Made by a program: the position numbers and the translations under genes
Assembly (NCBI GenBank): GCA_028343845.1
Contig: JAOLZO010000021.1
Coordinates: 1-42,740 of the forward strand
Direction of reading: 5' to 3'
From: Verrucomicrobiota bacterium
Lineage (GTDB): Bacteria; Verrucomicrobiota; Verrucomicrobiia; Opitutales; Seribacteraceae
DNA length: 42,740 bases
Notes under the pieces: generated by a model
Told to the model about the DNA's origin: nothing
The model's input: the letters and a program-made list of their open reading frames with translations, nothing else
Database searches by the model: none
Shown here: positions 1 to 42,740 of the stretch, in pieces
Layout: each line of letters begins with the position of its first letter
How positions within the stretch are numbered: the first letter of the stretch is position 1

Positions 1-2037
1 GTCATCGAGGGTATGGTCCGAAACGTGGGTACCCATGCTGCAGGGGTGATCATTGCGGACCGCCCGCTCAAGGAACTCGTTCCGCTGACTACTCAGGACG
101 GTATCCTGACCACTCAGTTTCCGAAGGATCCGGTGGAGGATTTGGGGTTGTTGAAGATGGACTTTTTGGGGCTCAAGACCTTGACGGTGATTGACGAGGC
201 GGAGAGCCACATCAGGAAGAAACCGGGATTGGCTGAGTTTCGGGTGGCGGATGCCCCTCTGGAGGATGAGTTGACCTTCAATCTATTGAACGAGGCCCGT
301 ACGATCGGGGTGTTCCAATTGGAGTCGGAAGGGATGAGGAGGCTGTGCAAGCAAATGACGATTTCCAATGTGGACGAGGTGATCGCTCTGATCGCTCTGT
401 ACCGTCCCGGTCCGATGGAGTGGATACCCGACTATATCAAGGGTAAGGAAGATCCCTCCACGATCAAGTTTCCACATCCTCTGTTGGAAGAGGTCTGCGA
501 GGAAACCTATGGGGTGATGGTCTATCAGGAACAGGTCATGGAGGCGGCCAGGCGGGTGGCGGGGTATTCGCTTGGAGGAGCCGATATTCTGCGCCGGGCG
601 ATGGGCAAGAAGAAGCCCGAGGAAATGGCCAAGCAGCGCGAGATCTTTGTCAAGGGAGCGAAGGAAACCAATGAGATCGAGAAGAAGAAGGCGGATGAGA
701 TTTTCAACATTTTGGAAAAGTTCGCGGGTTACGGGTTCAATAAGTCCCACTCGGCCGCCTACGGAATAATCAGTTACCAGACGGCATACCTAAAAGCCAA
801 TCATCCGGTCGATTTCATGGCGGGCGTTCTGTCTTGCGAATTGGGGAACTCCGACAAGCTTGCCCACTTCATCGGGGAATGCGCCGAGATGGTAATTTCA
901 GTTCTCGGTCCCGAAGTTAATGAATCGGGCGAAAGCTTTACCCCGTTGGAGGGCAAGGGGGATGCCAAAAGTTCGATTCGGTTCGGATTGGCTGCAGTGA
1001 AGGGGGTAGGGGATATTGCGGCCCGGGTTATTGTGGAGGAGCGTGAGAAAAACGGTCCGTTCGAGAGCTTTACCGATCTGGTCGAACGGGTGGATGGAAA
1101 GGCAGTCAATAAAAGAGTGCTTGAATGCCTGATCAAAACCGGTGGGTTTGATGCTTTGGAGGGAAACCGCGCTGCCTTGTTGGCTGATTTGGACCGGGCG
1201 ATGGGAGAGGCGCAGCTAAGAAGGAAGGATCGTGAAGCCGGTCAAGTGAACCTGTTCGATATGATGGGTGGAGGAGAGGGCGATGCCGGGGCTGATTCAG
1301 CAGAGTTTTCCCCGAATAACGGATTGCCCGACGTCCCGGAAATGGACGAGCTTGAGAAGCTCCAACTGGAGAAACAATTGCTCGGCTTTTTTCTTTCGGG
1401 CCACCCGGTCGATACCTTGGATGGGCTTGGGCCGCTTCTTGACACGATCACCTCCGAGGAGTTGGAAAAAGTCGAGGACCGGCGTTCATTCCGTCTGTGC
1501 GGAGTGCTTGCCGACATTGAGAGGCGATACACGAAAAAAGACGCCAAGCCTTGGGCCCGCTTTAACCTTTTGGCTAAGGAGAAGGATTTTTCCCTGCCCA
1601 TGTTTACGGAGGCCTACGAAAAATACGGGGTCAAGCTCGAGGAAGGCGCAATCGTGGTGGTTGAGGGGGTGGTTTCTCATCGGGATGGAGAGACTCGGAT
1701 GACCGTAAGCACGGTCCGAGCAATCGACCGCGCCATTGCTGAATTAGCCGAGGAGGTAACGTGGTTGATCGATCCTGCACACGGAGATTCCGAGCAATTT
1801 ACAAGCGATCTTTTTTCCCATGGTGAAAGAGGCGAGGGGGGAACCCTTATCCGTTTGGCATTTGCGAAACCGGATCAGACCGAAGGCTTGGTTGTGGAGA
1901 CTGATTCCCGGTTTAGCATGCGCTTGACTCCGGAAAGCTTTAGGGAGTGGAGAAACAGGGAGCCTGTAAGGGGGGCGCGAGTGGTTATGCGCGATCCCGA
2001 ACCTCCACCCGAAAGACCTTGGGCCAAGAAAGGCTGA
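1..2037 (+). CDS. dnaE: DNA polymerase III alpha subunit, C-terminal part (cut by window edge)
   Basis: Replicative polymerase subunit of the DnaE class, with the 5' end outside the window; the frame is open from base 1. The fragment begins in the palm domain at RNVGTHAAGVII, a conserved DnaE stretch, followed by MDFLGLKTL, which carries one of the catalytic aspartates. The fingers region follows (YQEQVMEAARRVAGYSLG and GFNKSHSAAYG). A helix-hairpin-helix-like segment (FGLAAVKGVGD) and a C-terminal OB-fold (VCGVLADIERRYTKK onward) complete it. About 678 residues are visible, consistent with a full protein of roughly 1,150. The PHP domain is not in view. rpsU follows 56 bases downstream. Identity is certain; only the start is missing. 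Confidence 0.97.
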   Translation, partial: VIEGMVRNVGTHAAGVIIADRPLKELVPLTTQDGILTTQFPKDPVEDLGLLKMDFLGLKTLTVIDEAESHIRKKPGLAEFRVADAPLEDELTFNLLNEARTIGVFQLESEGMRRLCKQMTISNVDEVIALIALYRPGPMEWIPDYIKGKEDPSTIKFPHPLLEEVCEETYGVMVYQEQVMEAARRVAGYSLGGADILRRAMGKKKPEEMAKQREIFVKGAKETNEIEKKKADEIFNILEKFAGYGFNKSHSAAYGIISYQTAYLKANHPVDFMAGVLSCELGNSDKLAHFIGECAEMVISVLGPEVNESGESFTPLEGKGDAKSSIRFGLAAVKGVGDIAARVIVEEREKNGPFESFTDLVERVDGKAVNKRVLECLIKTGGFDALEGNRAALLADLDRAMGEAQLRRKDREAGQVNLFDMMGGGEGDAGADSAEFSPNNGLPDVPEMDELEKLQLEKQLLGFFLSGHPVDTLDGLGPLLDTITSEELEKVEDRRSFRLCGVLADIERRYTKKDAKPWARFNLLAKEKDFSLPMFTEAYEKYGVKLEEGAIVVVEGVVSHRDGETRMTVSTVRAIDRAIAELAEEVTWLIDPAHGDSEQFTSDLFSHGERGEGGTLIRLAFAKPDQTEGLVVETDSRFSMRLTPESFREWRNREPVRGARVVMRDPEPPPERPWAKKG

Positions 2038-2051
2038 AGGCTCATTACTCC

Positions 2052-2079
2052 TTGACCTGATCGTTCAAACCTTTACGCT
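2052..2079 (+). promoter_or_regulatory. candidate sigma70-type promoter for rpsU
   Basis: TTGACC at 2052-2057 is a good -35 match. The best -10 at usual spacing is weak (TACGCT, 2074-2079, 16-base spacer). It lies in the short gap between dnaE and rpsU, where a separate promoter for a ribosomal protein would make sense. Inference only. Confidence 0.25.
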
Positions 2080-2093
2080 CTAAGCCTTTTCTT

Positions 2094-2294
2094 ATGACCA
2101 TCGAAATCAAACTACGAAAAGGCGAGCCCATGGATCGGGCTATTCGCCGACTGAAGAAACGCCTTGATAGAGAGGGCGTTATTCGTGACGTGAGAGCCAA
2201 GCGCTATTTTAAGAAGCCTTCCGACAAGAAGAGAGAGGCTCGCAAGGTTGCGGCATTTACCCAAATGCTTCGCACGCGTTACGAGAAAATGTAG
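2094..2294 (+). CDS. rpsU: 30S ribosomal protein bS21
   Basis: Small basic 66-residue protein of the 30S subunit, located near the mRNA 3' end/anti-Shine-Dalgarno platform. The family hallmarks are visible: an N-terminal EIKLRKGEPMDRAIRRLKK segment, the central RDVRAKRYFKKPSDKKR and a basic helical C-terminus. Length matches the family. The ATG is preceded by a pyrimidine-rich stretch (ccttttctt) rather than a Shine-Dalgarno sequence. It sits between dnaE and the accessory cyclase gene. Confidence 0.96.
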   Translation: MTIEIKLRKGEPMDRAIRRLKKRLDREGVIRDVRAKRYFKKPSDKKREARKVAAFTQMLRTRYEKM

Positions 2295-2361
2295 TTCCCG
2301 CTAGCTTTTACCTGTCAATTAGGGCAGGGGCGTACTTGAAGTAGATTGTCAAATACCCTTT

Positions 2362-4320
2362 ATGTCGCAGCTAGAACAAAGACTTGGTCCGAACTTGCGT
2401 TTGGAATGGAAGCTCTTGAATCAGGGAAAAGCTTCCTCGCTCGAGTTTTTAAGACTTTGTGAGAAAATGATCAAGGTTGGGGAGTTTCTCCTCGCCCATG
2501 ACGTAGCCAAGGCCGGTCTAAGTAAACACAAGAAGGACAGGAAGCTTAGCCAGAAAGCTGCCCATGCCCTGTCCAAAGCCGGATCGCCCATGATGGCTAC
2601 CAAGATTTTGGAAGAGTTGGTTGCAGGCGGAGACCGCGATGTGGAAACCCATAGCTTGCTTGCAAGCGCATACAAGGATTTGTGGGAATATTCGAGCGAT
2701 AAGGAGAGCAAGATAAAATATGCCGAACTCGCGATCGCCCGCTACGAGGAGGCTTATTCCACGAACAGTTTCGATAGCCTTCGTACGAGTCAACGCAAGG
2801 AACTCGAAACCCAATACTATCCATGTATCAATATCGCGTTCATGCATTTTATGTCCGGCGAACTGGACAAAGGCAGGGAAAGTGCGGAAAAGGCTCGGCA
2901 AATTTGTCAAAAGTTAAAGGACAACGGTACCTATGACTATTGGATTCAAGTGACGGAGGCGGAGTCTCTCCTGCTGCTGGGATCTGTAGATGAGGCTGCT
3001 TTTACCTATTGCTCGGCCACGAAGAGAGAGGAATCTCAGCCCTCTCAAATTGCGAGTACGCGCAAACAAGCTCTCCAGATCGCATCAGTCTACGAGGATG
3101 AAGAAATTTTGGGAAAGGTCCACCAGGCCTTCCCTAAGCTCGGGATCGTCGCTTGCTCAGGGCATGTGATCGACGGTCCTGGCAACGCTCGCAGGTTTCC
3201 GCCCGAAGCCGAACCGGAAGTTAAGCGAAAGATCGAGGAAGCCCTCGAGCAGATGGGGGCGAGTTGCGGGTATAGTTCAGCCGCCTGCGGTACTGATATC
3301 TTGTTTCTCGAGACGATGGCGGAAAGGGGAGGGGAAACACATGTTTTTCTTCCTTTTGCCAAGCAAGAATTTATAGAGACAAGCGTCCGCAGAGCGGGTG
3401 GAAATTGGGTGAGCCGGTTTGAGAATGTCCTCGACCGCGCGACCTCCGTCCACTATGTGACGCGGGAAGGATATAACGGTGAGGACTCCCTGTTTTCCTT
3501 TTGTAATGACATCATGCTTGGCTTTACCACCATGCGAGGCCGTGGGTTGGATGAGAACCCGAAGCTTCTCGTTTTTTGGGATGGTAAAAAGGGAGATGTC
3601 GGAGGAACAGGCGAACTGGTCAGTCGATGGAAAGCAAATTTTAACGAACCGATGGTCATCGATGCCAAGGAGGTGCTCTCTTCGGTTTCGGATTCGGACA
3701 AACCTCCTGCTACTCATGGCGAAACCAAGCCGGCCCACATCATGACTGCCGATGGCCTGGCGAAAAGGGTGTCCCGATCGGTCAAGGTTATGCTTTTTGC
3801 AGATGTTGCTGGCTTTACCAAGGTCACCGAAGACCTGACCCCGGTTTTTGTGGAGAAGTTTTTGGGCGGGATTTCGGAAATGATCAAGAAGCTCTCGAAG
3901 GCACCCGCATTCGTAAATACTTGGGGTGACAGTTTCTTTGCTGTTTTTGATGATCTTGACGATGCATTGAATTTATCCATGCAACTGAGGGATTATTTTA
4001 CTGGAGACACTTGGGACGAGCTAGGTCTCGATGATGGGTTGGAAGTGAGAATATCGATGCACGCCGGGCCGGTTTATGAAGAGTTTGATCCGGTTTTGGC
4101 GAGAAGGAATTTCTTTGGGCATCATGTCAACCAAGCCGCTCGGATCGAGCCAATCGTATTGCCCGGTTCCGTTTTCGTTTCTGAAATCATGGCCGCCTTG
4201 CTTTCCTTTGGGCATGATGACTTTGATTTCGAGTATGTCGGGAATTTGGAACTTGCAAAGAATTACGGGAGTCATCCTATTTACATTCTGCAAAGAACTG
4301 GTTACAAGGATAGCATTTAA
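2362..4320 (+). CDS. TPR-like / SLOG-like / class III nucleotide cyclase multidomain protein
   Basis: A 652-residue protein with three parts. Residues 1-255 are all-helical and TPR-like, resembling the region annotated as TRAFs-binding (DUF4071) in other proteins. Residues about 258-430 form a predicted Rossmann-like domain (GIVACSGHVID, SAACGTDILFLE, HVFLPF, LLVFWDG) that I read as SLOG-like, a family proposed to bind nucleotide-derived ligands. Residues about 474-645 are a class III adenylate/guanylate cyclase catalytic domain. Metal-binding aspartates D481 (FADVAGFT) and D523 (NTWGDSFF) are present, as are the transition-state residues N590 and R594 (VNQAARIE), so it should be active. The positions that read the base are N519 and N583, unlike adenylate cyclases (Lys/Asp or Thr) or guanylate cyclases (Glu/Cys). 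No membrane segment is visible. A TIR-FGE gene follows 19 bases downstream, so the two are probably cotranscribed. Substrate and role are unknown. Confidence 0.85.
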   Translation: MSQLEQRLGPNLRLEWKLLNQGKASSLEFLRLCEKMIKVGEFLLAHDVAKAGLSKHKKDRKLSQKAAHALSKAGSPMMATKILEELVAGGDRDVETHSLLASAYKDLWEYSSDKESKIKYAELAIARYEEAYSTNSFDSLRTSQRKELETQYYPCINIAFMHFMSGELDKGRESAEKARQICQKLKDNGTYDYWIQVTEAESLLLLGSVDEAAFTYCSATKREESQPSQIASTRKQALQIASVYEDEEILGKVHQAFPKLGIVACSGHVIDGPGNARRFPPEAEPEVKRKIEEALEQMGASCGYSSAACGTDILFLETMAERGGETHVFLPFAKQEFIETSVRRAGGNWVSRFENVLDRATSVHYVTREGYNGEDSLFSFCNDIMLGFTTMRGRGLDENPKLLVFWDGKKGDVGGTGELVSRWKANFNEPMVIDAKEVLSSVSDSDKPPATHGETKPAHIMTADGLAKRVSRSVKVMLFADVAGFTKVTEDLTPVFVEKFLGGISEMIKKLSKAPAFVNTWGDSFFAVFDDLDDALNLSMQLRDYFTGDTWDELGLDDGLEVRISMHAGPVYEEFDPVLARRNFFGHHVNQAARIEPIVLPGSVFVSEIMAALLSFGHDDFDFEYVGNLELAKNYGSHPIYILQRTGYKDSI

Positions 4321-4339
4321 GCCCTTTTACTCTATTGCT

Positions 4340-5800
4340 TTGAGCTCAACCGCTGATATTCCGATTCCATTCGAATCCTATTCGGGGGAAAAACCCTATG
4401 CCGTTGTGAGCTATGCTCATCGGGACAAAGTTTTGGTTTACAATTCGATGCGTACCTTTCACGAGGAAGGCGTTAATATGTGGTATGACGACGGGATTCC
4501 GCCGGCCGAAGAGTGGCAAAATGAAATTGCCCAAAAGATCATGGGGTCGTCTATGCTCGTCGTTTTCCTGTCACCTAATGCGGTTTCGTCTTCATATGTA
4601 AACAGGGAAATCCAATTTGCATTGAGTGAAAACAAGCCAATCCTTCCCATTTTTCTTGAGGAAACTTCCCTTACTCCAAGCTTGAAGCTATGCCTTCATC
4701 AATACCAATCCTGTTTCTGCCAGAAGCTGGATTGGCAAAAACGAGCAATCGAGGTCATGCGAAAGGTTTTGGAGAAGGCGAGCGTATCTTCCAACGCTCC
4801 TAAAAAACCCCGTACCGAATCGGTCGAGGAAGAGATCTTTGACGAAAGCGAAGGCCTTTGGAAGGTCATGGATCAAATCTTCTCCACTCAATTAAACCGT
4901 CACACCCGGTTGTTTGGTTCAAAAGTATCATCGAAGCCTTCGGAATCCGTTCAACTTGACGAAGCAAGTTCTCCCTTGCCCGCTTTCCCTAAAGCCAAAG
5001 AAAAGCCGACATCTCAATCCGTGCAAAAGACCAGGCATCCTTTTGCCGTGGACGTTGTGGTTGGAGATGGGGCCAAGGAAACTACAAGGGAAGAAAACCT
5101 TCCGCATAAGGATGCGTATGTCGGTGATTTATCGTGGATCCCGCCTGGCAAAATAACCATCAAGGTTCCCTATACTTCAGGAAGAAAGGCGGTTAGCGTG
5201 CCCCACGGGTTTTGGCTGAGCCAACATGTGATCACCCAGGAAGCCTTTACCGAGGTTATGGGGGTGAACCCAAGCTATGTTGACGTGGAAGGTGGTTTGG
5301 AGGTCATTAATCTTCCGGTAAACCGCGTTTCCTGGCTGGATGCCGTTGAGTTTTGTAAAGCTTTGACCGTACTTTCTGAAATAAACGGTACGATTCCAGC
5401 GAATTATGAGTTCCGACTTCCCTCCGAAGTAGAATGGGAATATGCCTGCCGGGCGGGAACGACAAGCGATTACTATTTTGGCGATGATTCTGCCCAATTG
5501 CCCGAGCATGCGTGGTATCTCATTAATAGCATGCGGCGTGTTCATCCGGTAAAGATGAAAGAGCCGAATCCGTGGGGCTTGTACGATATGTACGGGAACG
5601 TTTGGGAGTGGGTAGGGAATTCCTTTGTCAATACTCTGCTCGAAGATAGCGAGCAGGACGAATTCAGGATTTGCAGGGGAGGGACCTACATGAAAAACGC
5701 ATCTGGTTGCATGTCCTCTTCCAGGGATACGAAATCACTTTTCCATCGCTATCGCAACTTGGGCTTCCGGGTGGCTTTGGCCAAATTGCCCAATAGCTAG
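4340..5800 (+). CDS. TIR domain plus FGE-sulfatase-like (C-type-lectin fold) protein
   Basis: Two-domain protein of about 486 residues. The N-terminal TIR domain (about 18-120) shows AVVSYAHRD, GVNMWYDDGIPP, MLVVFLSPNAVSSSY and then E90 in VNREIQFAL, at the position of the catalytic glutamate of NAD-cleaving TIR domains. A polar, probably flexible linker follows. From about residue 258 there is a formylglycine-generating-enzyme-like domain: PHGFWLSQHVITQEAF, NRVSWLDAVEFCKAL, FRLPSEVEWEYACRAG, GLYDMYGNVWEW, CRGGTYM and NLGFRVA. In true FGE two copper-binding cysteines follow the GGSW motif; here the first is Lys and only the second remains, so oxidase activity is doubtful. The frame is open back to 4076 inside the cyclase gene, but that part is not TIR-like. 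I chose TTG 4340, 20 bases after the cyclase stop, as start; no clear Shine-Dalgarno sequence supports it. Likely an effector or partner of the cyclase. Confidence 0.8.
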   Translation: MSSTADIPIPFESYSGEKPYAVVSYAHRDKVLVYNSMRTFHEEGVNMWYDDGIPPAEEWQNEIAQKIMGSSMLVVFLSPNAVSSSYVNREIQFALSENKPILPIFLEETSLTPSLKLCLHQYQSCFCQKLDWQKRAIEVMRKVLEKASVSSNAPKKPRTESVEEEIFDESEGLWKVMDQIFSTQLNRHTRLFGSKVSSKPSESVQLDEASSPLPAFPKAKEKPTSQSVQKTRHPFAVDVVVGDGAKETTREENLPHKDAYVGDLSWIPPGKITIKVPYTSGRKAVSVPHGFWLSQHVITQEAFTEVMGVNPSYVDVEGGLEVINLPVNRVSWLDAVEFCKALTVLSEINGTIPANYEFRLPSEVEWEYACRAGTTSDYYFGDDSAQLPEHAWYLINSMRRVHPVKMKEPNPWGLYDMYGNVWEWVGNSFVNTLLEDSEQDEFRICRGGTYMKNASGCMSSSRDTKSLFHRYRNLGFRVALAKLPNS

Positions 5801-5882
5801 AAGCCTGCGGGCAAGATGCCTTCCTAATGTTCGGGTTTTCCATTGTCTTTCTTCGTATTTCCTCCATTTTCTAACTTTTCAC

Positions 5883-7370
5883 ATGAGCCAAGAACAGCCC
5901 CCAACCCCCGCCCCGGATTCTTCTCTTGACGGAAGTGATCAATTTGCCGTTCGTCAAAGCAAGTTGGAACGCCTGAGGGAATCCGGAAGCGATCCCTTTC
6001 GTTCGAACTGGGATCAGTCCCACACCTCAAGCGAGGCTCTTTCATTATTGCCCGAAGACTTGGAGGAGGGACCGGAGGTCTCGGTAGCCGGGCGGATTGT
6101 GGCCCTCCGGCTTATGGGCAAAGCCTCTTTCTTGAAGATCATCGACCGAGAGGGGAAAATCCAATCCTATGTCCGAAAGGATGAAATAGGAGAGGATGAA
6201 TATGCCGACTTTAAGAAGCTAGACCTTGGAGACTTCATTGGTGTTCGCGGTCCTCTCTTCCGTACCAAGACCGGTGAAATTACCATTCGGGCAAAGGAGT
6301 ATCGATTGGTATCCAAGGCCCTCCGTCCCTTGCCTGAAAAGTGGCACGGGTTGACGGACAATGAGCAAATTTACCGCCAACGCTATCTTGATCTGATCGT
6401 AAATGAAGATTCCCGGGATCGCTTCAAGGCAAGAAGCAGGATTATCAGGGAAATACGTGAATTCTTTTGGGCAAGAGACTTTTTGGAAGTCGAGACCCCC
6501 ATGCTTCAATCGGTTTCAGGGGGAGCGGCGGCCCGACCCTTCCGTACGCATTTCAATGCCTTGGATTGCGATTTCAGTATGCGGATTGCCTTGGAATTAC
6601 ACCTCAAAAGATTGCTCGTCGGTGGATTCGATCGGGTATTCGAGGTGGGCCGGGTTTTCCGAAACGAGGGACTTTCACGCAGGCACAACCCTGAATTTAC
6701 GATGCTCGAAGCTTATCAGGCTTATACGGATTATCGCGGGATGATGGAGTTGACCCAATCCCTTATCCAGCAGGTTGCTGAGCGTGCATTGGGGACTTTG
6801 CAAATGGAACGGACAGAGGGTGATGCGATCGATCTGTCCGGGGATTGGAAAGAGGCAAAATACAAAGACTTGATCATTGAAGCCGTTGGCCAGGACGATT
6901 GGTTCGAATTGCCCAAGGCCGCAATGCTTGAAAAGACAAAGAGCATGGGTATAGAGGTTGATCCTGAACTGGAAGAGTTCGAGATAACTAATGATGTATT
7001 CGAGAAGGTGATAGAACACACCTTGATTCAACCCACGTTCGTCACTCATATTCCCCGGGAGCTTTGCCCGCTTGCCAAAATTACCCAGGATGACGAGAGC
7101 ACGATCGACGTTTTCGAACTCTGTATCAATGGACAGGAAATTGCCCCTGCTTATTCCGAGCAAAACGATCCTTTTGTTCAGAGGGAAGCCTTTATGAAGC
7201 AGGTTGGAGAGGAGACACAGGAGTTGGATGATGATTTTCTGCTCGCTCTCGAGCACGGAATGCCTCCTGCCGGAGGAATGGGCTTGGGCATAGACCGGTT
7301 GGTTATTTTTCTAACCAAGGCTTCGAATATCCGGGACACCATTCTTTTTCCCACCCTCCGTCCATCTTGA
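5883..7370 (+). CDS. lysS: lysyl-tRNA synthetase, class II
   Basis: Charges tRNA-Lys with lysine in the cytoplasm. The 495-residue length is normal. An N-terminal OB-fold anticodon-binding domain (about 60-170, VSVAGRIVALRLMGKASF) precedes the class II catalytic core. Motif 1 is FLEVETPMLQSVSGGAAARPF-like, motif 2 is VFRNEGLSRRHNPEFTMLE, and motif 3 is GMGLGIDRLVIFLT. The ATG is preceded by a pyrimidine-rich leader (tttctaacttttcac) without a Shine-Dalgarno sequence. The stop overlaps an ATG (7370) that may be the authentic start of the next gene. Confidence 0.97.
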   Translation: MSQEQPPTPAPDSSLDGSDQFAVRQSKLERLRESGSDPFRSNWDQSHTSSEALSLLPEDLEEGPEVSVAGRIVALRLMGKASFLKIIDREGKIQSYVRKDEIGEDEYADFKKLDLGDFIGVRGPLFRTKTGEITIRAKEYRLVSKALRPLPEKWHGLTDNEQIYRQRYLDLIVNEDSRDRFKARSRIIREIREFFWARDFLEVETPMLQSVSGGAAARPFRTHFNALDCDFSMRIALELHLKRLLVGGFDRVFEVGRVFRNEGLSRRHNPEFTMLEAYQAYTDYRGMMELTQSLIQQVAERALGTLQMERTEGDAIDLSGDWKEAKYKDLIIEAVGQDDWFELPKAAMLEKTKSMGIEVDPELEEFEITNDVFEKVIEHTLIQPTFVTHIPRELCPLAKITQDDESTIDVFELCINGQEIAPAYSEQNDPFVQREAFMKQVGEETQELDDDFLLALEHGMPPAGGMGLGIDRLVIFLTKASNIRDTILFPTLRPS

Positions 7371-7409
7371 TGGATTTTACCTTCGAACATTATCCGAGGG
7401 ACAGAAAAG

Positions 7410-7880
7410 GTGAGGGATCGGGGAAGCAAAGGAGATGTTCTTGTTATCAAGCCAATCGGATGGAGGCAGACTGGTTTTACGATCTTTCTTTTTCTTTGCG
7501 GATTCTTTTTCGTCTTTATCGGCAGTTTTAAAGGAATCCTTGGCACGGGGGTCAGCTGGGCGGGTACCGTTATCCTGACTTTTGCCGGACTATTGAATTT
7601 GTTCGACCAGTTTTTCGAGTGGTCCCGTTTGAAGATTGATGGTGGTGGCTACCATCTTCGCGGGTGGTGGAGAAGGCAGAGCTTCGAACATAGAGAGATC
7701 GAGGGCTTTGAGACCGAAGAGTACGCCAGACGAAAACTCATTGTTCTGGTTCTTAAGCCAAAGGCTCAAGAGCAAAGAGGGTTGAATGATCCTTACGTCG
7801 CTTTTCCTTGCGCTTTCGGGAGGCCGCCCGAAGAGGTCATTAAGACTCTGAAGAGTTCTCTGAAGATAAAGAAGCTTTGA
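7410..7880 (+). CDS. small membrane protein with two TM helices and a PH-like tail
   Basis: A 156-residue protein read from GTG 7410. Two hydrophobic helices (about 20-41 and 49-67) are followed by a cytosolic segment with WSRLKIDGGGYHLRGWWRR and IEGFETEEYARRKLIVLVL, which looks like a bacterial PH-type domain. Function unknown. The start is uncertain. An ATG at 7370 overlaps the lysS stop and opens a frame (MDFTFEHYPRDRKGEG) that would join this one if one G were removed from the GGGG at 7418-7421. The 3' end overlaps the convergent ccsA gene by 41 bases. Confidence 0.65.
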   Translation: MRDRGSKGDVLVIKPIGWRQTGFTIFLFLCGFFFVFIGSFKGILGTGVSWAGTVILTFAGLLNLFDQFFEWSRLKIDGGGYHLRGWWRRQSFEHREIEGFETEEYARRKLIVLVLKPKAQEQRGLNDPYVAFPCAFGRPPEEVIKTLKSSLKIKKL

Positions 7881-10650
7881 CCGGATTTTCCCTTTGACGC
7901 CTTCTGAGCGAACTTCCCAGCTCGCTACGCCATAGCCCCTTGGGAACGTAGGCAATCGCAATGAAAAAGAGTTGTATGCCGATGAACCCCCTTAACCAAA
8001 TGAAACCGGCGTCGGAAAAACCGTAGCTGTGTAGTCCTTCCTGCAATAAGTTGGTTCCGAACCATGACCAGGCGGTAATGACGTTTCCAAAGATTGCAAG
8101 GGCTGCAATTCCACGGTCCTTGGCTAATCCTCCCCATCTGGCATGCAATAAGATGGCGCTCCAGATAACAATGAGGAGGGCCCCGTTTTCCTTCGGGTCC
8201 CATCCCCAGAACCGTCCCCATGATTGATCTGCCCAAATTCCCCCGAGCATGGTTCCGACGAAACTCAGAAGAACGGCGAAACAAGTGACCCCGTAAATCA
8301 TGGATGAAATGGATCGGGCTGTTTTCTTGTCGAATCTACTATCCAATAAACCTCTGAGTACGTACAATATGCCGAGTATGCCGGCAACGAACATGGCGAC
8401 GTATCCCAAGGTGATGCACACGACGTGGGTGGCTAGCCAGAAGTTGGTATCAAGCACGGCTTGGAGTACTTCCATCGTGTCTCCATCCATAGCCAGGTTG
8501 TGAGCTACGAGAAGGGAAAGGAAACCCACTATGGAGGCTGCGGCAGTTCCGATTCCATTGCGGTATATCCGTTCGAAAATCAAGCCGAACGCAACGGCGC
8601 CCAAACTGATGAAGATTGCCGATGAGTAAAGGTTGGTTACCGGGGGGCGTCCTTGGATCCAAATTCGGACTACGAGACCTACGACGTGAAATGCGAGTGC
8701 AAGGCAGGCAATGCCGACTGCCGACTTTTGCATGGGCTCTTGCCAAATAAGCCACGAGAGGAAGACCAGAATCAATGCAATCAGGTAGAGCGCCATGCAG
8801 GTGACGAAGGGCTGCGCTCCGTTGAACATATGCTCCGGGATACGGTTTTTGAAGTCATGCCATTGCGAGGGGGCGACTTTTTCAAAATCCTCTGAGAGCG
8901 TTTTTACTACGGCGTTGAATTTTGTATGGTCCCCATCTTGATAGCTGTTCGAGAGTTCTGCATAAGACATGAGGGTAGGGTCGATCTTGCCCGTTCCCGA
9001 ATCGGCTCTGGATTCCAATAGCGAGCCGGACAGGGAAGCCCAGTTAATGTGGTGCAAGGAACCGTTGCTAACCGTTGCGGAAGTAGGACCGAAAAGAACA
9101 ATCCAAGTCAGGCTTAGGGTTGCAAAAAGCAAAAGAGCTATCGATGTGGAAAAGGCAAGGCTGCCTTTTCTTTTCAGAACCTTAAAGAGAAGAAAAGCCA
9201 TGCCAGCAAAGGAAAGATAGAACAGAGCGTCCCAGATCCAGTCCCTGCCATTGTGCTCGTTCGTCAGGGTGGCAGTTGCTCCTCCATCGACCGACTTGAT
9301 TAGTTTTTCCCTCAATTGGTTTTCCCTCCATATTCCGTCTAAAGGGGAATACGATCCGATCTTTACGTGAGACTGGTCCAGTTTCCCGTTTTCGTTGAGA
9401 TCCTCCTCGGGGTCGAGTTGACCGTTATGATTCAAATCCTCTCCCTCCAGAAATTCGCCAAGGGGTTCTCCGTCGGCGGTTAATTTGTCAGAACCGTTTT
9501 CAATGCTTACGGTTCCCTTGTAACTCGCCGGCGCAACGATGCCCAAAGGAGCGAAGCGGGCTTGTCCGCGAAGGAAGGGTTTTGATGCCTTGAGGCTTTG
9601 GTCCGCCTGGATAAGTTCCATCGCTTTGGGCTTTTTGCTCAAGATTTCCATGAGCTTGCTTTCGTTTTCGAGTGCTCCGGATGCAAGCAACTCTTCCCGC
9701 AGCTTTTCAATTGCCCCATCGGAGATTTCCTTGTGAAAGCTAAGAGCTTCGATTTCCTTGGAGTAGGAATATCCGAGCAAATGCACTCCGGCGTGAGGAA
9801 AAAGCGAGTTCTTAAGCTGATCATACAAGGTAACCGCATCGTACAAATGACCGAGGTTTCGCTGGTAAGGGGTGTATTTTTTTGAGTCGGGCCCTGGGTC
9901 AAGCTTGCCGTTCTGATTGAGGTCCTCTCCATCGTCTATCTGGTTGTTGCGGTTCAAATCCTCTCCGAGCTTGATCGAGCGAATGGCCCGTTCGATCTGC
10001 GTTACCTTGGCCATCAGGGAGTCGAGCTTGTCCTGAGCATCCTCATACTGCGGGATTAGCCGTTCCCGCATTTCCTCTTTATCTTTTACCGATGCATCAG
10101 GGTTATCCGAAACGTAATCGTTTACTTCTTTTAAGATTTTGTCTTGTTTCTTACGTAAATTTTCGATGTCAGTGCTGTGGAACAGATCGTTGAAGGAGAA
10201 ATATTTCGCTTTTCCGGGTTCGAATCCGAATAGTCCGAGAACCTCAGGGTGATCGATCCGGAAAACTTTGTATTTGTCTGCCTTTGTCGGGCGCAGGGTA
10301 AGTTCTGCGAACCATTCGATTGCGGTGAGGTAGCGCGGTGACTTTTTGCCGTAGAAGAGCTTTTCGAAGTAACTTGCTTCGGGCCCGTCGGGAACGGTTT
10401 GCTTGCCCCTCATGACCAAAAGCGCATTGCGGGCAACTGTATCGAGTGGTTTTACCCGGCCTTTCTGCTGAACGGGGAGTTGGCCGAAGGTGGTTAAGTC
10501 AAAATCTCCATCATGGCTGGGTGGTCGTAATTTGCTCAATGCATAGAGGGCGCATATTGATACGAGCGCAACGGGAATGAACCTGGACAAAGTTCTGCCT
10601 TTTGACCCAGAGCCGGGATCGTCTCTTTCTTTTCTCATTTCGGAACTCAT
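7840..10650 (-). CDS. ccsA: CcsA-type cytochrome c biogenesis protein with EF-hand-like insert
   Basis: Haem handling subunit of System II cytochrome c maturation, acting in the inner membrane with ResB. At 936 residues it is far longer than a minimal CcsA. An N-terminal membrane anchor is followed by FGQLPVQQKGRVKPLDT, a stretch I associate with long CcsA forms of Bacteroidota and Planctomycetota. A large periplasmic region, rich in charge and coiled coil, comes next. The C-terminal part (about residue 610 on) carries many TM helices and the tryptophan-rich haem motif WGRFWGWDPKENG. Two tandem EF-hand-like pairs (about residues 229-252 and 403-425; DLNRNNQIDD, DLNQNGKLDP, DLNHNGQLDP, DLNENGKLD) sit in the periplasmic loop and should bind calcium. 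Its start overlaps the resB stop by 4 bases, so the genes are coupled. Confidence 0.92.
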   Translation of the reverse strand: MSSEMRKERDDPGSGSKGRTLSRFIPVALVSICALYALSKLRPPSHDGDFDLTTFGQLPVQQKGRVKPLDTVARNALLVMRGKQTVPDGPEASYFEKLFYGKKSPRYLTAIEWFAELTLRPTKADKYKVFRIDHPEVLGLFGFEPGKAKYFSFNDLFHSTDIENLRKKQDKILKEVNDYVSDNPDASVKDKEEMRERLIPQYEDAQDKLDSLMAKVTQIERAIRSIKLGEDLNRNNQIDDGEDLNQNGKLDPGPDSKKYTPYQRNLGHLYDAVTLYDQLKNSLFPHAGVHLLGYSYSKEIEALSFHKEISDGAIEKLREELLASGALENESKLMEILSKKPKAMELIQADQSLKASKPFLRGQARFAPLGIVAPASYKGTVSIENGSDKLTADGEPLGEFLEGEDLNHNGQLDPEEDLNENGKLDQSHVKIGSYSPLDGIWRENQLREKLIKSVDGGATATLTNEHNGRDWIWDALFYLSFAGMAFLLFKVLKRKGSLAFSTSIALLLFATLSLTWIVLFGPTSATVSNGSLHHINWASLSGSLLESRADSGTGKIDPTLMSYAELSNSYQDGDHTKFNAVVKTLSEDFEKVAPSQWHDFKNRIPEHMFNGAQPFVTCMALYLIALILVFLSWLIWQEPMQKSAVGIACLALAFHVVGLVVRIWIQGRPPVTNLYSSAIFISLGAVAFGLIFERIYRNGIGTAAASIVGFLSLLVAHNLAMDGDTMEVLQAVLDTNFWLATHVVCITLGYVAMFVAGILGILYVLRGLLDSRFDKKTARSISSMIYGVTCFAVLLSFVGTMLGGIWADQSWGRFWGWDPKENGALLIVIWSAILLHARWGGLAKDRGIAALAIFGNVITAWSWFGTNLLQEGLHSYGFSDAGFIWLRGFIGIQLFFIAIAYVPKGLWRSELGSSLRRRQRENPVKASLSSENSSES

Positions 10651-12273
10651 GACGATGCCTTTCTTCGTCTCGAAGCAAAAGTAAAGAGGTGATACAGGAA
10701 CTGAACGGTTAGGCCTAAGCCAACCAGCGATAGGCCGAGGTAGGGCAAGATGCTGCCCGGGTTGTATACGACTTGAAGCCTGGTTTGTTTTTCAGTTACC
10801 GAATCAAAGCCCGCCTGGAAAAAAGTGTTCCCCTCGAGGCTCAGGGGGTGGTTCATGTAAATTCTGGTTTTCCTGGTAAGTTCCCCGGGCGCATTGATCT
10901 GCACGTCACTTGAGAAATCCTTGGGTCTGTCCGTCCCGGGATAACGCAGGAAACGAAAATCAAGCAACTGAACGTAAAAATCGTAATAATAGCGCTTGCG
11001 TCTGATTTCGATTCGGTAGCTTTTCTCATTGTGTTCGAAGCGTTGCGGGCGGTATTCCGCAATGTCGAAAAAGGAGGAGGCGAGCCATTCCCCAAGCACC
11101 TTTTCCGGTGCATCTTTTGCTCTCAATTCCACGACTGCGGAACGAAAGTTCATTTCATCCGCCCGGAAGGTTTCCTGTTGTCTGATGGGCACGATCTTGA
11201 CCTTGCTGTTGTTCGACTTGCGAACATCAAAGCTTTTTTCCCCCTCAACCGGACTTCTGAAATCCGTATTTTTGTAAAAGTCCCTTACGACAAGCATAAA
11301 TGGAAAACGTTGATCGGTTTGCGCCAAGTCGAGGGTCGGGGAATCCGTTGGGTTATCGCTGTCAGGCTCCAATAGGTCGATCGGGATGCTCAAGACGTGG
11401 TCTTTGGCTGGGTCCGACTCATCGATCAGTACAAACTCATCCAAGTGGAAGTCCTTCGAATAATTGACCGACTCACCCTCGTTGATAACCATGATGCTTT
11501 CCCTTTCCGTCAAATCGGTCACCAGCTCACTGATCAGCATCAGGGCCAAGCCGCCATGCGTGATCCAGATTCCGGCATACCGGGCGCTCAATTGATAACG
11601 GAATGCAGCCGAGACCAGAAGGTTTGCCAGAAGTAAGCCGCCAAGCAAATATCCTCCGGGGAGAGGAACGAAAATCCCCCTTAGCGTAAAAGGCGGTTGC
11701 CCGTCTATCTGAATGACCGCCAATTCGGGGCCACCGGTTTTATCCTTCCCGCTTTCGGGGGGGGGGAGGTTTCTCCATCGTCGAATCGGGAAGAATGGCA
11801 GCATAGCCGTTCTTGTAATTATCGTTGGCGAGTGTTTCCTTGAGTTCCTTGAGGGAATGAAACCGTAAATTCGGATCCGGTTCCAGCGCTCCGTCCGAAT
11901 CATCGAGGACGGATTTAATCTGTCTGTGGAAGGTGTTATCCAAAAAGCCCAGGAAACGAAAGTCCTCAAGCCGTTCGTCCTCGATTGAAATTTCTTCGGT
12001 GTCCTTGGCCAAATCGCTTTCGGGATGCGTGACCATGACCATTTTTGTACCCAAGGGCCATTCTTGCGGATATTGCCAAGCGACGAAAAAAGATTCGAAA
12101 TAATCCTTTTGGGCCTTGTTTATGCCTATGTTCACTTGGTCGAGAGTACCGAAGAAAACCAAGGCCACCGAAAAACCAAGAAGAACGATGGTCAACCGCA
12201 AGGAAGTAAAGACAGCGATTACGGGGTTCTTCCGCCATTTTTTCCGCCAGTCAATGAAATCGGATTGGTTCAT
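10647..12273 (-). pseudogene. resB: ResB-like cytochrome c biogenesis protein, frame broken at a G10 run
   Basis: Partner of CcsA in System II cytochrome c maturation. The N-terminal part (12273 down to the run at 11766) holds SLRLTIVLLGFSVALVFFGTLDQ, the ResB first TM helix. The C-terminal part (frame closing at 10647) holds two further TM helices, a large periplasmic domain with NHPLSLEGNTFFQAGF, a typical ResB motif, and a last TM helix. The frames meet at a run of ten G (C on the coding strand); removing one base joins them into about 541 residues, a normal ResB length. The start at 12273 overlaps the lipoprotein stop in an ATGA arrangement; the longer open frame to 12315 is unnecessary. 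Whether this is an assembly error, a phase-variable gene or a real lesion cannot be told here; I doubt it is dead because ccsA downstream is intact. Confidence 0.85.
11757..11766. repeat. G10 homopolymer inside resB
   Basis: Ten consecutive G on the + strand, exactly where the two resB frames meet. Nine (or twelve) would restore the reading frame. Such runs are prone to slippage in replication and to miscounting in sequencing. Confidence 0.95.
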
Positions 12274-12845
12274 TTTTGTTCTTTGCCCGGATTCAACCCG
12301 ATCTGCCCAAGCCATCTCTCGACGTTGGGCAAGAGCCCGCCGAGGTCACCCGGGAAGGCGGTGACGGAAATATCGAGAGCAGAATCATTGTCGTCTTGAA
12401 CAGAGAAGCTACCGATGCGCATGGATGATTTCTTCCCGGGTTCCCATCCTTCGGGAATGAACCATTTGTCTTGAGACTGCTCGGACTGAATGTCGACGGA
12501 CCGGACGAACTTATCAAAGTTGTCCTGTTCCCTGATTGCCAATTCAGTATTGCCCATGAGCTTGAAAAACCAAGTCTTCCCGTCGAACTTAAGGACGAAT
12601 ACCCGAACCGATTTCCCGTCCTTATCAGCTTGAACGAGGTGGGCGGGCAAATCGCCGATGACCGTCTTGCTCAAGTACTTTTCCAAAGCAGAACCATCCG
12701 GCTCTTTTTCTGAGCCAGAGAGAACTTGTTCCTTGGGAGTGGAGTAGACGGTTATGTCAGTTGAATCTCCGCAGGAAGCGAAACCCAAGAGGAAGGCCAG
12801 GGCTAAGGGAATCTTGGGCTGGGAAAGTTTTTTCGTTTGTTTCAA
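12270..12845 (-). CDS. lipoprotein of the cytochrome c biogenesis operon, function unknown
   Basis: A 191-residue exported lipoprotein. The N-terminus has a basic start, a hydrophobic stretch and a lipobox ending in the cysteine of LLGFASC. The mature part has KTWFFKLMGNTELAIREQDNFDKFVRSV and ends in NVERWLGQIGLNPG. I recall similar exported proteins beside ResB/CcsA in Planctomycetota and Verrucomicrobiota but do not know a function. It is the first gene of the operon and its stop overlaps the resB ATG, so it is probably made together with the haem machinery in the periplasm. A role in apocytochrome or haem handling is a guess from context. Confidence 0.82.
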   Translation of the reverse strand: MKQTKKLSQPKIPLALAFLLGFASCGDSTDITVYSTPKEQVLSGSEKEPDGSALEKYLSKTVIGDLPAHLVQADKDGKSVRVFVLKFDGKTWFFKLMGNTELAIREQDNFDKFVRSVDIQSEQSQDKWFIPEGWEPGKKSSMRIGSFSVQDDNDSALDISVTAFPGDLGGLLPNVERWLGQIGLNPGKEQK

Positions 12846-12898
12846 TGAAGGGAAATCTTAACGGTTTTATCCGCAAACTCAATCTCTCAAAAGGGAAA

Positions 12899-14002
12899 TT
12901 AGGCATTACATTTGAAGAGGGCGACGTCCCCGTCGGCAAAAAGATATTCCTTTCCTTCAAGGCGGAGCTTACCGGAATCCTTGGCATTTTGCATGGAACC
13001 GGCGGCGGTCAATTCATGATATGAGATCACTTCCGCTTTGATGAAGGATTTCTCAAAGTCGGTATGGATGACCCCTGCGCATTGCGGCGCGGTCATTCCC
13101 TTGCGGAAGGTCCAGGCCCGGGCTTCCTTCTCTCCAGCAGTAAGAAAGCTTGCCAGTCCAAGCAAGTCATAGGTTGCGTTGATTAGTGAGGTTACACCTG
13201 AATCCTCAACACCCATTGCCTCGAGGTATTCCTTGGAATCCTCCTCGGAAAGCTCCGAAAGCTCCTCTTCCATCTTTGCCGAGATTACGCAACAATTGGC
13301 GTCCTGCTGGCGGGACGCCCATTCCTGAAAGGGATGAAGGAATGGGTTGGCATCTGGGTCTGCAATCTCTTCTTCCTTCAGGTTGCAGGCATAAAGCATT
13401 GGTTTCCCGCTTAGCAGGAAGAAAGCTTTCATGCGTTCCTTTTCGTCCTCGTCCATTTCCAAAAGGTTGGCTGGTTTCCCTTCGTCCAAGTGCGGAACCA
13501 GGCGTTCTAGAAGAGTCACGTTTGCAGCGGCATCCTTATCATCGCCACGGGCTTTCTTGAGGTTTTTCTGGAGCTGGCTGGCAACCGATTCCGAATCGGC
13601 GAGAACGAGCTCCGTCATGATGACCTCGGCATCCCCAACCGGATCGACTCGCCCCATGTTGTGTATGACGTCCTCATCTTCAAAACAACGAACCACGTGG
13701 ACGATCGCATCGACCTCACGCACGTTGGCCAGAAACTTATTCCCCAAGCCTTCCCCCTTGCTTGCTCCTTCGACCAGTCCCGCGATGTCAACCATCTCAA
13801 CGGCTGCGGGTATAATGGTCGATGTGCCTACCAGTTCGGCCAATGGCCTCAGGCGTGAATCGGGGACTTGGACGACGCCCACGTTCGGGTCGATTGTGCA
13901 GAAGGGATAATTCGCCGCTTCCGCCTTGCGCGATTTTGTGAGGGCATTGAACAAGGTGCTTTTGCCTACGTTTGGAAGGCCTACTATTCCTGCTTGTAGC
14001 AT
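12899..14002 (-). CDS. ychF: YchF/Ola1-type P-loop ATPase
   Basis: Ribosome-associated Obg-family NTPase of the YchF subfamily, 367 residues, the usual length. Visible features are the P-loop GLPNVGKST (8-16), switch region NYPFCTIDPNVG, Walker B with DIAGLVEGASKGEGLGN, and a C-terminal TGS-like domain ending FADGDVALFKCNA. The usual NKxD guanine-specificity motif is replaced by NLKE, as is typical for YchF proteins that prefer ATP. It lies alone between the cytochrome c operon and the divergent tRNA-His gene. Confidence 0.96.
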   Translation of the reverse strand: MLQAGIVGLPNVGKSTLFNALTKSRKAEAANYPFCTIDPNVGVVQVPDSRLRPLAELVGTSTIIPAAVEMVDIAGLVEGASKGEGLGNKFLANVREVDAIVHVVRCFEDEDVIHNMGRVDPVGDAEVIMTELVLADSESVASQLQKNLKKARGDDKDAAANVTLLERLVPHLDEGKPANLLEMDEDEKERMKAFFLLSGKPMLYACNLKEEEIADPDANPFLHPFQEWASRQQDANCCVISAKMEEELSELSEEDSKEYLEAMGVEDSGVTSLINATYDLLGLASFLTAGEKEARAWTFRKGMTAPQCAGVIHTDFEKSFIKAEVISYHELTAAGSMQNAKDSGKLRLEGKEYLFADGDVALFKCNA

Positions 14003-14091
14003 GATTGATTGGTTTGTCTGAAAAGGTAGGAAAATGACTTAAGAAGAGGAAATGGTCAAGAATGCTCGCCATCCTCACCGATCATTTCTCA

Positions 14092-14119
14092 TTGACGAAA
14101 AACCCCTGTTGTTTAAGTT
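14092..14119 (+). promoter_or_regulatory. candidate promoter of tRNA-His
   Basis: TTGACG at 14092-14097 is a good -35. A weak -10 (TAAGTT, 14114-14119) lies at a 16-base spacer, and TTTAAG overlaps it at shorter spacing. Transcription would begin just ahead of the tRNA at 14133. Inference from position and the -35 match. Confidence 0.3.
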
Positions 14120-14132
14120 CAAGTCCCTTCAT

Positions 14133-14210
14133 GGCGATAGTAGCTCAGTTGGTTAGAGCACCGGCTTGTGGTGCCGGGGGTCGCCGGTTCGAATCCGGTC
14201 TATCGCCCCA
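14133..14210 (+). tRNA. tRNA-His (GTG anticodon)
   Basis: A full cloverleaf can be folded by eye. The acceptor stem includes the extra G at position -1 (14133) opposite C73 (14207), the identity element of tRNA-His. The D stem is GCTC/GAGC. The anticodon stem CCGGC/GCCGG encloses loop TTGTGGT with anticodon GTG at 14168-14170. The T arm has loop TTCGAAT, and the CCA end is encoded (14208-14210). No integrase or att-like repeat is seen nearby. Confidence 0.98.
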
Positions 14211-14220
14211 TTTTTTTCTC

Positions 14221-15075
14221 TTGATATTCCTTTCCTTTTTTACCTTCAAGGCAAGTGGTGTTGAGCCCAAGGTTTTTGAAAAGTTAAACCTTTCATACGG
14301 AGAGCATCCCAGGCAGGTTCTTGATTTCGTGACTTCGGACGCCTGTCACTCAGGTCCAGTCGTCCTTTTCTTTCATGGAGGCAGTTGGCGATGGGGGCAG
14401 AAGGATTATCATCGGGAAATCGGAAAACAGTTTGCCAAGAAGGGGGTCCTCTTCGCTACGGCCAATTACCGGTTATATCCCGAGGTGCGTTTTCCCGCTT
14501 TCCCGCAAGACGTCGCTCAGGCCGTGGCGTGGGTTAGAAAAAATGCCGTCACTTATGGGGGAGACGGGAAGAACCTTTTCTTAATGGGGCATTCCGCGGG
14601 AGCGCATAGTGCCAGCCTGGTCGCCTTGGATCCGAGTTACCTGGCGGTTTGGAAAGGAGATCCGAATTGGATTCGGGGAGTAATCGCCATGTCTGTCCCC
14701 TATAAGTTCGATCCCAAAAAAGAGTTTCTCTATCGCGATCTTTTCCCGTCGCAAGTTGACCACAATTCCACCATGCCCGCTTACTTTGCAGCCCAAAAAG
14801 GGGCTCCTCCATTTTTTCTCATGCATGGTCGCTTCGATCCTCTGATTAGGTACGAATTGAGCGAGGAGTTTTCCAAAGCTATGAACGGCTCGGGTGGTTT
14901 TGCCGAAAGCAAGGTCTACGCATCTCACGGGCATTTTTCCCTAATCCGAAGGACAACTTCCTGGCATGTCTGGCCAAAGCCCTTGCTTACCGACGTTCTT
15001 GGCTTTGTGGACAGGTTCAGTTCTAGCAAGGATACCCCCGCCAGTGGGGATGAGAGCCCTGCAAACCCTAAATAG
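14221..15075 (+). CDS. exported alpha/beta-hydrolase (esterase/lipase-like)
   Basis: About 284 residues. The fold is recognisable from HGGSW (oxyanion hole), GHSAGAH (nucleophile Ser in GxSxG), RFDPLI (likely acid) and SHGHFS (likely catalytic His). It resembles BD-FAE/carboxylesterase-type hydrolases; the substrate is unknown. The open frame runs back through the tRNA-His gene, so the start must be later. I chose TTG 14221, which gives a short hydrophobic leader (IFLSFFTFKASG) consistent with export, only 10 bases after the tRNA. No Shine-Dalgarno sequence is visible, so the start is tentative. It converges on the PhnD-like gene with a 29-base gap. Confidence 0.75.
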   Translation: MIFLSFFTFKASGVEPKVFEKLNLSYGEHPRQVLDFVTSDACHSGPVVLFFHGGSWRWGQKDYHREIGKQFAKKGVLFATANYRLYPEVRFPAFPQDVAQAVAWVRKNAVTYGGDGKNLFLMGHSAGAHSASLVALDPSYLAVWKGDPNWIRGVIAMSVPYKFDPKKEFLYRDLFPSQVDHNSTMPAYFAAQKGAPPFFLMHGRFDPLIRYELSEEFSKAMNGSGGFAESKVYASHGHFSLIRRTTSWHVWPKPLLTDVLGFVDRFSSSKDTPASGDESPANPK

Positions 15076-15104
15076 CCGACTTGGACCCGGGATTCCTCAA
15101 TCGT

Positions 15105-16037
15105 TCAATGCTTCAAGGAATTTTGTATTTCGATTGCTTCCAAGGTGATTTTGAGGTGTTCGCGTTCATTCACTTCCTCAAGGTTTCCCTGAAACGCGCG
15201 ATTACAGAGTTCGGGCTTTTCCGTGTTCAAGCTCAAGAACGCCTCTTTGAGTAGCTTTTTGTCCGTTGGCGAAAGGGAAGACCTGACGCATAGGACATCC
15301 GTGGCAACCGGGCCTTGCTCTTGGAATGTCTTAAGCTGAGCCTTTTGCCCTTCGCTTAGCAAGTCGGTTCCATCTTGCAGTGCAAAATCTGCGATTGCCG
15401 CGGCTTCCGCATCTCCTGCGAGAACTTTTTCGACAGCGGAAGCTTGTCCGTTGCAATAAAGGACTTGCGAGAAATAGTCCGTCAAAGCCATGTTCGGCCC
15501 GATCAATTTTTTCTTAGCCAAGTCCCACGCAGGGATCAGGTAACCCGGTTCACTCGAGCGGCTTGCAAACGCGATGGGTTTGTTTTTTAGGTCTGCCATG
15601 TCGGAGTATTGCTTTTCCCTCTTGCAGACCCAGATACTCTTGTAGCTCAAGCTGCCTTTTTCGGTTCGGCCAAGGAGGACGGAGGTGATTCCCGATTCAA
15701 GGTTGCGGGCCGCATCTGTCGGGCTGAGCAAGCCGATGTCGATCTTTCCCTCAAGCAGGGAACCGGAAACGGAATCAGAGCTGGTGGGGATGCTGATTTC
15801 AACGACCCGCTTAAGCTTTTCCGAGAGGAAGTTTTCCATGTCGTTCTTTGCGGCAAGAAGTTTTTCAGGCTGATCGGTTGCCTTTACCGATACGATTACT
15901 TTTTTCAGGCTGAGTTCCTTTCCGGAAACGGTTGTTGCGGAACCGTCTTCCTCGTCTGCGCAGGAGGGCAGTCCGAGGATAGATACAGCAAGGCAAAGTG
16001 AAGCGAGGAGTTTGGAAAGAGTTTGTTTTTCTTGCAT
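15105..16037 (-). CDS. PhnD-like substrate-binding lipoprotein
   Basis: A 310-residue periplasmic binding protein of the phosphate/phosphite/phosphonate ABC transporter family. It has a signal sequence with lipobox LGLPSC, followed by the bilobed binding-protein pattern: VIVSVKATDQPEKLLAAKNDM, LEGKIDIGLLSPTDAARN, SLSYKSIWVCKR, and IAFASRSSEPGYLIP, a PhnD hallmark. No permease or ATPase gene is present beside it, so it may work with components coded elsewhere or as a sensor of its ligand. It is followed, on the same strand upstream, by waaA with a 45-base gap. Family confident; ligand unknown. Confidence 0.85.
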   Translation of the reverse strand: MQEKQTLSKLLASLCLAVSILGLPSCADEEDGSATTVSGKELSLKKVIVSVKATDQPEKLLAAKNDMENFLSEKLKRVVEISIPTSSDSVSGSLLEGKIDIGLLSPTDAARNLESGITSVLLGRTEKGSLSYKSIWVCKREKQYSDMADLKNKPIAFASRSSEPGYLIPAWDLAKKKLIGPNMALTDYFSQVLYCNGQASAVEKVLAGDAEAAAIADFALQDGTDLLSEGQKAQLKTFQEQGPVATDVLCVRSSLSPTDKKLLKEAFLSLNTEKPELCNRAFQGNLEEVNEREHLKITLEAIEIQNSLKH

Positions 16038-16082
16038 GAGTGTCCCTGTTTCTAATTCAAGCTTGCTCTGGTTTCAAGCCGG

Positions 16083-17375
16083 CTAATCTTTGGCAAGGTA
16101 GCCCTGCAGAAGAGTTAAGGTCGATTTGGTTGGCGAGCCCTGTTTTTCAATCCATGTAAAGCAGGCTTCCCTCGCCCGGGTTCTTTTTTCTCCATCCTGG
16201 GTGAATTCGGAAATCAAACGCTCGACTTCGGTTTTGTCTCCAGCTTTGACTGCGATTCCGTGGGAAAAAAGTTCTGCGCAAGTTTCTCGGAAATTTTGGT
16301 AGGCCGGACCAATGATCAATGGCAATCCGATGGAAACGGGCTCAATCGGATTTTGCCCTCCGCTATTGGGCGGGATTGTCTTTCCCAAAAACGCAAAGTC
16401 CGCCCCCTTGATCAGGTGAGGCAACTCGCCGGTCGTGTCGGCCAGGTATACGATTGTTTCACTCGAGGCTCTGACCTCTTCCGTTCTCAAATTGAATCTC
16501 AGGCCGGATGAAGTCAGGGTCTTTCGGATTTCCGCACGTCTTTCGGCGTGCCGCGGAATGAGCAGGAGGCGGGCGTCGAATCCCTCCTCGCGTAGCTTCT
16601 TGACCGACTCGATAAGAATACCCTCTTCTGCGGGCCAGGTGGAAATGCCTGCAAGCACGATGCTCGCCTTTCCAAACCCGAAATCCTCGAGTAACTTGCT
16701 TTTGATTTCCGGATCGGGGAGGCCTTTGGAAACGACGTCGACTTTCAAGTTTCCCGTAACCGTAACCACACTAGGATCCAGTCCAAGGTCCATCCATCGC
16801 TCGTGTTGCTTTTCGGATGATGCGAGAACGATTAAATTTGGTGGGAGCAGGATTCCATGGAAAATGCGAAAGAACTGAAGACGCCTGTACGAACGATCCG
16901 ACAACCTGGCATTGACGATCAAAAACGGGACGTCTCTTTGGGCCGCTTGCTTCATGTGTTCGGGCCAGAGCTCGCTGTCAATCGCAACGACAAGATCGGG
17001 GCGGATGCGTTTCCAGGCGAGTGCCGAAAAGGGAATCCAATCAAGTGGAAAGGGCCCCTGGGCGAGAAGTTTTCCGGCATATTTTTTTTCGGCTATCGCC
17101 AAGCCCGTACTTGTGGTCGCGCTCAGAACGACTTCCACTTCAGGGTTGGCGATGAGTTCGTCCAATAGTTTGCCAATGGAAGACAGTTCACCCACGCTGA
17201 CCGCTTGGATCCATATTCTCCTGATTCCTTCCCGTTTTGGCGGGAGTTTCGGCCATAGGCCGATTCTATAGCTTAGCTTCCGACCGTATCCTCCTCGCTT
17301 GAGCATGCGGCTCAGGTATTTCGGAGCCAAGAGCAAGGCGACGAAAGGGAAGGCAATCCGGTAGAACCAAATCAC
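16083..17375 (-). CDS. waaA: 3-deoxy-D-manno-octulosonic acid (Kdo) transferase
   Basis: Transfers Kdo from CMP-Kdo to lipid A precursor at the inner membrane; a mark of a lipopolysaccharide-bearing outer membrane. The 430-residue length is typical. The N-terminus is a hydrophobic anchor (FYRIAFPFVALLLAPKYL). Motifs include QAVSVGELSS with the catalytic-type Glu, the SELWP motif in AIDSELWPEH, and VNARLSDRSYRR. The C-terminal GT-B lobe has AGISTWPAEEG, IPRHAERR and the PIEPVSIGLPLIIGP donor-binding stretch. It starts back to back with trpA, separated by 76 bases. Confidence 0.95.
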   Translation of the reverse strand: MIWFYRIAFPFVALLLAPKYLSRMLKRGGYGRKLSYRIGLWPKLPPKREGIRRIWIQAVSVGELSSIGKLLDELIANPEVEVVLSATTSTGLAIAEKKYAGKLLAQGPFPLDWIPFSALAWKRIRPDLVVAIDSELWPEHMKQAAQRDVPFLIVNARLSDRSYRRLQFFRIFHGILLPPNLIVLASSEKQHERWMDLGLDPSVVTVTGNLKVDVVSKGLPDPEIKSKLLEDFGFGKASIVLAGISTWPAEEGILIESVKKLREEGFDARLLLIPRHAERRAEIRKTLTSSGLRFNLRTEEVRASSETIVYLADTTGELPHLIKGADFAFLGKTIPPNSGGQNPIEPVSIGLPLIIGPAYQNFRETCAELFSHGIAVKAGDKTEVERLISEFTQDGEKRTRAREACFTWIEKQGSPTKSTLTLLQGYLAKD

Positions 17376-17451
17376 GACGAAACAACCAACCGGTGATTCT
17401 TTACCGTTGCCAAAAAGGCTCTGCTTTGGGAATGATTCACGGATTTAACTT

Positions 17452-18264
17452 ATGGACACTCCTGATCGAATCGCGAAACTTTTCTCGGATTGCAAAGATA
17501 ACGGTCGTGCCGCCTTCGTTGGCTACGTGTGCGCATGTGATCCGAACTTCAACACGTCCCTTGAGATTAGTCGATCATTGATCGACAACGGGGTGGACTT
17601 ACTTGAGCTCGGGGTCCCTTTTTCCGACCCTTTGGCCGACGGGTTGACGAACCAATTGGCTGCCCAGAGAGCTTTGGAGGCAGGTTGTTGCCAAAACGAC
17701 GTCTTTCGGTTGGTCGAGGAAATCCGGAAGTTTTCCGAGATCCCGATTGTGTTCTACACTTATTACAACTTGGTTTTTTCACAAGGGGTAGAGGAATACG
17801 TCGCTCGCTCGCTTGCCGCCGGAGTGGACGGTCTTCTGACCTTGGACCTTCCTCCCGAGGAAGCTACCGACTTGGTCGAAGTATCCAAGGCTAAAGGCAT
17901 GAAGAATATTTTCATCGTTGCACCCACCACGCCCGATAGCCGGATACCAACGATTGTCGAGAGCGCATCTGGTTTTCTTTACTATGTTTCAAGAGAAGGG
18001 GTGACCGGAGCCCGCAAGGATCTTGCCGGTGATCTGGCCGAGCGAGTTGGCTTGATACGCAAATTTTCCGAGTTGCCAGTTGTAGTCGGCTTTGGCGTTT
18101 CCACCCCCGAGCAGGTTTGCGAGGTAGGCAAGGCGGCCGATGGGGTGGTCGTGGGGAGTGCTTTGGTTAACTGCATCTCCGAAAACCTTTTGACCCCGGA
18201 TGCAATACCTCAGGCGATCGGTAGCCGCGCAGCCGAACTGGTGGCTGGCCTGACTTCCGCTTGA
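17452..18264 (+). CDS. trpA: tryptophan synthase alpha subunit
   Basis: Cleaves indole-3-glycerol phosphate to indole within the TrpAB complex. The 270-residue TIM barrel shows LLELGVPFSDPLADG with the catalytic Glu, PIVFYTYYNLVFSQG, GLLTLDLPPEEA with the second catalytic Asp, FIVAPTTPDSRI, FLYYVSREGVTGAR and VGFGVSTPEQV for phosphate binding. All key residues are in place. No trpB or other trp gene is visible; it stands divergent from waaA and ahead of miaA (17-base gap). The ATG at 17452 follows a T-rich stretch without a clear ribosome-binding site. Confidence 0.96.
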   Translation: MDTPDRIAKLFSDCKDNGRAAFVGYVCACDPNFNTSLEISRSLIDNGVDLLELGVPFSDPLADGLTNQLAAQRALEAGCCQNDVFRLVEEIRKFSEIPIVFYTYYNLVFSQGVEEYVARSLAAGVDGLLTLDLPPEEATDLVEVSKAKGMKNIFIVAPTTPDSRIPTIVESASGFLYYVSREGVTGARKDLAGDLAERVGLIRKFSELPVVVGFGVSTPEQVCEVGKAADGVVVGSALVNCISENLLTPDAIPQAIGSRAAELVAGLTSA

Positions 18265-18281
18265 TTGCATGAGAGTGTGTG

Positions 18282-19220
18282 ATGGAGGAAGATCAGACTC
18301 TACACTTTCTCGCAGGGGTAACGGCTTCCGGTAAATCCGAGCTGGCGCTGGAGTGGGCGGAAAATCACAAAGGAGAAATTCTTTCCTGTGATTCGATCGC
18401 AATCTACCGTGGGATGGATCTGGGTTCGGCCAAGCCGACGCCCGAGGAAAGAATGCGGGTGCCTCATCATGGACTTGATCTGGTAGAGGTTAGCGAAGGC
18501 TATGACGTTTCCCGTTACGAACGTTACGCCCAGCAGGTCGTGAACGAGGTTTGCGCCCGAGGGAGGGCGCTTCTGGTGGCAGGCGGCAGCGGATTCTATC
18601 TACAGTCCTTCTTTGAGCCGATCATTGATGAAGTCGACGTGACGGACGAGATCCGCATCCAGGTTGCCGAGATTCATAAGGAGAGAGGGCTTTCAGGGCT
18701 TATCGAACGGTTGAATGAATTGAACGAGGCCGAACCTTTGGGACTGGATGAACAAAATCCGCAGCGTTTGCAGCGGGCCCTGGAACGTTGTTTGGGATCA
18801 GGGATGAAGTTGTCCGAACTGCGGTCCCGGTTTCATGCTTTGCCTGCACCCTATCCTTCGTTTCGCAAGCAATGTATTTGGCTTGATCGAACGGATGAAG
18901 ATCTTGCTCGCAGGATTGAGGCGAGGACCAAGGTGATGATTGGCAAAGGACTGATCGAGGAAACCGAGACTTTGCTCGATCAAGGTTTTTTGTCCAATCA
19001 TTCGGCTCTGAATTCAGTCGGTTATCGGGAGGCGCATGCCTTTTTGCGTAATGAAATTTCAAGGTCCGACTTGCTTCCATCCATTTGTACGTCGACCCGC
19101 CAACTGGTTGCAAAGCAAAGAAAATGGTTTCGCAAACGCTTTCCGCCCGAGGCCCGCCTGCAGCTGGAGGCCAACTCCTTTGTCCGTGCAGATCAATTAA
19201 AATGGTGTTCGGGCTCTTGA
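18282..19220 (+). CDS. miaA: tRNA dimethylallyltransferase
   Basis: Adds the isopentenyl group to A37 of tRNAs reading UNN codons. The 312-residue protein has the P-loop GVTASGKSEL, the DSIAIYRGMDLGSAKP motif that corresponds to the conserved D-S-x-x-x-Y-R-x-M-D-I-G-T-A-K-P, PHHGLDLVE, NPQRLQRALE and the C-terminal QLVAKQRKWFRKR. A GTG at 18279 directly precedes the ATG; I take the ATG at 18282. It lies 17 bases after trpA and 67 bases before nadK. Confidence 0.95.
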   Translation: MEEDQTLHFLAGVTASGKSELALEWAENHKGEILSCDSIAIYRGMDLGSAKPTPEERMRVPHHGLDLVEVSEGYDVSRYERYAQQVVNEVCARGRALLVAGGSGFYLQSFFEPIIDEVDVTDEIRIQVAEIHKERGLSGLIERLNELNEAEPLGLDEQNPQRLQRALERCLGSGMKLSELRSRFHALPAPYPSFRKQCIWLDRTDEDLARRIEARTKVMIGKGLIEETETLLDQGFLSNHSALNSVGYREAHAFLRNEISRSDLLPSICTSTRQLVAKQRKWFRKRFPPEARLQLEANSFVRADQLKWCSGS

Positions 19221-19287
19221 CCGAAGGGGCATCCTCTGCCTAAGTTCATAAAAGAACCCTCAATTCCTTTTCCATTCCCTTTACTGA

Positions 19288-20106
19288 ATGAAACCACTTC
19301 AAAAAGTCTGCATTATCGCCAATGCCTCTAAGGCAGGAGCGGAAAAGGCCGCTTTGCGCTTAAAGGAATTGGCCGAAGAAAACGGTGTGGAAGCATCTGC
19401 GACGATCGAGTTTCCCCCGCCCCGTGATTTTCTCGAAGGAATGGATGCCTGTTTTGTCGTTGGGGGAGACGGTACCTTGCTTAACGTTATGGAGGAAGCG
19501 GTCCGGCATGACGTCCCGGTTGCCGGAATCAGGCACGGCCAGCTTGGATTTCTTGCGACTTTTTCCCCTGAGGATATGGAAAACAAAATCCCTCCGATTT
19601 TTCAGGGCTCATACCGAATCAGTCGAAGAAGCATGCTTAGCTATCGTGACAAAAGCGGTTTTTCCAAATGTGCGTTGAATGACTTGGTGGTGAAGAGCGG
19701 GACAAACGGGAGATTGGGCCGATTTTCGGTTTTTGAGGAAAACGAGAGAGTGGCTGAGTATGCTTGCGATGGCATCGTTTTCGCAACTCCGACCGGATCG
19801 ACCGCATACAACTTGGCCGCTGGCGGCCCCATCGCTCATCCCGAAGCTCAGGTTATTCTCATGACTCCCATTTCCGCGCATACCCTGACGAGCAGGAGCG
19901 TCGTCTTTCCTTCGGGGGTGACCCTTAAGGTCCAACCGGAACGAAACCCGGATGAGCCTCTCGTTTCGGCAGATGGTCAACCAGCCTTTGACGCCTCCCC
20001 TCAATTTCCTTTGGAGATAACCGTTGCAGAGGAAAGTTTTCCGCTCCTTGAAGAGCAAGGACATTCTCATTTTCACGTTTTGCGAAACAAATTGAAATGG
20101 GGATGA
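19288..20106 (+). CDS. nadK: NAD kinase
   Basis: Phosphorylates NAD to NADP in the cytoplasm. The 272-residue protein has the family signatures GGDGTLLNVM (catalytic Asp), RHGQLGFLATF, the NDLVV motif and TPTGSTAYNLAAGGPI. The ending is a typical beta-sandwich domain. The ATG follows a pyrimidine-rich leader (ccattccctttactga). The pseudokinase gene begins 30 bases downstream and may be cotranscribed. Confidence 0.96.
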   Translation: MKPLQKVCIIANASKAGAEKAALRLKELAEENGVEASATIEFPPPRDFLEGMDACFVVGGDGTLLNVMEEAVRHDVPVAGIRHGQLGFLATFSPEDMENKIPPIFQGSYRISRRSMLSYRDKSGFSKCALNDLVVKSGTNGRLGRFSVFEENERVAEYACDGIVFATPTGSTAYNLAAGGPIAHPEAQVILMTPISAHTLTSRSVVFPSGVTLKVQPERNPDEPLVSADGQPAFDASPQFPLEITVAEESFPLLEEQGHSHFHVLRNKLKWG

Positions 20107-20136
20107 CTTACTTAATGAACAAGTAGATCACCCGTC

Positions 20137-21807
20137 ATGCTTTCCTCAGGTACGCGAATCGGATCAACCAAGATTTTGTCTTGGTTGGGTGAGGGCTCGA
20201 CTGGACAAAGCTACCAATGTGAAGCAACGGAGGGGGATTTCAAAGGTGAAGACTTTTACGTAAAGCTCATTCCCCGGGAGATTTCGGAGATGAACGGGTT
20301 CGAGGATCATTTCATTCAGGAATGTCAGATGCTCGAGCAGCTGGAAGGTCGTGGGATCTGGCCGGTAAAGGCTTTTGGGATCATGAAGTGGAAGCATTGG
20401 ATAGGCTATGAATGGCTTGAGGGAGAGCCAGTTGAAGAGCCTGAAGATGCTGGGAATGAAGAAGGAGAAGTTCGTCCTTCATCCATTCGCTCGCTGAACG
20501 ACTTGCTGGAAGTCGACCCGAGTCGGCTGACACCCGACCTTCTGTTGGATTTCATGGTTTCATTGCACTGCGGGCTTTATCGTATTCATCAGTCCGGGAT
20601 AGCTCATGGTAACGTAAAGCCCAACAACTTGCTTGTCAGGTGTAACGAAAAGGGGGAGGGGGAAGCGTGGCTGACCGAGACGGGGCTTTTCCGCTTGAGT
20701 AAATTCAAGCCTATCGGCGGTGATGAAAATCGTGCTCGCGAAATCACTTTTCTTAACCAGGATGGCCGGAGTTCTCTCGAAGAAGGAGACCGCTTCCGCC
20801 CAGCAAACTCGAGTGAAACCTCTGTGCCTGATGAGAGTTGGGATATTCATGCCTTGGGGAAGGTCGTCATTTGGATACTTGAAAAGACTCAGGGGAACCC
20901 CTCTGAATGGAATCAATGGAAGTCCTGGGCCGAGCAAGCAGCCCAAGCGGACCTTTCTCTATCCTTCCCATCGATTGCTCATTCCATGCAAGGCTTGCCT
21001 GGAATCGGTGATCTTTCGGACTACGGAATCAAAGTCGATGACTTGAGCGATGAGCCCAACGAAGAGCTTGAAGCAATTCGCGAAAGACGGGAACGCAAAT
21101 GGGCGTTGGCCGAAAAAGAGAATTCCGTCCGATTCCGCCGAAACATGACGGGGTTGCTCGGTTCGCTGTTTCTGTTGTTCTCTTTGTGCTCAGGCATCTA
21201 TCTCTATTTCATGCCCGGACCTTGGACAGAATACATTGACGCTTCAGGTCAACTTGAGTTGCGGTACAAGCTTGGTTTTGGCGTATTTAGCGGGCAGGCC
21301 TACGGGATGATTCCTCTGAGATACTCGAATGATGGTTCCGTGGGAAAGGACGCCACTGGAAAATGGTTACGGGAAGACGGCCTCTTTAAGTTGAGCTTTA
21401 GAGAGTTCAAGAAAACGAATGACGATGAATCCGGGAAAAAACGTTGGCAGTACCTTTCCCCCGGCGCAACGAAGCCGGAAGATTATCATGTTTGGCATGA
21501 TTACTTGAGGCATGACAAGTCGAGGGAAGCTCTTATTCTCGTCAAGAGAGAGGCTGATGACTTGGGGCTTCTAGTACCTGTTCTGGTCTCGACCCGAGAG
21601 GGCGGGAAGAAACTCAAGCTTTATCCGGAAAAGCTCTTGGAGGAAAGCAAGGGAAAGATCGTTCCCACCGAACTTTCCTTCCTTCGCGCGGAGGAGGAGG
21701 GTATTAATTGGACTTTGTTTTTGGGATTCGGCTTTCTCCTCGCCTCCTCGATTTACCATCGAGCGCACAAGAAGCTGGAACTCGAGCAGGAGGAAAGTGT
21801 TGTGTAG
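20137..21807 (+). CDS. membrane-anchored protein kinase-like protein, predicted pseudokinase
   Basis: A 556-residue protein. Residues about 8-290 follow the Hanks-type kinase pattern: glycine loop GEGSTG (18-23), Lys K43 in FYVKLIP, an alpha-C-like ECQMLEQL, and a catalytic loop HGNVKPNNLL (157-166). The catalytic Asp is replaced by N159 and the DFG motif by E181-T-G, so phosphotransfer is unlikely. A TM helix at about 337-360 and another near 525-541 enclose a domain of about 160 residues that is probably periplasmic. The kinase-like part would then be cytoplasmic. Function unknown; a scaffold or sensor role is an inference. An NlpE-like lipoprotein and a PpiD/SurA-like protein follow, which hints at envelope work. 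Confidence 0.8.
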   Translation: MLSSGTRIGSTKILSWLGEGSTGQSYQCEATEGDFKGEDFYVKLIPREISEMNGFEDHFIQECQMLEQLEGRGIWPVKAFGIMKWKHWIGYEWLEGEPVEEPEDAGNEEGEVRPSSIRSLNDLLEVDPSRLTPDLLLDFMVSLHCGLYRIHQSGIAHGNVKPNNLLVRCNEKGEGEAWLTETGLFRLSKFKPIGGDENRAREITFLNQDGRSSLEEGDRFRPANSSETSVPDESWDIHALGKVVIWILEKTQGNPSEWNQWKSWAEQAAQADLSLSFPSIAHSMQGLPGIGDLSDYGIKVDDLSDEPNEELEAIRERRERKWALAEKENSVRFRRNMTGLLGSLFLLFSLCSGIYLYFMPGPWTEYIDASGQLELRYKLGFGVFSGQAYGMIPLRYSNDGSVGKDATGKWLREDGLFKLSFREFKKTNDDESGKKRWQYLSPGATKPEDYHVWHDYLRHDKSREALILVKREADDLGLLVPVLVSTREGGKKLKLYPEKLLEESKGKIVPTELSFLRAEEEGINWTLFLGFGFLLASSIYHRAHKKLELEQEESVV

Positions 21808-21837
21808 TGGATAATCTTTCTTTTAGAGATATGAAAA

Positions 21838-22602
21838 ATGTTTGCTGAGATTAAGTTTGCCCAGTTTCCCGTCTTCCTGACGTTGCTTGCCTTTGGTTCC
21901 TGCTCTAAGCAAGATCCCGAGGGTACCTATGAAGGAAGCATAAAGGATTGGGCGCATGAAGTGTTCGAGGGGACCTTGATCGCAGATGGAAAAACCAATC
22001 GTCTGCAGGTCATTCTCAAGCAAACACCTGACGGCATGCTTGCAGAAATGAAGTTCAGTCCATCGGGCAAGGAGGATATTCTGCGTGGCGGGAAATGGGA
22101 GGAGGGCGATGGCAAGCGGATCATAAGGTTTTCCGATGGAAAGCAACCTTCCGAATATTTTCTTATTAAAAGGGGGGCTCGCTTTGCCTTCCAAAGCAAG
22201 AACGAAATAACCAATGATGATGGGAGTCTGGTTTTGCTCATGAGAAATGAGGGTCTTTCGCGCAAGACGGCTTATCCTCTCCGCATAACGTTTGAAGGAG
22301 AAGGGAACGCAATGGTTAGCGGAGGGGCAGTTGCCCAAGACTTGCCTGGCGAATGGAAATGGAGTTCGGGCGATATTCTAGTAAAGGTTACGCTCCCGGG
22401 CGAGGAGGGAGTCGAGGGTCCGACCGGACAACCTGAAGTCTACAAGTACTACCTCAATTGGGCTGATGATTTACCAGACGAGCTTGAGCTCGATAAAATG
22501 GTTGTTTTGAAGCATATCTTCAATAAAGACCGTACCAAGAGCAGACAGAACTGGATAAGTTCTCTGAAGTTTACGGAACGGCCGAGATTGAAGCAAAACT
22601 GA
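21838..22602 (+). CDS. lipoprotein, NlpE-like
   Basis: A 254-residue lipoprotein with signal and lipobox ending LLAFGSC. The mature N-terminal half (GTYEGSIK, FEGTLIADGKTNRLQVIL, GKWEEGDGKRIIRFSDG, EYFLIKRGARFAF) resembles the small beta-barrel of NlpE, an outer membrane stress sensor in Enterobacteria, though this is a weak pattern match. The C-terminal half is not recognised. The ATG at 21838 is used because an ATG at 21831 closes after five codons. It lies between the pseudokinase and the PpiD-like gene. Confidence 0.65.
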   Translation: MFAEIKFAQFPVFLTLLAFGSCSKQDPEGTYEGSIKDWAHEVFEGTLIADGKTNRLQVILKQTPDGMLAEMKFSPSGKEDILRGGKWEEGDGKRIIRFSDGKQPSEYFLIKRGARFAFQSKNEITNDDGSLVLLMRNEGLSRKTAYPLRITFEGEGNAMVSGGAVAQDLPGEWKWSSGDILVKVTLPGEEGVEGPTGQPEVYKYYLNWADDLPDELELDKMVVLKHIFNKDRTKSRQNWISSLKFTERPRLKQN

Positions 22603-22636
22603 AAAAGCTGTCTCGCAAACTAGCACTCTCAAAGGT

Positions 22637-22664
22637 TTGACGTTCCTGTTTCTATCTTCATGAT
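22637..22664 (+). promoter_or_regulatory. candidate sigma70-type promoter for the PpiD/SurA-like gene
   Basis: TTGACG (22637-22642), a 16-base spacer, then CATGAT (22659-22664, four of six matches). It lies in the 88-base gap before the gene that begins at 22691, with room for a short leader. Confidence 0.4.
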
Positions 22665-22690
22665 CTATACCTTTTGCATTTAGTCGCGCT

Positions 22691-25219
22691 ATGTTTATCT
22701 CATTTCAAAAATTAATGTCCAAGGGCTTGGGCCTCGTCATCTTTGGCGGTCTTCTCATATTGGTGATTATTGCCTTCGTTACCATTACTGACAGCGGACA
22801 AAGCATGTGGGATCATGTTTTGTCTGATGATCAAATTGAGAAACAGGAGTTTTATGGTTACGACCTTAACGATCCCAAGCAAAGGAGGTTGCTTAACCTC
22901 CAAAACAGGGTTGCTTTTGATTTGAGCGTTGCCATCAGTCCCTACGGAGATGTCATCAGAAATCCAACCGAGCAGCTTTCTCAAGAATACCAAGCAACCC
23001 TGAATTTCCTTGAAAACCGACTTTCATTTCAAGCGGAACAGAACCTTATTACTCAATTCCTAGAGATGAGGAAGAGTTTTGAGGAATGGGTAAAATCATC
23101 GAGGAACGGGAAAGCTAACTTTATCGCGAGACGTCTTCCCGTGGGACCTGAGTTTGACCAGTCATCATTACGTGTGAAGTTGGTTATGGATGCCCAAGCC
23201 GATGCATGGGGTCTGATTCCTTTGCAGGATAATATCCCTGCTGCCAACGAGTCCTTCGTAGAATCCCTAGCCCTTTCTAATCCCGACCTTGCACTCGAGG
23301 AAAATCGTTCCTCAGTTTTTGAGGAAATCGGGAAGTTCCGCGGAATCTCGGCACAGGGAGTCGAGGATATCGCATATTCATATTTCAGAGCCAGTCTAGT
23401 TGATGAGATATATTACGATGCGGGTTTTGTTTTGGAAGAGGAAGCAAAGATGGACTTGAGCCTGAACGATTTCGCTTGGGACGCCGAGGCTCTGTCTCTA
23501 GGTCTTGATGATCTGGGCGATACCGGACCTTTTTTGGCAAAGCTTGCCGTAAGCGAATTGCCGAGGACCGGAGATTCCTTGACGATTTCCTATGGGGATC
23601 AAAAAAGAAACTTTATTTGCGTAGAGCAAATGAGTGATCTCAATTCGAGTGACGTCCAGTTTCTCCGGGGCAAGGACGTCGCCGCCTTTCTTAAGAATCT
23701 ATCAGAGTCCATAGAGAAGCAGGATCTTGGTTTTTCTGCTTCGGTTGTTGAATCAACGACCTTGGCTTTCTCGCCTGACGTGTCCAGGCTACCTGTGAGT
23801 TTCCCTTCCTTTCAGTCATCCTCCCCAGTTCTCTCTTTTTCGGATGAACTGGTCGAGCCGCTGAAGGCTTTTCATAAGGAAAGAAAAAACGAAGACGTCT
23901 TTGCGGAGCCTGCCCGCACCTTGGCCTCCATGGTAGCTTTCCGATCCAAAGATTTCTTTGATGCGACCAAGCCGCCTGACGAAGCCCGGATGCGTTCTTA
24001 TTTTGAACGTAACAAGGAGTTTTTTGATTTGCCTCCTCCGCCTCCGCTTTTGAAGCCCGAGGCGAACGCAACCTCAGTCCCACCCGAGGGGGAGCAAGGT
24101 CCGGTGGGCCAAAACGAAACGAACGCCACCGGCGAGGTCGACCTTTTGCCTGCTCTGGTACCGGATGCGGATCTTAACGTTACGAAAACCAAAGAGTTAG
24201 CCTTTGAAGACGTTCGGGAGGAAGTGCGTCAACGAATCATTGAAGGGGATCGAATCAATGCTGAAAGAGATGCCCAGGGCGAGGCCAGAAAGAGGGCTCT
24301 GGATTTTCTTATAGCCGTCAACGATCTTGGAGACGAGTTGCGGGCGAAGTATAGCTCTTATGATCAATTGCTTGATTCGGTGGAATTGAATAAGTTGATC
24401 GAAGATGCCAGGGGCGTTCGTGTTCCTGTTGACTTTTCCGAAAAGGAGATGGAAGACTTGGTCCGGGTTCACGGTCTCGAAAAAAAGGCTGTTCTTGAAG
24501 AGGTCGCTTCCTTGACCGAGAAGAAATTCTTCTCTCGTTCACGCAAAACCAGAGATGGCTTCGCAGTCTTTCTGCTCAAAGGCAAGAAGGAAAAAGGTCC
24601 CGGAAGTTTCGCTGACGCTTCTTTTTCCGTTTTGTTTCAAGAATATGCGAGGCAGTTGCGTTCCGATCAATTCGTCAAGCTTGCCGATCGTACTTTGGAA
24701 GGGCTTCAGGGAGACAATAACACATCCCTTCCGTCGCTAGGACTAAAGGTTGAAATAGAGAGAAGGAATGATCGGTTGGCCCGGGGGTATTTCGATGGCG
24801 TCAACCGCAGGATCGGTTCGCAATTTGAAAAACTCCAGGAAGAACGCGAAGTTATTTCTTCTGCGGAAAGAGAATCGAATGCGACCAAGGATCAACTTGA
24901 GCGTAAGGAAGCCATTGATGCTGAGATCGAAGTCATTCGAGAGAAGCAGGCTGACGTTAACAAAGAGATGGGCCTTGTCATGCGCTTGTCGGAGGCTTGT
25001 TCCAATTTGACCCCCGATGGGAAATGGTCGGAACTCGAGCGGACCGAGAACTCCTCGTTCTTCGTTCGCCTGAAGAAGGTTTATACTCTTAGGGCTGGTG
25101 AACTCGACGCTTCGGAGATCGAATCGAGAGCCGGAGACCTTCAGTTTGCCAGAGCCCAGAGAGGAAGAGATTTGCTCTTGCGGGATATTATCAGCCGGGA
25201 GCTTGAAGAGAAGGAGTAG
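22691..25219 (+). CDS. PpiD/SurA-like membrane-anchored periplasmic protein
   Basis: An 842-residue protein with a single N-terminal TM helix (about 8-33, GLVIFGGLLILVIIAFV) and a long, mostly helical periplasmic body. The repeated organisation, RMRSYFERNKEFF and FEDVREEVRQRIIEGDR segments resemble PpiD/SurA folding factors that gate outer membrane protein biogenesis. I see no clear parvulin catalytic domain, so chaperone rather than isomerase activity is more likely. A proline-rich stretch (LPPPPPLLKP) and an Asn/Thr-rich stretch sit near residue 450-480, and a coiled coil near 705-765. The 3' end overlaps the convergent tlyA by 29 bases. Confidence 0.6.
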   Translation: MFISFQKLMSKGLGLVIFGGLLILVIIAFVTITDSGQSMWDHVLSDDQIEKQEFYGYDLNDPKQRRLLNLQNRVAFDLSVAISPYGDVIRNPTEQLSQEYQATLNFLENRLSFQAEQNLITQFLEMRKSFEEWVKSSRNGKANFIARRLPVGPEFDQSSLRVKLVMDAQADAWGLIPLQDNIPAANESFVESLALSNPDLALEENRSSVFEEIGKFRGISAQGVEDIAYSYFRASLVDEIYYDAGFVLEEEAKMDLSLNDFAWDAEALSLGLDDLGDTGPFLAKLAVSELPRTGDSLTISYGDQKRNFICVEQMSDLNSSDVQFLRGKDVAAFLKNLSESIEKQDLGFSASVVESTTLAFSPDVSRLPVSFPSFQSSSPVLSFSDELVEPLKAFHKERKNEDVFAEPARTLASMVAFRSKDFFDATKPPDEARMRSYFERNKEFFDLPPPPPLLKPEANATSVPPEGEQGPVGQNETNATGEVDLLPALVPDADLNVTKTKELAFEDVREEVRQRIIEGDRINAERDAQGEARKRALDFLIAVNDLGDELRAKYSSYDQLLDSVELNKLIEDARGVRVPVDFSEKEMEDLVRVHGLEKKAVLEEVASLTEKKFFSRSRKTRDGFAVFLLKGKKEKGPGSFADASFSVLFQEYARQLRSDQFVKLADRTLEGLQGDNNTSLPSLGLKVEIERRNDRLARGYFDGVNRRIGSQFEKLQEEREVISSAERESNATKDQLERKEAIDAEIEVIREKQADVNKEMGLVMRLSEACSNLTPDGKWSELERTENSSFFVRLKKVYTLRAGELDASEIESRAGDLQFARAQRGRDLLLRDIISRELEEKE

Positions 25220-25979
25220 CCTCAGTGGATTGTTTTTCCCATCCAAGGAAGAATTCCAGGTTCCCTTCCGTTCCCCGCGGACTCGATTCGAAATTTGCGA
25301 AAAGGCGTGATTCGTTTAGCTCGGTTTCAGCGTAATTGATTATTTCCTCGAGGGTTCTTTGCTGCACTTCATTGTCACGGATTACGCCGCGGGCTTGGTC
25401 GGCCTCTTTTTTAGTGCATTCGAATTGAGGTTTGACCAAGGCGATCAACCAACCGCCTTGCTGGACGAAGGACCATGCTTGGGGCAATACCTTGCGCAGA
25501 GAAATAAAGGACAAGTCCATGACCACCAGCTTGAAAGGCGCATCGGCTAGCTTGCCCGAGCTCAAGTGCCTGAGGTTCGTTCTCTCTAAGTTGGTGACCC
25601 GAACATCCGTTCTAAGCTTGTAGTGGAGCTGTCCGTGGCCGACGTCAATGCAGGTAGCCTGGGTCGCTCCTCGCTGAAGCAGGCAGTCGGTGAACCCTCC
25701 GGTTGATGCCCCTAAGTCCAGGATTTTCAACCCGCGAACTTCCAGCCCGGATTCTTTCAGGAAGTTTTCCATTTTGAGACCCCCTCTGCCTACATAGGGT
25801 TGCGGGCGTTCCAGCGAAAGGACTCCATCTGCGGGAAGAAGCCTGCTGGATTTGTCAATTCTCTCGGTCCCCATCTTTACCTTGCCTGCGAGGATATAAG
25901 CCTGAGCTTGAGTCCGGCTCTCGCACAGTCCCAAGCTTACGACCAGTTCGTCCGCCCTTAGCTTGCCTGCCTTTTTCAC
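25191..25979 (-). CDS. tlyA: TlyA-family rRNA 2'-O-methyltransferase (haemolysin A family)
   Basis: About 262 residues. An N-terminal S4 RNA-binding domain (LRADELVVSLGLCESRTQAQAYILAGKV) is followed by a FtsJ-like Rossmann methyltransferase domain with SAM motif ILDLGASTGGFTDCLLQ, then VMDLSFISLRKVLP and LVKPQFE. Known TlyA proteins methylate rRNA cytidines on ribose. The frame is open to 26456, deep in mraZ, but that part is antisense to coding sequence. I chose GTG 25979, which puts the S4 domain close to the N-terminus as usual. The gene diverges from mraZ, with 165 bases between. Confidence 0.88.
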   Translation of the reverse strand: MKKAGKLRADELVVSLGLCESRTQAQAYILAGKVKMGTERIDKSSRLLPADGVLSLERPQPYVGRGGLKMENFLKESGLEVRGLKILDLGASTGGFTDCLLQRGATQATCIDVGHGQLHYKLRTDVRVTNLERTNLRHLSSGKLADAPFKLVVMDLSFISLRKVLPQAWSFVQQGGWLIALVKPQFECTKKEADQARGVIRDNEVQQRTLEEIINYAETELNESRLFANFESSPRGTEGNLEFFLGWEKQSTEATPSLQAPG

Positions 25980-26083
25980 TTGGGAAATCCCATCGCATAT
26001 TGCGCGGAAGGGCAATTCTCGATTGGCGCTGGTGCGATTTCTCTTGCCGTGAGAAAGAAAAAGAAAAAAAAACTTGACCATGG

Positions 26084-26108
26084 TGGGTGGAAATGTCACA
26101 AAGTGGGG
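26084..26108 (+). promoter_or_regulatory. MraZ-box-like repeats upstream of mraZ
   Basis: TGGGT (26084) and TGGGG (26104) are 20 bases apart, two turns of the 10-base phase known for MraZ sites, with a degenerate TGTCA at 26094 between them. The 12-mer GGGTGGAAATGT (26085-26096) recurs ahead of rsmH. A TTGACC (-35-like) lies at 26074-26079 and CATAAT (-10-like) at 26109-26114, but their spacing does not fit one promoter. Confidence 0.5.
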
Positions 26109-26144
26109 CATAATGCAAATCTGTGTATAAGATGCCGTTCGGTT

Positions 26145-26591
26145 ATGGGGGAAAGCGCAATAACCTATTTTGTGGGAGAGTTCACCCACTCCTTGGATTC
26201 CAAGGGGCGGTTGACCATACCCTCGAAGTGGCGCATCCCGGGAGGCGACAACACTTATCTCGGTCTTCCGAATCCGGGCGGGTACATAACCGTCTACCCG
26301 CCCAAGATGGTCGCTCGACTGGAGGAGAAGGTTGCGGCGTCCAGGTTGAGCGACGTCAGTCAGCAGGCCTTGTTCATGGAGTTGTTCTCCAAGGCCCATT
26401 CCTTTGGGTGCGACAAGCAGGGGAGGATCAATTTGAATGACAAGCTTATCGAGCATGCTGGGATTAGCGGGAAGGCAGTGCTGGTCGGAAACCTCTCGGC
26501 TTACGCAATTTGGTCAGCAGATCGATATATGGGCAGGGATTCGACCGATCAGAGAAATATTTTTGATGCGATGAGGGAGTTGGGGCTATGA
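26145..26591 (+). CDS. mraZ: transcriptional regulator MraZ
   Basis: DNA-binding regulator of the dcw cluster, 148 residues. Two AbrB-like halves are visible: FVGEFTHSLDSKGRLTIPSKWR and GCDKQGRINLNDKLIEHAGI, each with the conserved D-x-x-x-R or D-x-x-G-R signature. I start at ATG 26145; the frame extends upstream to 25980, but the extra residues are poly-lysine junk over the control region. TGGG repeats of the kind MraZ binds lie 37-61 bases ahead of this start, consistent with autoregulation. First gene of the dcw cluster. Confidence 0.94.
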   Translation: MGESAITYFVGEFTHSLDSKGRLTIPSKWRIPGGDNTYLGLPNPGGYITVYPPKMVARLEEKVAASRLSDVSQQALFMELFSKAHSFGCDKQGRINLNDKLIEHAGISGKAVLVGNLSAYAIWSADRYMGRDSTDQRNIFDAMRELGL

Positions 26592-26685
26592 TTCTACGGT
26601 ACATGGATTGGGCGACTTTTAGGGTGGTCGTCCAGCGAAGGGGAATTTGTGCCAGGAATGCCCCTCTCTCTCTCGTTTCATTTTT

Positions 26686-26728
26686 TGGGGGATTATGGGC
26701 AAATGGGGGTGGAAATGTACTGTGGGGC
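26686..26728 (+). promoter_or_regulatory. second MraZ-box-like repeat cluster, upstream of rsmH
   Basis: TGGGG (26686) and TGGGC (26696) are 10 bases apart, with TGGGG near 26704 and 26723 and the shared GGGTGGAAATGT at 26707-26718. The cluster ends 26 bases before the rsmH ATG. The layout suggests MraZ also acts between mraZ and rsmH, by binding or as a duplicated control region. Confidence 0.5.
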
Positions 26729-26753
26729 TGTTGAGTTCGTCTGTTTGCCTTCG

Positions 26754-27686
26754 ATGGTGAGGCATGTCCCTGTATTGCTCGATGAGTGCATGGATCACCT
26801 TGATCCTGCTTCAGGCGGTTCCTTTGCGGACCTTACCTTTGGTGGTGGTGGTCATAGCCAGGAGATTCTGAAGGCAAATTCGGAAAACACCTTGGTTTCG
26901 TTCGATTGTGATCCGGATGCGGTGTTGCGTTCCGAGGAGTTGAAGGAGGGTTTTGGCGAACGGTTTACTTTTCACGACCTTGGTTTTCAGGAGATGGACA
27001 AGGTTTCCTCTCCAAGCGAGTTTGATGGCGTGCTTATGGATTTGGGGATTTCGTCTTTCCAGTTGATGGAAGCGGGAAAGGGTTTTTCCTTTCGATTGGA
27101 TGCTCCGATTGACATGCGGTTGAACCCGCGGGTGGGCCAGAGCGCTGCAGATTTCCTAGAGACGGCGTCTAGAGAGAGTTTGGTCCGGGCGGTGCGTGAG
27201 TATGGTGAGGAGAGACGGTGGAATCGTGTGGTGAATGCTATTATGGCGGCGAGGGGCACGGGCGATCTCCAGCGGACAAAGAGCGCTGCCGAGGTTGTGT
27301 CAAAGGCAGTCGGTGGACTTAAGTTTAGGCAGAGGATTCATCCGGCAACCAAAACTTTTCAAGGAATACGAATTGCCATCAATGGTGAATTGGAGGCTCT
27401 TGCCATGGCATTGCCAATGGCGTTTAGGTCTCTTAAATCCGGTGGCGTACTGGCGGTGATCTCTTTTCATTCGCTGGAGGATCGAATTGTGAAACGCTTC
27501 ATGCGCAAGATGGCCGGGCGACCTGAGCATCGGGCGGATTCGAGGTTCCAGCAGGACCGTCAGGTATTTGCTGAGTTATTTCAGTCTAAGGCTATCTTTC
27601 CTACAAAAGATGAGGTGGAGCGGAATCCGAGAAGCCGGTCTGCCAGGCTTCGAGTGCTTCGAAAATTAAACCAACCGGGTCTCTAA
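26754..27686 (+). CDS. rsmH: 16S rRNA (cytosine1402-N4)-methyltransferase
   Basis: Methylates C1402 of 16S rRNA (formerly MraW), 310 residues. Signatures: HVPVLLDECMDHL, FADLTFGGGGHS for SAM binding, FDCDPDAV, FDGVLMDLGISSFQL, FSFRLDAPIDMRLNP, and VISFHSLEDRIVKRFM near the C-terminus. The frame is open to 26649, but the ATG at 26754 gives the normal N-terminus (MVRHVPVLL). A 162-base gap with MraZ-box-like repeats separates it from mraZ, unusual for this tight cluster. Confidence 0.96.
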   Translation: MVRHVPVLLDECMDHLDPASGGSFADLTFGGGGHSQEILKANSENTLVSFDCDPDAVLRSEELKEGFGERFTFHDLGFQEMDKVSSPSEFDGVLMDLGISSFQLMEAGKGFSFRLDAPIDMRLNPRVGQSAADFLETASRESLVRAVREYGEERRWNRVVNAIMAARGTGDLQRTKSAAEVVSKAVGGLKFRQRIHPATKTFQGIRIAINGELEALAMALPMAFRSLKSGGVLAVISFHSLEDRIVKRFMRKMAGRPEHRADSRFQQDRQVFAELFQSKAIFPTKDEVERNPRSRSARLRVLRKLNQPGL

Positions 27687-27689
27687 TTG

Positions 27690-28061
27690 ATGGTTGCTAA
27701 AAGAAAAGGGAGCCGCTTGCCATTGATATGCGCCTTGTCGGTTATAACTCTTTTCGGGGGCGGGGCGCTTTCGATTGTGTGGTTGCGGGTCGAAATCTCT
27801 AGTGTTGCAAAGCGTTGCGGGCAACTTGAGGACCAAAGAGAAATAGTTTCAAGGGAAGTTCAGGAATTGAGGGGGCAAAAATCGCGCTCTCTACGCCCAT
27901 CGACTTTGGCGTCTATGGTTGCGGGGCGATTGTTGATGCCAACACCGGAAAAAACAATTTACGTCTCGAGTAACGATATGAATCGAAGACTGGGGAAAAG
28001 AAGAGCTATCCAACAAGATAACCTGTTCAGGCAACAAAGGGAGTTTGCCGGAACCCGGTAG
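27690..28061 (+). CDS. ftsL: FtsL-like cell division protein
   Basis: A 123-residue bitopic protein: short basic N-terminus, one TM helix (about 12-32), then a coiled-coil-like segment (EISSVAKRCGQLEDQREIVSREVQEL), the layout of FtsL. Sequence is poorly conserved, so the call rests on layout and its place between rsmH and ftsI. ATG 27690 is preferred over the TTG at 27687, which directly follows the rsmH stop. FtsL works with FtsB/FtsQ and FtsWI at the septum. It ends one base before the ftsI start. Confidence 0.82.
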   Translation: MVAKRKGSRLPLICALSVITLFGGGALSIVWLRVEISSVAKRCGQLEDQREIVSREVQELRGQKSRSLRPSTLASMVAGRLLMPTPEKTIYVSSNDMNRRLGKRRAIQQDNLFRQQREFAGTR

Positions 28062-28062
28062 G

Positions 28063-29862
28063 ATGAAAAGCTATTTTATTTCCCCTTTTCGTTTCTACTT
28101 TATTTTCTTCTCTGTTTCTTTTGCTTTTTGTTCCTTGGGCGGAAGGTTGGTATACCTTCAACTCTTCAAGGCCACCGATTATGCCGAGCTGGCGAGTGGC
28201 GCTCGGAAGAACTTCATTGAGGTCAAGGCCAGAAGGGGAGATATCGTCGACTCCAAAGGGAACTTGCTTGCCACGACTAGGTCGGTTGTGGAAATCGGAG
28301 TTGATCCTCATTCGGTAACGCAGGAGGATTGGGGGAAATTCGGCCCTTTGGCAGATCTGCTCAAGCTTCCCCAGAGTGAGATTGAAGAAGCGGCCAGAAA
28401 GCTCACCAGGCGAGGAGGCAGAGAAGGAAAGGAGGTACGCAAGGTAAGATGGGTGAAGTTAAAGGACGAGGTTGACGAAGAAACTTACAGGTTTGTCCAA
28501 AATCTTAAAATCAAGGGTGTATATGGTAATTTCAAGCACTCTAGGCTTTATCCGAATAGGCAATTGGCTTCCCATGTTCTTGGTTTCGTGAATAAGGAGG
28601 GTGTTCCCGCGATGGGGGTGGAGAGATATGCAAACTACTATCTCAAGGGACAGGATGGATGGAAGGAAAGTGAAAAGGATGGTCGGAGGCATGAGATGCC
28701 CCAGCATAGATCGTTTGAAGTTTCTGAACATGACGGTCTGAATGTGGAGTTGACCATAGACAGAATGATTCAGGATATGGTGGAAGGGGAACTCAAGGGA
28801 ATTGTTGAGGAGTTTGACCCGATAAGCGCGAGTATTATCGTGAGCGATCCCAAAACCGGATATGTTCTGGCTTTGGGAAATGTTCCAGACTTTGATCCTA
28901 ATCTTTTTAATGAGGCGGAGTTGTCGGATCAGAGAAACCGTGCTCTGTCCGACGTTTACGAGCCGGGTTCGACTTTTAAGATTGTTGCGGTAAGCGGGGC
29001 TATGAATGAGGGGCTTGTAGGACCGGAAGACTTGATCGATTGTTCGATTTCGACAGTCCAACGCGGATCAAGGCGCTTGAGGTTACCAAGTGACCATCAT
29101 CCATTGGGGGAAATATCGTTGAGCGAGGTTGTACAAAAATCAAGTAACAGAGGGGCTGCTCAATTGGGGATCAAGCTAGGCCCTCAAAAGCTGTACGATT
29201 ATTGCAGGGCATTTGGTTTCGGCCAAAAAACAGGCATTGGCATCGGTGGCGAGCGTCAGGGGGTGTTGCACCATCCCAAGCGATGGGACGGTTTGACAAT
29301 TACCCGATTGCCAATGGGGCATGCTGTAAGCGCGACTCCGTTGCAGGTGCATTCATCGATGTCAGCGGTAGCAAATGATGGAATTCTCATGAAGCCTCAG
29401 TTCATGCGCCGGGCGTTTGATTCGCGAGGGAAGACGGTTGTTTCATTCAATCCCAAACCCGTAAGAAGAGTCGTTCATTCGGGAGTGGCGAAATCGTTAA
29501 ACAAAATGCTTGTCAGCGTGGTATCCAATGAGGGGACGGCGACGAGGGCCAGGCTGAGCGGTTTTGACGTGGCGGGAAAGACTGGGACGACTAAAAAATT
29601 GATAGAAGGAAGGTATTCGAATCGTCATCACGTGGCTTCCTTCGTGGGCTTTTTCCCCGCTCATGATCCAAAAATCGTCATCACCGTGGTTGTTGATGAG
29701 CCGAAGATGAAAAAGGGACTGACTGGATATGGTGGGAGCGTCGCGGCTCCTGCCTTCCAACGATTAGGAAAAAAAATTATCGCATATATGGGACTGAAAC
29801 CAAATCAGCCTGAAGGAAAATCCTTTGCAATAACTTCTGAAGATCAGAGGTCGGCATTATAA
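28063..29862 (+). CDS. ftsI: peptidoglycan D,D-transpeptidase FtsI (PBP3)
   Basis: Class B penicillin-binding protein that crosslinks septal peptidoglycan, 599 residues. It has an N-terminal TM anchor, a dimerisation/pedestal domain (RRGDIVDSKGNLLAT), then the transpeptidase with active-site S303-T-F-K306, S360-S-N362 and K506-T-G508. The three motifs are intact and correctly spaced. ATG 28063 follows a GGTAGG element just after the ftsL stop; an upstream TTG at 28045 lies inside ftsL. It forms the septal synthase with FtsW, coded downstream. Confidence 0.95.
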   Translation: MKSYFISPFRFYFIFFSVSFAFCSLGGRLVYLQLFKATDYAELASGARKNFIEVKARRGDIVDSKGNLLATTRSVVEIGVDPHSVTQEDWGKFGPLADLLKLPQSEIEEAARKLTRRGGREGKEVRKVRWVKLKDEVDEETYRFVQNLKIKGVYGNFKHSRLYPNRQLASHVLGFVNKEGVPAMGVERYANYYLKGQDGWKESEKDGRRHEMPQHRSFEVSEHDGLNVELTIDRMIQDMVEGELKGIVEEFDPISASIIVSDPKTGYVLALGNVPDFDPNLFNEAELSDQRNRALSDVYEPGSTFKIVAVSGAMNEGLVGPEDLIDCSISTVQRGSRRLRLPSDHHPLGEISLSEVVQKSSNRGAAQLGIKLGPQKLYDYCRAFGFGQKTGIGIGGERQGVLHHPKRWDGLTITRLPMGHAVSATPLQVHSSMSAVANDGILMKPQFMRRAFDSRGKTVVSFNPKPVRRVVHSGVAKSLNKMLVSVVSNEGTATRARLSGFDVAGKTGTTKKLIEGRYSNRHHVASFVGFFPAHDPKIVITVVVDEPKMKKGLTGYGGSVAAPAFQRLGKKIIAYMGLKPNQPEGKSFAITSEDQRSAL

Positions 29863-29882
29863 GTTTTTCGCAACTCCAAAAA

Positions 29883-31421
29883 ATGAAAACACAGAAAAAC
29901 AAAAAGGACTCGATTGAGGAGATTCATGAAAGGCTTAGCGGTTCGATGACCTTGCGTGATCTCGCGGGTTCCACTGCAAACTACTTGCAAGGGACTGGAA
30001 AAGTTAACGTTTCTGGACTTGTTACGGACAGTCGCCGAGTTACACCGGGGTCAGCCTTTTTTGCTTTGCCTGGACTCCGTACCAACGGGAACGAACATTT
30101 GAAGGAGGCTTTGGATCGCGGTGCGAAGGTTGTCGTTAGCGAAAAAAAGGGCCTGGATTTACCGCTTGGGGTTACGGGATTGCAAGTGGATGATTCGAGG
30201 TTGGCGCTTGCGAAGTTTGCAAAGCGTTACCATGGATCGCCCGACCGCTCTTTGCGTGTTGTGGGAATTACCGGAACAAATGGCAAAACGACGGTCAGTT
30301 CGTTGGTGCGTCATTTAATTGAAAGACCGGGCCGACCAGTTGGCTTGATTGGTACGGTAAGGTATCATTTGGGAGACAGGGAAGTTCCCTCATTCAAAAC
30401 TACCCCCGAGTCTTCCGACTTGTTTGCCTTGTTGCGAAGTATGCTTGCGGCCGGTTGCTCGGAAACCGTTATGGAGGTAAGTTCTCATGGCGTTCACCAA
30501 GCTAGGGTTGCCGGACTTGAAATGGAGGTGGCGACCTTTCTGAATCTTACGCGCGATCATCTTGATTACCATGGGAATATGGAAGAGTATTTCCGTGAGA
30601 AGAGGAAGATTTTCAATGGTGATAATGGCAGTTTGCCAAAGGTTGCCGTGATTAATGGTGATTGTCCCTATGGAAGGAGACTGTCCGAAGAACTTCCTCC
30701 ACAAGTACAGATATTGACTTTCGGTTTTGAGGAAGAGAATAACTTTCGGGCAAGGAACGTAAGTCTCCAGTCTGGTGGTTCGGAATTTATTCTCGAAGGC
30801 CCTTTTGGATCAATGGTGGTGACGACCCCGCTGATTGGTAGTTACAACGTGATGAACGTTCTTGCTTCGTTTGCAGTTTTGCATGGCTTGGGCCATTCGG
30901 TGAGTGACGCGGTGAGAAAAGTGGGAGCTTTTGAAGGCGTTGATGGAAGAATGGAAGCGGTCGAGCGTGGCCAAAACTACAAGGTGGTGGTGGATTATGC
31001 TCATACACCTGATGCCTTGCGAAATGCTTTGGGGATGTTGCGCGAATGTACGGAAGGGCAAGTCCATCTTGTTTTTGGATGTGGTGGAGATCGAGACAAG
31101 GGTAAGCGTCTTGAGATGACGAGGGTTGCTTGTGCGGGAGCAGACAAGGTTTGGGCTACTGCGGACAATCCACGTACGGAATCGCAAAACGAAATTTTCA
31201 AGGACATGAGGAAAGGTTTGTCCAAGGGAGCAAAGGTTTCCTTTGTTGATGACCGAAGGCGTGCGATAAGTTTGGCTTTGGATGCCGCACAACCTAAGGA
31301 CATTGTTCTTATTGCGGGGAAGGGTCATGAAGCGTTTCAGGAGGTTCAGTACACAGCGATACCCTTTGACGATCGAATAGTCGCAGGCGAGTTGCTTAGC
31401 GCAAAATTGTTGTCTGCATAA
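29883..31421 (+). CDS. murE: UDP-MurNAc-L-Ala-D-Glu:meso-diaminopimelate ligase
   Basis: Adds the third residue of the peptidoglycan stem peptide. The 512-residue Mur ligase has the ATP loop GITGTNGKTT, TRDHLDYHG in the central domain, VVDYAHTPDAL, and the C-terminal D428-N-P-R431 signature for meso-diaminopimelate rather than lysine. The organism is thus expected to have meso-DAP peptidoglycan. Its stop overlaps the murF ATG (TAATG). Confidence 0.96.
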   Translation: MKTQKNKKDSIEEIHERLSGSMTLRDLAGSTANYLQGTGKVNVSGLVTDSRRVTPGSAFFALPGLRTNGNEHLKEALDRGAKVVVSEKKGLDLPLGVTGLQVDDSRLALAKFAKRYHGSPDRSLRVVGITGTNGKTTVSSLVRHLIERPGRPVGLIGTVRYHLGDREVPSFKTTPESSDLFALLRSMLAAGCSETVMEVSSHGVHQARVAGLEMEVATFLNLTRDHLDYHGNMEEYFREKRKIFNGDNGSLPKVAVINGDCPYGRRLSEELPPQVQILTFGFEEENNFRARNVSLQSGGSEFILEGPFGSMVVTTPLIGSYNVMNVLASFAVLHGLGHSVSDAVRKVGAFEGVDGRMEAVERGQNYKVVVDYAHTPDALRNALGMLRECTEGQVHLVFGCGGDRDKGKRLEMTRVACAGADKVWATADNPRTESQNEIFKDMRKGLSKGAKVSFVDDRRRAISLALDAAQPKDIVLIAGKGHEAFQEVQYTAIPFDDRIVAGELLSAKLLSA

Positions 31422-32842
31422 TGTTGGAATTCGATCCACAGTTATTGGCCGAATGGGCGATGGGGGAATGGAAGGAAACTCCAGTTAAGCCGATAAGCGG
31501 TTTTTCAATTGATAGCAGGACTATAACGGAGGGCGAGATGTTCGTGGCAATAAATGCGGAAAGGGATGGTCACGATTTTTTAGGATCGGCTTGGGATAAT
31601 GGGGCGTGTGCGGGATTGGTCAATAGGGTTGATTTGAGTGTTCCTATGCCGCAATTGGTTGTCTCGGAGACGTTGACATCATTTCATGGAATAGCAAAGG
31701 GTCATCGGGGTACGTTCGATGGATCGGTTGTAGGTGTGACCGGAAGTTGTGGGAAAACGTCTACTAAGGACACCTTGGCTCTGATCATGGGGGAGGAAGA
31801 AACTTTGTGTACGGAAGGAAACCTGAATAACCATCTCGGGGTTCCATTGACAATCCTCAGAATGAATAATGACAGAGACAAATATGCTGTCGTGGAGGCT
31901 GGGATAAACCAAGTTGGCGAGATGAGCATGCTGGCAAGGACGATTTCCCCGGATTTGGTGATCGTAACGCTAGTTGGACATTCCCATCTTGAAGGATTGG
32001 GCAGTGTTGAAAACGTTGCCAGGGAGAAGGCTATGCTCTTTGAGCATTCACAGGTAAACCCACTCGTTATATTTCCAGAGGATTGTCTGACTTTCGAGAG
32101 CTTTTCAAAGGTATATGAGGATGGTGAGAATCATATAGTACTCAAGGAAGGGGAGCCTTCTGGCTCTCCGAAAAGTAATGAAGCATTTTACTCCATTTGG
32201 ACTGAAACAAACGAAGACGGAGACTCGCTGTCGCTACGGCTTTGGCGACACGGGTCTCCGTTTTTTTCCTTACCGCTGCCCGCCCTGTCGGCGGGCATGG
32301 CAAGGAATGTTGCGCTCGCAGTTCTTGCTGCATGCGAATTGGGGGTTTCGGTCCAAGAAATTTCTGAACGCCTACCCCAATATCGCCCTTCGGCCTTGCG
32401 AGGCAGACGCCTCCAAGGCCGAGGGCGAACCTATTTCGTGGATTGCTATAATGCCAACCCTGCATCGATGAAGGATTCAATCGATTACTTCACGGATCAG
32501 TGCAAGGGGTTACCGCGTTTGTTCGTGCTTGGTGGCATGGAGGAGCTAGGGGATGACGGACCAATTCTTCACCGGCAGGTGGCTTCGGACATATCCATCG
32601 AGGAAAATGATTCCTTTATACTGATGGGAGAAAAGGCGAGCTGGATGGCGGATGGTTTGCTGGATGGCGGTGCCAATGAGGACCAAGTGATGGTTCTGTC
32701 AAACTTGGATGATGCGAGACCTTTTGTGGAGGATTTTGATGGGGCGGTTTTGTTCAAGGGGAGCCGTTTAAACGAATTGGAGCAATTATTGCCTGCCTGG
32801 GCGGTTGATCGGGAAAATGTGGAGATTCCTGCCGGATGTTGA
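31421..32842 (+). CDS. murF: UDP-MurNAc-tripeptide:D-Ala-D-Ala ligase
   Basis: Last cytoplasmic Mur ligase, joins D-Ala-D-Ala to the UDP-MurNAc tripeptide; 473 residues. The ATP loop is GVTGSCGKTSTKD, and EAGINQVGEM, HLEGLGSVENVAREKA and CYNANPASM are family motifs. The middle of the gene (32217-32427) holds three strong hairpins, encoding parts such as DGDSLSLRLWRHGS and ALRGRRLQGRGR, while the frame stays open. It starts overlapping murE and overlaps mraY by 7 bases, so translation is coupled. Confidence 0.95.
   Translation: MLEFDPQLLAEWAMGEWKETPVKPISGFSIDSRTITEGEMFVAINAERDGHDFLGSAWDNGACAGLVNRVDLSVPMPQLVVSETLTSFHGIAKGHRGTFDGSVVGVTGSCGKTSTKDTLALIMGEEETLCTEGNLNNHLGVPLTILRMNNDRDKYAVVEAGINQVGEMSMLARTISPDLVIVTLVGHSHLEGLGSVENVAREKAMLFEHSQVNPLVIFPEDCLTFESFSKVYEDGENHIVLKEGEPSGSPKSNEAFYSIWTETNEDGDSLSLRLWRHGSPFFSLPLPALSAGMARNVALAVLAACELGVSVQEISERLPQYRPSALRGRRLQGRGRTYFVDCYNANPASMKDSIDYFTDQCKGLPRLFVLGGMEELGDDGPILHRQVASDISIEENDSFILMGEKASWMADGLLDGGANEDQVMVLSNLDDARPFVEDFDGAVLFKGSRLNELEQLLPAWAVDRENVEIPAGC
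32217..32267 (+). terminator. terminator-like hairpin with T7 tail inside murF
   Basis: Stem ACGGAGAC (32217-32224) pairs with GTCTCCGT (32254-32261); an inner TGTCGC/GCGACA stem (32229-32234 with 32245-32250) extends it, with an internal loop between. T7 follows at 32261-32267. It has the form of a Rho-independent terminator but lies in the middle of an essential coding region. Activity in vivo is unknown. Confidence 0.5.
32277..32297. repeat. perfect 8-bp inverted repeat in murF
   Basis: TGCCCGCC (32277-32284), 5-base loop CTGTC, GGCGGGCA (32290-32297). It is perfect, GC-rich, and lies between two larger hairpins. Confidence 0.85.
32384..32427. repeat. long inverted repeat (about 19 bp) in murF
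   Basis: CGCCCT (32384-32389) pairs with AGGGCG (32422-32427), CGGCCTTG (32391-32398) with CAAGGCCG (32414-32421), and GAGGC (32400-32404) with GCCTC (32409-32413). The loop is four bases, with single-base bulges at 32390 and 32399. The strongest palindrome in the window. Confidence 0.85.
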
Positions 32843-33972
32843 GCTATCTGCAATTCGGGGAGGATTTGTTTGGTCCACTAAGACTTTTTCAATTTATCTC
32901 CGTTCGTGCGATTTTTGCAGGTGTAACCGCTCTTTTTCTTGGTTTTCTTTTTGGGCCGCTGATCATCAGAGCCCTTCAGTCATTTGGAGCCAGGCAAGCG
33001 TTTCGGGAAAAGGAAGAGGTCGGGAAGCTTGCTGAACTTCACGAAGGAAAGGCAAAGACTCCGACCATGGGAGGGCTTTTGATTTTTGGTTCAGTTTTCC
33101 TGTCCACTTTGCTTTGGGCGGAACCAAACGTTTATGTTGTGACCGCAATGGTTACCTATCTGCTTCTCACTGTAGTTGGATTTGCCGACGATTACCTTAA
33201 GATTTCGAAAAGGAACAGTAAGGGTTTGCCGGGGAAATTCAAGTTGTTGGGGCAATTAATTACAGCTTTGGTAGCATTGTATTTCTTGCTTGGCCCGTTG
33301 GGGGAATTCCTGACTGGCGTTCACGGGAAAGCAGTCGGTAGCGCCTCGGAAATGACGGAGCTTTGGGTTCCCTTTTACAAGGAGGTTCTGGTTCAGAGCA
33401 TGAATGTTATTTTGGTCTTTTTCTTGTTTCTGGTAACTCTATGCGGATCCAGCAATGCGATAAACCTGACCGATGGCTTGGATGGGCTGGCAATCGGTTG
33501 CACGGTTACGGTGGCCCTGACTTACGGGGTAATGGCTTATGCCTCAGGAAATTCGATTATCGCAGATTACCTACGGGTGAGTTGGGTTCCCGGTACTGGG
33601 GAATTAGCGGTTGTGTGTTCTGCATTGGTGGGAGGCAGTCTTGCCTTCTTGTGGTATAACGCTCATCCGGCTGAGGTATTCATGGGGGACACTGGTTCTT
33701 TAGCCATAGGTGGTTTGGTCGGAATCATAGCACTGATGGTTCACCAACCTATTACCTTAATTCTTGTGGGCGGTATTTTCGTGATGGAAGCAGGTTCGGT
33801 TATTTTGCAGGTAGCGTCGTTCAAGACACGGGGCAAAAGAATTTTCAGGATGTCTCCTATTCACCACCATTTCGAGCTCAAGGGATGGAAGGAAACGAAG
33901 GTAGTGATCAGGTTTTGGATCCTATCCTTGATTTTCGCAATCTTCGGCTTGGCGACCTTGAAACTAAGGTAG
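32836..33972 (+). CDS. mraY: phospho-MurNAc-pentapeptide translocase
   Basis: Makes lipid I at the inner membrane from UDP-MurNAc-pentapeptide and undecaprenyl phosphate. The 378-residue polytopic protein has TPTMGG, FADDYLK with the catalytic Asp pair, NAINLTDGLDGLA, HPAEVFMGDTGSLAIGG and SPIHHHFELKGWKE. All signature motifs are intact, with about ten TM helices. ATG 32836 overlaps the murF end; murD begins two bases after its stop. Confidence 0.97.
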   Translation: MLSYLQFGEDLFGPLRLFQFISVRAIFAGVTALFLGFLFGPLIIRALQSFGARQAFREKEEVGKLAELHEGKAKTPTMGGLLIFGSVFLSTLLWAEPNVYVVTAMVTYLLLTVVGFADDYLKISKRNSKGLPGKFKLLGQLITALVALYFLLGPLGEFLTGVHGKAVGSASEMTELWVPFYKEVLVQSMNVILVFFLFLVTLCGSSNAINLTDGLDGLAIGCTVTVALTYGVMAYASGNSIIADYLRVSWVPGTGELAVVCSALVGGSLAFLWYNAHPAEVFMGDTGSLAIGGLVGIIALMVHQPITLILVGGIFVMEAGSVILQVASFKTRGKRIFRMSPIHHHFELKGWKETKVVIRFWILSLIFAIFGLATLKLR

Positions 33973-33973
33973 A

Positions 33974-35269
33974 ATGAGGAACGATTTTCAAGATTGGGAA
34001 AAATTGCGACGGAAGCCCGTCGCAGTATTAGGCGCGGGTGTTAGCGGTCGCGGGGTTGGTGCCCTGCTAGACCGACTTGAGTGGAAATACGAAATGTACG
34101 ACGAGCTAGGCCGCGACTTCGGTTATACCGAAGCGCGGGCATGCTCGCTCGTCGTTTTTAGTCCGGGTTTTACGATATCTCATCCTTGGCTTGAGTTGGC
34201 GAGGGAGAATGATATTCCCGTAATGGGTGAAACGGATTTCGGGGCGTGTTTTTTAGACAATCCAGTCATTGCCATTACTGGAACGAATGGTAAAACGACT
34301 TTGGCAACTATGCTTACGCATGCATGGAAGGCATTGGGCAATTCGGCAGTAGCAGCGGGGAACGTCGGAGTGCCGATTTGCAAATTATTGGCGGACGGAT
34401 TGAACCGGGATGCCGTTGTTTTTCTTGAAGTGAGCTCTTTTCAGGCCCAAGCGATGGAGAACCTTAGACCCGATAACGTGTTGTGGACGAATTTCGAAGC
34501 AGACCATCTCGACCACCACAAGGATGAGAAGGAATATTTTCTAGCGAAGGCTAACCTTGTCGAGAAGGTGGGGAAGGGGTGCGTGATTGTGGGAAGAAGC
34601 GTATCGGAAAAGGCTCGGGAATTTGATTATGATTTGCCGTTGAAGACGGAGGTTGTTGAACGGAATGGAGAATGCTCCATAAATTTGCCCGAAGACCACT
34701 TTCTGACATCATTTCCTCAATTGGAAAACCTTTCGATAGCGAGAGGGTTCGCGAATTCACAGGGTATTGCCGAAAAGGATTTCGATCAGGCAATAGTGGA
34801 TTATAGGCCCGAACCTCATCGTTTGCAGAAAGTTGCTACGATCGGAGATGCAACTTTTTGGAATGATTCGAAGGCAACGAATGCAGGTGCTGCTGTAGCG
34901 GCTTGTAGAAATTTTTCGGGAAATATTTTTTGGATCGGAGGAGGCAAGTCCAAAGGTGAAGATTCTGCTAGCTTTTGTCTGCGTCTTAAGCCTTTGATCA
35001 AGAAGGCATTCTTAATAGGAGAGATGGGGAATGCTCTAGGTGAAGACCTGAGAGCGCATGGGGTTTTGGCAACTCTTTGCAACTCTTTGAAGGAAGCCGT
35101 TAACAGTGCATATGAAGAAGTTAACGAAAGAACCAATGTACTTTTTAGTCCTGGTTTTGCCAGCTTTGATTGCTTTTCAAATTACGTCGAGAGAGGGAAG
35201 TCGTTCATGGAATCCGTTTTCGATTTGAAGAAACTCGTTTCTGGCTCTACTCAAGAATGCATTAACTGA
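33974..35269 (+). CDS. murD: UDP-MurNAc-L-alanine:D-glutamate ligase
   Basis: Adds D-Glu to UDP-MurNAc-L-Ala; 431 residues. The N-terminal Rossmann region (VAVLGAGVSGRG) is followed by the ATP loop AITGTNGKTTLATML, EVSSFQAQAME, NFEADHLDHHKDEKEY and WNDSKATNAGAAVAA, all typical of MurD. The C-terminal domain has FWIGGGKSKGED and LFSPGFASFDCFSNYVERG. A LysM gene follows 25 bases downstream. Confidence 0.96.
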   Translation: MRNDFQDWEKLRRKPVAVLGAGVSGRGVGALLDRLEWKYEMYDELGRDFGYTEARACSLVVFSPGFTISHPWLELARENDIPVMGETDFGACFLDNPVIAITGTNGKTTLATMLTHAWKALGNSAVAAGNVGVPICKLLADGLNRDAVVFLEVSSFQAQAMENLRPDNVLWTNFEADHLDHHKDEKEYFLAKANLVEKVGKGCVIVGRSVSEKAREFDYDLPLKTEVVERNGECSINLPEDHFLTSFPQLENLSIARGFANSQGIAEKDFDQAIVDYRPEPHRLQKVATIGDATFWNDSKATNAGAAVAACRNFSGNIFWIGGGKSKGEDSASFCLRLKPLIKKAFLIGEMGNALGEDLRAHGVLATLCNSLKEAVNSAYEEVNERTNVLFSPGFASFDCFSNYVERGKSFMESVFDLKKLVSGSTQECIN

Positions 35270-35294
35270 TCGTACTCAAGCAAGGAATAAAAAC

Positions 35295-36305
35295 ATGAAA
35301 CTAACCAAGATATTCGGCATCGTTCTATCCCTCCACGTAGTAGTGATTCTGCTCGTAATGTTCCAACCAGGTTGTCAGACAACTGATAAAAAACAACAGC
35401 CGGTCACGAATCAACCCACAGGAACGCAGGATCCGCCATCGGGGAAACCTGCTTTCAATCAAGGAGTCGAAGATTCCTCTCCGTCCACAGCTCCGGATCA
35501 AGGTCAGGTATCGAGCCCGGGACTTGCCGAACCAACTCGGCCTGACCTAGAGGGTATAATCGTTCCCGGACTGACACCCGTTCCCGAGGATCCTTCTCCG
35601 GGTGGAGACTTGAACCTTACGCCGACAGACGTCAGTGTTTACAAGGTTCGTCGTGGAGATACTCTTTGGGCGATTGCTGAAAAGAACGGTGTTTCGCTTG
35701 GCGTTTTGCTGAAGGCTAACCAAAGTTTGGATAAGAATTCAAGGCTAGCCATAGGACAGGAAATACTTCTTCCGGTTGACGGAGGTTCTGGCACTGAAGC
35801 TCCGGTTGAGGTGGTTGTTCCGCAAACCGATGGACAAGCTGGTTCCTACGTTGTCAAATCAGGAGACAGCCTGACCAAGATAGCTCAAGTCAATGGGGTT
35901 TCCCTCAGTTCTCTTCTTCAGGCCAACGGCTTGAGCAAAAGTTCGATTATTCGGCCTGGGCAAAATCTGATTATTCCTGAAGGCGGGGCTTCCCCTGCCG
36001 TTTCGGCTCCCTCGATCGTAGTTCCTTCCGGCGCTCTGACGCATACGGTAAAAAAGGGAGAAAACCTTACTCGAATCGCCGCCATTTATGGTACTACCGT
36101 CAAAAGGGTCATGGAATTGAATGGTCTTTCCGATCCGGGGAAAATTCAGATCGGGCAAAACTTAATCGTATCTGATTCAGGCTCAACCACCCCCTCACCA
36201 AGCGATCCGGAGGTGATCGTTCCTGATGATCCGGATTCCAGTCTGCAGGACTTCTTCGAGGGTAAGGTCGACAAGGACAGACCGGTAATCGACATAAAGG
36301 AATAA
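35295..36305 (+). CDS. LysM-domain lipoprotein-like envelope protein inside the dcw cluster
   Basis: A 336-residue protein with three LysM repeats: YKVRRGDTLWAIAEKNGVS (about 115-158), YVVKSGDSLTKIAQVNGVS (about 184-227) and HTVKKGENLTRIAAIYGTT (about 250-293). LysM modules bind N-acetylglucosamine chains of peptidoglycan. The N-terminus has a hydrophobic helix ending FQPGC, a poor lipobox, then a long Pro/Thr/Gln-rich spacer. No catalytic domain is seen. An AAGGA lies about nine bases before the ATG, one of the few Shine-Dalgarno-like sites here. It sits between murD and ftsW, so a role in septal wall binding is likely but inferred. Confidence 0.88.
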   Translation: MKLTKIFGIVLSLHVVVILLVMFQPGCQTTDKKQQPVTNQPTGTQDPPSGKPAFNQGVEDSSPSTAPDQGQVSSPGLAEPTRPDLEGIIVPGLTPVPEDPSPGGDLNLTPTDVSVYKVRRGDTLWAIAEKNGVSLGVLLKANQSLDKNSRLAIGQEILLPVDGGSGTEAPVEVVVPQTDGQAGSYVVKSGDSLTKIAQVNGVSLSSLLQANGLSKSSIIRPGQNLIIPEGGASPAVSAPSIVVPSGALTHTVKKGENLTRIAAIYGTTVKRVMELNGLSDPGKIQIGQNLIVSDSGSTTPSPSDPEVIVPDDPDSSLQDFFEGKVDKDRPVIDIKE

Positions 36306-36353
36306 CAGATCTTTAGGAAAGAAAATGAATAACGCGGGTGTGGACACAAAAGG

Positions 36354-37499
36354 GTGGCGGAGGCAACGATAGAGCGAGCAGTAGCGAAACCGGGCAACTT
36401 GATAACGATCTACCTGATCGCAGTTGCCTTGGGCCTTACGACCTTGGGTCTGGTCATGCTTTTTAGCGCAGGTGTTGCCGAACGTTTTACTGGTCCGCAC
36501 GGTCTGCTGGTCAAGCAAATCATTTGGTTGGCTTTGTCTTTCCTGCTTGGCTTATACGTGGCCTTCATGAATTTGGATTGGCTAAGGAAGCATACCTGGT
36601 GGATTTTCGGCCTTTGCGCGCTCGCTCTTTTCCTTACTTTGATCCCTGGAATCGGGATCAAGGTAAATGGTGCCCAAAGATGGATTGGTATTGGTCCTTT
36701 GCGCGTTCAGCCTTCCGAATTTGCCAAAATCGGACTGGTTTTCGGACTAGCTGCCTATTTCTCTTCAAGACAGCGTGAAATCAAAACCTTGCTTCATGGT
36801 TTTTTTATCCCTTCCGTTCTTGTTGGATTGATCTGCGGACTGATTATTCTTCAGCCCGATTTCGGGACCTGCTTTCTCTGTGGCGCCGTGGCTGCAAGCA
36901 TGATGTTCATGGCGGGTACTAGCCTGCGTTGGTTACTTCCCTTAGCGGGGTTGGCCATTTTCGTCTTTTCCCTGCTGATCTATTTTGACCCTCATCGAAT
37001 TCGCCGGGTGACTTCGTTTCTCGACGTCGAGGCCAATGCCCATGACAGCGGCTATCAACTTTGGCAAGGAATGCTGGCTTTTGGGGTTGGCGGAGTGAAT
37101 GGAGTGGGCTTGGGCATGGGACGTCAGCAAATGCACTTTTTACCCGAGGCTCACACGGATTTCATTTTTCCCGTAATAGGGGAAGAACTGGGCTTGGTTT
37201 GCACCTTGGGAATCGTGGCCTGCTTCCTCCTGATGTTTGTTTGGGTCTCATGGCGTTTGCGTCAGACTCCGAAGCTTTACGAGTATCTGCTGGTCATGGG
37301 CGCTCTCCTGTTTGTCTGCCTCCAGGCAATTATAAACATGGGCGTGGTAACTGGCTCAATGCCCACTAAAGGCATGTCCTTGCCTTTCATTAGTTATGGA
37401 GGGTCCAACTTAATGGTTACTTTTGTTTTTGTCGGACTGATGATTAACGTTTTCCGACGGTTGGATAATCCGAAATCCTTAAAACCACGAGTACTATGA
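36354..37499 (+). CDS. ftsW: FtsW, septal peptidoglycan glycosyltransferase (SEDS family)
   Basis: SEDS-family polymerase that builds septal glycan strands with FtsI; 381 residues with about ten TM helices. Motifs: VNGAQRWIGIGPLRVQPSEFAK, LQPDFGT, LPEAHTDFIFPVIGEELG, and PFISYGGSNL near the C-terminus. The frame opens at GTG 36354 after a stop at 36330. An ATG at 36325 with AGGAAAG upstream reads MNNAGVDTKG in another frame and would join if the GGG at 36352-36354 had four Gs, so the true start may be there. Its stop overlaps the murG ATG (ATGA). Confidence 0.93.
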   Translation: MAEATIERAVAKPGNLITIYLIAVALGLTTLGLVMLFSAGVAERFTGPHGLLVKQIIWLALSFLLGLYVAFMNLDWLRKHTWWIFGLCALALFLTLIPGIGIKVNGAQRWIGIGPLRVQPSEFAKIGLVFGLAAYFSSRQREIKTLLHGFFIPSVLVGLICGLIILQPDFGTCFLCGAVAASMMFMAGTSLRWLLPLAGLAIFVFSLLIYFDPHRIRRVTSFLDVEANAHDSGYQLWQGMLAFGVGGVNGVGLGMGRQQMHFLPEAHTDFIFPVIGEELGLVCTLGIVACFLLMFVWVSWRLRQTPKLYEYLLVMGALLFVCLQAIINMGVVTGSMPTKGMSLPFISYGGSNLMVTFVFVGLMINVFRRLDNPKSLKPRVL

Positions 37500-38633
37500 G
37501 GAACGTCGTTATTGCATGCGGAGGAACGGGGGCATCTTACGCCAGGCATTGCCCTTGCCCAAAGCCTGGAGGAAAAAGGCTGTCCGTCCTGGCTTTTCAT
37601 CAGTCAAAAAGGGGTTGATTCGAGGCTGTCGAGCAAATACCCGAACTTATCTTTCGTTCCTCTTCCCGGAGCTCCTCTGATCAAGTCCCCCGCCGGATTG
37701 GCCCGTTTTTGCCATGGGTTTGCCTTTTCATTTCTGCGCTCTTATCGCTTTTACAAGAAAGTTGGCGCGGACGCTCTTGTTGGCTTTGGCGGTTTCTCTT
37801 CCTTCGGTCCGGCAATGGCTGCCCGTGCTCGTGGCATGCCTGTATTTATTCATGAAGCCAACCGGGCGGTGGGAAAGGCCGTCCGTTTTTTGGCCAAGCG
37901 TTCGACTCGTCTTTATCTTCCCGAGGGGATGCAATTGGAGGGAATCTCGCCAGAAATCATCCGTAATTTCGGATATCCTTTGCGCCATGATTTTCGACGA
38001 ATTCCAAGAGAGCGCGCCCGTAAGCAACTTGGGATCGGTTTGGCTGATCGCTTGCTAGTTGTTTTAGGGGGAAGCCAAGGAGCGATATCTTTGAACCGTT
38101 GGGTGAAGGGTAACATCGAGTCCCTCGCAAAGGAGGGTCTCTCGGTTTATTGTCTTACTGGAATGAACAATGAAAGTTCGGGAGTCATTCAGATGGAAGG
38201 ACCCAACGGGCAAAAGGTAACCAGTCGCTTCGTATCCTTTACAGATGAGATGAACGTCGTTCTCTCCGCCGCTGATCTCGTTCTTTCCAGAGCTGGCGCG
38301 GGTGCAATTTCTGAGATCGTCCGCTGTCGAGTGCCCTCCATATTGGTTCCTTATCCTTATGCCGCGGATAACCACCAATACTTGAACGCAAGTTACCTTG
38401 AGAGAAAAGGCGGTGGGATCATTTGCCTGGAGGATAAAATGGAAGAAGTACTCCTGGACGAGGTTCGCGAAGTTATGTTCAACGAGGAGTTTCGCGCGAT
38501 ATTGAGAAAAAACCTCTTTGCCATGGATGAGGGAGACGTCTCTGCCGGTCTCGCCGATGACCTTATGCAATGTCTCAAGGAGAACCGGCTGGACGATTCT
38601 TTGCAGGGTGGGGTCCTGAGGATGGTGGGATGA
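37496..38633 (+). CDS. murG: MurG, UDP-GlcNAc:lipid I transferase (frame broken near the start)
   Basis: Makes lipid II at the inner face of the inner membrane. The ATG at 37496 (overlapping the ftsW stop) reads MRNVVIACGGTG and then runs out of frame at a five-G run (37528-37532). The downstream frame gives GHLTPGIALAQSLEEKG, so the two halves join into the conserved GGTGGH glycine-rich loop if two bases are added. The rest is intact: FGGFSSFGPAMAARARG, HEANRAVGKA, GGSQGAISLN, RAGAGAISEIVRCRVPSILVPYPYAADNHQ. About 379 residues when corrected. MurG is essential, so I suspect a sequencing or assembly error. The murC/B ATG overlaps the stop by 4 bases. Confidence 0.9.
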
Positions 38634-40840
38634 GAAAGCCAAAGAGAGTGCTTCTCCTTGGCGCCGGCGGAATGGGCATGGCTCCTTTGGCTCTTTACCT
38701 TCAGGGCGCGGGGATTCAAGTCGAGGCTTACGACGACCGGTTTTCCGAGCCAATGCGTTCACAGTTGATTGCCGAGGGTATCGAGGTGCTTGGCGAACCG
38801 ATTCCCACGAGTAATCCGGATTGCGTTATTCGTTCGAGCGCCATCCCGGAGGAGGACCCGAAAGTTCTTTCTTGGTCAAAAAAAGGAGTTTCCGTTTACC
38901 GCAGAGGGGATTTTCTCGCAAAGTTTACCTCCCGCAGGAAGCTGTTGGCAGTGGTTGGAAGTCACGGAAAGACTACTACTACGGGAATGCTCGTATGGGC
39001 GCTTGATCAAGTGGGTTTTCCCTGTTCCTACCTTGTCGGTGGATCCTTTCAGGATGGTTCTCTTTTGCCTGGCAAATTCAGAAGGAATTCCTGGGTGGTC
39101 CTCGAGGTGGATGAGAGTGACGGAACGATCGAAGGCTTTTCCCCGCAGATTACCTTGGCCTTGAATTGCGATTGGGATCACGTGGACCGCTACGAATCAA
39201 CCGAGAAGCTGGCGAATGCCTTTCGGGCTCTTTTCGCGCGGACGAAGGATACACTTGTGATTCCGAATGGTAGCGAAGCGGATGAGTGGACGAGCAGGGA
39301 CAGTTTGTCATGCGAATTTCTTACCTTCGACCCAATAAACGATCCAGCTGGCTATCAGGAGACCAACAGCAGGGCCGTGATTGCCGCCGGAAAAGCTATG
39401 GGGGTTGATTTGTCAGGTGTCGACTTCACCCTTTTCCCAGGAATGAATCGCAGGCAATCGATCCTGCACCAGACTTCGAAACGGTGTGTCGTTGAGGACT
39501 ACGCGCATCACCCAACCGAGATACGGGCCTTTCTCAGTCAGCGAAGAATTCTACTTTCCGACCATTCCCTGCAAGTGATCTTCCAGCCACATCGTTTTTC
39601 CCGGACTCAGGCCTTGGCCAAGCGATTTGCCGAGGAATTGTCCCAAGCCGACGACCTGCATCTGATGCCCACCTATGGCGCCTTCGAAGACTTCGACCCA
39701 GCCGGTTCTGCCGATGCCCTTTTGGGGTATTTGCCACCCAGGTTGCGGGATCGGACGCGCATATTCTCGGATTTTTCGGAGTTGCGGGCCGCCATTGGCC
39801 CGGAACCTTCTGTAAAAGCGAAGGATCAAGTCCTTTTTGTCGGAGCAGGAAATCTCGAGCGTTGGGCCCATGCCTTTGCCGCTTGGGAAAAGTCTGGAGG
39901 AGAAAAGCATCAGGCCTTTTCCAGTTACCTGGCTCCACGTCTGTCTTCCTCCACGGTCTTGCTTGCGGACGAACCTCTTGCATCAAAGACTACGATGGGT
40001 GTGGGCGGCTCATCCCGATGGTATGCCGAGCCCGCGAATTCGGAAGATCTCAGATCAATCGTTGAGGCATGCAATCTGTTCGGAGTTCAGCGAGCCATGA
40101 TTGGTAGGGGTTCGAACCTTATTATTCCAGACGAAGGGTTTGGCGGATTGGTCATTCGGTTGAAAGGTGCGTTTTGGCGGGAGATAAGTCCTCGAACCGA
40201 GGACTCATTGGTCGTCGGGGCGGGAGCTTTGCTAAATGAGGTCTGCCGGTCCGCTTGCAAGCTGGGACTTAAGGGGTTTGAATTTCTAGAGGGTATTCCT
40301 GGTACCTTGGGCGGAGCTTTGAGAATGAATGCCGGAGCAATGGGTTGGGAAACTTTTGATTTGGTAGAATGGGTATCCTTTCTTTTGCCAGACGGAAGCG
40401 TCCGGCAAATTCCCGGGACCGATCTGAACGTCGGGTATCGTTACTGCAAGGAAGCCTTTGAGGGAATTGCGCTTAGGGCAAAGCTTCGGGCGGAAGGTCG
40501 TTCAGATCATCGGGCCATCCGCAAGGCAATCGACAAGCTGGCCAAAAAGAGACGGTCCAGTCAGCCGAGAAAAGCAAGCTCAGGCTGTATCTTTAGAAAC
40601 CCGGACGAAGCTTCCGCCGGTTTGCTCATTGACCAAGTAGGGCTCAAGGGCGAGCGTGAGGGTGGGGCGGTCGTTTCCGGAAAACATGCGAATTTTATCA
40701 TTAACGAAGGAGACGCTTCGGCAGAGGAAGTCATTGCGTTAATCAAGCGAGTGCGTGAACGGGTAAGGGAGACAAACGGACTGTTGCTTGAACCTGAGGT
40801 TACCCTAATGGGGAAATCGTGGAACGAATATTTATCCTGA
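38630..40840 (+). CDS. murC/murB: MurC-MurB fusion (UDP-MurNAc:L-Ala ligase and enolpyruvyl reductase)
   Basis: A 736-residue fusion of two consecutive pathway enzymes. Residues 1 to about 430 are MurC: GAGGMGMAPLALYL, the ATP loop VVGSHGKTTTTGML (108-121), EVDESDGTIEGFSP, NCDWDHVDRY and EDYAHHPTEI. From about residue 445 it is MurB: KTTMGVGGSSRWYAEP, IGRGSNLIIPDEGFGGLV, EFLEGIPGTLGGALRMNAGAMG, GYRYC and SSGCIFRNP. The reductase proton donor, usually Ser, is C653; a Cys at this site is found in some families. MurB makes UDP-MurNAc, which MurC then uses, so the fusion joins consecutive steps. ATG 38630 overlaps the murG stop. Confidence 0.95.
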   Translation: MRKPKRVLLLGAGGMGMAPLALYLQGAGIQVEAYDDRFSEPMRSQLIAEGIEVLGEPIPTSNPDCVIRSSAIPEEDPKVLSWSKKGVSVYRRGDFLAKFTSRRKLLAVVGSHGKTTTTGMLVWALDQVGFPCSYLVGGSFQDGSLLPGKFRRNSWVVLEVDESDGTIEGFSPQITLALNCDWDHVDRYESTEKLANAFRALFARTKDTLVIPNGSEADEWTSRDSLSCEFLTFDPINDPAGYQETNSRAVIAAGKAMGVDLSGVDFTLFPGMNRRQSILHQTSKRCVVEDYAHHPTEIRAFLSQRRILLSDHSLQVIFQPHRFSRTQALAKRFAEELSQADDLHLMPTYGAFEDFDPAGSADALLGYLPPRLRDRTRIFSDFSELRAAIGPEPSVKAKDQVLFVGAGNLERWAHAFAAWEKSGGEKHQAFSSYLAPRLSSSTVLLADEPLASKTTMGVGGSSRWYAEPANSEDLRSIVEACNLFGVQRAMIGRGSNLIIPDEGFGGLVIRLKGAFWREISPRTEDSLVVGAGALLNEVCRSACKLGLKGFEFLEGIPGTLGGALRMNAGAMGWETFDLVEWVSFLLPDGSVRQIPGTDLNVGYRYCKEAFEGIALRAKLRAEGRSDHRAIRKAIDKLAKKRRSSQPRKASSGCIFRNPDEASAGLLIDQVGLKGEREGGAVVSGKHANFIINEGDASAEEVIALIKRVRERVRETNGLLLEPEVTLMGKSWNEYLS

Positions 40841-40852
40841 ATTAAGAAACGA

Positions 40853-41788
40853 ATGAAAACTGATCCAAGCATAACGGTATTTGCAGGAGGGATAGGTCCT
40901 GAACGGGAAATCTCGCTTTCCACAGGCAGGGCTTTGACCGAAGCCCTCCGGAAGAGCTTCGAAGCCCAAATGATCGATGTGACCGAACCCGTTCTGCCTG
41001 ACGGGCTTGATCCTGAGAACACAATTATTTTTCCAGCCATCCACGGAACTTTTGGTGAAGATGGAACACTTCAGACCATGCTTGAGCAAGGTGGGTTTAC
41101 CTATGCCGGAAGTGGATCTGATTCCAGCAGGCTTTGCATGGATAAGCATCTTTCCAAGGAAGTTGTCCGGGATGCCGGGGTTCGGGTTGCTCGTGACTTG
41201 GTGTTCATAGATCCGAAGGAGGTTGAAGTGGATCGGGTCTTGTCTGAATTGGGTCCTGATCTCGTTCTTAAGCCCACCGATCAAGGGAGCAGTGTCGCGC
41301 TCTATGTGATAAACGGGAAGGATGAGTTTACGGATGCGCTATCCGAAATCGGGGAAGGCAATTGGATGGTCGAGCGTCGAGTTTTTGGCCGGGAAGTCAC
41401 GATTGGGATTTTGGGGGATACTCCCTTGGGCGTAGTGGAGGTTATTCCCACGGGTGGAGTGTATGATTACGAGAGAAAATATTCGGCAGGTTCGACCGAG
41501 TATCGATACCCTGCGGTCTTATCCTGCGAAATTAACAACGAACTCAAGGAATTTGCCACTACAGCCTTTTCATCTTGTGGTTGCAGGGATTTTGGGCGAG
41601 TGGACTTCATTGTATCCGAGGACGGGCAATCGCATTTCCTCGAAATCAATACCTTGCCCGGTTTGACCCCCACCAGCCTTCTTCCCAAGAGCGCGTCTTG
41701 CTCAGGGTATGACTTTGACAAATTAACCGTTCATCTGGCCGAACCTGCGCTCGAGCGATTTGCTCGCGGTTCACTTCTCTCCGCCTGA
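40853..41788 (+). CDS. ddl: D-alanine--D-alanine ligase
   Basis: Makes the D-Ala-D-Ala dipeptide used by MurF; 311 residues. ATP-grasp motifs: GGIGPEREISLSTGRAL, HGTFGEDGTLQTMLEQ, YAGSGSDSSRLCMDK, VLKPTDQGSSVALY, and the C-terminal FLEINTLPGLTPTSLLPKSA with the metal-binding Glu/Asn pair. It lies 12 bases after murC/B, and ftsQ begins 10 bases after its stop. Confidence 0.95.
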   Translation: MKTDPSITVFAGGIGPEREISLSTGRALTEALRKSFEAQMIDVTEPVLPDGLDPENTIIFPAIHGTFGEDGTLQTMLEQGGFTYAGSGSDSSRLCMDKHLSKEVVRDAGVRVARDLVFIDPKEVEVDRVLSELGPDLVLKPTDQGSSVALYVINGKDEFTDALSEIGEGNWMVERRVFGREVTIGILGDTPLGVVEVIPTGGVYDYERKYSAGSTEYRYPAVLSCEINNELKEFATTAFSSCGCRDFGRVDFIVSEDGQSHFLEINTLPGLTPTSLLPKSASCSGYDFDKLTVHLAEPALERFARGSLLSA

Positions 41789-41798
41789 TTCCGTTGTC

Positions 41799-42707
41799 AT
41801 GAGAAAGAAATCCAAAAAAAATCAAGCATTCGGCGCAAGTTGGAAGAAACTTGTTCCTAAATCCTCACGCCGGCCGGCTTCCCGCGCTGCTTTGCAAAAG
41901 AGGTTCTCCGCAGTGGGGAAGTTTTTCCTGCTGATTGTTGCCTTGGTAGCCTTTGGATACGGGTTCTGGTGGTTGGATAAGCTAGGGCGTTCGAGTCAGG
42001 GGCCTCTTGACATAACTGGTCCGGGGGTTGCGATTTCCAAAGTTGCCTTCGAGACGGACGGCGTCCTTAGCGATCGATGGTTTATGAACTGGTTCGGGCC
42101 ATTGCGCGGACGTAGTCTTATGGATCTTGATATCGATAAGATCCACGGGGATCTGATGACCGAGGATCAAATCTCATTTGCCAGAGTCACGCGAGAATTT
42201 CCTGACGTCCTGCGGATAGAACTCAAGGAAAGGCAACCCCTGCTTGTCCTCCGACTTGGATCGAAAGATGGAAAGGTAAGGGATTGGCTGGTTTCGGGTG
42301 ACGGTACCCTGTACCTTGGAACCGGTTATCCCAGGTCCACGCTGTCCCATTTGCCTTCCCTTTCCATCGATCCGACCCAAATACGTTCGCGAAAGGATGG
42401 GGATGGATACGAGCGATTGACTGGTATCCCGCGGGTCGCTCCTCTTCTCGAACTTGTTCGAGCCGAGTATCCCTCAATTTACCAAGATTGGAAGGTCGTT
42501 TCCTATGAGAGGCCCGATGAGGATGATCCGGGAGCGCACGTAATGGTACGTTCCGGAAAGGTTCAGAAACTTCGCTTCTCACCGAGAAATTATCGCATAC
42601 AAATGAGGCATTTGCATTACCTCCTGCTCGAGCCCGATCTGAGAAGAAGAAAGGTCATCGAGTCGATCGATCTTTCCCACGGTCGATCGGTCTTCGCGAA
42701 ACTTTGA
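41799..42707 (+). CDS. ftsQ: FtsQ-like cell division protein (POTRA domain)
   Basis: A 302-residue bitopic protein. A basic cytoplasmic tail is followed by one TM helix (about 45-65, FFLLIVALVAFGYGFWWL). Then comes a POTRA-type region with RGRSLMDLDIDKIHGDL, VTREFPDVLRIELKERQPLLVLR and SGDGTLYLG. The layout and place at the end of the cluster match FtsQ, which links the FtsL/B complex to the divisome. ATG 41799 is chosen; the frame extends 13 codons upstream into ddl. Sequence similarity in this family is low, so the call leans on order and topology. Confidence 0.88.
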   Translation: MRKKSKKNQAFGASWKKLVPKSSRRPASRAALQKRFSAVGKFFLLIVALVAFGYGFWWLDKLGRSSQGPLDITGPGVAISKVAFETDGVLSDRWFMNWFGPLRGRSLMDLDIDKIHGDLMTEDQISFARVTREFPDVLRIELKERQPLLVLRLGSKDGKVRDWLVSGDGTLYLGTGYPRSTLSHLPSLSIDPTQIRSRKDGDGYERLTGIPRVAPLLELVRAEYPSIYQDWKVVSYERPDEDDPGAHVMVRSGKVQKLRFSPRNYRIQMRHLHYLLLEPDLRRRKVIESIDLSHGRSVFAKL

Positions 42708-42708
42708 A

Positions 42709-42740
42709 ATGCGTTTGAGAATTCTAACGAAAAAAGAGGA
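42709..42740 (+). other. possible start of the next dcw gene (window edge)
   Basis: ATG 42709, two bases after ftsQ, opens a frame (MRLRILTKKE) to the end of the window. ftsA is expected here in dcw order. The purine-rich AAAAAAGAGGA at the very end could instead be a ribosome-binding site for a start just outside the window. Confidence 0.25.

Follow-up and report, generated by a model that had tools for sequence, protein, structure and literature searches.

What do two adjacent genes, one ending in a class III cyclase domain and the other beginning with a TIR domain, do between rpsU and lysS in a Verrucomicrobiota bacterium? The pair lies in the window, the 42,740-nucleotide stretch of contig JAOLZO010000021.1 that was analyzed, and a sequence-only reading had described it as an island and a candidate defence or stress module. 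It is not an island, because it occupies a core rpsU-lysS locus and is vertically inherited, and we found no tie to phage defence in the source family. There the pair is best explained as core signalling machinery, not as a mobile set of defence genes; its wiring resembles that of an anti-phage system, yet here it seems to belong to the core of the cell.

The open reading frames confirmed two adjacent genes on the same strand between rpsU and lysS, and the same flanks were found in relatives. The stop of the first gene ends at 4320 and the second gene starts at 4340, giving the 19-nt spacing previously noted (Table 1). Two orthologues, L081 and L085, also have a TTG at the matching position, which supports the TTG start of the second gene. 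Promoter and terminator scans gave signal at or below shuffle level. The domain content proposed for both genes was upheld by Pfam and, for the middle domain of the first protein, by a fold match. The proposed "TPR-like region" is the named TPR-S domain.

Table 1 Features of the gene pair (positions in the window)
Feature	Position	Strand	Details
TPR-S / putative SLOG-type / class III cyclase gene	2362..4320	+	652 aa, ATG start
Helical TPR-S region	2362..3126	+	residues 1-255; best Pfam TPR-S stretch 54-161
Putative SLOG-type Rossmann domain	3133..3681	+	residues 258-440 (about); model, motifs, fold match
Class III cyclase domain	3769..4311	+	residues 470-650
TIR-FGE gene	4340..5800	+	486 aa, TTG start
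TIR domain	4379..4774	+	residues 14-145
NADase-position Glu E90	4607-4609	+	in TIR domain
Poorly conserved linker	4775..5119	+	residues 146-260
FGE-type C-lectin-fold domain	5123..5791	+	residues 262-484

Pfam placed TPR-S (PF20308) in the first protein at 2.1e-13 and 51.2 bits, above the curated cut-off of 27.6, and the region is all-helical in the predicted structure (mean pLDDT 82.9 for the whole protein). The TPR-S domain also occurs in the animal stress kinase ASK1. No Pfam model matched the middle domain of the window protein (about residues 258-440), for which the sequence-only reading had proposed a check of residues 255-430. Among 15 diverse members of this domain, a set from which L104, L131, L142 and L143 were deliberately omitted and L092 was lost to a coordinate error, no SLOG model was matched at E up to 1; the four Pfam matches were unrelated, at chance level and limited to one member each. 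A middle-domain profile run against the PDB returned a single chance-level chain (E 0.75), and the matches listed in PDB fold searches with the whole-protein model were cyclases, which says nothing on the middle domain. With the same model, Foldseek matched the DprA-like phage protein A0A222YVC8 (E 6.3e-5, target TM 0.78, 174 columns, target 153 aa); the program prints no aligned range, and the match presumably belongs to the middle domain. This fold match and the motifs SGHxID..RFP, SSAACGxDILFxE and WDGxxG..GGT, rather than a Pfam SLOG model, suggest a SLOG-type domain with a DprA/YpsA-like Rossmannoid fold. The TPR-S/SLOG part had no match in phage records, and the SIR2, macro and STALD families were absent from the first protein in a Pfam scan at E up to 1.

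The C-terminal domain matched Guanylate_cyc (PF00211) on residues 477-632 at 3.5e-14. It keeps the metal aspartates D481 and D523 as well as N590 and R594; D481, D523 and R594 are invariant and N590 nearly invariant in 35 aligned sequences. Among 19 cyclase sequences, the source's included and the weak match L140 left out, 17 have the first metal Asp and 16 the NTWGD motif. The base-pocket positions are N519 and N583, within the residue set N519/W521/N583. From these residues, the domain is best read as a distinct "NTWGD" subfamily of cyclases with a putative non-canonical base pocket.

In the second protein, Pfam assigned TIR_2 (PF13676) to residues 23-125 (1.4e-16) and FGE-sulfatase (PF03781) to residues 283-479 (4.7e-34). 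A scan at E up to 1 gave FGE and TIR-type families only, with no cNMP-binding domain. The NADase-type Glu noticed earlier is E90, invariant in 32 aligned TIR-FGE sequences, and all 33 aligned TIR rows, five of which are genes fetched twice, have a Glu at this position. TIR-FGE looks like an immune-type sensor that probably cuts NAD; alternatively, its TIR domain may serve as a scaffold or act as a killing enzyme. Nearly invariant K452 and invariant C457 occupy what we take to be the positions of the active-site Cys pair of formylglycine-generating enzyme. Because K452 fills one of them, the domain is short of one Cys and is presumably not an active formylglycine-generating enzyme. C-terminal residues of the domain such as RNLGFR are invariant (32 sequences). 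The predicted structure of TIR-FGE is poor (mean pLDDT 66). TvpA is the best PDB sequence match. Like the FGS sensors and DGR variable proteins described in excerpts of PMC10907252 and PMC7159879, in which the FGE-type C-lectin domain sits C-terminally behind another domain, TIR-FGE carries this domain at its C-terminus. Unlike DGR variable proteins, its C-lectin domain is conserved and the source genome, whose assembly is 64% complete, gave 0 RVT_1 reverse transcriptase matches, and a DGR variable protein was rejected on these grounds.

The first gene is present in 40 of 42 genomes of the source family, some copies being contig-edge pieces, and 39 of 41 have a TIR match. The interval from the cyclase gene to lysS is visible at 34 loci and contains TIR-FGE at 32 of them, all 32 of which also carry the cyclase gene. 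Within the family the pair is therefore conserved together, in agreement with the earlier proposal that the two genes work together. Across 31 measured loci the gap between them lies in the range -4 to 27 nt, and at 7 of these the start of one gene overlaps the stop of the other; these figures depend on analyst-chosen start codons. Distances of both proteins follow those of dnaE (r 0.89, n=25, for the cyclase protein; r 0.78, n=23, for TIR-FGE; 0 of 2000 permutations as high). The dN/dS ratio was 0.05 for the whole first gene, 0.04 for SLOG and 0.05 for the cyclase (one computable pair each), and 0.06 and 0.09 for FGE (two computable pairs); most comparisons had saturated dS and gave no ratio, and TIR and TPR-S gave none. 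TIR-FGE has been lost in 2 of the 34 loci, one with a deletion scar, and the cyclase is intact in both. This asymmetry is weak, because the two genomes (G001 and G028) retain other TIR genes and the G001 assembly is only 67% complete.

Outside the source family, the TPR-S/SLOG/cyclase gene is scattered, and a search of its neighborhoods showed that the link to TIR recurs. Six of 17 loci have a TIR gene no more than 5 kb away, against 0.27 expected (0 of 400,000 simulations as high); when genus g44 is counted once, 4 of 15 do, against 0.24 expected (P 7e-5). The chance model takes TIR genes to be evenly spread, an assumption broken by rows of TIR genes. Within 2 kb the counts are 4 of 17 and, with g44 counted once, 2 of 15 (P 0.005); 11 of the 17 are TIR-free within 5 kb. 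The 17 loci represent 17 genomes less the source and G327, plus G051 and G067. In G327 and at a second G383 locus the profiles see SLOG alone, and both were excluded; at two of the loci (G330 and G400) the profiles missed one or more of the three domains. The arrangements vary. In G205 and G234 a single SLOG-cyclase gene stands beside rows of TIR genes. Next to the cyclase gene of G205, an 881-aa + strand ORF with no Pfam match overlaps a real, opposite-strand TIR ORF, so the TIR gene is the direct neighbor. RyR, SLOG-cyclase and TIR-TPR genes are consecutive on one strand in G297. In four of six proteobacterial plasmid records examined, a TIR gene lies within about 2.2 kb of a SLOG relative, and the Lichenicola plasmid has the order TIR-SLOG-TIR. 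The NTWGD cyclase gene of G051 neighbors a NACHT-TPR gene in a genome with no TIR_2 match, while G359 has 13 TIR matches on a separate contig from its SLOG gene, the cyclase of which is degenerate.

We tentatively favor, at slightly short of an even chance, a Thoeris-like two-gene relay in which a messenger made by TIR-FGE is read by the SLOG/TPR-S part and the cyclase provides the output. The FGE-type C-lectin domain would bind a conserved ligand as the input, and the TIR domain would then turn NAD+ into a messenger, for example a cyclic-ADP-ribose isomer. Reading of this messenger by the TPR-S/SLOG part would activate the attached cyclase, which may use ATP, GTP or some other substrate to form a cyclic nucleotide; the final receptor would be an unlinked cNMP-binding protein. 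The 11 outside loci that are TIR-free within 5 kb, together with G051 and G359, count against this relay. Excerpts of PMC9503650 describe a TIR product acting on the SLOG domain of ThsA in Thoeris, and excerpts of PMC11204291 describe one ThsA going with one or multiple ThsB. The pair resembles Thoeris (ThsA SIR2-SLOG and ThsB TIR) in combining a TIR protein with a SLOG-bearing partner, in its NADase-position Glu and, in some relatives, in having one SLOG gene next to several TIR genes. It differs in its output, a class III cyclase instead of SIR2 or TM-macro, in a SLOG-type domain that is not STALD by Pfam, and in adding TPR-S, an FGE-type sensor and a core chromosomal locus. Thoeris membership was rejected, as Pfam found no SIR2, macro or STALD in the first protein; STALD occurs in 2 of 240 Verrucomicrobiota genomes, the source genome not among them.

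TPR regions frequently bind proteins, and the TPR-S/SLOG protein could be a scaffold for TIR-FGE in a physical complex whose association gates the cyclase, the TIR or both with no diffusible messenger. The tight spacing and gene overlaps are consistent with this, as is the correlation of the two proteins' distances (r 0.82, n=29), for which shared ancestry alone suffices. However, the TIR partners linked to the SLOG domain are very unlike one another (TIR-TPR, TIR-FGE and short TIR), so a shared small molecule is easier to envisage than physical contact, and the NADase-position Glu is kept in all aligned TIR rows. We consider such a complex unlikely.

The sequence-only reading compared the pair with Pycsar, recognizing that it is not standard Pycsar. 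In a reverse, Pycsar-like relay the cyclase would be the sensor, and its cyclic nucleotide would activate the NADase of TIR-FGE as a killing effector. The enzyme types do match PycC and PycTIR, with a class III cyclase that adjoins a TIR gene and keeps its catalytic residues, and the base-pocket positions are unlike those of AC/GC, as in PycC (excerpts of PMC11224242). N519/W521/N583 match neither the cUMP nor the cCMP set of PycC residues given in those excerpts, and the PycC residues themselves vary from clade to clade. TIR-FGE has no cNMP-binding domain, which bears out the earlier caveat and led us to set Pycsar membership aside, and the cyclase protein has its own likely sensor domains, TPR-S and SLOG, unlike Pycsar. 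Moreover, the SLOG-TIR linkage, the rows of TIR genes by a single SLOG-cyclase gene and the survival of the cyclase after TIR-FGE loss all fit the Thoeris-like TIR-to-SLOG direction better than a cyclase-to-TIR one. The comparison with Pycsar is therefore less apt, and the reverse direction quite improbable.

An anti-phage abortive-infection system of these bacteria is still less probable. The company of TIR, SLOG, STAND and TIR rows elsewhere, and the restriction-modification genes adjoining the Lichenicola plasmid copy, point toward it. Against it stand the vertically inherited core locus, FGE evolution that is not fast in the two computable pairs, the absence of a reverse transcriptase match in the 64%-complete source genome, and PADLOC, which gave nothing for the first protein and weak TIR matches only for the second. 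That two independent core genes stay together merely through the rpsU-lysS neighborhood is highly improbable: the surrounding gene order is conserved in the source family too, but the same domain families are linked again in unrelated neighborhoods and in another phylum.

Burroughs and Aravind reportedly predicted, in 2020, TPR-S conflict systems with NAD-derived signals. The pair shares with these a TPR-S domain above cut-off, TIR partners and nucleotide-making partners such as pNTSase1 (PF20301), which in L168 lies between a TIR gene and a TPR-S/SLOG gene. It is best read as a variant of such largely predicted systems. A fusion of SLOG with an NTWGD cyclase that forms a family-wide core pair with TIR-FGE did not turn up in our searches of open-licence papers. 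A fuller version of the relay, with two messengers, a product of the Asn/Trp-pocket cyclase that is not cAMP or cGMP, one cyclase serving many TIRs elsewhere and a role as a core stress pathway within a single Opitutia family, is rather unlikely to hold in all its parts. If the Thoeris-like relay is true, NAD-derived messengers and cyclic mononucleotides, both nucleotide-signal logics of bacterial immunity, would be joined in one cascade, immune-type TIR-SLOG wiring could turn into a core, vertically inherited pathway, and the TPR-S domain would gain a testable function.

As for putative receptors, an ABC transporter gene with a cNMP-binding domain overlaps the cyclase gene in G067; the transporter had no tblastn match (E 1e-3) in six stretches, five from the source family and one from G051. 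Of six proteins some 1080 aa long, the one that was scanned is a Na+/H+ exchanger carrying a cNMP-binding domain. The source genome has two matches to this domain, one over the cut-off, and at least one match was present in each of 29 of 32 chosen genomes.

Neither Pfam models nor PDB sequences gave the first protein's middle domain a relative above chance. In the structure predicted for the full-length protein (mean pLDDT 82.9), the part up to residue 255 is helical, strands and helices alternate in a domain spanning 262-440, and a linker of low prediction quality (446-467) leads to the cyclase. Searched against viral models, this structure gave as its seventh match a phage protein of the DprA-like type (target TM 0.78). 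Since this fold match is found together with the motifs SSAACGxDILFxE and WDGxxG..GGT, we retain the SLOG-like identity proposed in the sequence-only reading. The gene positions and the other domain calls of that reading held: the two ORFs lie on the forward strand, 19 nt apart and flanked by rpsU and lysS, and Pfam recognizes TPR-S and class III cyclase domains in the first protein and TIR and FGE-sulfatase domains in the second.

Locations of the genes and loci discussed (window positions where no locus is named)
Feature	Location	Remark
rpsU	2094-2294	upstream flank of the pair
TPR-S/SLOG-type/cyclase gene	2362-4320 (+)	652 aa
TIR-FGE gene	4340-5800 (+)	486 aa, TTG start
lysS	5883-7370	downstream flank of the pair
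resB-like gene	10647-11969	
G001 deletion scar	L066:7981-8190	
ABC transporter end and SLOG-cyclase ORF, G067	L104:261-5538	
RyR-domain gene, G297	L128:7927-8214	96 aa
Degenerate-cyclase genes	L138:6318-8330; L139:6473-8476	TPR-S/SLOG/cyclase
Novosphingobium plasmid genes	L168:3613-7236	
Lichenicola plasmid genes	L172:5551-7909	
TIR-gene rows	L155 (G205:C1:1186000-1204000); L156 (G234:C11:74000-92000); L157 (G359:C20:84000-103000)	
TIR genes with GYF_2	L149:4207-4971; L151:2000-5520; L154:3921-5594	
Second TIR gene of the source genome	L148:2576-4990 (C13)	

The first protein was detected in 43 of 92 genomes including the source genome (an assembly 64% complete); 40 of the 43 belong to the Seribacteraceae, where it is present in 40 of 42 genomes. 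Relatives at 82-83% identity that bear a name are Opitutia/Verrucomicrobiota assemblies, making this class the very likely source of the window. We fetched 40 loci, 37 of them in the family, and the interval from the cyclase gene to lysS was visible in 34, one per genome. TIR-FGE occupies this interval in 32 of the 34, so that the pair does recur within the family, a check the sequence-only reading had named. The gene rpsU lies upstream of the cyclase gene in 30 loci, the other four starting at a contig end. The gap between the paired genes ranges from -4 to 27 nt, with overlap in 7 of the 31 loci in which both are fully placed. Protein distances of the pair track those of dnaE and lysS, and dN/dS is about 0.04-0.09 where computable (dS was saturated in most comparisons, and neither TIR nor TPR-S yielded a ratio); conservation is lowest in the linkers. 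On these sequence comparisons, the family-wide pairing, the distances following dnaE and lysS and the low dN/dS indicate that the pair is an old core locus, vertically kept. The two exceptions, G001 and G028, both retain an NTWGD cyclase. G001 carries a deletion scar between the intact cyclase gene and lysS, in which the first TIR-FGE codons run out of frame into the last; no more than about 50 nt lie between the cyclase gene and lysS in G028. At other sites, G001 encodes a further TIR gene with an FGE gene after it, and four TIR matches occur in G028.

All 35 aligned sequences, the window's own included, carry cyclase residues D481, D523 and R594, and nearly all carry N590. N519 and N583 occupy what we take to be the positions holding Lys and Asp in adenylyl cyclases. 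Motif counts, again with the window's protein, were NTWGD in 16/19, RTAGD in 1/19 and degenerate in 2/19 (L138, L139), the latter also being without the first metal Asp. These two genes have lost the metal Asp positions from the cyclase and kept the SLOG motifs. The other three of four class III cyclase matches in the source genome read KTIGD, DKFIGD and DKYIGD at this site, and thus the first protein is its only cyclase of the NTWGD kind. TIR E90 is invariant in 32 sequences, with Glu in 33/33 rows of a wider set (5 rows being repeats). The FGE domain has K452 and C457 at the enzyme Cys positions; as only one of the two cysteines is kept, we predict that it serves for binding. Among PDB entries it matches the DGR variable protein TvpA best. 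FGE-type domains have been proposed as sensors in conflict proteins (PMC7159879, PMC10907252).

The TPR-S/SLOG profile matches 17 of 387 Verrucomicrobiota genomes, the source genome included. Among 17 loci outside the family, 12 hold all three domains in one ORF, three (G413, G446, G182) encode TPR-S/SLOG and cyclase as consecutive ORFs, and in two not all three domains were seen. A TIR gene lies within 5 kb of the SLOG-cyclase gene in 6 of the 17, against 0.27 expected. It is the direct neighbor on the same strand in G297 and G182, and on the opposite, divergent strand in three genomes of one genus (G234, G160, G205). G205 has five TIR matches in about 12 kb adjoining the SLOG-cyclase gene and G234 four in 10 kb. 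The neighbor in G383 is an nSTAND1-WD40-FGE gene with a TIR match beyond; in G051 it is a NACHT-TPR gene, and a search of that genome found no TIR match. Neighbors in G042, G102 and G239 include a phosphorylase, IspD, a glycosyltransferase and TerC. In G067 the neighbor is an ABC transporter with a cNMP-binding domain, possibly a direct receptor; the transporter gene ends in this domain and is overlapped by the SLOG-cyclase ORF. An RyR-domain gene immediately precedes the SLOG-cyclase gene in G297, as part of a row. G359 has 13 TIR matches over about 31 kb on a contig other than that of its SLOG-cyclase gene, and most scanned genes of the TIR rows in G205, G234 and G359 have TPR tails.

Eight plasmid records matched the SLOG domain, and six were examined. 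A Novosphingobium plasmid encodes TIR, pNTSase1 (a predicted nucleotide synthetase) and TPR-S/SLOG consecutively, the C-terminal part of the last not being recognized as a cyclase. The SLOG gene stands alone in R. leguminosarum 31B, just after a TIR-STAND gene, and in Lichenicola, in a TIR-SLOG-TIR arrangement (gaps of 45 and 7 nt) that adjoins type IIL restriction-modification genes and whose second TIR protein also matches the TPR-S profile. In Sinorhizobium K101 a TIR gene lies about 2.1 kb from the SLOG gene. The Paraburkholderia and R. leguminosarum RCAM2802 loci have TPR-S-type neighbors (TPR-S, DUF4071) and no match to the TIR profile.

What recurs is a SLOG-type reader together with a TIR protein. 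Thoeris provides a precedent for direction, the TIR product acting on SLOG (PMC9503650, PMC11204291); here the SLOG reader and a cyclase are either fused or encoded side by side. The TIR protein would be the input, its product being read by the SLOG-type domain, which would in turn control the attached or adjacent cyclase. TIR as input fits the loss of TIR-FGE with the cyclase kept and the loci with several TIR genes and one cyclase; we hold this relay tentatively, at somewhat under an even chance. Other inputs must exist, since G051 has no TIR match. That the two proteins instead form a physical complex appears unlikely, and the reverse, Pycsar-like direction, with the cyclase product activating TIR, more unlikely still.

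Burroughs and Aravind reportedly predicted in 2020 a TPR scaffold recognizing NAD+-derived signals, and systems paralleling cNMP signaling; the Pfam TPR-S and pNTSase1 models are presumably theirs. Among listings of open-licence papers, we found none that describes the TPR-S/SLOG/cyclase plus TIR-FGE architecture. Other TIR proteins of the family include three with an N-terminal GYF_2 domain and, in the source genome, a TIR-TPR protein of 805 aa whose TIR match is of the ThsB type. Finally, the resB-like protein of the window shows 30-34% identity to most family copies, but three copies from other genera (L089, L095, L099) are 48-67% identical to it, which at the sequence level suggests replacement, or two forms.
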